A stretch of DNA of 56,289 bases from Bacillota bacterium. Lineage in GTDB: Bacteria > Bacillota_I > Bacilli_A > RF39 > UBA660. Positions 1-56,289 of this stretch are shown here, piece after piece. The DNA is taken from contig SVAX01000006.1 of NCBI GenBank assembly GCA_015059155.1, positions 1-56,289 on the forward strand, read 5' to 3'. The first letter of the stretch is position 1, and every line of letters begins with the position of its first letter. The notes below the pieces were generated by a model. That model ran no database searches and was not told the origin of the DNA. It was given only the letters and a program-made list of their open reading frames with translations. A program made the translations under genes and the position numbers.

Positions 1-124
<124 letters not shown>

Positions 125-231
125 AATATTTATTTTTGAATTTGAATTGTTTATTCCTAACTATTAGTGAATTGACATTTTGCTCAGTTTTCAAAGATCA
201 TTCTTGCTCCCCTTTTTTGAAGAGCAAACCC

Positions 232-260
232 AGTATATCAAATCAAAAATACAAAGTCAA
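232..260 (-). promoter_or_regulatory. rrn promoter, proximal copy
   Basis: Minus-strand TTGACT (255-260) and TATACT (232-237), 17-nt spacer. The transcript would start near 225, about 100 nt before mature 16S. It would contain a hairpin (GCTCTTC/GGGGAGC region, 205-230) and a boxA-like CTTTGAAAACTGAG. Confidence 0.7.
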
Positions 261-346
261 TACTTTTTTTAAAAAAATATTTATTTTTTTTAATTTGACA
301 TTTTTTTGTTTACGTTTAATGAGTTTTTCTCACGCAACGTGATATT

Positions 347-375
347 AATATAACAAATTTAGTTTTTAAAGTCAA
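347..375 (-). promoter_or_regulatory. rrn promoter, middle copy
   Basis: Minus-strand TTGACT (370-375) and TATATT (347-352), 17-nt spacer. Same orientation and design as its two neighbours. Confidence 0.65.
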
Positions 376-447
376 TACTTTTTTTGAATTTTTTTATAAA
401 AATTAAATTTAGTTATTTTTTAATCGCTTTTTTGCGAAAACTCCTAT

Positions 448-476
448 AATATACCAGACAAAAAAAAGAATGTCAA
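448..476 (-). promoter_or_regulatory. rrn promoter, distal copy
   Basis: On the minus strand TTGACA (471-476) is followed after 17 nt by TATATT (448-453). It is the farthest upstream of three similar promoters facing the 16S gene. A short GC hairpin (TCGC/GCGA, near 424-437) lies just downstream in the transcript. Confidence 0.7.
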
Positions 477-541
477 CATTTTTTTATATTTTTTTTAAAT
501 TCTTTTTATGTCTTTCCTTATATAATATTATATTCGTCATT

Positions 542-1096
542 CTAATTAAAATTACTATTTTCTAATTCTTTTTTTAATTGCATATATGTGGCTAAATATT
601 CTTTATTTAGTTTTGAGCTAAACATAATAGCTCCTGACTTATATTCTTCTATTAATTCTTTTAACGCATTATTTATTACAATATCTAAATCTTCAGAATA
701 TCCCATTTTATTTTTGTGATACTCGTACTCAAGTTTATCTAATATTTTAAACTCTCCTTTTGGAAATATTCTAAGATCTAAGTCATAGTCTATATATTTA
801 ATTGTATTTTCTTCTATTATGAACGGAGTTGCTATATTACAATAATAATATATGCCATCTTTTTTCATTTGTGCTATAACATTGTACCATTTGTTTCTAA
901 AAAAATACATTATAGCAGGTTCCTTTGTTCTCCAAGTTGTTCCTTCAGATTCTGTAACTAATGTTTTATTATTACCAAAAACAATATAATCTTTTTTTAT
1001 ATCTAGAACAATCGCCTCACTCCAGGCTCTATGTACTTTTTTATTATGTTTGTAACATTGTATTTCTAGTTTATCTCCTATACACATATTTTTCAC
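542..1096 (-). CDS. DUF402 protein, nucleoside tri-/diphosphate phosphatase (Ntdp) type
   Basis: A cytosolic protein of about 184 residues matching the YgaC/Ntdp family throughout. It has a basic SYKH-like start (here CYKHNKKVHR), then VVTES-like TLVTESEGTTWRTKEPAI, then YYYCNIATP and the acidic IDYDLDLRI motif that carries the metal/phosphate-binding Asp residues in the family. Characterised relatives hydrolyse NTPs and NDPs with divalent metal. Family members are about 175-185 residues, so this copy is complete. The frame extends to a GTG at 1105, but that codon overlaps the Shine-Dalgarno AGGTGAT. The GTG at 1096 has correct spacing and is preferred; the ATG at 1087 is a third option. It is the first gene upstream of the rRNA operon on the same strand. 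The family call is firm; the reaction is inferred. Confidence 0.85.
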   Translation of the reverse strand: MKNMCIGDKLEIQCYKHNKKVHRAWSEAIVLDIKKDYIVFGNNKTLVTESEGTTWRTKEPAIMYFFRNKWYNVIAQMKKDGIYYYCNIATPFIIEENTIKYIDYDLDLRIFPKGEFKILDKLEYEYHKNKMGYSEDLDIVINNALKELIEEYKSGAIMFSSKLNKEYLATYMQLKKELENSNFN

Positions 1097-1215
1097 TTCA
1101 ATCACCTAAAAGAATTATATCACATTTTGCGTTAAATTTAAAAACTTTATTTATAATAATTAAAAATAAAAGCACATTTTTATATGTGCCTTTACTTTTT
1201 TTATTTGTTTACAAT

Positions 1216-2451
1216 TTATTTTTCTCTTATGTACTGTATAGCTCTTTGAAGTTGTGTGTCATCTTCATTTAAATATGTTTCATAATATTTATCATCTAAT
1301 TCCACTTCTATATCTGGAGTAATACCCTTTGTATCATTTATCCAATTACCTTTAGGTGTCAACCATTTCTTTACTGTAATTTTGTATTGAGTACCATCTG
1401 ACAAAGTTATTAATTCTTGTACAGTTCCTTTTCCATATGTTTGTTTACCTATAAAGATGCATCCTAAATTTTCTTTTAAACCAGCAATTAATACTTCTGA
1501 TGCAGATGCGCTAGTTGAATCTCCAAGCAATATTATTTCATAAGGTTTATTTTCGTTGCCTGTTCCATAAATTGCAGTTTTTTGCCCATTTTGTTCAAAT
1601 TGATACAGGATTTGTTTTTTACCTAAAAATAGATCTAACATCTTATCAACAGCAGTTAAATGACCTCCAGTATTACCTCTAACATCTAATATAAGATAAT
1701 CTATATTTTCTTTTTCTAATTTTTCTAACTCTTTTTTAAATTGAGAATATGTGTTATTAGCGAATATTCCTATATATATATATCCTATTTTTTTATCATC
1801 TTGTTCATATATTTCAGAAGTTACTGATGTAAGTGTTACAACTTTCCTACTCAAAATAATTTCTAATTTTTCTTCATCCCTCAAAACCTTTAATTTATAA
1901 CTTTCATTCGTTCCGTTTCTAATTATGGAACTAAATTCACTTGCAGTTAACTCTTTTGCAAGATTATCATCAATAGAAATTATCATATCTCCAGCTATTA
2001 ATCCAGCTTCTGCTGCAGGAGAGTCTTTAAATACAGAGGTTATAAGCATATAACCAGTTATTACATCTTTTGTTATTTGAATTCCTACTCCTTCATAACT
2101 TCCGTTTAGGGATATAGAAAAATTATCTGTTTCCTCTTCACCAAAATACATAGAATAAGGATCATCTAATGATTCCATCATTCCTGCTATAGCACTATTA
2201 ATTAAATTTTCTTGATCTATATCTTTATAATAATTTTCTAAAATATAATTATAATTCTTTACAAATTCATTTAGGTGTTCATCTTTGTTTATTGTTGATT
2301 GAGTTATTATTTTACCTTTATTAAAAAGAAATCCTATTGAAATTCCTATAATTAAAGAAAATATTACCAACAATATAGTTTCTGATGTTGTAAAAATTTT
2401 TTTACTTTCCTCACCTTTTATGTTTTGATTATTCATTTTATCATCTTCCAT
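1216..2451 (-). CDS. S41-family carboxy-terminal processing protease (CtpA/CtpB type)
   Basis: Membrane-anchored serine protease. One N-terminal transmembrane segment (about residues 25-43) is followed by the S41 N-terminal helix region with DDPYSMYFGEEE. Next comes a PDZ domain (about 115-200; YEGVGIQI and SPAAEAGLIAGD), then the catalytic core with LDVRGNTGG, the Ser in STSASASE and the Lys in TYGKGTVQ. Such proteases act outside the membrane; in spore-formers CtpB cleaves SpoIVFA to activate sigma-K, and other members trim envelope proteins. Which substrate applies here is unknown. Length is normal for the family. The ATG at 2436 has a better ribosome-binding site (GGAAG) than the ATG at 2451, so the first five residues are uncertain. 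Monocistronic on the minus strand. Confidence 0.9.
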   Translation of the reverse strand: MEDDKMNNQNIKGEESKKIFTTSETILLVIFSLIIGISIGFLFNKGKIITQSTINKDEHLNEFVKNYNYILENYYKDIDQENLINSAIAGMMESLDDPYSMYFGEEETDNFSISLNGSYEGVGIQITKDVITGYMLITSVFKDSPAAEAGLIAGDMIISIDDNLAKELTASEFSSIIRNGTNESYKLKVLRDEEKLEIILSRKVVTLTSVTSEIYEQDDKKIGYIYIGIFANNTYSQFKKELEKLEKENIDYLILDVRGNTGGHLTAVDKMLDLFLGKKQILYQFEQNGQKTAIYGTGNENKPYEIILLGDSTSASASEVLIAGLKENLGCIFIGKQTYGKGTVQELITLSDGTQYKITVKKWLTPKGNWINDTKGITPDIEVELDDKYYETYLNEDDTQLQRAIQYIREK

Positions 2452-2541
2452 TCTATTAAACTATATCATATATAGAAAAAAAAGTCCATAAATTTTATTT
2501 ACAAGATTGCAATAAAATTATATAATTAATTTGGTGAGTAT

Positions 2542-2856
2542 ATGAAAAAATTTAATATGATTGATGAATCATTTATATGTGAACATTGTAATAAAACTGT
2601 AGAAAAATTAAAATATAGTGCAAGAGATCATTGCCCATATTGTTTATATTCGAAGCACGTTGATATAAATCCAGGAGATAGAGCTAATAAATGCAAAGGA
2701 TTACTTGAACCTATTGGAATAGAAAAATTTAAAAACAATTACAAAATCATTTATAGCTGCAAGAAATGTAATGAATTACATAAAAATATTGTAGCTAATG
2801 ATGATAATTTTGATTTAATTGTTGAGTTATCAGTACAAAAAAAGGATCTTTCGTAA
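2542..2856 (+). CDS. RNHCP domain protein
   Basis: A small zinc-ribbon-like protein of 104 residues. An N-terminal CEHC pair is followed by the family signature around residues 30-50 (ARDHCPYCLYSKHVDINPGDR), then a second Cys pair, CKKC. The paired CxxC motifs suggest zinc binding. The RNHCP family has no established function; RNA binding is often assumed but is not shown here. An RBS-like GGTG lies before the ATG, and a hairpin overlapping the stop codon forms the terminator. It is divergent from the protease and convergent with the next gene. Confidence 0.85.
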   Translation: MKKFNMIDESFICEHCNKTVEKLKYSARDHCPYCLYSKHVDINPGDRANKCKGLLEPIGIEKFKNNYKIIYSCKKCNELHKNIVANDDNFDLIVELSVQKKDLS

Positions 2857-2868
2857 GGTCCTTTTAAA
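2840..2868 (+). terminator. Terminator shared by RNHCP gene and the convergent gene
   Basis: AAAGGATCTT-tcgt-AAGGTCCTTTT forms a stem with an A-run before and a T-run after, so it can terminate from both directions. It overlaps the RNHCP stop codon. Confidence 0.65.
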
Positions 2869-3466
2869 ATTTCCAAATATCTTCTTCTTTTGGCATTGAT
2901 TTTATTTTTGGTAACTCAACATCATCCAAATCTGGAATATCTGTTAGTTTTATTTTTTGTGTTCTATCTAACGATAAATTTTCTATTTCATTTAGAAGAT
3001 CACCATCAACAATTTCTTTTTTAGGTAAAAGTTCGTTAAATTCTTTATCGAATTTTTCAAAATTTTCTTCTGCAATTATTGTTTGAGATTGATTGTTTGA
3101 ATTCTCTTCATTTACATTTGTTACTTCTGGTTGTTGTGTCTCTACTGAATTTACACCTGTCATCTCTTTTGCTTGGTTTTCCCCATTTATATTTGTTGTT
3201 TCAGTTTTCTGTGTCTCTACTGGATTCATATTTTCTATTTCATTTGTTGGAGTTTGTTCAACTGTTTTTTGTGATTCAAGATATTCTTTCAGAGTTACTT
3301 GCTCATTAAAATTAGAATTTTCTCTTGTATTTAATTCTTCTTTTTTATTTCCTTGACCAAAATTAGTTTTGTCTGCATAACTTCCTATAATAGCAAGGAT
3401 AATTACAATTGATCCACCTAAAAACCAAGTATAGTTTAACATAATATACTCTAAGATTGATTCCAT
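2864..3466 (-). CDS. Membrane-anchored protein with low-complexity acidic tail, function unknown
   Basis: I do not recognise this family. The start chosen is the ATG at 3466, which has a strong AGGGAGGG site; the frame continues upstream to 3505 without one. The 200-residue product begins with one membrane segment (about residues 8-28, YTWFLGGSIVIILAIIGSY). A long hydrophilic region rich in Glu, Asn, Thr and Gln follows, with an imperfect tandem repeat (N-x-VETQ-x-x-E-TN-x-NEEN, twice near residues 80-125). A conserved-looking C-terminal block contains LPKKEIVDGDLLNEIENL and ends DIWKF. The topology suggests a scaffold with the tail on one side of the membrane. It lies 3 bp downstream of trmL and may be co-transcribed with it. 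Confidence 0.6.
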   Translation of the reverse strand: MESILEYIMLNYTWFLGGSIVIILAIIGSYADKTNFGQGNKKEELNTRENSNFNEQVTLKEYLESQKTVEQTPTNEIENMNPVETQKTETTNINGENQAKEMTGVNSVETQQPEVTNVNEENSNNQSQTIIAEENFEKFDKEFNELLPKKEIVDGDLLNEIENLSLDRTQKIKLTDIPDLDDVELPKIKSMPKEEDIWKF

Positions 3467-3508
3467 TAATTCCCTCCCTATTCTTACATATATTAATAAT
3501 ATCATTTT

Positions 3509-4036
3509 TTAAGAAAAATTACAACCACTATTTGTTAAAAAGTCCTCACCTTTAATAGTTTCAACTTTTGATAGATTTGGATAATCTTGTTGCCTTAATA
3601 CTTCAAACAATACCAATGCAACACAGTTTGATAAATTCAAAGCTCTTATATTTGAGTTAGTTGGAATTCTTAAACATCTATCTAAATGTTTAGATAAAAT
3701 TTCTTTGGGAATTCCAGTACTTTCTTTACCAAAGACTAAATATATATTTTTTTCTCTATCCGAAAAATCAAAATCACTATGTGGCTTTTTTCCATATCTA
3801 GTTAAGAAATAAAATTCTCCTTCATTGTTTTTCTCTAAAAAGTCTTCAAAATCCTCATATACAGTATAATCACAATGTTCAATGTAATTTACACCACTTC
3901 TTTTTAAATACTTATCATCTAATGAAAAACCTAGAGGTTTAATTAAATGAAGTTTAGTATATGTCCCAGCACAAGTTCTCATTATATTTCCTGTGTTTTG
4001 TGGAATCTCTGGTTCAAATAACACTATATTAATCAT
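3509..4036 (-). CDS. trmL: tRNA (cytidine(34)-2'-O)-methyltransferase TrmL
   Basis: SPOUT (SpoU) methyltransferase of 175 residues that methylates the ribose of wobble C/U34 in tRNA-Leu species. Family motifs are complete: PEIPQNTGNIMRTC at the N terminus, LVFGKESTGIP for the SAM-binding trefoil knot, and RIPTNSNIRALNLSNCVALVLFE at the C terminus. The ATG overlaps the TGA stop of the upstream gene (ATGA), so the pair is translationally coupled. The tRNA-Leu(UAA) gene in this window is a plausible substrate. Confidence 0.93.
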   Translation of the reverse strand: MINIVLFEPEIPQNTGNIMRTCAGTYTKLHLIKPLGFSLDDKYLKRSGVNYIEHCDYTVYEDFEDFLEKNNEGEFYFLTRYGKKPHSDFDFSDREKNIYLVFGKESTGIPKEILSKHLDRCLRIPTNSNIRALNLSNCVALVLFEVLRQQDYPNLSKVETIKGEDFLTNSGCNFS

Positions 4037-4503
4037 TCAAATACCTCATATTCTATTAATGTTTCTACATTAGAATCATTATTTATTGATATATTTTTTA
4101 TTACTTTATTATCAACTATAGCTATAACTATTGGAGTTCCCTCTAAGTTCACGTTAATATTATATGATTTTTTTAATTTGTTTAAAAAGTTTTTGTCTAT
4201 GTTCTTCTTATCTATATATATTAAATTGTGTTTTAAGTTTAATTCATCTATTTTATTTTCAAACTCTTTTTCAAATGTTTCATTAGTTAAATCATATTTA
4301 TCTGATATATATATTATTACATCTGAATTTTCTATCATAAATTCGTCAAATTCTTCTGGTGTTATTTTATTTGAATATTCGTAGAAATCAGACACTAGCT
4401 TCTCTCTATTCATATATATATTAGATAACGACAAAGTTAATAATACTGTAACTGCTAATAATACTACTAAAATATAATAATTCTTTTTTGGTATTTCTTT
4501 CAT
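4033..4503 (-). CDS. Membrane-anchored thioredoxin-fold protein lacking CxxC
   Basis: A 156-residue protein with one N-terminal transmembrane segment (about residues 9-28) and an outward soluble domain. The pattern resembles a thioredoxin fold: beta-strand SDVIIYISDKYD where a redox protein would have the CxxC loop, helix, LIYIDKKN strand, then EGTPIVIAIVDNKVI, which matches the cis-Pro loop (TP-hydrophobic strand). No cysteines are present, so disulfide exchange is not possible. It resembles three other proteins in this window, at 9601, 53970 and 55093. Coupled to trmL through an ATGA overlap. Function unknown; a structural or binding role is inferred. Confidence 0.6.
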   Translation of the reverse strand: MKEIPKKNYYILVVLLAVTVLLTLSLSNIYMNREKLVSDFYEYSNKITPEEFDEFMIENSDVIIYISDKYDLTNETFEKEFENKIDELNLKHNLIYIDKKNIDKNFLNKLKKSYNINVNLEGTPIVIAIVDNKVIKNISINNDSNVETLIEYEVFE

Positions 4504-4554
4504 ACTTTAGCCTCCTATAAAAAATTTTAGAACATCTACTTTATTTTTGCAATT

Positions 4555-5514
4555 TTATTCTTGTATACTTATTTCATTTATATTTACTACTGGAAGATTT
4601 ACACCTTCACTAGCAACTACATCTTTGAATTTTTCTCTAAATATATTTAATTCTCTTATTATTGAATCTGGATAAATTCTCTTACTTGTTTTAATTGCGT
4701 TATAAACATCAGCCACTGTTACAAATTGTCTATTTTGGAATAAAGCTTGTGAGAATGCAGCTGTTAAAACTGAGAATGCAATATCTGGATACATTGCTCC
4801 CAATCCATAAACTCTTTTGTATTCGCTGGTTGCGCTTACTATTGATTCAAGTAACATTTTTGTAACATATTCATTATATTTAAATTTAATACCAGTTGTT
4901 GCTTGTATTTTTGGTAAACTTCTAAATAGTATTTCTACTGTTGTGGCTTCACTTGGCTCTAATACATCTATTCTTTCAAAACGTCTTAAGAATGCTCTGT
5001 CCCTTACGACATAAGTATTATATTCTATGTCTGTTGTCGCACCTATTAGTTTTATAGCACCTCTATCAATGGCTGGCTTAAGGATATTAGCTAAATCCAT
5101 AGAAGTTTCACTGTTATTTCCAATTAATGTATGAATTTCATCTATAAATAAAATTGTCTTTGTTACATTCTTTAACTCTTCTACAAGTAAAGTAATTACC
5201 ATTTCATCTCTACCATTATAATTAATTCTACCAAGTAGCGATGATGAATTTATTTTTATCACTCTATATCCTTGTAGTACAAATGGAACGGCATTATTTA
5301 ATATTCTATACGATAATCCTTCTACTATAGATGTTTTACCTACACCCGCTTTACCTATTAATAAAGCTGATTTTTCTGGAGTTAATAATACCATCATTAA
5401 TTTTTTTAATTCTTCATCACGAGCTATTGATGGATCTGTAACATAAGTCTTAGCTGTCAAGTCTTCTCCATAGTTTTTTAATACACTAAATCCATTATAT
5501 GTATTTCCTAGCAT
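4555..5514 (-). CDS. Single-domain AAA+ ATPase resembling the first ClpA/ClpC ATPase module
   Basis: A 319-residue AAA+ protein. It shows Walker A (GKAGVGKTS, about residue 54), Walker B/DEIH (TILFIDEIHTLIG), sensor/Arg-finger region (LIGATTDIEYNTYVVRDRAFLRRFE) and a helical lid ending about residue 290. These are the D1 features of Clp ATPases. The N-terminal Clp repeat domain, the second AAA+ module and the ClpP-binding loop are all missing, and the C terminus is short and ordinary. It is probably not a ClpP-linked unfoldase by itself. The LysM gene 70 bp upstream on the same strand may share its transcript. A sporulation role is possible from that neighbour but unproven. Confidence 0.75.
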   Translation of the reverse strand: MLGNTYNGFSVLKNYGEDLTAKTYVTDPSIARDEELKKLMMVLLTPEKSALLIGKAGVGKTSIVEGLSYRILNNAVPFVLQGYRVIKINSSSLLGRINYNGRDEMVITLLVEELKNVTKTILFIDEIHTLIGNNSETSMDLANILKPAIDRGAIKLIGATTDIEYNTYVVRDRAFLRRFERIDVLEPSEATTVEILFRSLPKIQATTGIKFKYNEYVTKMLLESIVSATSEYKRVYGLGAMYPDIAFSVLTAAFSQALFQNRQFVTVADVYNAIKTSKRIYPDSIIRELNIFREKFKDVVASEGVNLPVVNINEISIQE

Positions 5515-5584
5515 ATAATCATTACCTTTCTTTTACTATACCTAAGACAATTATAACTTATTTTTATTAAAAAAAAAAGAGTTT

Positions 5585-6046
5585 TTAATTATTTCCCTCT
5601 TTTTTGTGTACTACTAATTGATCTTCTACTACGAATATTCTTTCATTTTCTCTATTAAATGTATTAGCATCTATGCCTAAATTATTTATTATCCCATCAA
5701 CTGTATCCCCTTGTCTTGTTACATATACAGTAACGCCACGCATTGGAACAGTTATCTCTTGATTAGGATATATAATATCATCTTTATTTAATCCATTTAA
5801 CAATAATAAAGTTGATGGATCTACATTATATGTTCTAGCAATTGAATAAACAGAATCTCCTCTTTTAACAGTATATGTTTCAAATAATTGATTTGCTTCT
5901 CTTGGAACTATTATTAAACTACCAACAACTAAGTCAGCGTCAGTGTTAAGCCCATTTATATTTTTTATGTTATTAGCAGTTGTCCCTGTTTTAGTTGCTA
6001 TGCCATTTATTGTATCTCCATACTCTACTTGATAAATTTTGTACAT
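5585..6046 (-). CDS. LysM-repeat protein without signal peptide
   Basis: A 153-residue protein made almost entirely of LysM modules. The first is at residues 3-48 (YQVEYGDTINGIATKTG ending LIIVP), the second at 57-101 (YTVKRGDSVYSIARTYN ending ITVP), and a diverged third at about 106-150 (YVTRQGDTVDGIINNLG). LysM binds GlcNAc-containing glycans such as peptidoglycan. There is no signal peptide or membrane segment, so it would remain in the cytoplasm of the cell that makes it. In spore-formers that is typical of coat or cortex-interface proteins made in the mother cell (SafA- or SpoVID-like LysM). A coat-type gene (6573-7016) is close by. The spore role is inferred. Confidence 0.8.
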   Translation of the reverse strand: MYKIYQVEYGDTINGIATKTGTTANNIKNINGLNTDADLVVGSLIIVPREANQLFETYTVKRGDSVYSIARTYNVDPSTLLLLNGLNKDDIIYPNQEITVPMRGVTVYVTRQGDTVDGIINNLGIDANTFNRENERIFVVEDQLVVHKKEGNN

Positions 6047-6132
6047 AAATTCACCTCAATATAATATATGATATTTTAATTATTAAGTTCTATTTTTTAA
6101 ATAACTTAATATAATCTATTAGAGGTGATGAT

Positions 6133-6438
6133 ATGAAAGAATTACCAAAAGTATTTCATAATAGAATAGATAAAAAGTTTGATAATAATCGAAATGTATA
6201 TTATAGTAATAACACTTATGATGAAGAACGTTCAGTTGATACTAGGACTGTACTTCAAAAAATAAATGATATTTTTTCTTCTCCTAACTATGTGTATAAA
6301 GCTAATGTGGAAATAACCTTAAAAGATAAGAAGGTCACCAAAAGAATTATAGGAAGAAATAAAAACTATATAATTACTATGGATAATGATTTAATACCAA
6401 TAACAGATATTGTAGATATTAAATCAACTAAAAAATAA
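6133..6438 (+). CDS. Small protein of unknown function
   Basis: A 101-residue soluble protein I do not recognise. It has a good AGAGGTGATGAT ribosome-binding site. The N-terminal half is polar and Asn-rich. The C-terminal half (about residues 48-97) alternates hydrophobic and charged residues in short strands (YKANVEITLKDKKVTKRIIGRN, then YIITMDNDLIPITDIVDI) as in a small beta-barrel. It is transcribed divergently from the LysM gene, and its downstream hairpin separates it from the convergent coat gene. Confidence 0.6.
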   Translation: MKELPKVFHNRIDKKFDNNRNVYYSNNTYDEERSVDTRTVLQKINDIFSSPNYVYKANVEITLKDKKVTKRIIGRNKNYIITMDNDLIPITDIVDIKSTKK

Positions 6439-6473
6439 AGTTATGCACTTGTTTTATGTATAACTCTTTTTTT
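6439..6473 (+). terminator. Terminator after the 101-aa gene
   Basis: AGTTATGCA / TGTATAACT stem followed by CTTTTTTT. A second hairpin, AACTTAAA/TTTAAGTT with T7, follows at about 6491-6516. Confidence 0.6.
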
Positions 6474-6548
6474 ATTTTAAAAATGTGTGTATAACTTAAA
6501 TTTTAAGTTTTTTTGTTAGATATATGTGTATAACTAATTAAACTTGTA

Positions 6549-6575
6549 ACAAAAAAAGACCTAAGTCTTTTTTTA
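6549..6575 (-). terminator. Terminator of the CotY-like gene
   Basis: AAAAAAAGAC-ctaa-GTCTTTTTTT. The minus-strand reading gives a stem with a U-run directly after the coat-gene stop codon. Confidence 0.6.
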
Positions 6576-7016
6576 TATACATTCTACAAATGTGTCTGGT
6601 AGGCATCTTAAAGCACATACGCAGTTTAAATTCATTGTAAAGAATGAGTTAGTTGCTACATATGGAGTTAAAGCAGTTGGTTCTGGATTGTCTGCTAATA
6701 CTCTAAATGTTGCACAACATCCATCTACTTTTTCTACTCTAAATACATTTGAACAAACAACACCGTCATCGCCACATACTACATTTTCACGAGTTGTTGG
6801 TACTGCAAATGGAGTTGTTCCTCCTGAACATGTATATAAAATAACTGGTCTAGTATTGCATCCTAAAGTTGTAGTCCCACATCCAAGAAATCCTCTATCA
6901 CAAGTTTCTAAACAAGTATCTCCACAACAATTAGCATTTTGTTGAAGTACATTTATAACTGTAAGGATCTCTGCTATGCAACGGCAACTTTCTACATCAT
7001 TATTGTTATTGCACAT
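6573..7016 (-). CDS. CotY/CotZ-family spore coat protein
   Basis: A 147-residue, cysteine-rich protein. It has an N-terminal ESCRCIAEILTVINVLQQNA block, clustered Cys (NCCGDTC, ETCDRGFLGCG), then the GGTTPFAVPTT and SNVFRVEKVDGCCATFRVL motifs typical of CotY/CotZ/ExsY crust and exosporium proteins, and a C-terminal NLNCVCALRCLPDTFVECI. These proteins self-assemble into disulfide-stabilised lattices on the spore surface. It has no signal peptide, as expected for a mother-cell coat protein. Strong GGGTGG site before the ATG. This gene is direct evidence that the organism makes spores. It is monocistronic with its own terminator. Confidence 0.9.
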   Translation of the reverse strand: MCNNNNDVESCRCIAEILTVINVLQQNANCCGDTCLETCDRGFLGCGTTTLGCNTRPVILYTCSGGTTPFAVPTTRENVVCGDDGVVCSNVFRVEKVDGCCATFRVLADNPEPTALTPYVATNSFFTMNLNCVCALRCLPDTFVECI

Positions 7017-7159
7017 ATATAATCCACCCTTTCATTATTTCTATAATAATGTATTCCATATAGATAAAAGTGTGTAAATAAAAACCCAATTTTAAATAAT
7101 TAGACTTAATTCTTGATTAATTAGACTTTTTTTTGTAAAATTAATATAGGAGTGGACAT

Positions 7160-8056
7160 ATGAAAAAGAATAATGATTGTATACAAGAACGTGATGAATA
7201 TATTATTTGTGAAAAAAACGGTCAGAAGATAACTGTTAGAGATTTACAACTTGAGGTACTTACTATCATGGATGAAATACATAGAGTGTGTGAAAAAAAT
7301 AACATTAAATATGCTCTTATTGCAGGAAGTGCGCTTGGTATTGTCAATTATAAAGGATTCATTCCTTGGGATGACGATATTGATATATGTATATTAAGAG
7401 AAGATTGGGAAAGATTTATAGACGCTTTAAATAGGGACCTAAGTGATGACTTTTATTTCCAATGTTTTGAAAACGATAAAAGATTTAATGCTATAATGGG
7501 CCCAACTATGAAAATAAGAAAAAAGAATACATATATTGAAGAAGTTAATTTCTTATTAAAAAACAGATGTAAATCTGGAGATGGAATTTTTATAGATGCT
7601 TTAATCTACGATAATATATGTGAAAATAAATATATTGATGAAGCAAACAGAATGGTAGTAAGATTACTTATGCCACTTATGGTATTTTTAGATAATATAC
7701 ACATTAATCCAGTACTATTAAAAAAATTTGTTAGGAAACATGCTTTAAGGTATTCTATGAAATATAAAAATAGTTCTAGAGTTGGGAATATTATTACTGA
7801 ACCTTGGGTACCATTTTTAAAAGGAAGACACTTTGATAAAAAGGATGTATTACCATTTAGATTATATGAGTTTGAAGGAAGAAAGTTTTATTCTTATAAT
7901 AATATAGAAAAAATATCTAAAGAAAATTACGGCCCAAATTGTTTAAAGAAATGGAATGGAAAAAAATGGATAGAAACTCTTCCTCTAGAAAAAAGAAAAC
8001 CAAAACATACTGTTGATTTAAATTTAAAAGGAAATGAGCCAATACGTGAAAAATAG
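7160..8056 (+). CDS. LicD-family phosphotransferase/nucleotidyltransferase-fold protein
   Basis: A 298-residue LicD protein. The family signature lies at about residues 55-85: YALIAGSALGIVNYKGFIPWDDDIDICI, in which the DDDID aspartates bind metal. LicD proteins transfer phosphocholine or related phospho-groups onto teichoic acids, capsule or other surface glycans. The domain is full length with family-like C-terminal NYGPNCLKKWNGKKW. Ribosome-binding site AGGAGTGG. No choline-uptake (licB) or cytidylyltransferase (licC) gene is adjacent, so the donor is unknown. A 49-residue membrane protein overlaps its stop codon. Confidence 0.88.
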   Translation: MKKNNDCIQERDEYIICEKNGQKITVRDLQLEVLTIMDEIHRVCEKNNIKYALIAGSALGIVNYKGFIPWDDDIDICILREDWERFIDALNRDLSDDFYFQCFENDKRFNAIMGPTMKIRKKNTYIEEVNFLLKNRCKSGDGIFIDALIYDNICENKYIDEANRMVVRLLMPLMVFLDNIHINPVLLKKFVRKHALRYSMKYKNSSRVGNIITEPWVPFLKGRHFDKKDVLPFRLYEFEGRKFYSYNNIEKISKENYGPNCLKKWNGKKWIETLPLEKRKPKHTVDLNLKGNEPIREK

Positions 8057-8195
8057 TTTAATTAAACATTTAATAATTCTAAGTTTTTTATTTATAAGTC
8101 TATCAGCGATTTTGTTTGATGAAGTTAGTTTCTGGTTTTTAGGTATAGGTATATCTATTATAGGATTTATACTTTTATATAAAATCAATCATTAA
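8046..8195 (+). CDS. Small two-segment membrane protein (49 aa)
   Basis: A short frame from GTG at 8046 to TAA at 8195 encodes 49 residues. It has two hydrophobic stretches (about residues 6-24 and 28-45) separated by DEVSF, and ends YKINH. It overlaps the last 11 bases of licD, so it would be translated by coupling, and it runs 11 bases into the end of the convergent DUF368 gene. There is no separate strong ribosome-binding site. The composition and tight overlap argue for a real gene, but this is not proven. It could be a partner of LicD in the membrane. Confidence 0.45.
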   Translation: MKNSLIKHLIILSFLFISLSAILFDEVSFWFLGIGISIIGFILLYKINH

Positions 8196-8997
8196 ATACA
8201 TGGTTGATTTTTTTTGTTATGAATATACCTATAAATAGCAAAACAAAGGCTATTATCAGATCTTTAAGTGTATAAAATGAATTTAGAGATTTAATAAACA
8301 TTAAGACAATTGTAGATATACTAAAACCTAAAATAGCACTGTAAGTTTTTTCTTTATAACTTTTAAATAAAAAGTTAATTAATTTAACGGTAGTAATCAT
8401 ACCAATAATTATACCAAGTATGTATGGTATTAATAGTTTTAAATTATCAAGCAATAAAGACAAATTAAATATATTTGAATATAATTCTATTACTTTTTCA
8501 TATGCTCCTAACATCATTAAAGTTGCAGTACCACTAATTCCAGGCACTACCATTGTTAAAGCATCTACAAAGCCAATAAAAAGAAAATATAAAAAATTTA
8601 AAATAATATTTGTAATATTTACTTGATTATCTATATTTATAAATCCTAAAAGAGTTATTAAGACAAAAGATATGATAGCAATATAATTATATTTTTTACT
8701 TGTATTTTGTTTTATATCATCACATCCGCATATTATAAGTCCTATAAAGAAAAAAATTGTTACTAAATAATATTTATTTAAACAATCTAATATCAAGTTG
8801 CTTAAAAATACCATAGAAATAATTACACCTATTCCTATTTTAAATAAAAATTTAAAATTTTGTTTTGGGGTCTTAAAAAAGCTATTAATAGAATCTATTA
8901 ATTTTTGATATATGCCCATAGAGATAGCCAACATAGAACCACTTACCCCTGGAATAATTTTACCTATTCCTATAATTATTCCTTTAAGTATTAACAT
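8185..8997 (-). CDS. DUF368 membrane protein, PopT-type undecaprenyl-phosphate translocase
   Basis: A 270-residue polytopic membrane protein with eight or so segments. Two inverted family motifs are visible: GIGKIIPGVSGSMLAISMGIY (about residues 10-30) and MVVPGISGTATLMMLGAYEKV (about 145-168). The paired PG-S/G motifs define the DUF368 family. Members of this family (PopT) were shown to recycle undecaprenyl phosphate across the membrane for wall polymer synthesis. Complete length. It converges on licD, a gene also linked to surface polymers. Confidence 0.88.
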   Translation of the reverse strand: MLILKGIIIGIGKIIPGVSGSMLAISMGIYQKLIDSINSFFKTPKQNFKFLFKIGIGVIISMVFLSNLILDCLNKYYLVTIFFFIGLIICGCDDIKQNTSKKYNYIAIISFVLITLLGFINIDNQVNITNIILNFLYFLFIGFVDALTMVVPGISGTATLMMLGAYEKVIELYSNIFNLSLLLDNLKLLIPYILGIIIGMITTVKLINFLFKSYKEKTYSAILGFSISTIVLMFIKSLNSFYTLKDLIIAFVLLFIGIFITKKINHVFND

Positions 8998-9018
8998 AAT
9001 ATCACCAATTAATTATAT

Positions 9019-9537
9019 TTATTTTTCTACTCCAAAATACCCATTTTCTACATATTTAGTTTCATTTACTACTATAAAAGCCTTGTTGTCTAACTTTCTA
9101 AGTATCTTTTTCAAATTTTCTAAAGTATTATCTCTTATTTGTATATACAACATATACTTAGTATCTTTAGTACCTTTTACTTCTATAGCAGTGACACCAT
9201 ATCCATTTTCTCTAATTCTATTTACCACATTATCATCTTTACTAGATAGTATAACTTGCACTTCTAAATTAGATTTAATAAACAATTTTGATATTTTACC
9301 ACCTATATAGGTTCCTACTGAAAAACCTAATGCATAAGCAGCCACTATAAAGTAACTATTGTTATTTGTATTTAAAGCTTCTTTAACTACCAAAAACCAT
9401 ACAGTTATTTCTATCAAACCAATTAAGGCCGCAATTAAATCGCGCCCTTTAACTGTATTTATTGTTCTAAAAGTACCTAATGATACATCTATAAGTCTTG
9501 CAAAAAATATTTTTATACACATTAAAAATAAAGACAT
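9019..9537 (-). CDS. UPF0316/DUF2179 membrane protein
   Basis: A 172-residue protein with three N-terminal membrane segments (about residues 3-20, 34-54 and 61-82) containing ARLIDVSLGTFRTI and the GLIEITVWFLVV motif of the YebE/UPF0316 family. A soluble C-terminal DUF2179 domain follows (about 90-165) with GYGVTAIEVKGTKD. DUF2179 is related to PII-like ligand-binding folds. The biochemical role is not established. It sits 21 bp upstream of the DUF368 gene on the same strand and could be co-transcribed with it. Confidence 0.85.
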   Translation of the reverse strand: MSLFLMCIKIFFARLIDVSLGTFRTINTVKGRDLIAALIGLIEITVWFLVVKEALNTNNNSYFIVAAYALGFSVGTYIGGKISKLFIKSNLEVQVILSSKDDNVVNRIRENGYGVTAIEVKGTKDTKYMLYIQIRDNTLENLKKILRKLDNKAFIVVNETKYVENGYFGVEK

Positions 9538-9581
9538 ATTATCACCTTTATTAGTATAAGAAAAATAGTTTTTTATATACT

Positions 9582-9612
9582 AAAAAAAGAAAGTATTAAT
9601 TTAACTTTCTTT
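9582..9612 (-). terminator. Terminator of the 178-aa membrane protein gene
   Basis: Minus-strand AAAGAAAGT / ACTTTCTTT stem followed by a T-run. It overlaps the stop codon at 9601. Confidence 0.6.
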
Positions 9613-10137
9613 TAAATTTGATAAAGCTTCAAGTATGTCTGAACTTCCTACAAAATATTCTTTTATTTTATTATTTTTTACTTTAAATAAAACATCATCA
9701 TTCAATTTAATTTCACTTATTTCATCAGAGATGTTTAATTCTTCGCTTATATAGTTCTTATTTAATGCATCATCTAAATCTACATAATAGAATGTTAAAG
9801 AATCTTTTTCTGAAGTATATTTACTTATATAATCATTATAAAGTCCTTGATAATTAACTTGAGTATTTTTATTTTCTTTAGTTGCTAATACATAGTATTC
9901 TTTATTTTTTCTATCTAATAAATTATTTAAAATTATTTTTGTAGAATCAACTTGAGTTGCTGTATTATTTGTACTACTTTCCTCAATTGGATCAATTACT
10001 AAAGTTGTTATAAAATAGAATATTCCAAAGGTTATTACCAATACTAATATTATAAGTAATAAATTTTTTAATGAATACGAATCTTTCTCTATTTCTACTT
10101 GTTTTTTATTGTTTTTAACTAATTTTGCTTTCTTCAT
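9601..10137 (-). CDS. Membrane-anchored thioredoxin-fold-like protein without CxxC
   Basis: A 178-residue protein: short basic cytoplasmic start, one transmembrane helix (about residues 26-50), Asn/Thr linker, then a soluble domain. The domain has thioredoxin-like spacing (EYYVLATKENKN strand, helix, LTFYYVDLDDA strand, then DDVLFKVKNNKIKEYFVG, equivalent to the last beta-hairpin). It has no cysteines. It resembles the protein at 4033-4503. The fold is inferred from pattern only. Probably faces the outside of the cell. Confidence 0.5.
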   Translation of the reverse strand: MKKAKLVKNNKKQVEIEKDSYSLKNLLLIILVLVITFGIFYFITTLVIDPIEESSTNNTATQVDSTKIILNNLLDRKNKEYYVLATKENKNTQVNYQGLYNDYISKYTSEKDSLTFYYVDLDDALNKNYISEELNISDEISEIKLNDDVLFKVKNNKIKEYFVGSSDILEALSNLKES

Positions 10138-10184
10138 TTAAATCACCAGTTATTATTATAACACATTTTTTATTATTTTTTCAA

Positions 10185-11255
10185 TTATTTTGATACTGCT
10201 TTAACACTTATAGATTGTGCAACTGTTAAAAGTTCATCTATTTCCATTGTATCTGACATAACAGAGTATTCTACCCCATTACTTATCCAAGATACTGAAT
10301 AATCAGTTATTGAACCAACGGTATCTAATATTAAGTAAGGATCACCATAAACGTAATTAGTCGTTGTTTCTTCATCTGATATTGTTTCTTGTACTACTGT
10401 GAATGCAGATTCTCCTGTAAATGTTAGAATCACTCTTTCTCCAGTAACTGTCTCTACTATATCTTGACCAGATAATTGTGTGTCTACAGGAACATACATA
10501 GGATATACTATATCTTGTATTTTAGATGTGGTTGTATCAGTAGATTGTTGATTTTTATTTTGTTCTTTATTGCTATCATTTGTTACTTCGTTATCTTCTT
10601 CTTGTTGTTCCTTTTTGGTATCTTCTTTTTCTTCTATTTGTTTTAGATAGTTATTTGAATCAAAATAATTACCATCAAATTTTGCTTTAAAATCTATGTC
10701 CGTTACTGTTAAGCACATTTGTACATTATTATCACTATCTAGAACTTCTACCTTTGTTATGTTTATATCATTGTCAACATAAATTTTTTGGTTAGAAAAA
10801 TCTCTTTCTGAAGAATAGTTTACTTTGCTTGTTATCACATATCCATTATCTGTTTTTTCGAATGTTCTATCATTATCATTGTTTAGATCAGTAATGATTG
10901 GTTGAAGTAGGTATATTTGTGAATTATTATATGGCCAATCACTTTGAAATTTAAAACTTTTGTTTAGCGACGGTGTGATTACATAAACTCCTTCTTTGTT
11001 CTTTAGAATTATTTGCTCATGATTGTTGTTTTGATTTATTAGGTTTACTTTAAATAAATCTCCTTCCTTATATGAAGATTCTACAGCATATGTATATTTT
11101 TCTTCATTCCTATAAATTTCTAAAGTACCAGTCATATGATAAGCTTGTGACTGTTCTACTTTTTTACTTAAATCTTTAATTAAGTCACTATCATCGTATT
11201 TTCCACATCCACTAACTAACAAAATCACTCCTAAAAAAATAAATAATTTTTTCAT
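10185..11255 (-). CDS. YdcC/GerS-type sporulation lipoprotein (LolA-like fold)
   Basis: A 356-residue lipoprotein with a clear lipobox (LVSGCG, Cys at residue 17). It closely follows the YdcC pattern: DLIKDLSKKVEQSQAYHMTGTLEI, then QIILKNKEGVYVITPSLNKSFKFQSDWPYNNSQIYLLQP, and a TVTDIDFKAKFDGNYFD block. YdcC-like and GerS-like proteins have the beta-sheet fold of LolA; clostridial GerS is needed for cortex modification and germination. An acidic linker (about 215-240) separates this from a C-terminal domain with VYGDPYLILDTVGSITDYSVSW. The linker is rich in Glu, Asn and Gln. A role in sporulation is inferred by homology. Confidence 0.8.
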   Translation of the reverse strand: MKKLFIFLGVILLVSGCGKYDDSDLIKDLSKKVEQSQAYHMTGTLEIYRNEEKYTYAVESSYKEGDLFKVNLINQNNNHEQIILKNKEGVYVITPSLNKSFKFQSDWPYNNSQIYLLQPIITDLNNDNDRTFEKTDNGYVITSKVNYSSERDFSNQKIYVDNDINITKVEVLDSDNNVQMCLTVTDIDFKAKFDGNYFDSNNYLKQIEEKEDTKKEQQEEDNEVTNDSNKEQNKNQQSTDTTTSKIQDIVYPMYVPVDTQLSGQDIVETVTGERVILTFTGESAFTVVQETISDEETTTNYVYGDPYLILDTVGSITDYSVSWISNGVEYSVMSDTMEIDELLTVAQSISVKAVSK

Positions 11256-11356
11256 ATTTCACCTCATTTTTCAATTAAGTATATGGGTTTAAATAACAAT
11301 TATGAATAATTTAAAAATTTGTGGAGAAAATAAGTAATGATAGAAAGGATGAGTTT

Positions 11357-11554
11357 ATGGAAACATTACAAAAAGTATGTTTAGTATTTACAATAATAGG
11401 AGCTATTGTATGGGGATTAATTGGATTTTTTGATTTTAATCTTGTAACATGGATTTTTGGAGATTCAATTATTTCTAGAATAATTTATATTATTGTAGGT
11501 ATATGTGGTTTAATAAATATCTGTTTATTATTCAAACATATTGATGAAAAATAA
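11357..11554 (+). CDS. DUF378 membrane protein
   Basis: A 65-residue protein with two transmembrane segments (KVCLVFTIIGAIVWGLIGFF, then IISRIIYIIVGICGLINICLL), matching the DUF378 family (YuzA-like). The frame is open back to 11321, but the AGAAAGGATGAG site directs initiation to the ATG at 11357. Function unknown. It is divergent from the YdcC-type gene and convergent with cdaR. Confidence 0.8.
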   Translation: METLQKVCLVFTIIGAIVWGLIGFFDFNLVTWIFGDSIISRIIYIIVGICGLINICLLFKHIDEK

Positions 11555-11559
11555 AAAAC

Positions 11560-11592
11560 GAAAAGTATTTTTAAGTACTTTTCATTTTTTTA
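11560..11592. terminator. Bidirectional terminator between DUF378 and cdaR
   Basis: GAAAAGTA / TACTTTTC stem, with an A-run on the left and a T-run on the right. It can end transcripts from both convergent genes. Confidence 0.65.
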
Positions 11593-11594
11593 TA

Positions 11595-12941
11595 TTAATT
11601 TTTCTTGCTTATTATAACAGTTGCTTCAGTTCTTTTTGCTTTATATGTAACCAAAGGATTTGATCCTTTTACAAATACTTCTTTTGTATAGGTTCCTTCT
11701 CCTAAACCTTTAAGATCTACATAAACTGTTATATCTGATTCATCTATATTAGATAGTACTGAACTAGCACCTTGTACTTCTACAGTTATAAATCCATTTT
11801 CATTATCTACTGGTTGTGCGATTAATCCCTCACCAATATTAATTCCATCTAAAGGAACACTAAATTTAACTGGTTCAGAAGATGAATCTGTTATTTTTAT
11901 TGAAACAGTTACATAATTTGTGCTGATAGATTTTATACCATTTGGTTTATCTATTTCTACTTTAAATGAAGCATCAGTTGATAAGTTAGAAACATCTACT
12001 TTTAAATCCAAACTATTTATTGAAGAAAGTACTTCACTATCCCCATATATTGTAACTTCGTTTTGACTAAATGTATAACCTTCTATTGCTTTACCAGTAG
12101 CTAAATCTCCATTTGGAACGAAATTTAAAGGAACTTTTTTACTTGGAGAATCAAGTGTTACTTCTGCAGATATTTTTGTTGTTGCAAATTCAACATCTAC
12201 TACATTTCCATCTTTGTCATAAGCTTTAAGTGTTATATCATTTAAAGTTTGAGTTCCAGCTTCTTTTTTAGATAAGTTATCTAAATCTATAAGTGCTTTT
12301 ACTGTAGCTACTTGTTCAAGTTTATGTTCTGCTCCTCTTATTGTAACTTCGTCTTCGCTTAATGTAACACCTGTTACTATAAGAGTTGTATCTAAATTAT
12401 TATTAATAACGTCATATGATAATTCTCTAATGTCCGAAACTTTTTTATATATTATAACCGTTGCTACACTAGGATTTACACTATATTCAATATCACTATT
12501 TCCATGATCATATTCAATAGTAGCCTTATGAGTTCCTGGAGTTAATCCAGTAAGATTTACTGTAACTTCTCCACTTGATGATTGCTTTGCTATATAAAGA
12601 TCTGCTTTACTTCCAATTAAAGTAACATCCACTGTTTCTGGCAAACCTTCTACTACATACAATTCTTCATCATATTCAACATTAACTATTTGATTCTTCA
12701 ATACTTCAGCTGATTGACTTGAAAAACCAATTATCTTTTGATCTACAACAATAAATACTGCAACTGAAATAAATAATGATACGAATAATAAAGTTGTAGG
12801 TTTTGACAACCAAGATTCAAATTTTTTATTTGGAACATTCAGTCTTTTAGTTATTTTAAATACTAATCTAGTAATAGGCATTATTATACATTTATCAAAA
12901 AAGTTAACAATGCCTTTGAAAAATTTATTCAGTTTGTTCAT
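11595..12941 (-). CDS. cdaR: YbbR-domain protein CdaR, regulator of diadenylate cyclase
   Basis: A 448-residue protein with an N-terminal transmembrane helix (about residues 50-70, TTLLFVSLFISVAVFIVV) and four YbbR repeats outside. Repeat landmarks are YDEELYVVEGLPETVDVTLIGSKADL, ELSYDVINNNLDTTLIVTGV, VPLNFVPNGDLATG and FSVPLDGINIGEGLI, each followed by a V-T-V/I-x-G-type strand. CdaR binds CdaA in the membrane and modulates c-di-AMP synthesis. It overlaps cdaA by 17 bp, as in Bacillus. The usual third gene, glmM, does not follow; a convergent gene lies downstream instead. Confidence 0.93.
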   Translation of the reverse strand: MNKLNKFFKGIVNFFDKCIIMPITRLVFKITKRLNVPNKKFESWLSKPTTLLFVSLFISVAVFIVVDQKIIGFSSQSAEVLKNQIVNVEYDEELYVVEGLPETVDVTLIGSKADLYIAKQSSSGEVTVNLTGLTPGTHKATIEYDHGNSDIEYSVNPSVATVIIYKKVSDIRELSYDVINNNLDTTLIVTGVTLSEDEVTIRGAEHKLEQVATVKALIDLDNLSKKEAGTQTLNDITLKAYDKDGNVVDVEFATTKISAEVTLDSPSKKVPLNFVPNGDLATGKAIEGYTFSQNEVTIYGDSEVLSSINSLDLKVDVSNLSTDASFKVEIDKPNGIKSISTNYVTVSIKITDSSSEPVKFSVPLDGINIGEGLIAQPVDNENGFITVEVQGASSVLSNIDESDITVYVDLKGLGEGTYTKEVFVKGSNPLVTYKAKRTEATVIISKKN

Positions 12942-13743
12942 CAGACTCAGCCTCCTCTTCTTCTATTACTAGAGATTTTTTAGGGCTTAATTCCTCTAAT
13001 AACATAACTTTTATTTCATCTGGAGTTAAATTGTAGTGTAACTCTCCTCCAATAGCCATAGAAAGTCTTCCTGTTTCTTCAGAAACTATTAAAGATATGC
13101 AATCTGTAATTTCTGCAATACCTAAAGCTGCTCTGTGACGAGTACCTAATCTTTTTACAATTTTAGAATTTTCACTTGTTGGGAAAACTGCTCTTGCACA
13201 TGTAATTTTATCTCCTTGAATAATTACACCACCATCGTGAAGTGGATTATTTGGGAAAAAGATAGACATCAATAAATCACTAGACATATCTGCATATATT
13301 TTTTTTGCTTTTTGTATGTAATCATTTAGACTATTATCTCTTTCAATTACAATTAAAGCTCCTGTTCTAGTTTTTCTTAAAGAATCCATCGCACTTACTA
13401 TTTCATAAACGATTCTTTCACGTTCATCTACAGTAAGAACTTTGTGTCTACCAAGTAATTGACTTCTTCCCAAATGTTCCAAAACATTTCTTATTTCTGG
13501 CTGGAATATAACTATTAAAGCTAAAATTCCCCATTCTATCACATAATCAAGTAAAAATCCTATTGTTGCTAAATTAAATATATCACTTAATATTTTTAAT
13601 ATTAAAATTAAAATTATTCCTTTAAAAAGCAAAACCATCTTTACATTTTTACTTAAACTTTTTAATATATAGTAAGTAACTAACCACACTAATAGTACGT
13701 CTATTATATTTTTTACTGAATTAACAATTGTATCAAACGACAT
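12925..13743 (-). CDS. cdaA: Diadenylate cyclase CdaA
   Basis: Makes the second messenger c-di-AMP from two ATP. Three N-terminal membrane helices (about residues 12-90) are followed by the DAC domain. That domain carries the two catalytic motifs: DGG (in NNPLHDGGVIIQ; DGA in most homologues) and RHR (in LGTRHRAALGIAE). The DGA-to-DGG change is conservative and occurs in the motif's last position. 272 residues, normal for CdaA. AGGAGG site before the ATG. First gene of the cdaA-cdaR operon. c-di-AMP controls potassium and osmolyte transport and wall homeostasis in Bacillota. Confidence 0.95.
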   Translation of the reverse strand: MSFDTIVNSVKNIIDVLLVWLVTYYILKSLSKNVKMVLLFKGIILILILKILSDIFNLATIGFLLDYVIEWGILALIVIFQPEIRNVLEHLGRSQLLGRHKVLTVDERERIVYEIVSAMDSLRKTRTGALIVIERDNSLNDYIQKAKKIYADMSSDLLMSIFFPNNPLHDGGVIIQGDKITCARAVFPTSENSKIVKRLGTRHRAALGIAEITDCISLIVSEETGRLSMAIGGELHYNLTPDEIKVMLLEELSPKKSLVIEEEEAESDEQTE

Positions 13744-13843
13744 CTTGTACCTCCTTATTCTTAAAACATTATATCACATTAAATAAAAAAAATAAATGAA
13801 ATCTTGCACTAAAGATTTTATTTTTTGATTAGTGTTGAAAAAT

Positions 13844-13870
13844 AATAAAAAAAATTGGGATACCCCAATT
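13844..13870 (-). terminator. Terminator of tRNA-Ala
   Basis: AATTGGG-atac-CCCAATT stem. On the minus strand it is followed by a run of eight T. Confidence 0.7.
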
Positions 13871-13880
13871 AATATACTTT

Positions 13881-13957
13881 TGGTGGAGAATAAGGGACTC
13901 GAACCCTTGACCCCCTGCGTGCAAGGCAGATGCTCTAGCCAACTGAGCTAATTCCCC
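13881..13957 (-). tRNA. tRNA-Ala (anticodon UGC)
   Basis: The minus strand folds as a full cloverleaf: acceptor GGGGAAT/ATTCTCC, D-arm AGCTCAGTTGG, anticodon loop TTGCACG with TGC, T-loop TTCGAGT. CCA is encoded (13881-13883). It stands alone with its own promoter and terminator, away from rRNA. Confidence 0.95.
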
Positions 13958-13980
13958 AAAAGTAACAACGTTACTAATAA

Positions 13981-14009
13981 AGTATATCATTATTTTTTTT
14001 ATGTGTCAA
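13981..14009 (-). promoter_or_regulatory. Promoter of tRNA-Ala
   Basis: Minus-strand TTGACA (14004-14009), 17-nt spacer, TATACT (13981-13986). The -10 lies 24 bp upstream of the tRNA 5' end. Confidence 0.75.
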
Positions 14010-14033
14010 CACTTTTTTCTATAAATTTTCAAA

Positions 14034-14462
14034 TTAGTGAATCTCTGGACAAACTGTTGGATCAGGTTCATAAAAACAATGGTTTTTATATCTTCCTGCA
14101 TTTCTTTGGTCATACCAAGTAGGTCTACACGAATTACCTGTACCTGGTGCATAAAACCATAATGCATTAGTCGCTGGATGATAGTATTCTCCTTTTAATA
14201 CTCTATTTGCTAATTCTCTTTCTTGAGTTGTTGGATTACTAAAGAATAATGGACTATCTATTCCTGAAAAACCACCTGGATTTTGATATATCATCGCACT
14301 TATAGTATTTATATTTTTAAAAGTTAAGCACCTTCCAAGTGTCCTATTAACTCCTACATTACCAACCATAAGCATTCCCAAATTACCCTCTCCTAATGCT
14401 TCTGCTCTCATAAGTCTTGCCAGTAAGTCTCGTTCACTGCTTGTGTAACTAACTATTCCCAT
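14034..14462 (-). CDS. CwlJ/SleB-family spore cortex hydrolase
   Basis: A 142-residue cell wall hydrolase_2 domain with no signal peptide. Family motifs: LLARLMRAEALGEG with the catalytic Glu, GMLMVGNVGVNR, and the C-terminal NALWFYAPGTGNSCRPTWYDQRNAGRYKNHCFYEP. The length and lack of secretion signal match CwlJ, which is made in the mother cell and sits at the coat-cortex boundary to open the cortex during calcium-dipicolinate-triggered germination. SleB has a signal peptide and a binding domain, which are absent here. The usual CwlJ partner gene gerQ is not next to it in this window. Confidence 0.87.
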   Translation of the reverse strand: MGIVSYTSSERDLLARLMRAEALGEGNLGMLMVGNVGVNRTLGRCLTFKNINTISAMIYQNPGGFSGIDSPLFFSNPTTQERELANRVLKGEYYHPATNALWFYAPGTGNSCRPTWYDQRNAGRYKNHCFYEPDPTVCPEIH

Positions 14463-14495
14463 AATACCACCTATATTATAATATGCAAAAAAGTA

Positions 14496-14524
14496 TTGAA
14501 GATTATTTTTTTTTGTGTTATAAT
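14496..14524 (+). promoter_or_regulatory. Promoter of tRNA-Trp and possibly the downstream units
   Basis: TTGAAG (14496-14501), 17-nt spacer, TATAAT (14519-14524), 11 bp ahead of the tRNA 5' end. Confidence 0.7.
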
Positions 14525-14535
14525 GAACTAGTCAC

Positions 14536-14609
14536 AGGGGTATAGTTCAATGGTAGAATAACGGTCTCCAAAACCGCTGATGTGGGTCCGACTCCTGCTA
14601 CCCCTGCCA
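14536..14609 (+). tRNA. tRNA-Trp (anticodon CCA)
   Basis: Acceptor AGGGGTA/TACCCCT with discriminator G and encoded CCA. The anticodon stem-loop ACGGT-CTCCAAA-ACCGC contains CCA. The T-arm is unusual: stem GTGGG/CCTGC has two G-T pairs, and the loop reads TCCGACT rather than TTCGANT, so position 55 is C instead of the near-universal U that becomes pseudouridine. The D-stem also ends with a G-T pair. A repeated leader element begins at its 3' end, and two gene units follow on the same strand. Confidence 0.93.
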
Positions 14610-14673
14610 TTGAGATTTAGTCGAACCAATGTGTTCGTTAAGATAGATTTGGTACGAATAGTATCAAGTTTTT
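14606..14673 (+). repeat. Leader repeat, copy 1
   Basis: Starts inside the tRNA-Trp 3' end at GCCATTGAG. The first 36 nt are identical to copy 2 (15210-15245). It contains hairpin CGAAC-CAATGT-GTTCG (14622-14637) and then a hairpin TTTGGTAC-gaata-GTATCAAG followed by five T. The second hairpin keeps its stem but not its loop between copies, as expected for a selected RNA structure. It could end the tRNA transcript or act as an attenuator for the next gene. Confidence 0.75.
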
Positions 14674-14719
14674 ATATAAATTGAAGATTTTTTATTTTGT
14701 AAAAAGAAAGGAAGATATT

Positions 14720-15166
14720 ATGTATAACGTCATTCGAAAAATTATGGAAGATGAAAATATAAAAAAAGAAGAAATGAATAAAATTTTAGAATCTTCTAAT
14801 GTTCAAGGACTAGATACAACTAAATTATATTTAGGACATGTGGTATTTGTTGATAATTCTATGCAAATAAGCAATGTCGATGAGCCATTTAGAATATTTT
14901 CAGACCTTTCGTTATCATTTGTTGGTAATCACATGTTTTGGGATGTTATAAATCAAGAGGTTTTTGGAGATATAAATGGTTCTAATGGCGATCTTTTACC
15001 AGGAGAAAGAAATACTGGATTCTGTGTAGATAATATACAAGTGTTATATGAGGTAACAAAAAAGCAAAGAATGACATTAGAAGAATTAAATTTATTTATT
15101 GAAAGTTATAACATAAATAATAGTGATAAAAACAAGGATACAAATAAAATTAAAAAACAAAGATAG
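14720..15166 (+). CDS. Protein of unknown function in the first tRNA-Trp-linked unit
   Basis: A 148-residue soluble protein that I do not recognise. The ATG at 14720 follows AGAAAGGAAG; the frame is open back to a TTG at 14681 that lacks a site. The N terminus is helical and charged (RKIMEDENIKKEEMNKILESS). The middle is mixed strands (LYLGHVVFVDNSMQISNV, then SLSFVGNHMFWDVINQEVFGDI), and the tail is basic and low-complexity (NNSDKNKDTNKIKKQR). It has no sequence similarity that I can see to the gene in the second unit, although both sit inside the same leader and tail repeats. Confidence 0.6.
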   Translation: MYNVIRKIMEDENIKKEEMNKILESSNVQGLDTTKLYLGHVVFVDNSMQISNVDEPFRIFSDLSLSFVGNHMFWDVINQEVFGDINGSNGDLLPGERNTGFCVDNIQVLYEVTKKQRMTLEELNLFIESYNINNSDKNKDTNKIKKQR

Positions 15167-15212
15167 AAAGGTGTAAAAGCAAGAAATTGGGAATTGCCTT
15201 TAAAATCGTGCC
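15165..15212 (+). repeat. Tail repeat, copy 1
   Basis: 48 nt beginning AGAAAGGTGTAAAAGC and ending ATCGTGCC. It matches copy 2 at 46 of 48 positions. AAAGG near its start can pair with CCTTT near its end. It abuts the second leader repeat with a 3-nt overlap (GCC). Confidence 0.85.
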
Positions 15213-15280
15213 ATTGAGATTTAGTCGAACCAATGTGTTCGTTAATATGAGACTTGGTACGTAAAGTATCAAGTTTTTTT
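15210..15280 (+). repeat. Leader repeat, copy 2, ending in a terminator-like hairpin
   Basis: GCCATTGAG start, identical to copy 1 for 36 nt, with the same CGAAC/GTTCG hairpin. Here the second hairpin is stronger: ACTTGGTAC-gtaaa-GTATCAAGT followed by seven T, a textbook intrinsic terminator. It lies 3 nt ahead of the next gene's ribosome-binding site, which is attenuator geometry. ACCAA in the first hairpin is complementary to TTGGT in the terminator arm, so an alternative fold is possible. Confidence 0.75.
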
Positions 15281-15295
15281 GTTGAAGGTGATTAG

Positions 15296-15850
15296 ATGTT
15301 TGAATATGATATAGAAACAATTTCACGAATATTAAAATTAGAAGAATTTGATTTAGAAGAATTAAATTTAAATAAAATTAAACGTGTCCCAATGCATCAA
15401 TATAGAACTTCATCGTTAGAAAAACCACTATTATTAATAGAAAATTTACAAGTTTGTATTGGATTATATGCTTATAGTAAAAATTTTGGTTTTGCTGCGC
15501 ATCTTAATCCAATAGTTATGCGTGGCGATGAATTTCAATGTGATACAGAAAAGAATATTGTTTATTGCAATAGGATAGATGATTTATTTAATGCTATCAT
15601 AGATGCAAAAATTCAAGAACCTGTTTATATTGGTATTTCAGTTGGATTTAATCCTGTTGAAAAAACATATCAAATAGTAGATATGTTAGATAAATCTATT
15701 GATAATTTAATATCAAAATTAAACATTATAGGTATTGAAGCTACTAAATTGGCTTTAAGAGAAAATCATATTTTTATATTAGATTCAGTAAATGGACAAA
15801 TAATAACTCCATCGAATCAAAATGTAAAACAAGCAATTAAAATAAAATAA
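15296..15850 (+). CDS. Protein of unknown function in the second tRNA-Trp-linked unit; weak CheD-like pattern
   Basis: A 184-residue soluble protein, ATG at 15296 after GAAGGTGATT. I cannot assign a family firmly. The block ENLQVCIGLYAYSKNFGFAAHLNP resembles the active-site region of CheD glutamine deamidases (GSCV-x-LYD...GGMAH), with a Cys and a His 15 residues apart. The end (LALRENHIFILDSVNGQII) resembles the CheD C-terminal strand pair, and NLISKLNIIGIEAT fits the helix before it. No chemotaxis genes are nearby, so a deamidase-fold protein with another role would be more likely. The fold is inferred by eye only. Confidence 0.55.
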   Translation: MFEYDIETISRILKLEEFDLEELNLNKIKRVPMHQYRTSSLEKPLLLIENLQVCIGLYAYSKNFGFAAHLNPIVMRGDEFQCDTEKNIVYCNRIDDLFNAIIDAKIQEPVYIGISVGFNPVEKTYQIVDMLDKSIDNLISKLNIIGIEATKLALRENHIFILDSVNGQIITPSNQNVKQAIKIK

Positions 15851-15857
15851 TAATTAA

Positions 15858-15905
15858 AGAAAGGTGTAAAAACAAGAAATTGGGAATTGCCTTTAAAATT
15901 GTGCC
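15858..15905 (+). repeat. Tail repeat, copy 2
   Basis: 48 nt AGAAAGGTGTAAAAAC...ATTGTGCC, differing from copy 1 at two positions. No leader repeat follows; the sequence continues TTAACG into a terminator. Confidence 0.85.
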
Positions 15906-15920
15906 TTAACGTTATAATAG

Positions 15921-15950
15921 ATTTATCTTTTAACAAAGATAAATTTTTTT
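15921..15950 (+). terminator. Terminator closing the tRNA-Trp-linked units
   Basis: ATTTATCTTT-taac-AAAGATAAAT, a perfect 10-bp stem followed by seven T. The following 16-kb mark region to 16080 shows no gene. Confidence 0.8.
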
Positions 15951-16075
15951 ATAAAAAACTATTAGTTTATTAATATAATTATGATAACATCAAGTTAGTT
16001 ATAAGAAGTTTTTGATTATATTTTAGTTTTTTCAATGAATGCGTAACCGTATATCTAGTTGTAAAAGACATTAAT

Positions 16076-16142
16076 AAAAAAACTTGATAGATATGAAATT
16101 ACCTTACTGAAGTAAATTATCATATAGATCAAGTTTTATTTT
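16076..16142. terminator. Long hairpin terminator, probably bidirectional
   Basis: AACTTGAT...ATCAAGTT enclose a long imperfect stem (inner ATATGA/TCATAT). There is an A-run on the left, so the minus-strand LCP gene ends in a U-run, and a T-rich end on the right. Confidence 0.65.
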
Positions 16143-17913
16143 AACTTTCAGGAATTAGGATTGTTGGAATAATAGGTTCTAATGGTTCTTCGATACCTTG
16201 GTTTATATCTCCTTCTAAATCCGATAGTTCATCATCTATGTTATTGTTTTCCTCTTTTTCAGAATTTTCTTCGTTATTTGTTTGATCTTGTAAATTATCT
16301 GGATCTAAATCTATGTCAGAATTTTCCTCCTGATTTTCTTTTTCTACATCTTCTTCGATATTTTCTTCAATCTCTTCTTGTTGTAACTCTTCCTGTAATG
16401 TTTCTTCTGTATCATTATTTTTATTGTTATTTTGGACTTGAGTAACTTTATTACTAGATCCACTTAAATTATTGTAAGAATTTTCAAGTTGTTCATCATT
16501 TAATACACTGTCTATTAGCTGAATAGCTTCAATGATACTATCTTCATCAGGTTTCATAACATATAACAGTTGGTTATAGGTGTATGTATAATCGCTTGCA
16601 TCCTTACCAGTTAAACTATGAGAAGTTACAGTCCAAGGGGACATATCTTCTAATTGCATTTTTACTAGAGATGTAATTTTTTTCATACTCATATTAGTTT
16701 GATATTTTCCGTTAATTGCATTAAGTAACGAATTATATTTTGTTATTATTGATTTATTTGTTGCTTTTCTAATTATTGCTTCAATTACAGCTTGTTGATT
16801 TTTTCCACGTTGTCTATCACCGTCTATGAAAGCTTTACGTGTACGTGCAAAATCTAGAGCTTGCTCTCCATTAACAAAATTTAAACCTTTTTTAAAACTA
16901 AAACCTGAGTATGATATAAATGAATATTCTGAATAAACATCTAAACCGCCTATTGCATCCACTATGTCAATAACTGATGTAAAATTAACTTTTATATAGT
17001 AATTTATGTCTAGTTCAAGCAAATCTTCAATTGTCTGAATTGACATATCGATACCATATATTCCAGCATGCGTTAATTTATCCTTATTTCCTGTTGTCCC
17101 ATGAAGTTGAACATAATAATCTCTTGGAATGGATATTAATAATATTTGACGAATTTTTGGATTTACTACCATTACCATATTTACATCACTTCTTGAGACT
17201 GATGATATTTCTCCATACGTATCAATTCCGCTTATATATATAGCAAAAGGTTCTTTTGTAACATCAACCTCTTTCAACGTTGTCTCCACTTCTGTTTTGA
17301 TTGAAAACGTATAAATAACTTTAGTTGATTTTGCAAACTCTGGTAATTCCTCTTCCATTATCCCTTTTATAGAATTCTCTATTAAAATAACGTTTATTTT
17401 AGAATCTAATAGATCATGTACTAAACTGTCAGAAGTTTTATAATTCTTGAAATCTACATCTATTTCATCTATTAGTTTAGCATTTGCATCTTCTGCTCCT
17501 GTAGAATTTTCAAAATAACCTACTATCTCTCCTTTAATATCTTTTAATTTGTTGTAATTGCTATCCTTTAATACAATTACTGAATAGTGTTCTAATTTGT
17601 ATTTACTATCACCGTTATTAAGCAATACTCCTAATGTTTTTCCTATATAAAAACTTGCAATAGTCATAATTATAATAGCTAATATCATAAATAGTGATAT
17701 TATCTTTTTTATTTTTTTCTTGAGTTTTTTTAGATTTACTAGAAATATATTTAATATATCAAATATAAATATTACAAAAAACAATATTGTTAAATACTTA
17801 ATTGGTAATAAATTTATATAAAATAAGAATCCTAAAAAGAATATTGATGAAATTATTAGTAAAACGCTAACAATCTTGTAAAATAAATTCCTTTTTATTT
17901 TTTTTGCTTTCAT
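16141..17913 (-). CDS. LCP-family (LytR-CpsA-Psr) wall polymer ligase with extra N-terminal domain
   Basis: Start chosen at the ATG at 17913, spaced 6 nt from AGAGGTG; the frame is open to 17964. The product is about 590 residues. Three or four N-terminal membrane segments are followed by a region (about residues 100-215) with strands like a ligand-binding domain (YSVIVLKDSNYNKLKDIKG, VNVILIENS). The LCP domain comes next (about 225-400): SRSDVNMVMVV, LLISIPRDYYV, THAGIYG, DFARTRKAFIDGDRQRGKNQQ, with the Arg and Asp residues that bind pyrophosphate lipid. The tail is a long acidic Glu/Asn-rich stretch. LCP enzymes attach teichoic acids or capsule to peptidoglycan. No other teichoic acid gene adjoins it. 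Confidence 0.9.
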   Translation of the reverse strand: MKAKKIKRNLFYKIVSVLLIISSIFFLGFLFYINLLPIKYLTILFFVIFIFDILNIFLVNLKKLKKKIKKIISLFMILAIIIMTIASFYIGKTLGVLLNNGDSKYKLEHYSVIVLKDSNYNKLKDIKGEIVGYFENSTGAEDANAKLIDEIDVDFKNYKTSDSLVHDLLDSKINVILIENSIKGIMEEELPEFAKSTKVIYTFSIKTEVETTLKEVDVTKEPFAIYISGIDTYGEISSVSRSDVNMVMVVNPKIRQILLISIPRDYYVQLHGTTGNKDKLTHAGIYGIDMSIQTIEDLLELDINYYIKVNFTSVIDIVDAIGGLDVYSEYSFISYSGFSFKKGLNFVNGEQALDFARTRKAFIDGDRQRGKNQQAVIEAIIRKATNKSIITKYNSLLNAINGKYQTNMSMKKITSLVKMQLEDMSPWTVTSHSLTGKDASDYTYTYNQLLYVMKPDEDSIIEAIQLIDSVLNDEQLENSYNNLSGSSNKVTQVQNNNKNNDTEETLQEELQQEEIEENIEEDVEKENQEENSDIDLDPDNLQDQTNNEENSEKEENNNIDDELSDLEGDINQGIEEPLEPIIPTILIPES

Positions 17914-18015
17914 ATACATCACCTCTAAATTATACCACAGTAATAAGTTTTTTTGGAGATTCATATAAAATTTTTTTATAAATTTATTAAAAACGTAAAA
18001 TCAATGTTTTTATCA

Positions 18016-19137
18016 CTATACTAGAAAATATTTTTTATATTGCTCTACAAAAAAATTATCAGTCATTCCAGCAATATAGTCTATTACTTTTCTAGCGCCA
18101 GTAGTTTTATTTATATAATCTTTTGACATGTAATTTAAGAATACAGTATATATATCTTCATTACATTCATTATTTATTATTTGATTATAATATAGTTTGA
18201 ATAAGCTTGAAAACATTTGATCTATTTTAATCAATTGTTCTTTGCTATTAGCTTTAAGATATATGTATTTATAATTAAAAGATATTAACTCTTGAAGTGC
18301 ATTATAAATTTTCGGAGACATTGTTATATAGTTCTTGTCTAAGCTATTTTCTATTATATCTACAACAATAGTATTAACAATTTCTGAATTTGTAATTCCA
18401 AAAGTTTTTATTATATTTGTAGGTAAATCTGAAATTTTAATTTTATTTAATCTTAAAGCATCCTCAATGTCCTTACCAACATAAGCAATTACATCGCTTA
18501 TTCTGACGACACAGCCTTCAAGTGTCATTGAACGTAATTTTTTTAATACCTCTTTATCATTGTAACTATTATTATATTCTTTTAAAAATTGTTCTTTTGT
18601 TTTGGATTGAGGCGCATATTTCATTTTTAACTCTTCACCATTGTGACATAAAATTGCATCTAATACTTGTAAGGTGATGTTATTACCTTTTCCATTATTT
18701 TCAATTTCCATCAGGGTTCTTACACTTTGTACATTGTGATTAAAGTAACCTTCTCCATATTCTAAGCTTAATTTATTTAATATTTTTTCCCCTTCATGTC
18801 CAAAAGGGACATGTCCCAAATCATGACCAAGACTAGCAGCTTCTATCAAATCTTCATTCAAACCCAATCCTCGTCCGATAGTTCTAGCTATTTTACTCAC
18901 TAATTGAATATGGGTCATTCTTTTACTAATCATATCATCATCAACAAAAGAGAAAACTTGAGTTTTATCTATGTATCTTATATATGATAGTGAATAAATA
19001 ATTCTATCTATGTCTCTAAAATATGGAGTCCTAAAATCTTCTTTAATAGGTTTCAATCTAATTGCATCGTTATCATTAGAAGCATATTTTGACAAATTTT
19101 GATTATGCTTTTTCATTTTTTCAAATTTTACTTTCAT
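18016..19137 (-). CDS. HD-domain dNTP triphosphohydrolase (Dgt-like)
   Basis: About 373 residues. HD-domain residues are present: RMTHIQLVSKIARTIGRGLGL (first His), AASLGHDLGHVPFGHEGE (HD pair), and ISDVIAYVGKDIEDA (last Asp). This arrangement is that of deoxyguanosinetriphosphate triphosphohydrolase-like proteins, which remove the triphosphate from dNTPs and help control nucleotide pools. The ATG at 19137 follows TAGGTGATAATT; the frame opens slightly earlier at 19149. Monocistronic, divergent from the endonuclease gene. Confidence 0.88.
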   Translation of the reverse strand: MKVKFEKMKKHNQNLSKYASNDNDAIRLKPIKEDFRTPYFRDIDRIIYSLSYIRYIDKTQVFSFVDDDMISKRMTHIQLVSKIARTIGRGLGLNEDLIEAASLGHDLGHVPFGHEGEKILNKLSLEYGEGYFNHNVQSVRTLMEIENNGKGNNITLQVLDAILCHNGEELKMKYAPQSKTKEQFLKEYNNSYNDKEVLKKLRSMTLEGCVVRISDVIAYVGKDIEDALRLNKIKISDLPTNIIKTFGITNSEIVNTIVVDIIENSLDKNYITMSPKIYNALQELISFNYKYIYLKANSKEQLIKIDQMFSSLFKLYYNQIINNECNEDIYTVFLNYMSKDYINKTTGARKVIDYIAGMTDNFFVEQYKKYFLV

Positions 19138-19248
19138 AATAATTATCACCTACTAATAATTATACCACATTTTAAGTTTTTTTATTTTTTTATTATAAAA
19201 AAAAGGAAATCGAAAAGTTTTGTAGAATGATATATATAGGAGGTTAAA

Positions 19249-19998
19249 ATGATAACGAAAATTGATGAGTTAAAAAAACTATTTTACGAAATAAAGGATA
19301 AAGGTTGGATTAAAAGTGAGACTATAGGGCCTGGGAGTATAGGTCGTACTTTCGAAAATTTAATTGGGATTCCTAGCAATGAATTTGAAATTCCTGACTT
19401 CGATCAAATAGAAATAAAAACTAAAACTGAATATAGCGATTCATATACAACTTTATTTAGTTGTACACCAACTGGTCCACATTATCATGAAGTAGAAAGA
19501 CTTAAAAATCTTTATGGATATCCGGATTCCAAACTAAAAATGTATAATGTATTGAATACATCAGTTTATTCAAAATACAAAAGCAAAGTCGGAGTAAATT
19601 TTTTCTTTGAACTAAAAGTAGATAAAGAAAGAGAAAAATTGTATTTGTTAATCTATGATAAACATAAAAATCTAATAGAAAATGAAGTTTACTGGGATTT
19701 TGATATACTAGAAGAAAAATTGTATAGAAAATTGAAGTATTTGGCATTTGTTAAAGCTAAAAAAAAGATTTACGGTGGAAAAAAATATTTTAAATACTAT
19801 AATATGAAATTTTATAAACTTAAAGATTTTAATACTTTTATAAATTTATTAGACGCTGGCATCATAAGGATATCAATAAAAGTTGGGATATTTAGGGATA
19901 CTCAAAGAATTGGCAAAACACATGACCATGGGACATCATTCTGCATACAAGAAAAAGATTTAAATAAATTATATGAATTGATAGAAATTTGTAAATAA
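19249..19998 (+). CDS. MvaI/BcnI-family restriction endonuclease-like protein, no methyltransferase partner
   Basis: A 249-residue protein with the MvaI/BcnI pattern: GPGSIGRTFENLIGI near residue 26, then PDFDQIEIKTK with the D...E-x-K catalytic triad (about residues 46-54), then TTLFSCTP and a C-terminal KTHDHGTSFCIQE. Family members are monomeric nucleases related to MutH, and known ones cut CC(W/S)GG-type sites. AGGAGG site. There is no DNA methyltransferase in this window, so host protection must be elsewhere, or the enzyme serves repair or has lost activity. It sits between a housekeeping gene and a tRNA cluster, a common place for acquired genes. Confidence 0.8.
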   Translation: MITKIDELKKLFYEIKDKGWIKSETIGPGSIGRTFENLIGIPSNEFEIPDFDQIEIKTKTEYSDSYTTLFSCTPTGPHYHEVERLKNLYGYPDSKLKMYNVLNTSVYSKYKSKVGVNFFFELKVDKEREKLYLLIYDKHKNLIENEVYWDFDILEEKLYRKLKYLAFVKAKKKIYGGKKYFKYYNMKFYKLKDFNTFINLLDAGIIRISIKVGIFRDTQRIGKTHDHGTSFCIQEKDLNKLYELIEICK

Positions 19999-20032
19999 AA
20001 ATATTAATTATGGGGCCAAGGGGGCTAGAAAA

Positions 20033-20060
20033 ATAAAAAAACTCTTAATTTATAAGAGTT
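20033..20060 (-). terminator. Terminator of the Ser-to-Pro tRNA operon
   Basis: Minus-strand AACTCTTA / TAAGAGTT stem followed by six or more T. Confidence 0.75.
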
Positions 20061-20071
20061 AATTAACAAGA

Positions 20072-20148
20072 TGGTCGGGAAAACAGGATTTGAACCTGCA
20101 ACCCCTTGGTCCCAAACCAAGTGCTCTACCAAGTTGAGCCATTTCCCG
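20072..20148 (-). tRNA. tRNA-Pro (UGG)
   Basis: Acceptor CGGGAAA paired, anticodon loop TTTGGGA with TGG, T-loop TTCAAAT, encoded CCA. Last gene of a six-tRNA minus-strand operon. Confidence 0.95.
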
Positions 20149-20155
20149 ATAAATA

Positions 20156-20232
20156 TGGTGCGCTCGAAGGGATTCGAACCCCTGACCTTTTGGTTCGTAG
20201 CCAAACACTCTATCCAGCTGAGCTACGAGCGC
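20156..20232 (-). tRNA. tRNA-Arg (ACG)
   Basis: Acceptor GCGCTCG paired, anticodon loop CTACGAA with ACG (A34 is normally deaminated to inosine), encoded CCA. Confidence 0.95.
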
Positions 20233-20261
20233 ATTGCTACACTTACTGCATATATAAAAAA

Positions 20262-20337
<76 letters not shown>

Positions 20338-20345
20338 AAAAAAAA

Positions 20346-20421
20346 TGGCGGTTCCGACGAGAATCGAACTCGCGATCTTCTGCGTGACAGGCAGACGTGA
20401 TAACCGCTACACCACGGAACC
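20346..20421 (-). tRNA. tRNA-Asp (GUC)
   Basis: Acceptor GGTTCCG paired, anticodon loop CTGTCAC with GTC, discriminator G, encoded CCA. Confidence 0.95.
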
Positions 20422-20424
20422 ATT

Positions 20425-20501
20425 TGGTTGCGGGAGATGGATTTGAACCAACGACCTCTGGGTTATGAGCCCAGCGAGCTACCAAGCTGCTCCATCCCGC
20501 G
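20425..20501 (-). tRNA. Initiator tRNA-fMet (CAU)
   Basis: Anticodon loop CTCATAA with CAT. The C1-A72 mismatch at the acceptor end and the GGG/CCC pairs flanking the anticodon loop mark it as the initiator. CCA is encoded. Confidence 0.95.
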
Positions 20502-20525
20502 ATATAAATCCTAAACAACATTAAA

Positions 20526-20616
20526 TGGCGGAGAAAGAGGGATTCGAACCCCCGCGCCGTCGCCGACCTCCCGGTTTTCAAGACCGGTCCCTTCAACCAG
20601 ACTTGGGTATTTCTCC
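20526..20616 (-). tRNA. tRNA-Ser (UGA)
   Basis: Acceptor GGAGAAA paired, long variable arm, anticodon loop CTTGAAA with TGA, encoded CCA. First tRNA of its operon. Confidence 0.95.
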
Positions 20617-20637
20617 AAAATGTGTTTGACAAAATTG

Positions 20638-20666
20638 ATTATAACACACTATATTTTTCTTGTCAA
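20638..20666 (-). promoter_or_regulatory. Promoter of the tRNA operon Ser-fMet-Asp-Phe-Arg-Pro
   Basis: Consensus TTGACA (20661-20666), 17-nt spacer, TATAAT (20638-20643) on the minus strand. Confidence 0.85.
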
Positions 20667-20983
20667 TAAATTTTATGAAAAATATTTAAAAATTATGAAA
20701 AAACAAACACATTTAAGAAAATGAGTTAATTCCTTTTAAAATTGGTCTTGAAAAAGGGACGCAAACGGCGCATAGAGGTCGTTGTTCAAAATATCGATTC
20801 TCGTCTTAACTTATAAAATATTAAAAAATATAGAATGACTTTCAACAATTAAACCAATTACATCTATTGTTCATTTAATACATTATTTAGAATAAATTAA
20901 AACTTCTATTTATGCTATAAAAAACTATAGTGCAGAAAGTGCCGGAATTCAAGTTAGTCATAATTCTTCAAAATTTAGCTAAT
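20667..20983. other. Intergenic region between tRNA operons, nothing recognised
   Basis: About 320 bp with no open frame of note and no RNA gene I can identify. A slightly GC-richer patch (20755-20800, GGGACGCAAACGGCGC) stands out from the AT-rich background but folds into nothing obvious. Confidence 0.5.
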
Positions 20984-21006
20984 AAAAAACCTTGAAAAAT
21001 CAAGGT
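20984..21006 (-). terminator. Terminator of the Val-to-Leu tRNA operon
   Basis: ACCTTG / CAAGGT stem followed on the minus strand by TTTTTTATT. Confidence 0.7.
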
Positions 21007-21018
21007 ATTTTATAAAAA

Positions 21019-21107
21019 TGGTGCCTAAGGCCGGACTTGAACCGGCACGGGATTTGACTCCCGCAGGATTTTAAGTCCTGTGCGTCTACCAATTTCGCCA
21101 CTCAGGC
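21019..21107 (-). tRNA. tRNA-Leu (UAA)
   Basis: Acceptor GCCTGAG paired, long variable arm, anticodon loop CTTAAAA with TAA, encoded CCA. Confidence 0.95.
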
Positions 21108-21115
21108 ACATAAGA

Positions 21116-21191
21116 TGGTGTCCCGCTGGAGATTCGAACTCCAGACCCTTTGATTAAAAGTCAAATGCTCTACCAACTGAGCTAGCGGAAC
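21116..21191 (-). tRNA. tRNA-Lys (UUU)
   Basis: Acceptor GTTCCGC paired with GCGGGAC, anticodon loop CTTTTAA with TTT, encoded CCA. Confidence 0.95.
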
Positions 21192-21200
21192 AAATTTAAA

Positions 21201-21275
21201 TGGTTGCCTCGGCTAGATTCGAACTAGCGCATGCCACAGTCAAAGTGTGGTGCCTTACCGCTTGGCTACGAGGCA
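21201..21275 (-). tRNA. tRNA-Gln (UUG)
   Basis: Acceptor TGCCTCG paired with CGAGGCA, anticodon loop CTTTGAC with TTG, encoded CCA. A 41-bp spacer separates it from tRNA-Tyr. Confidence 0.95.
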
Positions 21276-21316
21276 ATTTTATACTGACAATGGCGGCATG
21301 TTGCAATAAAATAAAG

Positions 21317-21400
21317 TGGTGGAAGGAGATGGAGTCGAACCATCGAACCCGAAGGAACAGATTTACAGTCTGCCGCGTTTGGCCACTTCGCTACCCTTCC
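21317..21400 (-). tRNA. tRNA-Tyr (GUA)
   Basis: Acceptor GGAAGGG paired, long variable arm, anticodon loop CTGTAAA with GTA, encoded CCA. This is the tRNA that the tyrS T-box at 49790-50005 would be expected to sense. Confidence 0.95.
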
Positions 21401-21408
21401 ATAAAAAA

Positions 21409-21484
<76 letters not shown>

Positions 21485-21491
21485 AAAAAAA

Positions 21492-21568
21492 TGGTGGGCG
21501 ATATAGGACTCGAACCTATGACCCCTTGCTTGTAAGGCAAGTGCTCTAACCAACTGAGCTAATCGCCC
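21492..21568 (-). tRNA. tRNA-Val (UAC)
   Basis: Acceptor GGGCGAT paired, anticodon loop CTTACAA with TAC, encoded CCA. First tRNA of its operon. Confidence 0.95.
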
Positions 21569-21589
21569 GAAAAAACGTTGACGTAATTA

Positions 21590-21618
21590 ACTATACCACG
21601 CATAATAAATTTTGTCAA
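21590..21618 (-). promoter_or_regulatory. Promoter of the tRNA operon Val-Thr-Tyr-Gln-Lys-Leu
   Basis: Minus-strand TTGACA (21613-21618), 17-nt spacer, TATAGT (21590-21595). Confidence 0.8.
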
Positions 21619-21625
21619 TATAATT

Positions 21626-21985
21626 TTATCGATTTTTTATTTTTTTTAACGATTCTTCTATCCATAATGGCAATTTATACTCTAACGTTTTAAAACCAAT
21701 TGCCGTTTCCTTTATTTTTTTTCGCTTTACAGCAATATTTTTTTTATATTCAATATTTTTTATACTTAACTTCAAATGACCAAGTTCTTCATCTACATCT
21801 AAAATTTCAACAAATATCAAATCCCCTATTTTTACAAAATCAGTTATATTTTTCACAAATCCATGTGATATTTCAGAGATATGTATTAACCCTGTATAAT
21901 AATCATCACAAGATACAAAAACGCCATAAGATTCTATTCCTGACACAGTTCCTCTTATTATTCTTCCTTTCTTAATTTTTGACAT
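21626..21985 (-). CDS. S1-domain RNA-binding protein (CvfD/YugI type)
   Basis: A 119-residue protein with one S1 OB-fold domain (residues 4-75): GRIIRGTVSGIESYGVFVSC, GLIHISEIS, IGDLIFVEILDVDEELGHLKLSIK. A short basic and aromatic tail follows. Size and layout match general stress protein 13 (YugI/CvfD), a ribosome-associated post-transcriptional regulator. The gene ends just upstream of a tRNA operon promoter. RNA binding is firm by family; the targets are unknown. Confidence 0.85.
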   Translation of the reverse strand: MSKIKKGRIIRGTVSGIESYGVFVSCDDYYTGLIHISEISHGFVKNITDFVKIGDLIFVEILDVDEELGHLKLSIKNIEYKKNIAVKRKKIKETAIGFKTLEYKLPLWIEESLKKIKNR

Positions 21986-22079
21986 ATTACCACCTGTTGA
22001 AATTATAACACATTTTTGTGAATAAAAAAAGTCTTTACAAAATATGAATACTATTATATAATACGTTTTGGTGATTAAA

Positions 22080-22310
22080 ATGAAAGAAAAGGAAGAAAAA
22101 ATTCAAGAAATTATTGATAAATTAAGACCATTTTTAATCAACGATGGTGGAAACATTGAGTTTGTAAAATATGAAAATGATGTTGTATATATAAGAATGA
22201 TGGGCGCATGTGCAAATTGTCAAATGCTAGATTTAACGCTAAAAGATGGCATAGCAGCAGCAATAATGAATGAAATTCCTGATGTCAGGGATGTTATAAA
22301 TGTAATTTAA
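22080..22310 (+). CDS. NifU-like Fe-S scaffold protein
   Basis: A 76-residue stand-alone NifU C-terminal domain. Signature DGGNIEFVKYENDVVYIRMMGACANCQMLDLTLKDGI, where the CxxC (CANC) holds a transient Fe-S cluster for delivery to apo-proteins. The ATG at 22080 follows TTTTGGTGATT; the frame opens earlier at a TTG without a site. It converges, with a 4-bp overlap, on the YutH-like gene. A ferredoxin at 31700 and a TrpS with a Cys motif are possible Fe-S users in this window. Confidence 0.9.
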   Translation: MKEKEEKIQEIIDKLRPFLINDGGNIEFVKYENDVVYIRMMGACANCQMLDLTLKDGIAAAIMNEIPDVRDVINVI

Positions 22311-23185
22311 TTCTCTAACCATTCAATTTCTGGAATTTTATATTTAAATTTAATATAATTATATAACTTCTTTAAGAACACTTCATAAAAAGCGTTCTTT
22401 TTTGTATAAAATTGAATTTTTTCTTCACTTATTTTTCCTTGTATTATTTGATCGTACATATCAAAATAATATGTCGGATATAGTAATCTGGCTAAAAATA
22501 GCAAACTTTCATCATAATTAAAATTTAAACTGTCTAAATAATTAAAAACTTCAGTTAAATTAATTGTTTCACTAAAATAATTAATTTTTATATATTCCGC
22601 TATGTCTCTTGTTCTACTATCAACTACAATATTTATTGGATTAAAAAATTCATCTAACATTTGGTTTATCGTTATTCTTCTGTGACAAATAAAATATTTT
22701 ATTTTAGTATCGTCTACATAATTCAGTAAATTTATAGCAGTTTCACTTAATCCAATATAATAATCAAAGCTGTTTTTTAATATTCTGTATTTAATAGCTA
22801 TTTGGCTCATTTGGTACTCATAATAATCGATCTTGTCTCCCCATAATTTTTTCCAATTTAAAGAATTTCCTCCATAAATTGGAATATCATAATTTATTAT
22901 TTCATTTATATCTACTTTTTTATCTATGTATATATTTTTTCTTAACAATATATATGGTTTTTGATTATAAAATGTCAATAAATTTTTATCCTTATTGAAA
23001 ATAACTTCATGACAATATTTATTATTATTAATTAAGGTCAAATAGTTTTTATAAAATTTATTTACATCACCATAAAAAGGAATAAATTCGTAGTTTTTGT
23101 TATCTACCTCAAAAACAAAACTATCATTTATTTTTTTAAAATTATTTATTATCAATGCATAATAGTAATTAATTAAATTTTTCAT
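22307..23185 (-). CDS. YutH/CotS-like spore coat protein, kinase-fold
   Basis: A 292-residue protein similar in pattern to YutH, a coat-associated protein with an aminoglycoside-phosphotransferase-like fold. Matching points: FDYYIGLSETAINLL mid-protein, ICHRRITINQ (first catalytic-loop position), IVVDSRTRDIAEYIK, the C-terminal FLARLLYPTYYFDMYDQI, and the terminal IPEIEWL. The classical kinase HxDxxxxN loop is degenerate, so catalysis is doubtful, as in other coat members. The protein is very rich in Tyr, Asn and Ile, reflecting AT bias. The sporulation role is inferred from family. Confidence 0.65.
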   Translation of the reverse strand: MKNLINYYYALIINNFKKINDSFVFEVDNKNYEFIPFYGDVNKFYKNYLTLINNNKYCHEVIFNKDKNLLTFYNQKPYILLRKNIYIDKKVDINEIINYDIPIYGGNSLNWKKLWGDKIDYYEYQMSQIAIKYRILKNSFDYYIGLSETAINLLNYVDDTKIKYFICHRRITINQMLDEFFNPINIVVDSRTRDIAEYIKINYFSETINLTEVFNYLDSLNFNYDESLLFLARLLYPTYYFDMYDQIIQGKISEEKIQFYTKKNAFYEVFLKKLYNYIKFKYKIPEIEWLEN

Positions 23186-23210
23186 ATTATTCCTCTATTA
23201 ATTTTATGCA

Positions 23211-23244
23211 CAAAAATAGGATAATTAACTATAAATTATCCTAT
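23211..23244 (-). terminator. Terminator of the 222-aa gene
   Basis: ATAGGATAATT / AATTATCCTAT, an 11-bp stem followed by T5 on the minus strand. Confidence 0.75.
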
Positions 23245-23904
23245 AATATTTTTTATATTATTTAATTTTTCATTTAAACTTTTTATTTGTTCTTCTAAAG
23301 CTTGATTCTTTTCTTGTTCTTCAAAGAACCTTGCTCTATAATCGATTATCACTTCACCAACATTATCTGCGTTATCTGTACTAGGTAAATTCAAAATATC
23401 TTGTTCAAAAGAATGATTATCTTTAAGAACTGGTTCATTTTGTAAATCAGTACTTGTATCTACATTAATATCATCATTTACAGTTTCAAAATTTACTGGC
23501 GATAAATTAACTTTAAAATTATCTTCTATAATATGTCTCATTAATTTGAATTTATTTTTACTAACTATTTTTAAATTAACAAGCATATTTATAGGCAAAT
23601 ACTGAATTTCATTGTTTTGAGTATTATTTTTTTTATTCTCAACAATTTTTGTAATTGATTCTTGAACTTTAGCCCATTCTTCAATATTTGAAATTTCCAT
23701 ACCAAGCATATATCCAGTGTCTACCGGGCCAGTCGGAGTATTTTGAACTTCCTTACCTACCTGAACTACATATAATTTAACATATTCATTTTCATCTATC
23801 TCTCCTATTGTATAAATGAAATAATATTTTGAATTGTATATATAAAAAAGTCCATTTACTTCTATTTCAACGCCGTTATCTGAAATTATTTTTACATTTT
23901 CCAT
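23236..23904 (-). CDS. Soluble protein with C-terminal coiled coil, function unknown
   Basis: A 222-residue protein. The N-terminal half (about 1-125) is beta-rich with a DUF1292-like opening (IISDNGVEIEVNGLFYIYNSKYYFIYTI and YVKLYVVQVGKEV). An acidic linker follows, then a predicted coiled coil (about residues 190-220, RARFFEEQEKNQALEEQIKSLNEKLNNI). No family assigned. It lies between truA and the YutH-like gene on the same strand and has its own terminator. Confidence 0.6.
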   Translation of the reverse strand: MENVKIISDNGVEIEVNGLFYIYNSKYYFIYTIGEIDENEYVKLYVVQVGKEVQNTPTGPVDTGYMLGMEISNIEEWAKVQESITKIVENKKNNTQNNEIQYLPINMLVNLKIVSKNKFKLMRHIIEDNFKVNLSPVNFETVNDDINVDTSTDLQNEPVLKDNHSFEQDILNLPSTDNADNVGEVIIDYRARFFEEQEKNQALEEQIKSLNEKLNNIKNIIG

Positions 23905-23961
23905 ATAATCACCTTTTTACTCTAAAATAATTATAATCTAATAAGAAAAAAAAATCAATAG

Positions 23962-23989
23962 AAAAAGATGTTAATAATAAACATCTTTT
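23962..23989 (-). terminator. Terminator of truA
   Basis: AAAGATGTT / AACATCTTT stem, overlapping the truA 3' end, with a T-run on the minus strand. Confidence 0.7.
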
Positions 23990-24711
23990 AAATACAACCC
24001 GCATGCCGGAGCACACATTCCAGCCTTAGTTCTATCTTTCATTTCTATTATCTTTATTATATCTTCACTTTTGTATTTTCCTTCGCCTATTTCAATTAAC
24101 GTACCTACTATATTTCTTACCATATATCTCATAAATCCAGTACCTAGAATAGATATAGTTATTTGATTTACATTTTTAACATCTCTAATTAAATCAGTTT
24201 GAATAATCGTTCTCGTATAATCATCTTTTTCTTCATCTATTTTAACAAAAGATCTAAAATCATGAGTGCCTTCTAAGTATTTTAAAGCTCTCTCCATTTC
24301 TGGTATATCTAATTTTTTGTTGTATTGAAATACATAGTCTTTTTCTATTGGATTATAATTTCCCATATTGATTTTATATATGTACTCTTTTGCTTTTACA
24401 TTGAATCTTGCATGAAAATTATCATCTGTTTCATAAACATTCTTAACATATATATCGTCAGGAATTAAACTATTCAATGCTTGCTTTAATTTTAAGCATG
24501 ATATATTTGTTTCCAAATCAAAATGTGCACTTTGATTGTATGCATGAACTCCTGAATCAGTTCTTCCTGATGCAGATATAGAAACTGATTTCCCGGCATT
24601 TATCTGTTTTAATGCTTTTTCTATCTCGCTTTGAATTGTTTTGACTCTAGGTTGTTTCTGATATCCATTATATTTAGAGCCATCATAAGAAAAAGTCATA
24701 AAATATCTCAT
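23971..24711 (-). CDS. truA: tRNA pseudouridine(38-40) synthase TruA
   Basis: A 246-residue enzyme that converts U38-40 in tRNA anticodon stems to pseudouridine. Motifs: YDGSKYNGYQKQP at the start, ASGRTDSGVHA with the catalytic Asp, FHARFNVKAKEYIYKI, and GTGFMRYMVRNIVGTLIEIGEGK. Complete. Its ATG overlaps the ecfT TGA stop. In many Bacilli the order is ecfA1-ecfA2-ecfT-truA-rplM-rpsI; here that block stops at truA and rplM-rpsI is 26 kb away. Confidence 0.95.
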   Translation of the reverse strand: MRYFMTFSYDGSKYNGYQKQPRVKTIQSEIEKALKQINAGKSVSISASGRTDSGVHAYNQSAHFDLETNISCLKLKQALNSLIPDDIYVKNVYETDDNFHARFNVKAKEYIYKINMGNYNPIEKDYVFQYNKKLDIPEMERALKYLEGTHDFRSFVKIDEEKDDYTRTIIQTDLIRDVKNVNQITISILGTGFMRYMVRNIVGTLIEIGEGKYKSEDIIKIIEMKDRTKAGMCAPACGLYLKDVYY

Positions 24712-25388
24712 AAAATCACTTCCTTAAATATAGAAATTATAAATATTAATAAAAATAAGAAGAATATTATTTTTGAACGCAAATTAACTTTTTTATAGTT
24801 TAATTTATAAAACTTAATTTTTAAATTATCTTGTAATATATTTAACTTACTTTTAGAATAAATAAAACTAGAAATTATAAAACTTATCACATTTAATGTT
24901 TTTTTACCTCTCATTATTTGTCTTTTCTTTATTTCATCTTTAGCATCAATTAATAATTTAATAAAATATAATATTAAGGTTAAATATAAAGAAACATTCT
25001 CTACATTTAACTTTACTATTTTTAGTGGTAACAAAATTCCATACAATCCCTCATGTAAACTTCTAAAATCTGTATTTAAAATAAAAATTTCAATAAGAAT
25101 TGACATTAGCAATAATTTATATGTAAATATAATAATACTAATTATTTGATATTGCCTAAATATAATTATATATACAAACAATAAAAATAACAATAAGGAT
25201 ACTATTTTTTTAAATGCATTTACATATTTATTGACTTTTTTTCCTGTAATTATAAATAATATAACAGTGAGTGTCGTTATAAATAAAATTAAGTATATAG
25301 ATTTAGCCATAAGTAAAATGCTTATTAAAAGTACTAGCAACATTATTCTTACGCTTGGTGAAATTTTAGTTATAAAATTATTTTGCAC
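24708..25388 (-). CDS. Energy-coupling factor transporter transmembrane protein EcfT-like
   Basis: A 226-residue membrane protein with five or six segments. The cytoplasmic coupling motif characteristic of EcfT (x-R-G) appears as KKRQIMRGKK around residue 157-166; the usual second x-R-G motif is not obvious. The start is a GTG at 25388, overlapping the upstream ATPase gene. EcfT couples two ATPases to vitamin-binding S components. No S-component gene lies in this window. Sequence is more diverged from the family than truA next to it. Confidence 0.75.
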   Translation of the reverse strand: MQNNFITKISPSVRIMLLVLLISILLMAKSIYLILFITTLTVILFIITGKKVNKYVNAFKKIVSLLLFLLFVYIIIFRQYQIISIIIFTYKLLLMSILIEIFILNTDFRSLHEGLYGILLPLKIVKLNVENVSLYLTLILYFIKLLIDAKDEIKKRQIMRGKKTLNVISFIISSFIYSKSKLNILQDNLKIKFYKLNYKKVNLRSKIIFFLFLLIFIISIFKEVIL

Positions 25389-26181
25389 TTCTATAAATAT
25401 CCTTTATTAAATCGTTTATATTGTCTCTATATACTAATTTTATATTTTTTCTTTCTAACACCTTTTGTCTAAATTGAAGGACGTTTGGCATAGTAAGACC
25501 ACATTTATTTAATAATTCGATATTACTAAAAAAATCATATTTGTTTTTTTGTTCCATTAAATTTCCATTATCTAAAATTAAAATTTTATCTGAAACGCTA
25601 AGTAAAAACTCTGAATTTTGCGAAGTAATTATAATCATTTTGCCGTCTCTTTTAGTTTTTTTTAGTAATTTTATTAAAGTCGATATGCTTTTTTGATCTA
25701 AATCACTAGTTGGATCGTCTAATAAAATAATTTTTTTATTTCCTATAAACATTGAAATTAGCAAAATTTTTTTCATCTCTCCATTACTCAATTCAGAATA
25801 GTTCTTTTTTAATATTTCTCTATCTAGACAAAAGCTCTTTAATAATTCATCTAATTTTATCATATCAAAATTAGGAATATCATATTTTATATCTTCTAAT
25901 GCATTTACGTTAAATAATTGGTTTTGATAAGTTTGCGATAGATAAAATATATCAGCCCTAAGTTTTTCTAGATTTAGTCGCTTCATTTTATCACAAATAT
26001 TTTTTTTGCCAATAACAATCTTACCAGAAAAATTTAAATCTAAACCAAATATTAAATTTAAAAGCCTTGTTTTACCACTTCCATTTTTTCCTACTATTGA
26101 AGTTATTTCATTCGTCTTTATTTCTAAATTTAAATTTTTAAAAATGTGTTCACATTTTACATCAACAAACTTTATTGCCAT
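25378..26181 (-). CDS. ECF-type ATPase with altered catalytic residues (EcfA2 position)
   Basis: A 267-residue ABC ATPase. Walker A GKNGSGKT (31-38), Q-loop Q83, signature LSNGE (131-135). Walker B is IILLDDP: the catalytic Glu after Asp155 is Asp156. The switch His position reads TSQ (186-188), with Ser in place of His. The C-terminal EcfA extension is present. It sits in the order ATPase-ATPase-EcfT-truA, overlapping both neighbours. The fold is intact but hydrolysis should be weak unless complemented by its partner, which is also altered. Confidence 0.8.
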   Translation of the reverse strand: MAIKFVDVKCEHIFKNLNLEIKTNEITSIVGKNGSGKTRLLNLIFGLDLNFSGKIVIGKKNICDKMKRLNLEKLRADIFYLSQTYQNQLFNVNALEDIKYDIPNFDMIKLDELLKSFCLDREILKKNYSELSNGEMKKILLISMFIGNKKIILLDDPTSDLDQKSISTLIKLLKKTKRDGKMIIITSQNSEFLLSVSDKILILDNGNLMEQKNKYDFFSNIELLNKCGLTMPNVLQFRQKVLERKNIKLVYRDNINDLIKDIYRSAK

Positions 26182-26963
26182 ACTTTATCCACCATTTCAT
26201 CAGTACTATATATTAATTCATCAATTAAGTCATAGCTTTTTAATTTATAAGATAGATCAGCTATAAAAGGTAATTTAATATCGTTTTCTGAAAATACGCT
26301 TTCATTTTTTATTAATTCTTTTACATTACCTTTGACTGAAATTTTTCCATTTTTAATAATTAATAAACTATCAGCAATCCACATATCTTCACTGTTGTTA
26401 GTAGTGAACAAAACAATAGTTTTTTTACTTTTCTTTAATTGTTTTAAGTAAGCAACTATTTTTTTCTTATAGTAAATATCAATTGAATCAAATAAGCCAT
26501 CAATTAAAATAATACTAGGATCATGGATTATACTTTGAGCAAATGAAACTACTTTTTTTTGAGAATGTGATAATGTATTAATTTCTTTGTAGAGTAAATT
26601 TTCTATTCCTAATTTTTCTGACAAATCAGAAATCTTTTTCAGTGCAAGAGTATCTGTATAATTTAAATTTTTTAAAGGGTCAATTAAATTTAAAAACACA
26701 TTTTTATTTTCTAAATTAGTTAATCCTAAATATATTCCAAATTTTTTTCTCTGTGAATCTATATTATCTTTTGTAATAACTGTACCATTAATAGTAATAA
26801 CACCACTATAGTTCACAAGTCCCATAAGAATTTTTAAAAGAAGTGTTTTTCCACTACCATTATTCCCTATTAAAGCGTTAATTGTTGCTTCTTTTAAGTC
26901 AAAACTTATACTTTTTAAAATATCATTAAAACTCACATTTTCTACTATTAATTTACCGTTCAC
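26172..26963 (-). CDS. ECF-type ATPase with degenerate catalytic motifs (EcfA1 position)
   Basis: A 263-residue ABC ATPase, GTG start after AGGTGATAAT. Walker A GNNGSGKT is intact (33-40). The signature is LSHSQ (131-135) instead of LSGGQ. Walker B is ILIDG, so Gly156 replaces the catalytic Glu. The switch His is Thr188 (FTTNN), and no clear Q-loop Gln is seen. ATP may be bound but hydrolysis at the site using these residues is unlikely. It heads an operon ecfA-ecfA-ecfT-truA with overlapping genes throughout. Confidence 0.8.
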   Translation of the reverse strand: MNGKLIVENVSFNDILKSISFDLKEATINALIGNNGSGKTLLLKILMGLVNYSGVITINGTVITKDNIDSQRKKFGIYLGLTNLENKNVFLNLIDPLKNLNYTDTLALKKISDLSEKLGIENLLYKEINTLSHSQKKVVSFAQSIIHDPSIILIDGLFDSIDIYYKKKIVAYLKQLKKSKKTIVLFTTNNSEDMWIADSLLIIKNGKISVKGNVKELIKNESVFSENDIKLPFIADLSYKLKSYDLIDELIYSTDEMVDKVWQ

Positions 26964-27061
26964 ATTATCACCTAGTTATTTATTATATTATAGTTTTTTT
27001 TTAAAGTAAAGAAAAATAATATTTTTTTTAATTTTGGAAATAATATCCTTAGGTGAGTATT

Positions 27062-28531
27062 ATGAAATTAGATAATAGTATAGAAAAAATTTTCGAAGAA
27101 CTTAATAAAATGAATGGTAATAGTAGCGATATAGTTACACGCATCATAGAAAAAAGTAATAGAAAAATTGGATACATCTATTTAGAGAGTGTAAGTAGCG
27201 ATGATAAAATAAGTAACTTTCTTAACAAAGCTATTGTTAATATGAACAAGAAAAAACCGTTCGATTCATTCTATGATCTAATTCAAAACAGTATTTTCAA
27301 TAGTAAAGTTAAATCAATTGAAACATATGAAGATATGTATTATCACTTGGCAAGTGGTTTTACTGTAATTGTAATTGACAAATGTGATAAAGCAATCGTT
27401 GTTGAAACAAGACAAAAACTTGATAGAGGTGTAACTGAATCGACAAGTGAGACAATTACTAGAGGGCCAAAGGATAGTTTTACTGAGAATCATAATATGA
27501 ATTTAGGCTTAATTAGAAAAAGAATTAAGGATCCTAATTTATGGTATGAAGAGGTTAAAGTTGGAAGAAGAACTAAATCAAAGGTAACAGTAGCTTATAT
27601 AAAAGACATCGTACCTAATTATAAAGTACGAAAAATACTTGATGAATTAAACAAAATAGATATAGATGCCGTAATTGATACTGGATATATACGAGAGTTG
27701 TTAGAAAAGGAGCAAAAATCAGTTTTTCCAAAAGTCATAAGTACTGAAAGGCCTGATTTTGCATGTACATCCTTACTTAATGGAAAAATTGTGATACTAG
27801 TAGAAAACTCTCCTTTTGTTATAATTCTTCCAGCTGTTTTAACAGATTTCTTTCATTCTCCAGAAGATAATTATCAAAAACCACTTAATGTATCATTTTC
27901 AAGAATTTTAAGGGGAATTTGTTTCTTTCTTGCTCTTTTAACACCTGCAATTTACATTGCTTTAATGACGTTCAATCAAGAAATAATTCCAGACCAGCTA
28001 CTCATATCTCTAGCTATTCAAAGAGATGGCGTGCCATTCCCGTCTGCAATCGAAGTCTTACTATTTGTTCTAACCTTCGAAGTTTTAAGGGAAGCAGATA
28101 TCCATTCACCATCTTTTTCGGGAAGTGCAATGAATGTCGTTGGAGCACTTATTTTAGGAGATGCAGCAGTTGCTGCTGGTATTGTCTCTCCAATTGTAAT
28201 TATCATTGTTGCTGCCACATCAATATCTGAATTAGTATTCTACGATGTAGATGTTATTGATGCGATAAGGGAATGGAGACTTCTATTTATAATTGCGGCT
28301 ACTTTTATGGGACTTATTGGATTTGTTGCCATTTTCATTATTTTTATTGCAAAACTAACAAGTTTAGAATGTTTAGGTACTCCTTATCTTACTCCATTTA
28401 GTCCATTAAATATTAGAAGTTTAAAAGACAGTATAATAAGAGTTTCAAGAAAAAAATTAAAAGAAAGACCTGAATATTTAACAAAAAATTTAAAAAGATT
28501 GGATGATAATTATGAAGAAAGTAATTCTTAG
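27062..28531 (+). CDS. Spore germination receptor subunit A (GerA family)
   Basis: About 489 residues. The ATG at 27062 follows TAGGTGAGT. An N-terminal cytoplasmic region of about 280 residues (with ISTERPDFACTSLLNGKIVILVENSPFVIILPAVL near its end) is followed by four or five membrane helices with PFPSAIEVLLFVLTFEVLREA and GDAAVAAGIVSPIVIIIVA. These are hallmark GerA motifs. With the C and B subunits it forms the nutrient-sensing channel complex in the spore inner membrane. Gene order A-C-B with overlaps. Ligand cannot be told from sequence. Confidence 0.95.
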   Translation: MKLDNSIEKIFEELNKMNGNSSDIVTRIIEKSNRKIGYIYLESVSSDDKISNFLNKAIVNMNKKKPFDSFYDLIQNSIFNSKVKSIETYEDMYYHLASGFTVIVIDKCDKAIVVETRQKLDRGVTESTSETITRGPKDSFTENHNMNLGLIRKRIKDPNLWYEEVKVGRRTKSKVTVAYIKDIVPNYKVRKILDELNKIDIDAVIDTGYIRELLEKEQKSVFPKVISTERPDFACTSLLNGKIVILVENSPFVIILPAVLTDFFHSPEDNYQKPLNVSFSRILRGICFFLALLTPAIYIALMTFNQEIIPDQLLISLAIQRDGVPFPSAIEVLLFVLTFEVLREADIHSPSFSGSAMNVVGALILGDAAVAAGIVSPIVIIIVAATSISELVFYDVDVIDAIREWRLLFIIAATFMGLIGFVAIFIIFIAKLTSLECLGTPYLTPFSPLNIRSLKDSIIRVSRKKLKERPEYLTKNLKRLDDNYEESNS

Positions 28532-29690
28532 TTTAATTTTACTTTTTTGCTTAACTGGATGTTGGAACTATAAAGAACTAAATGATTATTCTATAGTTTC
28601 TGGTGTTGCAATAGACAAAAAGGGCAATGAATATGAAACAAGTGTTTTAATTTCTAACTCTCCAAAAACCAATAGTAGTGAAAGCAATTCTTCTCAATCA
28701 CAGGTTGTTGTATATAGTGGCAAAGGTAACTCTATTTTTAGTGCACTTAAGCAAATAGGATTAATTTCTCCCAAGGAATTATATTTTGGATCGTTTTCTA
28801 TTTTAGTAATTTCAGAGAACGTAGCTAAAGAAGGAATTGACAGTGCGATTGATTTCTTTGTTAGATATCCAAATGCCAGGAAAAATTTTTATGTTGTTCT
28901 ATCTAAAGGCACAAGCGCTAAAGACACTTTAAAAATAATGACCCCACTATCTTCTTTCCCTTCACAAAAAATTACGGATAACGTTGAATCAACAACAGAA
29001 CTTCAAGGGATTATATCAAGTATAAATTTTAATGATTTACTTTCTACAATTTTAAGCGATGGATCAGAAGCCACAATAAACTGTATAGAAATTGAAGGTG
29101 ATGAAGAAAAAGGTTCTAGTCAAGAAAATTTAGAATCGAGCGAACCAGAAGCTTATACAAAACTTGGTAATCTTGGAATATTTAAGAATTATACATTAGT
29201 CGACTGGGCAAATCGTGATGAAAGTTTAGGTATAAATATGATAAATGGAAAAATAAGCGAAATGTTTTTAGATATAGAATATAATGAAGGATATGTTGTA
29301 ATAGATTCTACTAGTTTTTCATCAGAGGTTAATGTTAAGCTTAAAGATAATAAGCCCTTTGTAAGTATTGATTTATCAGGAGAAGCAAGAATTATAGAGG
29401 TAAAAGGTGATATTGACTTAAAAGATTCAAAAGTTATCGAAGAACTACAAAAAAAAGCTAATAAAAAAATTAAAAAAAGAGTTAATCAAGCAATAGAATT
29501 AGCTATCAAAAATAAAACAGATATATTTGGGTTTGGCCAAAAATTTTATCAAGAATACCCAAAATATTTTAAATCTGTAAAAGATGAATGGAACAATAAT
29601 TTAGATAAAATAGAAATAAACGTTAAAAGTGATTTAATGTTTAAAAACAAAGTATCTTCGAAAAATAGTTTGGAGGAAATAAATGATTAA
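28512..29690 (+). CDS. Spore germination receptor lipoprotein (Ger(x)C family)
   Basis: A 392-residue lipoprotein. The signal peptide ends in the lipobox CLTGCW. The motif CWNYKELNDYSIVSGVAIDK directly after the Cys is diagnostic of GerC. Three mixed alpha/beta domains follow, ending with LAIKNKTDIFGFGQKFYQEYPKYF. The ATG at 28512 lies within the end of gerA, so translation is coupled. It anchors to the outer face of the inner membrane and is required for receptor function. Confidence 0.95.
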   Translation: MKKVILSLILLFCLTGCWNYKELNDYSIVSGVAIDKKGNEYETSVLISNSPKTNSSESNSSQSQVVVYSGKGNSIFSALKQIGLISPKELYFGSFSILVISENVAKEGIDSAIDFFVRYPNARKNFYVVLSKGTSAKDTLKIMTPLSSFPSQKITDNVESTTELQGIISSINFNDLLSTILSDGSEATINCIEIEGDEEKGSSQENLESSEPEAYTKLGNLGIFKNYTLVDWANRDESLGINMINGKISEMFLDIEYNEGYVVIDSTSFSSEVNVKLKDNKPFVSIDLSGEARIIEVKGDIDLKDSKVIEELQKKANKKIKKRVNQAIELAIKNKTDIFGFGQKFYQEYPKYFKSVKDEWNNNLDKIEINVKSDLMFKNKVSSKNSLEEIND

Positions 29691-30792
29691 GAAAAAAATA
29701 ACAAACTTTGAAATTGCTTCATTAAATTATTTTGTCACAAGAGCATTCTTAGTAGGAATTACATTTAATGCGCTTATAAATGTTATGAAAAGAGATTGCT
29801 GGATAATGCCACTTATAAGCATCCCTTTAGATATTATTTTTATACTTATTATAAATAAAATAATAGACTATGAACCAGATTTAAACCTTCCCCAAAAGGT
29901 TATGAAGCTTTTTGGGAAAACTTTAGGTACGATAATTTTAGTATTAATTTGTATTTTTATACTTTCAATGGGTATTCTAAATTATTTAACACTTAATAAT
30001 TTTATACAAAGTCAATTTTTAACAAGAACACCATTAATAGCCATTGCAATAATTCTTATTATAACCATTTTCTATATACTGTGCAAAGGGATTAATGTAA
30101 TAGCGAGAACAAGTAATATACTATTATTTATTAACATATTCTTATTCATTATTAGTTTTTCTGGATTAATATCATCTTTTGATTTTTCAAATTTAAAACC
30201 AATGTTTCAGTCAACAACTAACGATTACTTATCTGGTTTAAATAGTTATTATGCCTTTCATATAGCACCGATGTTTTTGCTTACGATGATACCAAAAAAT
30301 AAAGTTGATAAACCTAAATTTAAAAAAACAATGATTATTTCTACTATCATATCTTCTATAACTATGTTCTGTGTTATTCTTGCAACTCTTTCTGTTTTAG
30401 GATATGAATTAACTGCACTTTATGAATACCCAGAATTTCATGTTTTAAAGCAAGCTACACTTGTTGGAGCATCTTCTAGAATAGAAAGCATTTTAGTAAT
30501 TCAATTAATTTTTGATATATTTATTTATTGTACTCTTATTATTTATATGTTTGGAAATAGTATTAAAGAAATTATTAAAATTAAAAAAAAGAATATTATT
30601 TACTTAATTGGATGCATATCACTTACAGTTGGTACCATATATGCAGCTAAATATAATATTTATGTTGATAGTTTAATGGTTAAAATTATTCCTATAATAT
30701 CTACAATTTTTACTGCTGTTACTACACTAATTATATATTTTAAAGTTAAGATAGATACTTCAACGAAAAAAAAGAAGACCTCTAAATCCTAA
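29683..30792 (+). CDS. Spore germination receptor permease subunit B (GerB, APC superfamily)
   Basis: A 369-residue protein with ten membrane segments, opening with FEIASLNYFVTRAF and containing the GerAB-type PLISIPLDIIFILIINKI block. GGAGG site within the end of gerC. GerB subunits resemble amino-acid transporters of the APC family and bind germinants such as amino acids. Last gene of the receptor operon, followed by a strong terminator. Confidence 0.93.
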   Translation: MIKKKITNFEIASLNYFVTRAFLVGITFNALINVMKRDCWIMPLISIPLDIIFILIINKIIDYEPDLNLPQKVMKLFGKTLGTIILVLICIFILSMGILNYLTLNNFIQSQFLTRTPLIAIAIILIITIFYILCKGINVIARTSNILLFINIFLFIISFSGLISSFDFSNLKPMFQSTTNDYLSGLNSYYAFHIAPMFLLTMIPKNKVDKPKFKKTMIISTIISSITMFCVILATLSVLGYELTALYEYPEFHVLKQATLVGASSRIESILVIQLIFDIFIYCTLIIYMFGNSIKEIIKIKKKNIIYLIGCISLTVGTIYAAKYNIYVDSLMVKIIPIISTIFTAVTTLIIYFKVKIDTSTKKKKTSKS

Positions 30793-30807
30793 AAGGTCTT
30801 CTTTTAC
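30771..30807. terminator. Bidirectional terminator after the ger operon
   Basis: AAGAAGACCT / AGGTCTTCTT stem, flanked by an A-run and T-run. It serves the convergent genes on both sides. Confidence 0.75.
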
Positions 30808-31595
30808 TTATTTAATAGGAAAAATGCAATTCCACCAATTATTAATAGAATAAGTATTACTAACAATATTATTATGAATTTATTACCTTTTTTTATTTTA
30901 TGATTCATATCTTTTAATTCTTCAAAATCACTTTGTGTGAAACCTAAACTAGATGTGTAGAAAGATTTGTCTATTTCCATATTTGTTTCTTCTATTTTTC
31001 TTTCTTTTTCCTCATCTAATATTTTCTTTATAGAAGCGGCATCTCCTACCATAGTATCTGATTTTAAATCATCTAATAATCCTACATCTGAATCAGATTC
31101 AATACCTACTAAATCATTTAAAGCTTTAGTACTAGTTATTGTATTTAAAAGTTCTTTCAATTCTGCTTCTTCTTTTTCTACTTCTATTGATTTACTCTTA
31201 CTTTTTGTGTTTAAACTTTTTAAAATTTCATATTGTTCTTTTCCAAGGCTTCTGCTTCTTTTTTCTTCAATAGGTTCATCTTGTATTTTTGATAATAAAT
31301 CCCTTATATCATAATTTTTAGTTTCTTCTTCAATTTCTTCTATTTTTTCTAACTCCTCTTGCTCTTCTTTAAGTATATTTCTTAATTGTTTTTGTTTTTT
31401 ATAGTTTTCTCTATTTCTAATCATTTCTTGAACTTTTGATATATCTATTTCATTTGTTTTTTCAATAGTTGCGACACCTTCGATATTAGTGTAATTATCT
31501 AAATCTTTTATTTGATCATATAAACTTTTATTTTTTGAACTACGACCTGATGTCACTAATTCACTTTTATGATAACGATCCATTCTACTAGCCAT
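30804..31595 (-). CDS. Tail-anchored coiled-coil protein, function unknown
   Basis: A 263-residue acidic, Lys/Glu-rich protein with helices and coiled-coil character (about residues 50-100 and 110-145). It has one C-terminal transmembrane segment (about 240-261) preceded by basic residues (HKIKKGNK) and followed by only a few residues. The bulk would face the cytoplasm. No family recognised. Predicted short motifs repeat (DLLSKIQ, LLDDLKS). A scaffold role at the membrane is only a guess. Confidence 0.65.
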   Translation of the reverse strand: MASRMDRYHKSELVTSGRSSKNKSLYDQIKDLDNYTNIEGVATIEKTNEIDISKVQEMIRNRENYKKQKQLRNILKEEQEELEKIEEIEEETKNYDIRDLLSKIQDEPIEEKRSRSLGKEQYEILKSLNTKSKSKSIEVEKEEAELKELLNTITSTKALNDLVGIESDSDVGLLDDLKSDTMVGDAASIKKILDEEKERKIEETNMEIDKSFYTSSLGFTQSDFEELKDMNHKIKKGNKFIIILLVILILLIIGGIAFFLLNK

Positions 31596-31699
31596 ATTAT
31601 CACCCTATCAATAATATATCATACTTTTCAAAATATTTAAATATTTTACTTGCTTTTTTCATATAATTTATTTATAATTTAAAAAGGAGGATGTAATTG

Positions 31700-31897
31700 A
31701 TGTTAAAAGTGAATAAAGATTTATGTATAGGATGTGGAGCTTGTCAAGCAGTTGCTCCTGAAGTTTTTGAAATCGAAGATGATGGATTAGCAACTGTTAT
31801 CGTTGAGGAAATTCCTGAAGAAGTTAAGGAAGATGCATTAGATGCTAAAGAAGGATGCCCTACAAATGCAATTGAAGACGCTAATAAAGATGAATAA
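31700..31897 (+). CDS. [4Fe-4S] ferredoxin
   Basis: A 65-residue single-cluster ferredoxin of the Fer type found in Bacillus. Cluster ligands are C-x2-C-x2-C in LCIGCGACQAVAPEVF (where the last Cys is followed by QAVAP) plus the distant Cys in EGCPTNAI. An acidic body. AAGGAGG precedes the ATG at 31700. Small electron carrier in the cytoplasm. Followed by an inverted-repeat terminator. Confidence 0.93.
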   Translation: MLKVNKDLCIGCGACQAVAPEVFEIEDDGLATVIVEEIPEEVKEDALDAKEGCPTNAIEDANKDE

Positions 31898-31902
31898 TAA
31901 AA

Positions 31903-31932
31903 AATAATCAAGTTAATCTTGATTATTTTTTT
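31903..31932. terminator. Bidirectional terminator between ferredoxin and rluB
   Basis: AATAATCAAG-ttaat-CTTGATTATT stem followed by T-run; an A-run on the other side. Confidence 0.75.
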
Positions 31933-32638
31933 CACCATAAAGTTTTTTTACTTCTTTTATACTTAGTTGTCTATATTCTCCAGAAGGTACCCCATCAAGT
32001 GTTAAGAAAGCTATGCTTTCTCTTTTTAATTTTAAAACATCATAACCAATAGCTTTAAACATATTTTTTACTTGATGATTCTTTCCTTCATGTATTATTA
32101 ATTCAACAATACTGCTATTTGTTTTCTTATCTATTTTAAGTATTTTAGCTTTCGCTTTACTAGTTTTTTTACCATCAATTATAACACCGTTACAAAGTCT
32201 TTTTAATTCTTCTTTAGTAATTAAACCTTTTATTTTAGCTACATATACTTTTTCTATATTATTTTTTGGGTGTGTTAGAAAGTTTGTTAATTCACCATCA
32301 TTTGTAAGGATTATAAGTCCTGTTGTATCATAATCTAGTCTTCCTACCGGATAAATTCTTTTACTAGTTTTAATTAAATCTACAACTGTTTTTCTTCCTT
32401 TTTCATCTTTAGCAGTTGTGACTATCCCTCTTGGCTTATTTAATAAATAGTATACTTTATCTTCCATTTGTTCTATAGGATTACCCTCTACCTCTATATA
32501 GTCTGTTGAATCTACTTTAGTTCCCATTTCTCTTATAGTTTTACCATTTACTTTTACTTTTCCTAAACTTATTAATTCTTCTGCTTTTCTTCTTGAACAA
32601 TATCCAGATAAAGCAATAACTTTTTGTAGTCGTTCCAT
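31913..32638 (-). CDS. rluB: rRNA pseudouridine synthase, RluB/RsuA family
   Basis: A 241-residue enzyme. N-terminal S4 RNA-binding domain (residues 1-60, RLQKVIALSGYCSRRKAEELISLGKVKVNG). The catalytic domain has GRLDYDTTGLIILTNDGEL with the catalytic Asp, and a C-terminal EGKNHQVKNMFKAIGYDVLKLKRESI. RluB modifies U2605 of 23S rRNA. RsuA (16S) is the alternative, but the sequence is closer to the Bacillus RluB-type (YpuL), which is next to spmAB there as well. Confidence 0.9.
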   Translation of the reverse strand: MERLQKVIALSGYCSRRKAEELISLGKVKVNGKTIREMGTKVDSTDYIEVEGNPIEQMEDKVYYLLNKPRGIVTTAKDEKGRKTVVDLIKTSKRIYPVGRLDYDTTGLIILTNDGELTNFLTHPKNNIEKVYVAKIKGLITKEELKRLCNGVIIDGKKTSKAKAKILKIDKKTNSSIVELIIHEGKNHQVKNMFKAIGYDVLKLKRESIAFLTLDGVPSGEYRQLSIKEVKKLYGEKNNQD

Positions 32639-32689
32639 AAAATCACCAAAGATATTATACCTTATTTATCTTTTTTTAGCAATTCAAAA

Positions 32690-33211
32690 TTATCTCCAAA
32701 ACATATTTACTACGATTATACTGGCAACAATTCCACATAAATCAGCAAATAAGGCAGCAAACATACTGTGTCTTATCTTTTTTATTCCAATACTTCCAAA
32801 GTATAAACTTATCACATAGAATGTTGTATCTGTACACCCTTGCATTACTGAGCCTAATAAACCTATAAAACTATCTGGTCCAAATTTCGCAAATATTGTA
32901 TTTAAATAAGCAAGAGAAGCGCTTCCGGATATAGGTCTAACAATAGCTAATGGAAATATTTCTCCGGGTACATTAAATATATCTAAAACAGGGTTAATTA
33001 ATGATAAAATAAAATTTAAAACTCCACTATTTGTAAATAAATTGACTGCAAGTATCATAGCTATAAAGGTCGGAAATAAGTTTAAAATCATCGAAAAACT
33101 TTCTTTAACACCTTCTATAAAAGTGTCATATACATCAACCTTTTTAAAGAAACCGTATAGTATTATAAATAGTACCATAATAGGGATAATTAAATTAGAT
33201 ATAAAGTTAAT
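32690..33211 (-). CDS. spmB: Spore maturation protein SpmB, apparent ATT start
   Basis: A membrane protein of the nucleoside-recognition/gate superfamily, needed for spore core dehydration. Motifs: FPTFIAMILAVNLF, PLAIVRPISGSASLAYL, GSVMQGCTDTTFYVISLYFGS. The longest ATG frame begins at 33178, but that ATG has no ribosome-binding site and would remove the N-terminal residues kept in homologues (a segment ending IIPIMVLFIILYG). An AGGAGG site inside the end of spmA sits 7 nt before an ATT at 33209-33211 that is in frame and overlaps the spmA stop. ATT is therefore the best start, giving 173 residues. Confidence 0.9.
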   Translation of the reverse strand: MNFISNLIIPIMVLFIILYGFFKKVDVYDTFIEGVKESFSMILNLFPTFIAMILAVNLFTNSGVLNFILSLINPVLDIFNVPGEIFPLAIVRPISGSASLAYLNTIFAKFGPDSFIGLLGSVMQGCTDTTFYVISLYFGSIGIKKIRHSMFAALFADLCGIVASIIVVNMFWR

Positions 33212-33788
33212 TTTTATACCTCCTTGCTAGAAATCTATCTATAAGTATTCCTCCTAATGTTGCAAAGAATGTACTTATTATACAAGCAAATACTATCTTT
33301 GTAGGCTCACTACTACCATACATCATTCTGAGTGATATGATCGTAGTTGGAATTATTGTAAGTCCACTAGTATTTATAACTAAAAAAGTTATCATAGAGC
33401 GACTTGCTACTTTTTTGTTTTTATTTAATTTTTGAAGAGATGACATTGCTTTAAGTCCAAAAGGAGTAGCAGCACTACCAAGTCCAAATATATTTGCAAT
33501 CATGTTGCTGGCTATTAAACTAAGAGATTCATGTCCTTTTGGTATTTCTGGAAAAAATTTTGTAAGTAATGGAGATAATTTATTTGATAGTTTTTTTAGT
33601 AAGCCAGAGGCTTCAGCTATTTTAGTTATACCCATCCAAAGTGCAAGTACTGGAAATATTTTAAATAACATTTCTAAACTTATTTTAGTACTATCTACAA
33701 TAGTTGTATTTATAGTTTCAAGATTGTTTGTAAACAGTCCATATAATATTCCAGTTGCTATTAAAACCATCCATATTATATTTACCAT
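33207..33788 (-). CDS. spmA: Spore maturation protein SpmA
   Basis: About 193 residues, polytopic. Motifs: FPVLALWMGITKIAEASGLL, ASNMIANIFGLGSAATPFGLKAM, FLVINTSGLTIIPTTIISLR. The start is taken as the ATG at 33788, which overlaps the dacB stop region; the frame is open to 33803. SpmA and SpmB act together in dehydrating the spore core, and SpmA-SpmB-DacB form one operon in Bacillus, as here. Confidence 0.93.
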   Translation of the reverse strand: MVNIIWMVLIATGILYGLFTNNLETINTTIVDSTKISLEMLFKIFPVLALWMGITKIAEASGLLKKLSNKLSPLLTKFFPEIPKGHESLSLIASNMIANIFGLGSAATPFGLKAMSSLQKLNKNKKVASRSMITFLVINTSGLTIIPTTIISLRMMYGSSEPTKIVFACIISTFFATLGGILIDRFLARRYKN

Positions 33789-34861
33789 AGGTTTACAAAC
33801 CACTCCTTAATTTTTTCAAAAAATGACTTTTCTTTATTATTTATTATATCTACGAATATATCTTCTTTATGTATCTTTTTATCGCCCAAATATATATTCA
33901 AAATTCCAACCTTATCTCCATTATCTAAGTTTCTTTTTTTCTCTAATTCATATTTAAATATTAAATTATCTTCTTCAGAATTACTTAACAAGTAAAAAAA
34001 GTCATTTTTTACATATAATTTATAATTATCATAGTAATCATCATCATAAATTGTTATATTACCTTTTTCTAATATTTTTAAATTTGTATAATTACTAAAG
34101 CCATATTCGAATAGATTTTGATGATCTTGCCAATCATTTCCATCATTTAAAGTCACTACTACTAAGTTAGTATTTTCTTTTGTAGCAGTCGAAACTAAAG
34201 TTCTTTTAGCAATTTCAGTAAATCCTGTTTTACCTCCTGTAGTATATTTATAAATTGAAAGTAGTTTATTTTTGTTTATCCAGCTATATACGTTTTTATT
34301 TGTTGTAAGTGTATATTTTTTTGTACTTGTTATTGTTTTATAATCTTCTAATTTCATAGCATAATTTGTTAATATTGCCATATCATAGGCAGTTGAATAA
34401 TTTCCTTCTTCTTGATCTAGTCCACTTGGATTATTAAACTCTGTATTTCTCATACCAATTTCTTTAGCTTTATCATTCATCATTTTTACAAAATCTTGTA
34501 CTGTACCACCTACATATTTAGCTATAGCTAGTGCGGCATCGTTACCACTTCTAAGCATAAGCCCATAGACTAAATCTTTTAAAGTCATTTCTTCTCCAAC
34601 TTTTATATATATTCCAGACCCATAAGAAGATTTTATCTCTTCACCTATTACTACTATATCATCTAGTTTTCCAGATTCTATAGCTACTACTGCTGTCATT
34701 ATTTTAGATATACTAGCGACACTTCTTTTCTCATGTATATTTTCTTCATAAAGAATTCTATTACTGTCCATATCCATTAATATTGCACTTCTAGCACTTG
34801 TATCTATCGCACCTACTGTAAAAGGTATTAATAAAATTAAAAACATTAATAATTTCTTCAT
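33782..34861 (-). CDS. dacB: Sporulation-type D-alanyl-D-alanine carboxypeptidase DacB
   Basis: A 359-residue penicillin-binding protein of class S11. Signal peptide (residues 1-18), then SxxK as SISK in RSVASISKIMTAVVAIE, SGN in LRSGNDAALAIA, KTG in TGGKTGFTEIAK. The C-terminal beta domain and amphipathic anchor (FFEKIKEWFVNLW) are present. It trims stem peptides to lower cross-linking in the spore cortex. The linkage to spmA-spmB identifies it as the DacB (PBP5*) type over the vegetative DacA; DacF is the alternative. Confidence 0.9.
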   Translation of the reverse strand: MKKLLMFLILLIPFTVGAIDTSARSAILMDMDSNRILYEENIHEKRSVASISKIMTAVVAIESGKLDDIVVIGEEIKSSYGSGIYIKVGEEMTLKDLVYGLMLRSGNDAALAIAKYVGGTVQDFVKMMNDKAKEIGMRNTEFNNPSGLDQEEGNYSTAYDMAILTNYAMKLEDYKTITSTKKYTLTTNKNVYSWINKNKLLSIYKYTTGGKTGFTEIAKRTLVSTATKENTNLVVVTLNDGNDWQDHQNLFEYGFSNYTNLKILEKGNITIYDDDYYDNYKLYVKNDFFYLLSNSEEDNLIFKYELEKKRNLDNGDKVGILNIYLGDKKIHKEDIFVDIINNKEKSFFEKIKEWFVNLW

Positions 34862-34889
34862 ATTTTCACCAATTAATTATATGTACAAT

Positions 34890-35549
34890 CTAGTCAAAAT
34901 ATCTTATTATTCCTTTTTTTATTGATTCAACTATTTTATATTGGTAATCTGATTTTTGAAGTAAATATCTATCGTTTGGATTAGATAGAAATCCTGCTTC
35001 TATTAAAATTCCAGGAATAGTTATTTTTCTATTCATTAACATTGTACTTATTTCTTTAACTTCTCTAGTAGTTTTTAGATCTTTTTTTAATTGATCCTGC
35101 ATAAGCATAGCTAAATCATAATTATTTTTATTTATATCATCATAAAATACTTGAGCACCACTCCAAGTAGATGAACTAATTGAATTTAAATGTATAGAAA
35201 TATATATATCTGCTTTTGAATCATTTATTATTTTAGCTCTATTGTTTAAATCACTCTTTTTTCTAGATCCTGTATAGATTTTACTTAAATCATAATCTCC
35301 ATAACGTGTTAGATATACTATCGCACCTTCTTCCTCAAGTATTGTTTGTAACTTTTTACATATTTCTAAATTTATATCTTTTTCATATATATCTTTATAA
35401 AGCGTACCTGGATCAGGACCACCATGTCCTGGGTCTACATAAATTACTTTCCCTAATAGCTCTAAATCACTCTTCTTTATGTCAGCTCCTACAAGTGAAA
35501 AAGTACAAATAAATATTATAAGTAAAAATACTGAATAGATTTTCTCCAC
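34890..35549 (-). CDS. cwlD: N-acetylmuramoyl-L-alanine amidase CwlD
   Basis: A 219-residue amidase_3 enzyme. An N-terminal signal or anchor segment, then VIYVDPGHGGPDPGT (zinc His), ISIHLNSI (second zinc His) and GILIEAGFLSNP (catalytic Glu). CwlD starts muramic-delta-lactam formation in the cortex, the mark read by germination hydrolases such as CwlJ. In clostridia, CwlD needs the GerS lipoprotein, and a YdcC/GerS-like gene is present at 10185. It lies just upstream of dacB-spmA-spmB on the same strand. Confidence 0.9.
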   Translation of the reverse strand: MEKIYSVFLLIIFICTFSLVGADIKKSDLELLGKVIYVDPGHGGPDPGTLYKDIYEKDINLEICKKLQTILEEEGAIVYLTRYGDYDLSKIYTGSRKKSDLNNRAKIINDSKADIYISIHLNSISSSTWSGAQVFYDDINKNNYDLAMLMQDQLKKDLKTTREVKEISTMLMNRKITIPGILIEAGFLSNPNDRYLLQKSDYQYKIVESIKKGIIRYFD

Positions 35550-35572
35550 ATAATCACCACTTAAGTATATGA

Positions 35573-35599
35573 AAAAAAGATATAAAACTATATCTTTTT
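35573..35599 (-). terminator. Terminator of the RluA-type gene
   Basis: AAAAGATATA / TATATCTTTT stem with A-run and T-run on either side. Confidence 0.65.
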
Positions 35600-36247
35600 G
35601 TTAAAAATATTCCAAGGTTTTCTATTTGGTAAATCTATTTCAAATGTTAAACATTCTTTTGTAATCGGATGATTAATTGTAATTGAATTAGAGAAAAGAG
35701 CTATTTGTTCTCCTACTTTAGAATTAATATTATATTTCTGATCTCCATATAAAGCATGTCCTCTAGATGAAAATTGTACTCTTATTTGATGAGATCTTCC
35801 TGTTTTTAAATTTATTTTTACTAAAGATAAATTGTCTTTATAATCTACTAATTCATAATCTAGAATACTTTCTTTACCGTTCTTATCAACTTTTACTATA
35901 TTATTTTTTGTATCTTTAAGTAATTTATCTATCAAAGTTCCTTTTTTTTCTACTTTACCTTCTACAATTGCATAATATGTTTTTTTGAATATCCTATTTC
36001 TTACTTGTTCACTAAGTCTAGAAGCACACTTACTTGTTTTAGCAAACACCATAATACCACCTACAGGCCTATCTAAACGGTGTATAAGGCCTAAATATAC
36101 ATTACCTGGCTTATTATCCCTTTTCTTTATAAAGTCTTTTAAAAGGGTTAAAAAATCCAAATCTTTACTACTATCTTCTTGTACCGGTACATTTATTGGT
36201 TTTTCTACAACAAGTAAATGATTATCTTCATAAATTATATTAATCAT
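35588..36247 (-). CDS. RluA-family pseudouridine synthase
   Basis: A 219-residue catalytic domain without an S4 domain. The signature LIHRLDRPVGGIMVFAKTSKCASRLSEQ carries the catalytic Asp, and KTGRSHQIRVQFSSRGHALYGDQKY is the second hallmark. Target rRNA or tRNA position cannot be read from sequence. It overlaps the upstream methyltransferase gene by 8 bp. Confidence 0.9.
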   Translation of the reverse strand: MINIIYEDNHLLVVEKPINVPVQEDSSKDLDFLTLLKDFIKKRDNKPGNVYLGLIHRLDRPVGGIMVFAKTSKCASRLSEQVRNRIFKKTYYAIVEGKVEKKGTLIDKLLKDTKNNIVKVDKNGKESILDYELVDYKDNLSLVKINLKTGRSHQIRVQFSSRGHALYGDQKYNINSKVGEQIALFSNSITINHPITKECLTFEIDLPNRKPWNIFNKKI

Positions 36248-37112
36248 TTCCTATATACCTTCCATATATACCGCAAGGAAGCACTATATTATCTCTAGTT
36301 ATTGGAAGTCCTACTTCTCCAGCATCTACTTTACCATTAGGATAAAGTGGTAATAAAGTAGTCTTTAAAATGTTTTCAAGCACTGTAGCACTTATTCCTG
36401 TTGTATAAGAATTGATTAAGAAAAATAATGGTTTATCACTTAATATTTTTATACAAGCATCTATTAAAGCATAAATGCTATCTTCAAATTTCCATACTTC
36501 TTTGTTTGGACCTCTACCATAACTAGGAGGATCCATAACTATAGCATCATATTTATTTCCTCTTCTATATTCTCTTTCAACAAATTTTAAACAATCATCT
36601 ACTATGAATCTTATAGAGTTATTCTCTAACCCACATAGTTTCATATTTTCTTTTGCCCATTCTGTCATACCTTTTGATGCATCAACTTGTACAACATCAG
36701 CTCCAGCACTAGAACAAGCCATAGTAGCAGCTCCTGTATATGAGAATAAATTAAGTACTTTTATTTTTCTATTACTATTTTTAATCATATCCATCATGAA
36801 GTCCCAATTGGTAGCTTGTTCTGGAAAAAGTCCAGTATGTTTAAAATTAGTAGGGCTTACTTTAAAAGTTAAATGTTTATAACTAACTGTCCAAAACTCA
36901 GGTAGTTTAGAATAAAATTTCCATTCTCCACCACCTTTATTACTTCTAAAATAATGTCCATCTACATTTTTCCAATTACTATTATATTCTACATTCCATA
37001 TAGCTTGTGGATCTGGTCTTCTTAAGATAACATTTCCCCATCTTTCTAATTTTTCTCCATTACCAGCATCTATACATTCATAATCTTTCCACTCATTACT
37101 AATTCTTTGCAC
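36240..37112 (-). CDS. RlmI/RlmK-like SAM-dependent rRNA methyltransferase
   Basis: A 290-residue class I methyltransferase, GTG start after TATAGGTGATA. SAM-binding motif VLNLFSYTGAATMACSSAGADVVQVDAS, catalytic DPPSYGRG, and a 23S rRNA m5C-methyltransferase-like N-terminal segment with GEWKFYSKLPEFW. No PUA domain is present, unlike RlmI. The specific nucleotide is unknown. It lies 8 bp downstream of gmk and overlaps the pseudouridine synthase, suggesting a co-transcribed RNA-modification group. Confidence 0.85.
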   Translation of the reverse strand: MQRISNEWKDYECIDAGNGEKLERWGNVILRRPDPQAIWNVEYNSNWKNVDGHYFRSNKGGGEWKFYSKLPEFWTVSYKHLTFKVSPTNFKHTGLFPEQATNWDFMMDMIKNSNRKIKVLNLFSYTGAATMACSSAGADVVQVDASKGMTEWAKENMKLCGLENNSIRFIVDDCLKFVEREYRRGNKYDAIVMDPPSYGRGPNKEVWKFEDSIYALIDACIKILSDKPLFFLINSYTTGISATVLENILKTTLLPLYPNGKVDAGEVGLPITRDNIVLPCGIYGRYIGND

Positions 37113-37120
37113 ACTATCAC

Positions 37121-37795
37121 CTATAATTCTAATTCTTTGTTTTCAAATTCTTCATCTATTAATCCTTCATGGATAAATTCTTCTTTTGTATTTAAGTAAA
37201 TCTCTTCTATTCTATCTACTCTACACTTTTCAGCTGTGATTATTGATTTTACTTTTTCAACTGCTTTTTCTATTCTATCATTAACTACTACATAATTATA
37301 TTTAGTAAATTCATTTATCTCATTATAAGCAGTTTTAAATCTTTCAAGTATCTTATCTTTAGTTTCTGTATTTCTTTTAATTAATCTATTCTTTAACTCT
37401 TCCATACTTGGAGGCATTATGAAAATAAATAATGCTTCTTTTACAATCTCTTTTACCTTTAAAGCGCCTTGTATATCTATTATAAGTATTACATTTTTAC
37501 CTTTATTTATATCTTCTTCTAATTTCGTTTTTGGAGTACCATAATATTGATTGTTGTGTACAACTGCATACTCTAAAAATTCATCATTTTTGATTCTTTC
37601 TTCAAATTCTTCTTTACTTATAAAGTAGTAATCTACACCTTCTACTTCTTTTCCTCTAGGAGCACGTGAAGTCATAGAAACAGATATTTTAGTGTCTTTC
37701 ATATCTTCAACTACTTTATTACATATCGTATCTTTTCCTGCTCCGCTTGGCCCAGAAACTACTATAAGTAAACCTTTAGACTTTTCTCTAATCAC
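37121..37795 (-). CDS. gmk: Guanylate kinase
   Basis: A 224-residue kinase that makes GDP from GMP. P-loop GPSGAGKDT (residues 15-23), SMTSRAPRGKEVEGVDYYFISKEEF for GMP binding, and YYGTPKTKLEEDINKGKNVILIIDIQGA. GTG start after AAAGGTGATT. Slightly longer than usual because of an acidic C-terminal extension. No rpoZ gene follows. Confidence 0.95.
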   Translation of the reverse strand: MIREKSKGLLIVVSGPSGAGKDTICNKVVEDMKDTKISVSMTSRAPRGKEVEGVDYYFISKEEFEERIKNDEFLEYAVVHNNQYYGTPKTKLEEDINKGKNVILIIDIQGALKVKEIVKEALFIFIMPPSMEELKNRLIKRNTETKDKILERFKTAYNEINEFTKYNYVVVNDRIEKAVEKVKSIITAEKCRVDRIEEIYLNTKEEFIHEGLIDEEFENKELEL

Positions 37796-37856
37796 ACAAT
37801 CACCTTTCTTTTTTGTATTATACCATATTATAGAATATTTTCACATATTTTTGATA

Positions 37857-37883
37857 AAGAAAAAAGTATAGAAAACTATACTA
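37857..37883 (-). terminator. Terminator of the XRE regulator gene
   Basis: AGTATAG-aaaa-CTATACT stem with A-run read as T6 on the minus strand. Confidence 0.65.
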
Positions 37884-38558
37884 ATTACAATTACTTAATT
37901 CATCACCTAACTCATATATAACTTTATCCGCATATACTATTTTTTCTATTTTCTCTTTTTTATCAAATAAAATTGTTGTTGTAGATGAAATATCCTGTAA
38001 ATTATTTTCATCTAAATATCTAAAAAGTTTTTCTATTATATATGTTTTAGTTTCTTCTTCATAATAACTGTTAAATAAGAAAGGTGTTTCATCTTTTGTA
38101 CTTATAGTAAAACCTAAGTTACTTTTTTCTTTACAAACAGTTATTTGAATATTATTATCATCTAAATATACTTTTTTATAAGTAAGCTCTTTATATCCTA
38201 TAAAAAGAAATAGCGCGACTAAAAATAAAACAAATACACTTATAATAATTAACATTAATCTTTTTGATATTTGTCTTATCTTCTTTTTCAGTAAATCCAT
38301 ATTTATTATTATATTTTCCTCTAATTTTTTTTGATATTCGCTATTATCTATTCTTTCTCCACTTAAAAACTCATTAATACTTATATTCAATATTTCACAT
38401 AATTTTGGGATAAGTGATAAATCCGGCATAGTATTTCCATTTTCCCAGCGACTAATAGATTTATTACTTACACTTAATTTTTCAGCTAATTGTTCTTGTG
38501 TATAACCCTTTTCTTTTCTTAAAGCAGCTATAAACTTTCCTATCTTAATCTGATCCAT
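37881..38558 (-). CDS. XRE-family transcription regulator with membrane anchor
   Basis: About 225 residues. An N-terminal helix-turn-helix (residues 5-60: IGKFIAALRKEKGYTQEQLAEKLSVSNKSISRWENG) is followed by one transmembrane segment (about 100-122) and an extracytoplasmic domain of about 100 residues. ATG at 38558 after AGAAAGGAG; the open frame begins at 38615. The design suggests a one-component membrane sensor. No target genes are evident. Confidence 0.85.
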   Translation of the reverse strand: MDQIKIGKFIAALRKEKGYTQEQLAEKLSVSNKSISRWENGNTMPDLSLIPKLCEILNISINEFLSGERIDNSEYQKKLEENIIINMDLLKKKIRQISKRLMLIIISVFVLFLVALFLFIGYKELTYKKVYLDDNNIQITVCKEKSNLGFTISTKDETPFLFNSYYEEETKTYIIEKLFRYLDENNLQDISSTTTILFDKKEKIEKIVYADKVIYELGDELSNCN

Positions 38559-38639
38559 AACTATTCTCCTTTCTAGATATAATTTTACATATTTTATTAA
38601 AATATTACAGGACAAAAACTGAGAATTGGTTTTATTATA

Positions 38640-39302
38640 TCATAATATATTTTCACATATTAAATTATCACATAAGTTTTTATATTTTTTATATTCTTTA
38701 TCATTTCTTATAGTCCAACCTAAAACTAATTTATTTATTTTAAAAGGTAATTGTTTTTTATACACACTAATAAAGTCTATTTTCTTCATATATTTTTTAA
38801 CTAAATTATAATTTAATTCATTAAAAATAATTAACCCAGTAACATAATCCTTTCTATTTTTATAAAACCAATCTATTACAAAAGGATTCATACTTTGAAT
38901 AGCAAATTCTCCTTTATAATTATCTAATATTTTTACTAACTCTTCTTCAAATTTACTATTATTATCCACATCTTTTACTTCTATTAAAATTGGAACTTTT
39001 CCATCAACTATGTGCATAACTTGTTTTAAAGTTGGAATTGTATATTTTTTACTTATTTTTATTTTAGATAATTGTGCATAACTTAAAGTTTCTATAACTT
39101 TATTTACTCCTGTCAGTTTTTTTAGATTGTGATCGTGGTATACAACTATAGTATTATCGTTAAGTATGTGTATATCTAATTCTATTATATAATTTTTATC
39201 CACACATTTAACAAATGCAGGCAATGTATTTTCTGGAATAAGAGGGGTGTGTAATCCACGGTGAGCTATTAAACTTCTTTTTAAAAAATCTATATTTTTC
39301 AT
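38640..39302 (-). CDS. Glycerophosphodiester phosphodiesterase
   Basis: A 220-residue GDPD enzyme. Motifs: LIAHRGLHTPLIPENTLPAF at the N terminus (His-Arg and Glu-Asn), IIELDIHILNDNTIVVYHDHNLKKLTG with metal and catalytic residues, and PILIEVKD. The substrate is glycerophosphodiesters from lipid or teichoic acid. No signal peptide, so it acts in the cytoplasm. Weak ribosome-binding site. Confidence 0.9.
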   Translation of the reverse strand: MKNIDFLKRSLIAHRGLHTPLIPENTLPAFVKCVDKNYIIELDIHILNDNTIVVYHDHNLKKLTGVNKVIETLSYAQLSKIKISKKYTIPTLKQVMHIVDGKVPILIEVKDVDNNSKFEEELVKILDNYKGEFAIQSMNPFVIDWFYKNRKDYVTGLIIFNELNYNLVKKYMKKIDFISVYKKQLPFKINKLVLGWTIRNDKEYKKYKNLCDNLICENIL

Positions 39303-39320
39303 AATATAGTTTATGTATAG

Positions 39321-39350
39321 AAAAAAAGATTGTCATATAGGACAACCTTA
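39321..39350 (-). terminator. Terminator of the 611-aa orphan gene
   Basis: AAGGTTGTC / GACAATCTT imperfect stem followed by seven T on the minus strand. Confidence 0.65.
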
Positions 39351-39360
39351 TATATTTTAA

Positions 39361-41196
39361 TTATCTTTTAATTCCTCCACTAGAATTTACTTGTTCTTGT
39401 TGTGGAGAATAAACTGACAATATATATTCTAGTTCTTCTAAAGATTTTGTTTCTAATTTTCTTTTAGCATATTCCATATCACTCATTTTTTGGCTTATAT
39501 CTAAACCGGAATTATGGAACTCACCAGCATTTAACATTGCGCCAAGGATATCACTTATCAATTTGTCCCTTTGTTGTGTTTGTTCATTAGTTGTACTAGT
39601 TTGTGATACTTCACTAGTTCTAATTTCTGGTGTAGATTGTGGTTGAATATTTTTATCGGTTTGTGCTTGATTTCTTATTGAATTTTTTTCATCTTGAGTA
39701 ATTGTAATTTGATGAATATTCCCATCTTCAAATCTAACTTCATAAGTTGAGTCTGGGTAACCAGTAACACTTAATATTTCTGAAACCTTACCTAGATTAA
39801 AATTCTTTCTCTCAATAAAATCAATTAAATTTTTTTCAAACTCATTATATGGTGTAGATGTTTCTTGTTTGATTTCTGGTGCAGTTTCTTGTTTTTTTAC
39901 ACCGGCAACAAATTCTCTTAATTCTTCATCACTATAACCATCAAATTCAACTCTTAAATTTCTTATTTGTACATCACTCAAACGATAGTCTTCTGCAACA
40001 CCTAAATCTTTTCGTATAGCCTTGTTAATTAAATCTTCTCTAGTCGCTTGAGCTAATTGTTTTAATCTTTCTTGTTCTCTTTCTTGAGTAATCATTGCTT
40101 CAACTTGTTCGTATGATAAACCTTGATATTTTTGAGGTATTACTTTATTTCCTAAATCCCAAGCAGTGTATAAACTATTACTTTTTCTTAATCTTTCATT
40201 TTCTTCACTAAAAATCAAATTGTATATTCTTTCTTGTTCTTTTTCACTCGCTTGTGCTTTTTCACTTTCTACTTTCATTTGCTCAAATCTTTGATAGAAA
40301 CTTTCATATACTGGAAGTACACCTTGATAAAATTGAAGGTCTTGAGAAACTTGACTAAATTTTTCTTTTAAATCAGTTATTTGTGCATAACTACTTCTAT
40401 GGTTTCTTACTTGTTCTTTATGTTGTTGATATGTTTGATATTCTGTTGGGTATTTTTCTGAAACTTGTCTTGAAAAGAAAGAACCTAATGTTTCACTAGA
40501 AATTTGTCTAATTCTTTTTTCTATTTCTAATTTTTCATTTTCAATTCTATTTATTTCTTGTTGAAGTGTTATTAACTCAATTTCTCTTTGTTGTCTTTCA
40601 CGTTCTATCAGTGCTTCTTTTTCTTCTGCCCTTAGTGTAATTAACGTTTGTGTACTTTGAGCAATACTTTCACTTTTCTCTGGCATTTGAATTCCTGCAG
40701 TAGTAAAATCTTTTCTTATTTCTTTATAAGTTGATAATGAACGTTCTGGTAATACTACTTCTTTTGACTCTGCAAAACTCTTTTGTGCAGTTTCCATTTT
40801 TCTTGTACACATATCGGCTAAAGTCATAGCATACTCTGGCATTTCTGCATAAGACGCTCTATATGTTTCAGCAGTTTCTTCACCATAAGAACGAACTGAC
40901 CTTTGTAATCTTCTATTTAACTCTTGTTCAAATAATATCTCAACTTTAGCAGTTATATCACTATATCTATAATTATCCTTTATTACTTCATAAAGACATT
41001 GTTGCATTATTATCAATTCATCAAAGTAAAGATAATTCCATGGGTCTTTACCTCCAATTGAAGCCTTTTGTTCATACAATTCTATAATTTTAATAAAATC
41101 TTCATCTGATATATTAGCAACTTCAGGGAAAACATTATATGATCCGAAATGATTATTTAACACTCTAATAAATTTTTCTTTCTTTTGTTGATACAT
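39361..41196 (-). CDS. Large Gln/Glu/Arg-rich coiled-coil protein of unknown function
   Basis: A 611-residue cytosolic protein with no membrane segment or signal. Parts seen: an N-terminal helical domain (1-180) with NYLYFDELIIMQQCLYEVIK; a coiled coil (about 195-250, EALIERERQQREIELITLQQE) and further helix-rich stretches; a mid domain near 380-440 (YRLSDVQIRNLRVEFDGYSDEELREFVAG); and a small strand-like segment about 470-500 (YPDSTYEVRFEDGNIHQITITQ). Composition is richer in Arg and Gln and poorer in Lys than its neighbours, suggesting a different origin. AGGAGG site and own terminator. I do not recognise a family. Confidence 0.65.
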   Translation of the reverse strand: MYQQKKEKFIRVLNNHFGSYNVFPEVANISDEDFIKIIELYEQKASIGGKDPWNYLYFDELIIMQQCLYEVIKDNYRYSDITAKVEILFEQELNRRLQRSVRSYGEETAETYRASYAEMPEYAMTLADMCTRKMETAQKSFAESKEVVLPERSLSTYKEIRKDFTTAGIQMPEKSESIAQSTQTLITLRAEEKEALIERERQQREIELITLQQEINRIENEKLEIEKRIRQISSETLGSFFSRQVSEKYPTEYQTYQQHKEQVRNHRSSYAQITDLKEKFSQVSQDLQFYQGVLPVYESFYQRFEQMKVESEKAQASEKEQERIYNLIFSEENERLRKSNSLYTAWDLGNKVIPQKYQGLSYEQVEAMITQEREQERLKQLAQATREDLINKAIRKDLGVAEDYRLSDVQIRNLRVEFDGYSDEELREFVAGVKKQETAPEIKQETSTPYNEFEKNLIDFIERKNFNLGKVSEILSVTGYPDSTYEVRFEDGNIHQITITQDEKNSIRNQAQTDKNIQPQSTPEIRTSEVSQTSTTNEQTQQRDKLISDILGAMLNAGEFHNSGLDISQKMSDMEYAKRKLETKSLEELEYILSVYSPQQEQVNSSGGIKR

Positions 41197-41215
41197 AATA
41201 AATACCTCCTCGTAT

Positions 41216-41551
41216 GATTTAATTATAGCACTTTTGACGTTTTTTTACAATTTTTCATAAATAATTAAATAGAAATGTATAAATTTTTACATTATACATT
41301 TCAAACGTTTGCTAGATGTGTTTACTGATTTTATATTCTTTAGATATTTAGTAAACATAACTAGTTCCTTTTCTTTTACTTCTCTTTGAGCATAAGCAGT
41401 CATATACGCTTTCATAAACTATCATTGTACATATCTAATAATTTGTTATTCATTTATATCACTAGGCGAATTGGTAGTCTTTTCTCTATTTCCCTTTTTA
41501 TTCATATCTTTTTGTTTATTATTTTTTGTTAAACGCACTTTACTTACATAT
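41216..41551. other. Region without a clear gene
   Basis: Two short minus-strand frames without good ribosome-binding sites occur here: 41287-41415 (42 codons, ATG start, MKAYMTAYAQREVKEKEL...) and 41446-41538 (30 codons, GTG start, basic and Asn-rich). They could be gene remnants or very small genes. I see no promoter, repeat or RNA I can name. Confidence 0.4.
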
Positions 41552-41579
41552 AAAAAACTTTAGAAATTCTAAAGTTTTT
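41552..41579 (-). terminator. Terminator of the CDF transporter gene
   Basis: AAAAACTTTAG-aaatt-CTAAAGTTTTT stem. Confidence 0.75.
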
Positions 41580-42462
41580 AGTGATTATGATGTATTTTTA
41601 TATGTTCATTATTAATAATACATTCTTCTTCACAGCATTCTTCTCCTATTTTTTCAAGTTCTATTGTTGTATGATTTATACCATGTTCTTTTAATTCTTT
41701 TTTTACTAACTTTTTAATATCATTATTTTTACCATCTTCAACGATATGTATAGTAGCATAATTATTATATCCATCTAAACTCCATACATGAATATGATGA
41801 ACATCTTTAACTCCTTTTATTTTTAATATATGTTCCTTTATTTCATCAATACTAATTCCATTTGGATTTTTTTCTAAAAACAAATCAATAATTAATTTTA
41901 AGTTTTTTAAAGCATTTAGAAGTATGAAAATAGCAACCAATATTGATAATATTGGATCTATTATTTTTATATCAGTAAATCTCATTATTATCGCACCTAC
42001 TAATACTACACCCCATCCAAATACATCTTCTAACATATGTAGATTAACTGACTTTTGATTTAATGAATTGCCTGATTTAGTAAAATAAGCAGCTAAAAAG
42101 TTTACTATTACTCCTATAACTGCAAATATAATCATTCCATTATAATTAATATCAACTGGATTTATAATTCTTTTTATCGCATTATACATTACTAATATTG
42201 AACCAATTATAAGTATAAAGGTTGTTATTAAGCTTCCTATCACTGAATATCTAACATACCCATAAGTATATTTGCTATCGGGTTTCTTTTTACTTTTCTT
42301 TTCTAAAAAATAAGATACACCTATACTCATTGCATCTCCAATATCATGAATGGAATCAGATATAATAGCTACACTATTAGTAATTGTTCCACCTATAAAT
42401 TCAAATATTGAAAATCCTAAGTTTAAAATAAAAGCAATTAATATATTTCTTTCTGTTTTCAT
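41578..42462 (-). CDS. Cation diffusion facilitator (CDF) metal exporter
   Basis: A 294-residue transporter with six membrane helices. Metal site motifs are HxxxD in helix 2 (SDSIHDIGDAMS) and HxxxD in helix 5 (HMLEDVFGW); this HD/HD pattern fits zinc. The C-terminal cytoplasmic domain has VKDVHHIHVWSLDG and ends in a Cys/His-rich tail (CCEEEC and HIKIHHNH) that could bind metal. AGGAGG site. No linked metal-responsive regulator. Confidence 0.93.
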   Translation of the reverse strand: MKTERNILIAFILNLGFSIFEFIGGTITNSVAIISDSIHDIGDAMSIGVSYFLEKKSKKKPDSKYTYGYVRYSVIGSLITTFILIIGSILVMYNAIKRIINPVDINYNGMIIFAVIGVIVNFLAAYFTKSGNSLNQKSVNLHMLEDVFGWGVVLVGAIIMRFTDIKIIDPILSILVAIFILLNALKNLKLIIDLFLEKNPNGISIDEIKEHILKIKGVKDVHHIHVWSLDGYNNYATIHIVEDGKNNDIKKLVKKELKEHGINHTTIELEKIGEECCEEECIINNEHIKIHHNH

Positions 42463-42526
42463 AAGTACCTCCTTATCATAACTATATCTATTATATCATA
42501 TTTCTTTAATAATATTTTATTTAAAA

Positions 42527-42552
42527 GAAAAACACTGGAACAATTCCAATGT
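42527..42552 (-). terminator. Terminator of the GntR-ABC operon
   Basis: ACATTGGAA / TTCCAGTGT stem followed by T5 on the minus strand, 36 bp past the permease stop. Confidence 0.7.
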
Positions 42553-42588
42553 TTGACTAACTGTTAATATTTACCAAATTATAATATA

Positions 42589-43380
42589 TTAATCTACATT
42601 AACTCCTTTACTAAATAATTTTGAATTAACAAAATATAGAATAAATATATTCAATGTATAAATTACTATTGCTAAATATATGCATAGTTTAATAGTACTT
42701 ACACTTAATGAGTCCATTGTATAAAATAAATTCATTAAATCTTTATTGAATAGTGCAACTACAAATACAACTAAAACAGTAAATATTTGAGTTAATAAAT
42801 ATATTCCAAAACCAGATAAAACACTAAATACCATTTTATTATTATTTTTCTTATGCCCCAATACTATACCTACATATCCAGATTGTAACATATTCATTAT
42901 TTCTAAAAAACAAACAAATATAAATGCTAAAACAATTGTTATAACTGTACTTTCATAAATTGTAGCAAGAGGTAATAATAAATTTTTAATAACTTCAATA
43001 TTTTCTTTAGAATAGTAAGCAATAAACAAAGTTATACCAATTACTAATACACTTGAAAATAATGTAATAATTGATGTTAATATTTTAGATAAGTACAATG
43101 TTTTTTTATCTATTGGAAGTGTGTGTGTCAGATAAGATTCATCACCATAAAAATTATTTTTAAATCTAACCCACAATCTCATTAAATTATTAATTAAAAT
43201 ATTAAATATCATAGATATAGTAATACCACTACATACTTGCCCAATTATATTCATAATAAATGAATTTTCAATATTTAAAAATATTCTAGTCAATATTCCA
43301 AAAAACAGAGACAAACTATAAAATATTATTAATGCTTTATATATGTTTTGCAAATCATATTTTAATAATTTCTTTAACAT
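42589..43380 (-). CDS. ABC-2-type permease subunit
   Basis: A 263-residue protein with six membrane helices and an N-terminal KKLLKYDLQNIYKAL motif as in bacitracin/antimicrobial-type ABC-2 permeases. It overlaps the ATPase gene by 7 bp. With the ATPase and GntR regulator it resembles YtrA-type operons that respond to wall-active antibiotics. Substrate unknown. Confidence 0.8.
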   Translation of the reverse strand: MLKKLLKYDLQNIYKALIIFYSLSLFFGILTRIFLNIENSFIMNIIGQVCSGITISMIFNILINNLMRLWVRFKNNFYGDESYLTHTLPIDKKTLYLSKILTSIITLFSSVLVIGITLFIAYYSKENIEVIKNLLLPLATIYESTVITIVLAFIFVCFLEIMNMLQSGYVGIVLGHKKNNNKMVFSVLSGFGIYLLTQIFTVLVVFVVALFNKDLMNLFYTMDSLSVSTIKLCIYLAIVIYTLNIFILYFVNSKLFSKGVNVD

Positions 43381-44069
43381 TTAAACATCCTCCTAAATAT
43401 TTCATCTATTGAACTATTTTCTTTTCTTCTTAACTCATCAGAATCTGATTGAAGAAGTATTTTACCTTTGTCTATAAATATTACTTCATCTAAAATTCTT
43501 TCTATATCGGAAATTAAATGAGTTGAAATAATGACACTAGCACCTTCATTAAAATTAGTAAGTATCGTATCTAATATATAATCACGAGTAGCTGGATCTA
43601 CACCACCCAATGGTTCATCTAAAATATATAAATCAGCCTTTCTACTCATAACAAGTACTAATTGTACTTTTTCTTGCATACCTTTACTCATTTTAGATAA
43701 CTTTTGCGTAGTATCTAAATCTAAATCTTTAAATAGTTGTCTTGCCTTTTTAGGATCAAAATTAGCATAAAAATCTTCAAAAAATTCAATTACTTTATCT
43801 ACTGTCATTGATTTATCTAAATAAGTTCTTTCTGGTAAATAAGAAATAATTTTTTTACTCTCTATTCCTACCTCTTCCCCATTTACCAATACCTTACCAG
43901 TTGTTGGTGTTAGTAAATCATTTATAAGTTTTATTAGAGTAGTTTTTCCAGTACCATTTTTCCCTAATAATCCGATAATCCTTCCCCTAGATATTGTTAA
44001 ATTAACATCTTTTAAAACGTTTTTATTGCCAAAGCTTTTATTAATGTTGACACACTCTAATAATTCCAT
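43374..44069 (-). CDS. ABC transporter ATP-binding subunit
   Basis: A 231-residue ATPase. Walker A GKNGTGKTT, signature LSKMSKGMQEKVQLVLVMSR, Walker B LYILDEPLGGVDPATRDYI and switch His in VIISTHLISD. All catalytic residues are normal, in contrast to the ECF ATPases in this window. Its ATG overlaps the gntR stop codon (TAATG). Confidence 0.93.
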   Translation of the reverse strand: MELLECVNINKSFGNKNVLKDVNLTISRGRIIGLLGKNGTGKTTLIKLINDLLTPTTGKVLVNGEEVGIESKKIISYLPERTYLDKSMTVDKVIEFFEDFYANFDPKKARQLFKDLDLDTTQKLSKMSKGMQEKVQLVLVMSRKADLYILDEPLGGVDPATRDYILDTILTNFNEGASVIISTHLISDIERILDEVIFIDKGKILLQSDSDELRRKENSSIDEIFRRMFKC

Positions 44070-44434
44070 TATTTATCTCCTCCTAAATCTTTTAAATACT
44101 CAATAATTTCACTTATATTAAATCCTATGCCTTCCATACTTGCAAAATATTTTTTAGACAATTCATATGCATATTCCTCTCTATACTTTTCAATTATCTT
44201 TCGGTCGTTAGTTACAAATTTACCATTAGTTCGTTCTGTAAATACTAATTTTAATTCTTCTAATTCTACTAATGCTTTTTGCATAGTATTAGGATTCACT
44301 TTAGTTTGTAGCGCTAATTCCCTAACAGACGGCAATCGTTCGCCAGAATTTATTTTCCCAGATATTATATATATTTTTAACTGTTCTACCAACTGAATAT
44401 ATATAGGAATATTATTATCAAATTCAAACTTCAT
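44069..44434 (-). CDS. GntR-family repressor (YtrA type)
   Basis: A 121-residue regulator. Winged-helix domain at residues 8-75: IPIYIQLVEQLKIYIISGKINSGERLPSVRELALQTKVNPNTMQKALVELEE. A short YtrA-type C-terminal dimerisation helix pair follows and there is no large effector domain. First gene of the operon; it probably represses its own promoter through the palindrome at 44452-44477. Confidence 0.92.
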   Translation of the reverse strand: MKFEFDNNIPIYIQLVEQLKIYIISGKINSGERLPSVRELALQTKVNPNTMQKALVELEELKLVFTERTNGKFVTNDRKIIEKYREEYAYELSKKYFASMEGIGFNISEIIEYLKDLGGDK

Positions 44435-44451
44435 ATCTTATTCCTTTCTAT

Positions 44452-44477
44452 CATTGTATTACATCGTTAATACAATG
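44452..44477. promoter_or_regulatory. Palindromic operator of the GntR-ABC operon
   Basis: CATTGTATTA-catcgt-TAATACAATG has perfect 10-bp arms and a 6-bp spacer. It overlaps the -10 (TATCAT, 44475-44480) and start region of the operon promoter, so binding would block transcription. Confidence 0.8.
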
Positions 44478-44503
44478 ATACGCCTGTTATAAAAAAAAGT
44501 CAA
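44475..44503 (-). promoter_or_regulatory. Promoter of the GntR-ABC operon
   Basis: Minus-strand TTGACT (44498-44503), 17-nt spacer, TATCAT (44475-44480). Confidence 0.65.
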
Positions 44504-44531
44504 TAAAAAACAAATCTTATTTTAAGATTTG
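44504..44531 (-). terminator. Terminator of the ICMT-like gene
   Basis: CAAATCTT-atttt-AAGATTTG stem with T6 on the minus strand; its T-run touches the -35 of the next operon. Confidence 0.75.
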
Positions 44532-44564
44532 CTCTATAAATTACTATTTAACTAGCAATGTTTT

Positions 44565-45236
44565 TTACCAAACAAATGGTATCATTTTGTATTTTACTTT
44601 ATTTTTATATTCTTTATATCCATTAAGTTCTTTCTCTAAAACTTGTTCTTCATTATTTATTCTTTTAACAATTATAAATGGATACACTAAAAATATTATG
44701 AAAGATATAAAAGAGCCTAATATTAATGGTATAGATAAAAATAAGAATATGGTTGCTAAATACATTGGATGTCTTACTATACCATATAATCCTGTCTCTA
44801 TTACTTTTTGATCTTTTTGAACTTCTATAGTTCTCGATAAAAATACATTTTCTCTCAATACTTCTGCATACAACATATATGACAATAAAAATATAATGGT
44901 TGCGATAACAACTACAACATTTGGTAATTGTATCCAATTAAATCTATAGTTTAATCCTGCTAAAACAAAACCGATCAAAAACATTAGTCCACTCAGTGAT
45001 ACTACCATTTTTTGTTCACCTTCTTTTTCTTTAGCGTCTAGTCTACTTTTTAATAAATCAGGAGCCTTAATCATCATAACAATACCAGCAATAAACATTG
45101 GTATGAATAAAACACCCATAAGTAACCAACCATTCATAAACTTTATCGTATTAGCTGGAATAAATATAAGTAATCCAACTAATACCATACCTAATAAAAA
45201 CTTTAATATTGCTTCAAAAAATAATTTTATATTCAT
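44565..45236 (-). CDS. Membrane methyltransferase, isoprenylcysteine/phospholipid methyltransferase family
   Basis: A 223-residue membrane protein with five helices. The SAM-binding signature is at the C-terminal part: GLYGIVRHPMYLATIFLFLSIPLILGS, then VKRINNEEQVLEKELNGYKEYKNKVKYKMIP. This ICMT/PEMT-like arrangement methylates small lipid-like molecules or prenylated substrates; the substrate is unknown in bacteria. AGGGGAAG site. Confidence 0.85.
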   Translation of the reverse strand: MNIKLFFEAILKFLLGMVLVGLLIFIPANTIKFMNGWLLMGVLFIPMFIAGIVMMIKAPDLLKSRLDAKEKEGEQKMVVSLSGLMFLIGFVLAGLNYRFNWIQLPNVVVVIATIIFLLSYMLYAEVLRENVFLSRTIEVQKDQKVIETGLYGIVRHPMYLATIFLFLSIPLILGSFISFIIFLVYPFIIVKRINNEEQVLEKELNGYKEYKNKVKYKMIPFVW

Positions 45237-45295
45237 ATATATCTTCCCCTTAATAATTACTATTTTTATTTCAGTTCTAGTAAATCATAATTCGT

Positions 45296-45610
45296 CTATT
45301 TAGCAAATTTAACAGCTGTGCCATAAACAATTACTTCAGCAGCACCTTGCATAATTGCAGACGAAGCATAGCGTATATTAACAACTGCATCTGCTTTAAG
45401 GGATTCCGCTTCTTCAACCATTCTTTTCGTAGCAAGAGCTCTCGCTTCATTCATCATTTCGTTATATGACTTAAGCTCTCCACCAACTAATGTTTTGAAA
45501 CTTTGCGCAATATCTTTACCAACATGCTTTGATTGAATAGTACTTCCTTTAACAAGCCCTAGCATTTCAAATTCTTTACCACTAATATAATCAGTATTTA
45601 CTAATATCAT
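45296..45610 (-). CDS. YbjQ/UPF0145 family protein
   Basis: A 104-residue protein with the YbjQ pattern: LGLVKGSTIQSKHVGKDIAQSFKTLVGGELKSY, then ADAVVNIRYASSAIMQGAAEVIVYGTAV. The family forms pentamers; a metal or ligand role has been suggested but not shown. It overlaps the upstream small membrane protein gene by 20 bp. Confidence 0.9.
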   Translation of the reverse strand: MILVNTDYISGKEFEMLGLVKGSTIQSKHVGKDIAQSFKTLVGGELKSYNEMMNEARALATKRMVEEAESLKADAVVNIRYASSAIMQGAAEVIVYGTAVKFAK

Positions 45611-45815
45611 CTTCTTCTCCTTTCTTTATTTCATTAATTCTTTCTATGCAAACTTTGACCATTACTCCGGAAAATATTATTGGAATAATACCTAATAAGT
45701 ATTTCCATATTCCATCAAGTAATGCTATTAAAAAGCCAAAGTAAACAACATAATATAACACTACAATTATTGTAATAATAATTGGTGCTGTCATTTTATT
45801 TCTGTGACTATCCAT
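45591..45815 (-). CDS. Small membrane protein, function unknown
   Basis: A 74-residue protein with two membrane helices (about residues 10-31 and 36-55) and an acidic C-terminal tail. GGAGGTG site. Coupled to the YbjQ-type gene by overlap. Not assigned to a family. Confidence 0.7.
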   Translation of the reverse strand: MDSHRNKMTAPIIITIIVVLYYVVYFGFLIALLDGIWKYLLGIIPIIFSGVMVKVCIERINEIKKGEEDDISKY

Positions 45816-45836
45816 CTATAACACCTCCACATATTA

Positions 45837-45992
45837 CTATTTATTTAAATTAATAATTGAGTAAACCATTAATGCTACACCTAGACCAAATAATACACAA
45901 CCGTACCATTCAGTTAAATGATTAGCGAAGAAACCAATTATTCCTCCTCCTAAAGCACACAATATTGCATATAAAAATTTCTTATTTTTCAT
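45837..45992 (-). CDS. Small membrane protein (51 aa)
   Basis: ATG at 45992 after AAGGGGATG, stop at 45837. The 51-residue product has two hydrophobic segments (FLYAILCALGGGIIGFFA and GCVLFGLGVALMVYSII) separated by NHLTEWY. It lies 21 bp upstream of the next small membrane gene on the same strand, so the three may form an operon. Not assigned to a family. Confidence 0.65.
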   Translation of the reverse strand: MKNKKFLYAILCALGGGIIGFFANHLTEWYGCVLFGLGVALMVYSIINLNK

Positions 45993-46069
45993 AAATTCAT
46001 CCCCTTAACAAAATACATTCATCTAATAATTATATTATATCACAAATTCTTAAAAAATTATAATGCTAG

Positions 46070-46158
46070 CACGGCTGGCTTCTATGTTTTATAAAGATTG
46101 GCGCAACATCGTGTATGATATTTGTATGATACGGGTAAAAAATTGATTTTGGACAAGC
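46070..46158. other. Putative remnant attachment region, left
   Basis: Begins GCTAGCACGGCT, and contains paired GTATGATA motifs (around 46118-46140) just before a terminator and the 43-bp rpsI-end repeat. The region near rpsI has the same layout: TAGCACGACT, TATGCTAC-type repeats, terminator, core. No gene is visible. I interpret it as integrase arm-site sequence left by an integrated element. Confidence 0.45.
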
Positions 46159-46183
46159 AAAAAAGCCCATTTTATGGGCTTTT
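46159..46183. terminator. Terminator-like hairpin within the left repeat
   Basis: AAAAGCCCAT-ttt-ATGGGCTTTT. Counterpart of the rpsI terminator at 50172-50196. Confidence 0.65.
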
Positions 46184-46218
46184 CGAAACATTGAAATAAG
46201 TAATTCTTAACGTTTTGA
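46176..46218 (+). repeat. 43-bp direct repeat of the rpsI 3' end (left copy)
   Basis: GGGCTTTTCGAAACATTGAA... to TTAACGTTTTGA matches 50191-50233 at 41 of 43 positions in the same orientation. It includes a copy of the last codons of rpsI (Ser-Lys-Arg-stop on the minus strand). It is typical of an attachment site of an element that integrates in a gene's 3' end. Confidence 0.85.
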
Positions 46219-46259
46219 TAGTTAGTTTTCGTTGAAAACAAAGGGCTTACAGAGTTTTT

Positions 46260-46303
46260 GTATGCTACCTAAACTGACTACAACTGAATCTAAGATATCT
46301 TAA
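46260..46303 (+). repeat. 44-bp repeat, copy A
   Basis: Begins GTATGCTACCTAAACTGACT and ends AAGATATCTTAA. It matches 48401-48444 at 40 of 44 positions; a diverged third form is at 50113-50167. Confidence 0.8.
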
Positions 46304-46370
46304 TTTATTATATATTATATTTTATCTAAAAAATAAATTGTAATTTATTATTAAAAAGATGGATTTAAAA

Positions 46371-47030
46371 TTAATCCACCTTTCTTAATTTATTTATTCC
46401 AATTATCATATACAATCCTAATATAATAATTACTATTCCTATACCCATACCTGTTAGTCCATTCATAAGATTTGAATTATAAACTTTGGTATTGGCATAA
46501 GTATCTAATAATACTATTTGTGTTAGCATTATTGATGTTAATGCATTTGCAAAATTTGTTAGCTTTACTGCTTTTAATATTGGTGTATGATTTCTTTTGT
46601 ATTTAATCATTCCATATATTGCAGAACCAATAGACCAAAATGCAACTAACGCTACTAAATAAGTTAAGTATTCATGCATTGTTGTATTTGTTCCTTTGTA
46701 ATAAATATAAACATTAACAAAGAAATACATAATTCCTAATACCACTAACAGTATCCCATTATTAAGATAATTTATATAACCTATCTTTTGTATTTCTTCT
46801 TTATCTTGTATCAACTTCGTTTTACTATAATCTTTAATTGAAAAAAATCTTGCAAATGATAAAATTATCATAAATATTGCATTAATGAAAAACCAAAGTG
46901 ATGGTAATGTTAATGACAATACAAATTTTACTAATGCTATAAATATATTTCCAATTGTTGTAAATATCAAGAAGAACATTACACGATCTTCCTTTTTTAA
47001 TTGCTTAAAATGCTCTATTAGTTTATTCAT
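46371..47030 (-). CDS. Multi-pass membrane protein, function unknown
   Basis: A 219-residue protein with six membrane helices, starting MNKLIEHFKQLKKEDR. I do not recognise a family with confidence. Its ATG overlaps the stop of the upstream gene (TAATG). It is part of a three-gene minus-strand group divergent from a TetR regulator, suggesting control by that regulator. Confidence 0.7.
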   Translation of the reverse strand: MNKLIEHFKQLKKEDRVMFFLIFTTIGNIFIALVKFVLSLTLPSLWFFINAIFMIILSFARFFSIKDYSKTKLIQDKEEIQKIGYINYLNNGILLVVLGIMYFFVNVYIYYKGTNTTMHEYLTYLVALVAFWSIGSAIYGMIKYKRNHTPILKAVKLTNFANALTSIMLTQIVLLDTYANTKVYNSNLMNGLTGMGIGIVIIILGLYMIIGINKLRKVD

Positions 47031-47431
47031 TAGTTTTTGTTACTTTTTAAATATGAATAAATTGGATAATTTAATACGCAAATTAAAAGTCCTACAACTC
47101 CTGTAATCATTCCTATAATCATATCCATTTTTTCAGGACTTCCAACCATTATTTTACTCATACCGAAGCCCATTATTAAAGCTCCTATAACACCAATTAT
47201 CCAAGTTAATACTAATCCCCAATCAGTTTCTTTTCTTTCTATTTCTTTTCTTGGATGACTCTTTCTATGTACTGGGATAATACATAATAAAATTATAAAA
47301 CCAATTATTCCTACTACAATTCCTGGGCCTAACATATCCCATTCTGGAATTAATCCCATACACATTCCTATTGCAAATACTAATCCACCAATAGTTCCTA
47401 AAATAATTTCTAATAAAGTTTCCTTTTTCAT
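47030..47431 (-). CDS. Four-helix membrane protein, function unknown
   Basis: A 133-residue protein with four membrane helices (near 9-27, 34-54, 70-88, 100-122) and a basic loop between the second and third (HRKSHPRKEIERKE). GAGGAGG site. Located between a frameshifted gene and the 219-aa membrane gene in the TetR-linked group. Confidence 0.7.
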   Translation of the reverse strand: MKKETLLEIILGTIGGLVFAIGMCMGLIPEWDMLGPGIVVGIIGFIILLCIIPVHRKSHPRKEIERKETDWGLVLTWIIGVIGALIMGFGMSKIMVGSPEKMDMIIGMITGVVGLLICVLNYPIYSYLKSNKN

Positions 47432-47444
47432 TTTTCCTCCTCAA

Positions 47445-47677
47445 TTATTTAACATACTTATCATTAATCTCTTTAGACTTTTTTAAAGTTTCTTCTACTC
47501 TTGCTCTGTTTTGTTCTTCTAATTGTTCTTGTTCTTCTTTAACTCTTACTTTAGCTTCTTCAATAGTTTCTCCATCTTTTTTTAAGAAAGTATCACAAAT
47601 TTATCTTCTATTTTTTTATATCCACTCACAACTGCATTTTCAATTTTTTTATTAGCATCTACTAATTTAGACATCAT
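47445..47677 (-). pseudogene. Frameshifted small gene of the KKIE-repeat type
   Basis: From ATG (47674 or 47677, after GGAGGTGAA) the frame reads MSKLVDANKKIENAVVSGYKKIEDKFV, then meets a stop after a few codons. A one-base shift restores a frame encoding DTFLKKDGETIEEAKVRV and continuing KEEQEQLEEQNRARVEETLKKS to the stop at 47445. The join is at GATAAATTTGTGATAC near 47607, where one T appears to be missing. The intact family is a short charged protein common next to TetR genes in Bacillota. The defect is either genuine or an assembly error. Confidence 0.75.
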
Positions 47678-47697
47678 TTCACCTCCAATCGCAAACG

Positions 47698-47778
47698 ACA
47701 ACACTTGTTGTTTTTCTACATTTATATTATAATATTTATAGCAATTAAAAAACAATCAACAATTTTAAACATTTGTTG
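47698..47778. promoter_or_regulatory. Candidate TetR operators in the divergent intergenic region
   Basis: Two inverted repeats built on the same half-site: ACAAC-actt-GTTGT (47698-47711) and CAACAA-ttttaaaca-TTTGTTG (47757-47778). They flank the divergent promoters between the frameshifted gene and the TetR gene. Confidence 0.55.
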
Positions 47779-47804
47779 GGATAATAAAATTTTAGGAGGC
47801 ATTT

Positions 47805-48329
47805 ATGAATATACAAAATAACAAAAAGAGAAAATTGTCTGTTGAAAAAATTGAAAAAACTTTTTTGCAATTAATACAAAATAAAAATATTGAAGATATT
47901 TCAGTATCTACTATTTGTGAAATAACTAATTTAAATCGTTCAACTTTCTATTCTAATTATATTGATATATATGATTTAGCAGATAAGGTTAAGCAACAAA
48001 TGGCAAAAGAATTTGCAGAATTTCAATTATCTAATAAATCTGAACATAATCCTAATGGATATCTAACTATGTTTAAATATATAAAAGACAATCAAATATT
48101 TTTTAAAACATATTTTAAATTAGAAAGTATTTGCCCCGATGTTCCACTCCAATATCATACGGAACTTGCAGAAAAATATTATGATAATAAATTCATAGAT
48201 TATCACATTGAATTTTTTAGAGCAGGACTTAATGCCATAATAAAAAAATGGTTAAATAATGGATGCAAAGAATCTCCCGAAGAAATTAATGAAATTATTA
48301 CAAGTGAATACAAAAATAAGAGCTATTGA
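47805..48329 (+). CDS. TetR/AcrR-family transcriptional regulator
   Basis: A 174-residue regulator. N-terminal helix-turn-helix (residues 12-58: VEKIEKTFLQLIQNKNIEDISVSTICEITNLNRSTFYSNY), C-terminal ligand domain of the TetR_C type. AGGAGG site. It is divergent from a three-gene membrane-protein group and probably controls both. Lies inside the segment bounded by rpsI-end repeats. Confidence 0.88.
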   Translation: MNIQNNKKRKLSVEKIEKTFLQLIQNKNIEDISVSTICEITNLNRSTFYSNYIDIYDLADKVKQQMAKEFAEFQLSNKSEHNPNGYLTMFKYIKDNQIFFKTYFKLESICPDVPLQYHTELAEKYYDNKFIDYHIEFFRAGLNAIIKKWLNNGCKESPEEINEIITSEYKNKSY

Positions 48330-48400
48330 ACTCTTATTTTTATTATTAACTATTCAACAAAAGCTAGCACAACTTTTTGTATACTACCTGTATGCTACTT

Positions 48401-48444
48401 ATATGCTACCTAAACCGACTACAACTGACTCCAAGATATCTTAA
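48401..48444 (+). repeat. 44-bp repeat, copy B
   Basis: ATATGCTACCTAAACCGACT to AAGATATCTTAA, matching copy A at 40 of 44 positions. Immediately before it are two further degenerate TATGCTAC-type units and, at 48363, GCTAGCACAACT. It lies between the TetR gene and the 3' end of tyrS. Confidence 0.8.
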
Positions 48445-48449
48445 ATTTT

Positions 48450-49691
48450 TTAATTATCTAATATTACTTTTAAAAATACTTTTTTACCTTTTTGAATAAC
48501 TATAAATCCATCTTTAAAATCTATTTCATTAATTATTCTATTAACATCATTTTCTTTTATTTGGTTGATCGAAATACCATTTTGTTCTACTAATCTTCTA
48601 GCTTCTGATTTTGATGATGCTAAATTTATTTCAACTAATAAATCTAAAATATTAATGTCTAATTTTTCTTTAGATATATTTGTAGATGGCATATTATCTG
48701 AAACACCTTTATTACTAAATAATTCTTCGGCTATTTGTTTTGCATTAATTGCTTCTTCTTCTCCATGAACTAATTTTGTTACTTCAAATGCTAATAACTT
48801 CTTAGCTTCTCTTATATCATTATTACATAGTTCTTTAATTTCTTCCATTTCCATTCTTGTAAAGAATGCTAAACTTCTTTCTACATCTTCATCAAATGAA
48901 TTTATCCAAGCTTGGAAGAAATCAAAAGCGCTTGTTTTTTCTCTAGATACCCAAAGTGTTCCTGTTGCAGTTTTACCCATTTTTTCTCCATCAGCTTTTA
49001 ATAAAAGTGGACAAACAAATCCAAATAATGGATCTATTTTTTTACCTTCACTAAATCCAATCTTACGAGATAGATCAACACCAGCTAAAATATTTCCCCA
49101 TTGATCACTTCCACCTATTTGAAGTTTACAATTAAATTCTTTATTTAAATGTACAAAGTCAAATGCTTGCATTAACATATATCCCATTTCTAGGAATGTT
49201 AATCCTCCTTGTTCTAATCTCTTTTTGTAACATTCTGCACTAAGCATATTGTTAACATTGAAATGTACTCCAATTTCTCTCATAAAATCAACATAAGTTT
49301 TATCACAAATCCAATCTGCATTATCAACAATAATAGCTGGATTATCTCCATCAGTTTTTACAAATCTTTTTACTAATTCTTTAACCTCTGCTTTATTGTG
49401 AGCTACTTCTTCTTTTGAAAGCATTTTTCTCATATCACTTTTCCCTGTTGGATCTCCCACTAAAGCAGTAGCACCACCAACTAATATGATTCCTCTATGC
49501 CCAAAATCTTGTAACCATCTAAACATTGTTAAAGCAAAGAAGTGTCCTATATGCAAACTATCTGCTGTAGGATCTATTCCTAAGTAAAACGTCATTGGGT
49601 CTCCATTAATCAAATCAATAATTTCTTTTTCATGTGTTAAATCTTTTACATATCCTCTTTCTTTAAGGATATCAAATAAATTTTTTTTCAT
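48450..49691 (-). CDS. tyrS: Tyrosyl-tRNA synthetase
   Basis: A 413-residue class I synthetase that charges tRNA-Tyr. HIGH motif in DSLHIGHFFALTMFR, KMSKS-type motif KMGKT in LLKADGEKMGKTATG, Tyr-binding YMLMQAFDFVHL and GGSDQWGN. A C-terminal S4 domain (about 345-410) is complete. Its AGGAGG site (49700-49705) lies inside an upstream Tyr-rich reading frame that overlaps the first 20 bp of the gene. Regulated by a T-box. It sits between remnant-attachment repeats beside rpsI, an unusual place for an essential gene. Confidence 0.97.
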   Translation of the reverse strand: MKKNLFDILKERGYVKDLTHEKEIIDLINGDPMTFYLGIDPTADSLHIGHFFALTMFRWLQDFGHRGIILVGGATALVGDPTGKSDMRKMLSKEEVAHNKAEVKELVKRFVKTDGDNPAIIVDNADWICDKTYVDFMREIGVHFNVNNMLSAECYKKRLEQGGLTFLEMGYMLMQAFDFVHLNKEFNCKLQIGGSDQWGNILAGVDLSRKIGFSEGKKIDPLFGFVCPLLLKADGEKMGKTATGTLWVSREKTSAFDFFQAWINSFDEDVERSLAFFTRMEMEEIKELCNNDIREAKKLLAFEVTKLVHGEEEAINAKQIAEELFSNKGVSDNMPSTNISKEKLDINILDLLVEINLASSKSEARRLVEQNGISINQIKENDVNRIINEIDFKDGFIVIQKGKKVFLKVILDN

Positions 49692-49770
49692 TTTTATTTC
49701 CTCCTAAATAATTTGTATAGTTAATTAAATTACATTCACCAAAGTAATAATAGTAATATTCACTATCCAT
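49672..49770 (-). CDS. Tyrosine-rich leader peptide upstream of tyrS (32 aa)
   Basis: An intact frame from ATG (49768-49770) to TGA (49672-49674). Residues 5-9 are five consecutive Tyr (codons TAT TAC TAT TAT TAC at 49744-49758), and two more Tyr are at 18 and 21. An ideal ribosome-binding site, AAGGAGGTGA (49776-49785), sits 5 nt upstream. It begins 20 nt after the T-box terminator U-run, so it is translated only from transcripts that read through. It covers the tyrS ribosome-binding site and overlaps 20 bp of tyrS. Ribosome stalling at the Tyr codons when tyrosyl-tRNA is short would change access to the tyrS start. The arrangement recalls the trp-linked rtp leader peptide of Bacillus, where T-box and leader peptide act in series. 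Confidence 0.7.
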   Translation of the reverse strand: MDSEYYYYYFGECNLINYTNYLGGNKNEKKFI

Positions 49771-49789
49771 ACAAATCACCTCCTTGAAA

Positions 49790-50005
49790 ATAAAAAACGA
49801 GCAAACATCCAAAAAGGACGAATTACTCGTGGTACCACCTTTGTTTGTAATAATAGTCTATTACCTCTTATTGATAACGGATACTATCCGATTAAAATCA
49901 TCATTTGTAATTCATTATTTCTTTTTTACTTATTTCCACCAACCATAAGCTCTCTATTAAATATTTAAAAATAATTACTTCGAATGAATCGCTTTTTAAT
50001 TAACT
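49790..50005 (-). promoter_or_regulatory. T-box riboswitch of tyrS
   Basis: The minus strand contains the T-box core AGGTGGTACCACG (49829-49840), Stem I landmark GGTTGGTGGAAA near 49940, and a probable specifier TAC in GAATTACAAATG (49907-49909), a Tyr codon. The terminator is CGAG...TCC-ttttt-GGA...CTCG followed by six T (49791-49830). Uncharged tRNA-Tyr would stabilise the antiterminator and allow tyrS expression. Confidence 0.9.
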
Positions 50006-50011
50006 GTTAAT

Positions 50012-50040
50012 AATATAGCACTTTTTTTATATTTTGTCAA
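50012..50040 (-). promoter_or_regulatory. Promoter of the T-box-tyrS transcript
   Basis: Minus-strand TTGACA (50035-50040), 17-nt spacer, TATATT (50012-50017). Confidence 0.8.
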
Positions 50041-50054
50041 AAAGCGCTATTACT

Positions 50055-50167
50055 TATAGCACGACTAGCGTCTTATTTTGATAAGTTTTTTCAACACTTT
50101 TGTAATCTACGTGTATGCTACCTGTATTCTACTCACACTAACTATGGGTGTCTCTAGGGTATCTTAA
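50055..50167. repeat. Diverged attachment-type region, right
   Basis: Contains TATAGCACGACTAGC (50056), TATGCTACCT (50114-50123), TATTCTACT, and ends GGGTATCTTAA (50157-50167). It shares these landmarks with 46070-46303 and 48363-48444. Sits between the tyrS promoter and the rpsI terminator. No gene is seen. Confidence 0.5.
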
Positions 50168-50171
50168 ATGC

Positions 50172-50196
50172 AAAAAAAGCCTGTAAATACGGGCTT
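50172..50196 (-). terminator. Terminator of rpsI
   Basis: AAGCCCGTATTTACAGGCTT followed by T7 on the minus strand, directly after the rpsI stop. Confidence 0.75.
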
Positions 50197-50233
50197 TTCG
50201 AAACATTGAAATAAGCAATTTTTAACGTTTTGA
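50191..50233 (+). repeat. 43-bp direct repeat of the rpsI 3' end (right copy)
   Basis: The native rpsI end and terminator side. It pairs with 46176-46218 (41 of 43 identical). The 4-kb segment between the copies has no integrase gene. Confidence 0.85.
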
Positions 50234-50632
50234 GAATTGAGGTGCACGACGTGCTGCTTTTAATCCTGGTTTCTTTCTTTCTTTAGCTCTTGAATCACGA
50301 GTAACGAATCCAGCTTTCTTTAAGATTTTTCTATAGCTATCATCATTTCCTTCATTAGCTTCATCATATTGAAGTAATGCTCTAGTGATTCCTAAACGAA
50401 TTGCTCCAGTTTGACCAGAAGCTCCACCACCAGTTACTTTAACTTCGATATCGAAAGTGTTTTCATTATTTGTAGCTACTAAAGGTTGTTTTAAATCCAT
50501 TACATAAGTTGCATATGGCATAAATTCATTAACATCTACACCATTAACAGTTATTTTTCCTTTTCCAGCAGTCATTTTAACTTGAGCTACTGAAGATTTT
50601 CTTCTACCTGTTCCTATAAATACTTTTGCCAT
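50222..50632 (-). CDS. rpsI: 30S ribosomal protein S9
   Basis: A 136-residue protein ending in the conserved basic tail [17 protein letters not shown], whose Ser-Lys-Arg contacts P-site tRNA. N-terminal [16 protein letters not shown] and [19 protein letters not shown] are standard S9 motifs. Its 3' end is reproduced in the repeat at 46176-46218, so it served as an integration target without loss of the C terminus. Cotranscribed with rplM. Confidence 0.97.
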
Positions 50633-50643
50633 TTAAAACCCTC

Positions 50644-51078
50644 CTATTTAACTTTCATTTCTACTGGCTTTTGTGCCATATGTGGGTGTTCTGCACCTTC
50701 ATAAACGAATAATTTTTTAGCTACTTGACGTCCTAATCTGTTGTGAGGAATCATTCCTTTAACAGCTCTCTCAATCATCTCAACTGGATAATTTTCTCTC
50801 ATTTCTTTTGCAGTTCTTTCTCTTAATCCTCCAGTATAACCTGAATGGTTGTAATAAATTTTATCATTTAATTTATTTCCTGTTAGATTAACTTTTGAAG
50901 CATTAACAACTATTACAAAGTCTCCACAATCAATATGTGGTGTGAAAGTTGGTTTATGCTTACCACGTAAAACATCAGCTACTCTAGTTGCTAAACGACC
51001 TAAATTAACTCCTTCAGCATCTATAACGTACCAATTACGTTCTACTGTTTCTTTTTTTTGCATATATGTATTTTTCAT
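50644..51078 (-). CDS. rplM: 50S ribosomal protein L13
   Basis: 144 residues from the ATG at 51078 (after AAAGGAGAAAGGAAA); the open frame starts at 51120. Motifs: [58 protein letters not shown] and [20 protein letters not shown]. First gene of the rplM-rpsI operon. Confidence 0.97.
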
Positions 51079-51158
51079 ATATATTTTCCTTTCTCCTTTA
51101 CAAATAGCAAGTCTTCCCAAAACTCACTAAATGTGGGATATAAAATGTACCAACTAAA

Positions 51159-51187
51159 ATAATACTAAAAAATAACGAAAAAGTCAA
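51159..51187 (-). promoter_or_regulatory. Promoter of rplM-rpsI
   Basis: Minus-strand TTGACT (51182-51187), 17-nt spacer, TATTAT (51159-51164). The -35 overlaps the trpS terminator hairpin. Confidence 0.65.
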
Positions 51188-51213
51188 TAAAAATATATTA
51201 TTTTACTGACTTT
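51178..51213 (-). terminator. Terminator of trpS
   Basis: AAAAAGTCAgTAA / TTATTGACTTTTT imperfect stem with T-run on the minus strand. Confidence 0.6.
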
Positions 51214-51224
51214 TTATTACTATT

Positions 51225-52229
51225 TTACTCAAAATAATCTAATTTCATATTTTTACGTACTCTTCTCATTACTTCTTCTGCTTTTCTCTTAGTTGCCTCT
51301 GTACCTTCTTTTAAAATTCTTTCTACTTCTTCTGGTCTTTCTTCGTAGTATTTTCTTCTTTCTTGCATTGGTTTCAAGAACTCAGATATTTCTCTTGCAA
51401 GTTCTTTTTTACAGAATACACAACCTCTTTCTCCGTTTTTACATTCACTACAAACGGCAGCTATATTAGGATTTTTAATAAGTTTGTGATAATAATAAAC
51501 CATACACACTTCTGGATCTGCTGGATCATCTTTTCTAAGTTTATTTGGATCTGTAACTGCACTCATAACCTTTTTTGTAACTGTTTCTTCGTCATCAGAA
51601 AGATAAATACAATTATTAAGTGATTTACTCATTTTTTCATTACCATCTAATCCTTTAATTCTAGGTGTAGAACTTAATACCGGCTCAGGTACATTAAATG
51701 TTTCTCCGTATATATTATTAAATTTTCTAACTATTTCACGAGTTTGCTCTATATGAGGTAATTGATCTTCCCCAACAGGAACTATATTTCCATTAACACA
51801 TGCTATATCAGCAGCTTGACTTACTGGATATCCTAAAAAACCATAGGTAATACCTTCTCCATCACTACCAAATAATTCTTTTTTTTGCATTACTTCATGC
51901 TTAGTTGTTGGATTTCTATAAAGTCTAGGTACGGATACTAAATTAGAAAAATATACAGTTAGTTCTGCTACTTCAGGAATTAAAGATTGTATATAAATAT
52001 GACATTGTTTTGGATCAATTCCTGCAGCTAAATAATCAAGTGCTAATTCATGCACATTTTCTCTAACTTTTTCTGGGTTATTAAAGTTATCTGTTAAAGC
52101 TTGAACATCAGCAATAAGTATATATGTATTATAATCATATTGCATCTTTACTCTATTTTCTAATGAACCAAAATAATGTCCTAAATGTAATTTACCTGTT
52201 GGTCTATCTCCTGTTAATATTGTTTTCAT
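51225..52229 (-). CDS. trpS: Tryptophanyl-tRNA synthetase with a Cys cluster
   Basis: A 334-residue class I synthetase. HIGH-type KLHLGHYFGSLEN, KMSKS in DGNEKMSKSLNNCIYL. In the anticodon-binding part it has Cys in EVCMVYY followed 20 residues on by C-x6-C-x2-C (ECKNGERGCVFC), close to the C-x22-C-x6-C-x2-C cluster that binds [4Fe-4S] in Thermotoga TrpRS. The partner tRNA-Trp at 14536 also has an odd T-loop. AAGGAGG site. No T-box is visible in the short upstream gap. Confidence 0.95.
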   Translation of the reverse strand: MKTILTGDRPTGKLHLGHYFGSLENRVKMQYDYNTYILIADVQALTDNFNNPEKVRENVHELALDYLAAGIDPKQCHIYIQSLIPEVAELTVYFSNLVSVPRLYRNPTTKHEVMQKKELFGSDGEGITYGFLGYPVSQAADIACVNGNIVPVGEDQLPHIEQTREIVRKFNNIYGETFNVPEPVLSSTPRIKGLDGNEKMSKSLNNCIYLSDDEETVTKKVMSAVTDPNKLRKDDPADPEVCMVYYYHKLIKNPNIAAVCSECKNGERGCVFCKKELAREISEFLKPMQERRKYYEERPEEVERILKEGTEATKRKAEEVMRRVRKNMKLDYFE

Positions 52230-52262
52230 AAGGCCTCCTTAAACACTAACTACATTATACCA

Positions 52263-52291
52263 AAAAAACATATTATTTAAAATATGTTTTT
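52263..52291 (-). terminator. Terminator of the 398-aa gene
   Basis: AAACATATT / AATATGTTT stem with T-run on the minus strand. Confidence 0.65.
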
Positions 52292-53487
52292 TAATATATA
52301 TAATATTTTATGGTATCATTGAATTCTAATTCACTATTTTCTAATATTGTTTTTAATCCAGTACCATCACTATAATAGAATAATTTATTTTTGTATACAT
52401 AATACAAATAATCATTATTAAAATATATATTTGTTGTTGGAACATCTAAAAGATATTTATAAACATCTATATTATCTTTATCTACTCTATATAATTTATA
52501 AGATATTCCGTCTTTTTTTAATAAATAATAATAATTATCTGTTTCTTCTACAAAATCATAACTAGTAAAAATATTATCTAATGTTTCATAATTAAAATAG
52601 ATTTCTTTATTAGCTTTTGTTTTATTCATCTTTTCCCATTTATTATTACTATAATATTTTATATAATTATCACTAGATATTATGTCTATTGAACTTCCTT
52701 TTACATCTATTTCATACTGTATTTCATTATCTTTATCATATAGATATATTTTATTATCTACTATACCCTGTATATAAGAATCATATGAAATATCATTTTT
52801 ACTTTCTAATTTATTAATCTTTCTATTATCTAAATTTACTACATAAAAATAGTTAAATGAATAATTTTTTTCGTAATCAGCTATTATATAATAATTATCT
52901 ATGAATGTACTTAATTTATTATTATATATATCTTTTTTAAATAAGTTTATTTCATTATCGTTTATAGTCAATCCTTTATAAGTTGTGATAGCTACTGTAT
53001 TGCTTAAATTAGTAAATATATTATACTTTATTGTACCAATTGTTTCTGTGTTTATTGCTTTATTTCCAAATTCATTAATATTATATAATTCAATAGAGTT
53101 AACATACTTGTCTAAAGAAGTATTATTTCCCACAAGATTATAATAATTATAAAGTATTTCATCTTTATAGCACACCATATCTGTATATAATTCATCATTT
53201 ATAACAGGTAATACACATTCTATATTATCATCTTTATATAAATATATATCTTTTACTACTTTTCTTTTATTACTTAAATCTTCATATATTCTAAATGGAT
53301 ATATATTTTTATTTGTTTTTATCTCTATATAGTAGTTATCATTGTTAACAATTTCTTTTATTTTTAATTTATTCCCATTTATATTTAATTTATAGTTAAT
53401 ACTATCAAAAGTCAAAATGCTCTTACATATTATTATTAAAATTATTAAAATAATTAATAGTGCTGCAAATTTAGTTTTCTTTTTCAT
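52291..53487 (-). CDS. Exported or membrane-anchored protein of repeated beta-strands, function unknown
   Basis: A 398-residue protein with one N-terminal hydrophobic segment (about residues 8-25) and a Tyr/Asn-rich exterior. Recurrent short units of the type Y-x-Y-hydrophobic-x-D/N (NYYYLLKKDGISYKLYRVDKD, NKIYLYDKDNEIQYEI, NDYLYYVYKNKLFYYSDG) suggest a beta-propeller or similar repeat fold. Family not recognised. Immediately downstream of the PH-domain gene on the same strand. Confidence 0.65.
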   Translation of the reverse strand: MKKKTKFAALLIILIILIIICKSILTFDSINYKLNINGNKLKIKEIVNNDNYYIEIKTNKNIYPFRIYEDLSNKRKVVKDIYLYKDDNIECVLPVINDELYTDMVCYKDEILYNYYNLVGNNTSLDKYVNSIELYNINEFGNKAINTETIGTIKYNIFTNLSNTVAITTYKGLTINDNEINLFKKDIYNNKLSTFIDNYYIIADYEKNYSFNYFYVVNLDNRKINKLESKNDISYDSYIQGIVDNKIYLYDKDNEIQYEIDVKGSSIDIISSDNYIKYYSNNKWEKMNKTKANKEIYFNYETLDNIFTSYDFVEETDNYYYLLKKDGISYKLYRVDKDNIDVYKYLLDVPTTNIYFNNDYLYYVYKNKLFYYSDGTGLKTILENSELEFNDTIKYYIY

Positions 53488-53514
53488 ATTACACCTTACA
53501 ACAAAAGATAGAAT

Positions 53515-53958
53515 TTATCTATCTTGTGCTTTACTAACATATTTTTGCTTTTCAGCTATCATATATTCGGTTATTTGAGTTTCTATTTCATCCATACCAG
53601 ATTTAGCAATATTTGATAGTATAACTGTTTCTTTAACTGTATCTATATATAATTTTCCCCATATAATTCCTGATGAAACTGTTAAATCATTAAACATGTC
53701 AGGAGTGATAGCTAAATAAGTATATCCAAACAGAAGACGTTTTTGGGCAAGTAAAATTCTTTTGTTAGTTAAAACTACAACAAATGTAGAAAATATATCT
53801 AAAGACGAAGGCCCTTTTTGAGCAGGAAAAGCAAAAGTAACTTCTTCTCCTGGGTTTAAATATTTCTCTATTACCTTTGAATGGGCTTTCAATCTCCAAG
53901 CAACTGTTGAAGAATACTTATCTTTAAAATCTTTTAATTTATCATAAACAATTCCCAT
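53515..53958 (-). CDS. Bacterial PH-domain protein
   Basis: A 147-residue cytosolic protein. N-terminal charged helix, then a bacterial PH-like domain: YLNPGEEVTFAFPAQKG, FVVVLTNKRILLAQKRLLFGYTYLAI, and GIIWGKLYIDTVKETVILSNI. The TNKR-x-L-hydrophobic motif is typical of YvbH/YokE-type PH domains. The role is unknown; such domains often oligomerise. Confidence 0.8.
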   Translation of the reverse strand: MGIVYDKLKDFKDKYSSTVAWRLKAHSKVIEKYLNPGEEVTFAFPAQKGPSSLDIFSTFVVVLTNKRILLAQKRLLFGYTYLAITPDMFNDLTVSSGIIWGKLYIDTVKETVILSNIAKSGMDEIETQITEYMIAEKQKYVSKAQDR

Positions 53959-53969
53959 TATATCACCTC

Positions 53970-55082
53970 TTACTTTATTATACCATTTTCAGTAAATATA
54001 TCAATAAAATATTGTTCATTTGATGCACCAATTACATAATCTAATAATTTATTGTTTTCAATTATTAACGTTATTGGAGTTGTAAAACCGTCAATATATC
54101 CTAATTCTAATAAAATTTCTTCTACTTGGATTGAAATATTAGAATCAAACTTACCTATATTAATATAATTTACTTTTATATCATAATTGATCGCAATATC
54201 ATTTAATGTCTTACTAACTTCTTCACAATATTTACAATCATCTTTTCCTATTATTATTATATTCTTTTCATTACTATTCAATAAGTTATTAAACTCATCT
54301 AAATTAATATTAGCTACAAAAGAATCTATTTGATCTATGAATTTAAACTCAGTTAATTTATTAAAATAAGATTTCTTAGTGTTAATGCTTCTAATACTAC
54401 CAATTATTTTTTCATTTTTAACAAGTATTACTATTTGATCTTCAACTGTACTTATTTGTAATATTGAATTTAATTTATTCTGTTGACTTTTACTTAAAAG
54501 ATATGCATCTATTCTCTTATAATTTATCTCATAGTTTTCACATATCTCTTTTAAAATTTTATCTTGATTATCTATTTCTTCTACATAATTATATGGTAAA
54601 TAAATTAAAGAATATTGAGTTGTTAATAATTCGTTAACATTCTGTATTATTTTACTATTATCCCCTATGATTTTAGGAATTAAATCATTAGTTTGCAGAA
54701 ACTTATCTAACGATTCTTCATCTTCATATTCAATAATTGCATCTACTATTTCTCCATTATTAAATATAACTATTATATTGGATAAATATTTACTATTAAT
54801 AATATCTTTTATTTTTGATTGATCAATATTTGATAAATTTGTACTATCAACATATAAATAATTAACATCATATTTTTCAAACAATTCTATAGGATAATCA
54901 TGATAATTATCTTCATTTGATATATATAAAACTTTTATATCTGTACTTATATATTCTTTTATATTTTTAATAATTTTATTATCTCTACCTACTAATAAAA
55001 ACGAAAAAAAGATAATTACAAGTAATATAAATATTATTATTAAAGTAATATTTTTTACAACTCTAAAATTATCTTTTTTCAT
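53970..55082 (-). CDS. Membrane-anchored triple thioredoxin-fold protein, one active CxxC
   Basis: A 370-residue protein with one N-terminal membrane segment (about residues 12-32). Three successive thioredoxin-like units are suggested: about 45-135 (DIKVLYISNEDN ... VIFNNGEIVDAI), about 150-250 (TQYSLIYLPYNY ... VILVKNEKIIGSI) and about 265-370. Only the last has a redox motif, CKYC at 283-286, with the cis-Pro loop FTTPITLIIENN. The first two are domains without cysteines. Coupled gene order with the 283-aa relative upstream. Probably an extracytoplasmic redox protein for disulfides; its partner is unknown. Confidence 0.7.
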   Translation of the reverse strand: MKKDNFRVVKNITLIIIFILLVIIFFSFLLVGRDNKIIKNIKEYISTDIKVLYISNEDNYHDYPIELFEKYDVNYLYVDSTNLSNIDQSKIKDIINSKYLSNIIVIFNNGEIVDAIIEYEDEESLDKFLQTNDLIPKIIGDNSKIIQNVNELLTTQYSLIYLPYNYVEEIDNQDKILKEICENYEINYKRIDAYLLSKSQQNKLNSILQISTVEDQIVILVKNEKIIGSIRSINTKKSYFNKLTEFKFIDQIDSFVANINLDEFNNLLNSNEKNIIIIGKDDCKYCEEVSKTLNDIAINYDIKVNYINIGKFDSNISIQVEEILLELGYIDGFTTPITLIIENNKLLDYVIGASNEQYFIDIFTENGIIK

Positions 55083-55092
55083 ATTATCCCTC

Positions 55093-55944
55093 TTACTCTG
55101 AAATTAATCCAGCTTTTTTAAATTCTCTTACTAATTGAGATTTTGTTCTTGCACCAGAAATATAATCTTTTACTTTCCCGTTTTTTATTATTAAAGTCAA
55201 TGGAGTTCCAAATGAACCTTTTTCAACAAAATCCGGATCATTATATTTGATTTCCTTTAAGCTTGCATTAAAACTATTATATTCATCTCGAGTCATAGTT
55301 GTTAAATTTAAGTAGTTAATTGTTAAATCATACTCACCAGCTACTTTATTCAAAGCAGGTTTTATAGCTATACAATTACCGCAAGTTGTTTGGCCTATTA
55401 CAACTACATGAGTTTTATTCTCACTTATTAAATCTTCATATTCATCATAATCTATGAATGTTAAATTATTCTCCTTTGAATATACTGCATCTTCAGGAAT
55501 TAATTCATTGCTAGAAAAGAATTCAACATAAGCACCTCCTTCTGTATATCCAAGAGCTGTGTCTACAACTTCTCCGTTTTGAACAATAACTGTTGTTGGA
55601 GTTTTACCTTCAATTTCAAGTTTTTCTACTATTTCTTTTCTTTGTTTTGCTGGTAATGTTGAACTATCAATTTCAAAATAATCCATATCATAATCTTCAG
55701 CAATTGTTTCTAATATTGGTTTTTGAAGTTCACAATACGGACAATCACTACTTGCAAAGAAAATTACTGTTCTTTCTTTTGAATTAAATTCCTCATTAAA
55801 ATCTTCCATTAATTCTTTTATTTCTTTATCTACAATAGTTCCTTTTTGTTTTAAAGTTTCCACTGTAAAAACACCTATAAGTACTAAACATATTATTGAT
55901 AGTACTACTGTTAAAATTATTGTTTTTTTCTTTTCTTTTGACAT
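55093..55944 (-). CDS. Membrane-anchored double thioredoxin protein with two CxxC motifs
   Basis: A 283-residue protein with a membrane helix (about residues 9-30). Two thioredoxin domains follow: the first with CPYC at 68-71 (VIFFASSDCPYCELQKPIL, TPTTVIVQNGEVVDTALGY), the second with CGNC at 188-191 (VVVIGQTTCGNCIAIKPAL, TPLTLIIKNGKVKDYISGA). Both cis-Pro loops (TPTTV, TPLTL) are intact. CPYC is a disulfide-isomerase or glutaredoxin-like motif. Expected outside the membrane. It is 10 bp upstream of the triple-domain gene and likely in one operon. Confidence 0.85.
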   Translation of the reverse strand: MSKEKKKTIILTVVLSIICLVLIGVFTVETLKQKGTIVDKEIKELMEDFNEEFNSKERTVIFFASSDCPYCELQKPILETIAEDYDMDYFEIDSSTLPAKQRKEIVEKLEIEGKTPTTVIVQNGEVVDTALGYTEGGAYVEFFSSNELIPEDAVYSKENNLTFIDYDEYEDLISENKTHVVVIGQTTCGNCIAIKPALNKVAGEYDLTINYLNLTTMTRDEYNSFNASLKEIKYNDPDFVEKGSFGTPLTLIIKNGKVKDYISGARTKSQLVREFKKAGLISE

Positions 55945-55959
55945 AAAATACCTTCTTTC

Positions 55960-56232
55960 TTCACAATAACAATATTATACCACATATTTTTTTATTTATA
56001 AAATTTATTTAAAAAATTAAATTTTATTTTAATTTAATTATTGAAACTAATAACTTCACAATTTTTTATTTTATAATTCTTAATTTTATAAATTGTCCAC
56101 TCCCACCCTGGCATTTATACCAATATTAGAGTGATAAATTGTAATTTGTTATTTGGTATTCGCTTTGGATAAAAATCAGAATGTTTTTCCAAATTTAAAT
56201 TAACATATTATCTTATCTTCTCATTTATATTT
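55960..56232. other. Region without an intact gene
   Basis: Short minus-strand frames occur but lack ribosome-binding sites. One reads LEKHSDFYPKRIPNNKLQF and stops at 56117; a 28-codon frame begins directly after that stop. These may be remains of a gene. No promoter, RNA or repeat was recognised. Confidence 0.35.
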
Positions 56233-56289
56233 TTAATTGAATTTAGCTTCAATCACCTCATAAATGACACACATGTTGCCTTCTAATCT
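56233..56289 (-). CDS. Possible 3' end of a gene cut by the window edge
   Basis: The minus-strand frame ending TAA at 56233 is open to the edge, giving 18 codons that end VIYEVIEAKFN. Too short to identify or to be sure it is coding. Confidence 0.25.
   Translation of the reverse strand, partial: RLEGNMCVIYEVIEAKFN

Follow-up and report, generated by a model that had tools for sequence, protein, structure and literature searches.

A conserved tyrosine-rich leader frame behind a tyrosine T-box as a candidate second sensor of tRNA charging upstream of tyrS

To our knowledge, tandem sensing of one uncharged tRNA at both transcription and translation has been established only for tryptophan, at rtpA (yczA, anti-TRAP), where the leader frame rtpLP ends at the Shine-Dalgarno (SD) sequence of the regulated gene. 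In the account of Chen and Yanofsky (2003, 2004, cited in PMC11255114), rtpA of B. subtilis combines a T-box with tRNA-dependent ribosome stalling, the two sensing uncharged tRNA-Trp in tandem. A different tandem is found in some Clostridium botulinum strains, in which an adenine riboswitch/T-box(Tyr) pair precedes tyrZ (PMC9481103). A comparative study from 2005 placed most Firmicutes synthetase genes under T-boxes and none under classical attenuation (PMC1262725), and a later comparative study described hisS paralogs of bacilli with His leader peptides (PMC2965389). A search of the open-access literature, with most subscription papers outside its reach, found neither a Tyr leader peptide for a tyrosyl-tRNA synthetase (TyrRS) nor a T-box combined with a tyrosine leader peptide. 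Neither for tyrosine nor for a synthetase gene does control by a T-box and a leader peptide appear to have been described before.

The window analyzed here is a stretch of 56,289 nucleotides from a Bacillota bacterium, in which tyrS is preceded on the minus strand by the elements listed in Table 1. The T-box was recognized with an E-value of 3.5e-23 when the region was scanned alone, and its TAC specifier is cognate both to the downstream TyrRS and to the tRNA-Tyr(GTA) of the genome. The leader frame begins approximately 26 nt past the terminator hairpin and stops inside tyrS, with both the SD and the start codon of tyrS lying within it. On these points the original prediction, made from the sequence of the window, was borne out: the Tyr T-box with its core, specifier and terminator, the 32-codon frame with a perfect SD, a Tyr run at codons 5–9 and seven Tyr in all, and the overlap of this frame with the SD and start of tyrS are all present.

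Table 1. Elements of the tyrS locus, with positions in the window.
Feature	Position	Strand	Basis or details
Sigma-70-type promoter TTGACA-17-TATATT	50040-50010	minus	Consensus match, at the expected place 5' of the T-box
Tyr T-box leader	49811-50001	minus	RF00230, 100.7 bits, above the gathering score of 93
Specifier codon TAC (Tyr)	49907-49909	minus	Placement in the specifier loop, GAAT-TAC-A
T-box core AGGTGGTACCACG, binds the tRNA acceptor end	49828-49840	minus	
T-box intrinsic terminator and U-run	49792-49830	minus	34-nt hairpin, -15.8 kcal/mol, then TTTTTT
Leader SD AAGGAGGTGA	49776-49785	minus	AGGAGG invariant across the aligned relatives
Leader frame MDSEYYYYYFGECNLINYTNYLGGNKNEKKFI, 32 aa, seven Tyr	49672-49770	minus	Open frame; present in close relatives
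Five consecutive Tyr codons (TAT TAC TAT TAT TAC), codons 5–9	49744-49758	minus	Sequence; exact TAYx5 site
Conserved long hairpin; holds the clustered Tyr codons (all five), the start codon of the leader and part of its SD	49706-49781	minus	Fold
tyrS SD AGGAGG	49700-49705	minus	
tyrS, tyrosine--tRNA ligase, 413 aa, ATG at 49691	48450-49691	minus	TIGR00234, 410 bits
tRNA-Tyr(GTA), presumed T-box ligand	21317-21400	minus	ARAGORN

The arrangement resembles that of rtpA in that a T-box acting at transcription is followed in series by a short leader frame with many cognate codons, and the features that define the rtpA type, a leader with its own SD between terminator and gene and a run of cognate codons, are found in the window. 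It differs from rtpA in that the codons are Tyr rather than Trp, that the regulated gene encodes an aminoacyl-tRNA synthetase, and that the leader is folded into a conserved long hairpin and in most cases extends over the start of the next gene. The T-box itself is of the kind known from tyrS and tyrZ of Firmicutes (RF00230, a TAC specifier and a terminator before the TyrRS gene). However, such T-boxes ordinarily run straight into the gene, as they also do in more distant relatives of the window, whereas here a leader frame lies between the two. As in the C. botulinum tyrZ tandem, one of two TyrRS genes is preceded by a Tyr T-box together with a second RNA device, but in C. botulinum a metabolite riboswitch, situated upstream of the T-box, takes this role and in the window a leader frame. 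We favour with moderate confidence a two-stage sensor of tyrosyl-tRNA charging before a usually accessory TyrRS gene, as a form of tandem control similar to that of rtpA.

The locus resembles classical amino-acid attenuators in having a short leader frame with a run of cognate codons. In those attenuators, however, the frame ends before a competing terminator and antiterminator, whereas in the window the leader lies behind a T-box and no terminator or antiterminator was found 3' of the leader frame, which ends inside tyrS; the sole terminator is that of the T-box, upstream. A classical transcription attenuator, for which a terminator and a competing antiterminator are expected downstream of the leader, was therefore rejected for this locus. 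Sixteen tyrS genes from Christensenellales and related Clostridia (L078, L080, L082, L088, L090-L093, L096-L099, L105, L107, L111 and L113) have no T-box; a leader of the form M..LFA..SYYYYY[IK] precedes these genes, followed by a terminator 72–122 nt past its stop and, in most of them, by a competing antiterminator. Judged from these sequences, the sixteen leaders probably mediate classical tyrosine attenuation of tyrS, and would then be an independent sign of Tyr-codon reading in its control.

A scan of genome contigs identified 23 close relatives of this TyrRS (78–95% identity, L040-L062). The leader is present in all of them, and the T-box was visible in all but one, L053, the contig of which starts at the leader. 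The leader peptides of these relatives are variants of MDSDYYYYYFDDCNLINYTNYL. In the TyrRS tree, from which the incomplete L061 was left out, the remaining 22 relatives and the window protein formed a single clade (100/100). The frame, its SD and the Tyr cluster were thus kept in the alignment of close relatives, as anticipated in the original prediction, and they were kept even where the downstream gene has been replaced. The predicted run of five Tyr, on the other hand, is not strict: Tyr9 is often Cys, and the minimum present in every leader is three clustered Tyr. The leader ATG is retained in all leaders except L062 and L143, which both have ATA. More distant relatives with approximately 58–68% identity (L063-L066, L068-L070, L072 and L074, and also L012-L014, L159, L161, L162 and L164) have a Tyr T-box without the leader. 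Relatives with the same T-box and no conserved frame had been named as evidence that would speak against a second sensor; they do occur, but outside the clade and not within it, which suggests that the leader is a clade trait and the T-box/leader pair is specific to the clade. In L067 and L071, the sequences MDSDYYYS and MDSDYDYS are in frame with tyrS, and may represent an N-terminal extension of tyrS with an internal start.

The hosts are a group of uncultured gut-type bacteria. Among 386 genomes of the family, the motif was identified in 12 (13 sites) and the reversed pattern in none, and each of the 13 sites, where the contig could be read, has a T-box upstream and a TyrRS gene downstream. 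A covariance model identified 14 sites in 13 of the family genomes, and when 296 genomes from other families of the class were searched for the element, the matches remained confined to the window's own family. The downstream gene is not always the same. In L126 and L128, the T-box and leader precede a TyrRS that is only about 33–34% identical to that of the window and thus non-orthologous, in L144 they precede a TyrRS of the same kind, and in L143 they precede a DAHP synthase gene (TIGR01361). The T-boxes of L067, L071, L126, L128, L143 and L144 were confirmed by Rfam. Since the leader and its T-box have remained together through exchange of the gene behind them, there is good reason to regard the two as a single functional unit, and from the sequences the T-box and leader together appear to behave as a portable module.

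Several of these loci showed features of their own. L143 (G425, 1283-1635) has the ATA start codon and an apparent remnant of a tyrS start between the leader and the DAHP synthase gene. L144 (G238, 1259-1588) combines a different stem I (GAAGGUA, Gly-like specifier) with the usual antiterminator and a Tyr leader; its downstream TyrRS frame is interrupted, and the locus is either a recombinant or an assembly chimera. One genome carries two copies of the T-box and leader or of the leader (G306:C8:45582 and G306:C27:19017), one of them at a contig end.

The TyrRS type of the window is present in 18 of the 386 family genomes, a patchy distribution that is consistent with horizontal transfer. A second TyrRS, approximately 38–44% identical to that of the window, was found in 22 of 24 distinct carrier genomes, which suggests that the regulated enzyme is usually accessory. 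The exceptions are G659, with one TyrRS only, and G343, with a truncated divergent TyrRS and a fragment; the window's own assembly, which is 70% complete, contains one TyrRS. An accessory aminoacyl-tRNA synthetase is often expressed only once the main enzyme has failed or been inhibited, and a tight two-step lock would therefore make sense.

We compared the conservation of the leader with that of the gene behind it. Over codons 1–20, the mean leader identity was 97.5%, 94.8% and 93.6% at codon positions 1, 2 and 3, as compared to 88.9%, 95.1% and 65.3% in tyrS, and the leader as a whole was more conserved than the T-box (mean identity about 95% versus 90%). The variation at third codon positions that the original prediction had looked for was thus not seen, these positions being 94% identical between leaders, and the conservation cannot be read as coding selection alone. 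No exchange between TAT and TAC was observed in the leader Tyr codons of the set, whereas in tyrS the codon differs in 41% of pairs at columns where Tyr is invariant. The hyper-conserved third positions and the lack of TAT/TAC exchange argue for a constraint at the RNA level beyond any coding one. When the placement of the 19 distinct substitutions was randomised, significance was reached for none of stop avoidance (P = 0.27), pair keeping (P = 0.33) and a synonymous excess, the number of changes being small, and the substitutions therefore do not establish coding selection.

Other features point to a frame that is read. The AGGAGG of the leader SD is invariant, including the bases outside the stem. 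The distance from the ATG to the end of the 3' arm is 59, 62 or 56 nt only, corresponding to changes of +3 or -3, and no stop occurs before the 3' arm, whereas the spacer behind the 3' arm varies freely, between 14 and 24 nt, and reaches 59 nt before the DAHP synthase gene. The +3 insertions of L060 and L143 look like one event, and so only two or three indels support the frame. The divergent L144 leader shows synonymous differences and an in-frame deletion of 3 nt, and retains the SD, the start and three Tyr. Taken together, we infer from these sequence patterns that the leader is probably translated. The distance between the two start codons, 73 to 85 nt, places them in any of the three frames relative to each other, which led us to reject a frameshift fusion of the leader to tyrS.

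The leader region has a predicted folding energy of -20.7 kcal/mol, as compared to -10.3 +/- 2.5 kcal/mol for shuffled sequences (z = -4.16; 0/200 shuffles). Essentially the same fold was obtained in most relatives; it is partly rearranged in L060 and L055, and the folds of L067 and L071 do not contain the hairpin. The 5' arm comprises the GGUGA of the leader SD, AUG1 and the Tyr codons, and the 3' arm stops just short of the tyrS SD. The predicted hairpin, which the original prediction did not include, hides the SD and start of the leader itself, but not those of tyrS. The unpaired probability of AUG1 is near 0 in most free folds, suggesting that initiation on the leader at equilibrium should be poor. 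The pairing is kept in 94.3% of the cells of the relatives' alignment, and covariation is limited to one pair changed on both sides, with none in the RNAalifold consensus, the sequences being too alike.

The alternative that best survives these data is that the hairpin itself is the functional element, acting in mRNA stability after T-box processing, in protein binding or in insulating the tyrS SD, with the Tyr-rich frame as a by-product of its A+U-rich arms. The low z-score, third positions conserved about as well as the others, the burial of the leader start in the stem, and the tolerance of recurrent Tyr9-to-Cys changes and of two ATA start codons all favour this explanation. However, a hairpin alone does not call for an invariant AGGAGG that extends beyond the stem, for an ATG at the proper distance from an SD, or for an in-frame Tyr run behind a Tyr T-box. 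Furthermore, L144 keeps its SD, start and three Tyr despite the synonymous changes and the deletion, and L067 and L071 keep MDSDY-Y though the hairpin is absent from their folds. We therefore regard a hairpin with an incidental frame as unlikely, yet as the alternative that deserves most attention.

In the two-stage sensor that we favour, the T-box would be bound by uncharged tRNA-Tyr, upon which RNA polymerase would pass the terminator, and the read-through RNA would expose a strong SD and a short, Tyr-dense frame. When Tyr-tRNA is ample, ribosomes would traverse the leader and end on the SD and start of tyrS, such that tyrS initiation is blocked. When Tyr-tRNA is scarce, a ribosome would halt at codons 5–9, well upstream of the tyrS SD, which would remain free. 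In 27 of the 28 leaders the frame extends over the SD of the next gene, whatever its stop position and frame, a feature that this occlusion model requires, as it does for rtpA; the logic is not applicable to L067 and L071, in which the leader is in frame with tyrS.

The two sensors of tyrosyl-tRNA in series that were originally predicted are thus consistent with the conserved frame, SD and Tyr cluster, but relief of a masked SD by the stalled ribosome was not supported. A ribosome-sized block on codons 5–9 in constrained folds gave no consistent change in the exposure of the tyrS SD, and the sequestration model, in which the stall opens a masked tyrS SD, found no support in them. Since the tyrS SD is not newly exposed in the folds by a ribosome at the Tyr codons, stalling, if it regulates, would do so by sparing tyrS from occlusion. 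The hairpin may, speculatively, serve as a latch that, once formed, makes the start of the leader inaccessible but does not include the tyrS SD in its stem; the leader would then have to be translated from the nascent RNA onwards, and continuously, for tyrS to stay off. A fuller version of the two-stage reading, which we put forward tentatively and at somewhat less than even confidence, is that the Tyr T-box and a hairpin-latched Tyr-codon leader form a portable double lock that travels as a unit among unrelated genes (a DAHP synthase gene and those of two kinds of TyrRS) and silences the accessory TyrRS unless transcription and translation both report uncharged tRNA-Tyr. If true, tandem sensing would have a second example, this time for tyrosine and upstream of a synthetase gene, which would point to a design that recurs and not to a peculiarity of Bacillus. 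The natural variants, namely the Tyr-to-Cys changes, ATA starts, in-frame fusions and gene swaps, offer ready-made comparisons.

Translation of the leader could also serve to boost translation of tyrS by coupling or re-initiation, as a ribosome antenna without tyrosine sensing. Leader-gene re-initiation has been proposed for many bacteria (PMC4833913), and the leader stop is near or past the tyrS start in nearly all cases. However, the stops are spread from -9 to +43 relative to the start of the next gene (-28 in L143) with no conservation of the relative frame, as compared to a weak peak at 15–16 nt in Firmicutes (PMC4833913), and the tyrS SD needs no opening in the folds. In addition, a Tyr run would make the coupling fail exactly when the enzyme is needed, and we consider this explanation quite improbable.

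Nine T-boxes were identified in the genome at E <= 0.001, six of which exceed the Rfam cut-off. A separate, SD-preceded frame between T-box and gene was found only at tyrS and at none of the other eight. The distance from the T-box end to the gene start is 119 nt at tyrS and 31–40 nt for most of the other T-boxes. TAYx5 sites occur six times on both strands of the 1.0-Mb genome, with the reversed control pattern equally frequent, and by our own arithmetic the chance of such a site in a given frame of leader length is approximately 1e-4. That the leader is a functionless chance frame in a conserved 5' region, as the A+T-rich genome with its six TAYx5 sites per Mb might suggest, is highly improbable given its presence in every close relative, its retention across gene replacement and its conservation above that of the T-box. 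The trpS gene of the window (51225-52229) is without a T-box match. A T-box with an apparent AAC specifier (L001, G000:C15:58356-58586) precedes two tRNA genes (anticodon GTT, Asn) and a gatC-like gene, and another with an apparent TGG (Trp) specifier (L009, G000:C6:15836-16014) precedes a dUTPase-like gene. A further T-box (L005, G000:C9:4229-4428) precedes a gene that by eye resembles that of a CYTH-domain protein.
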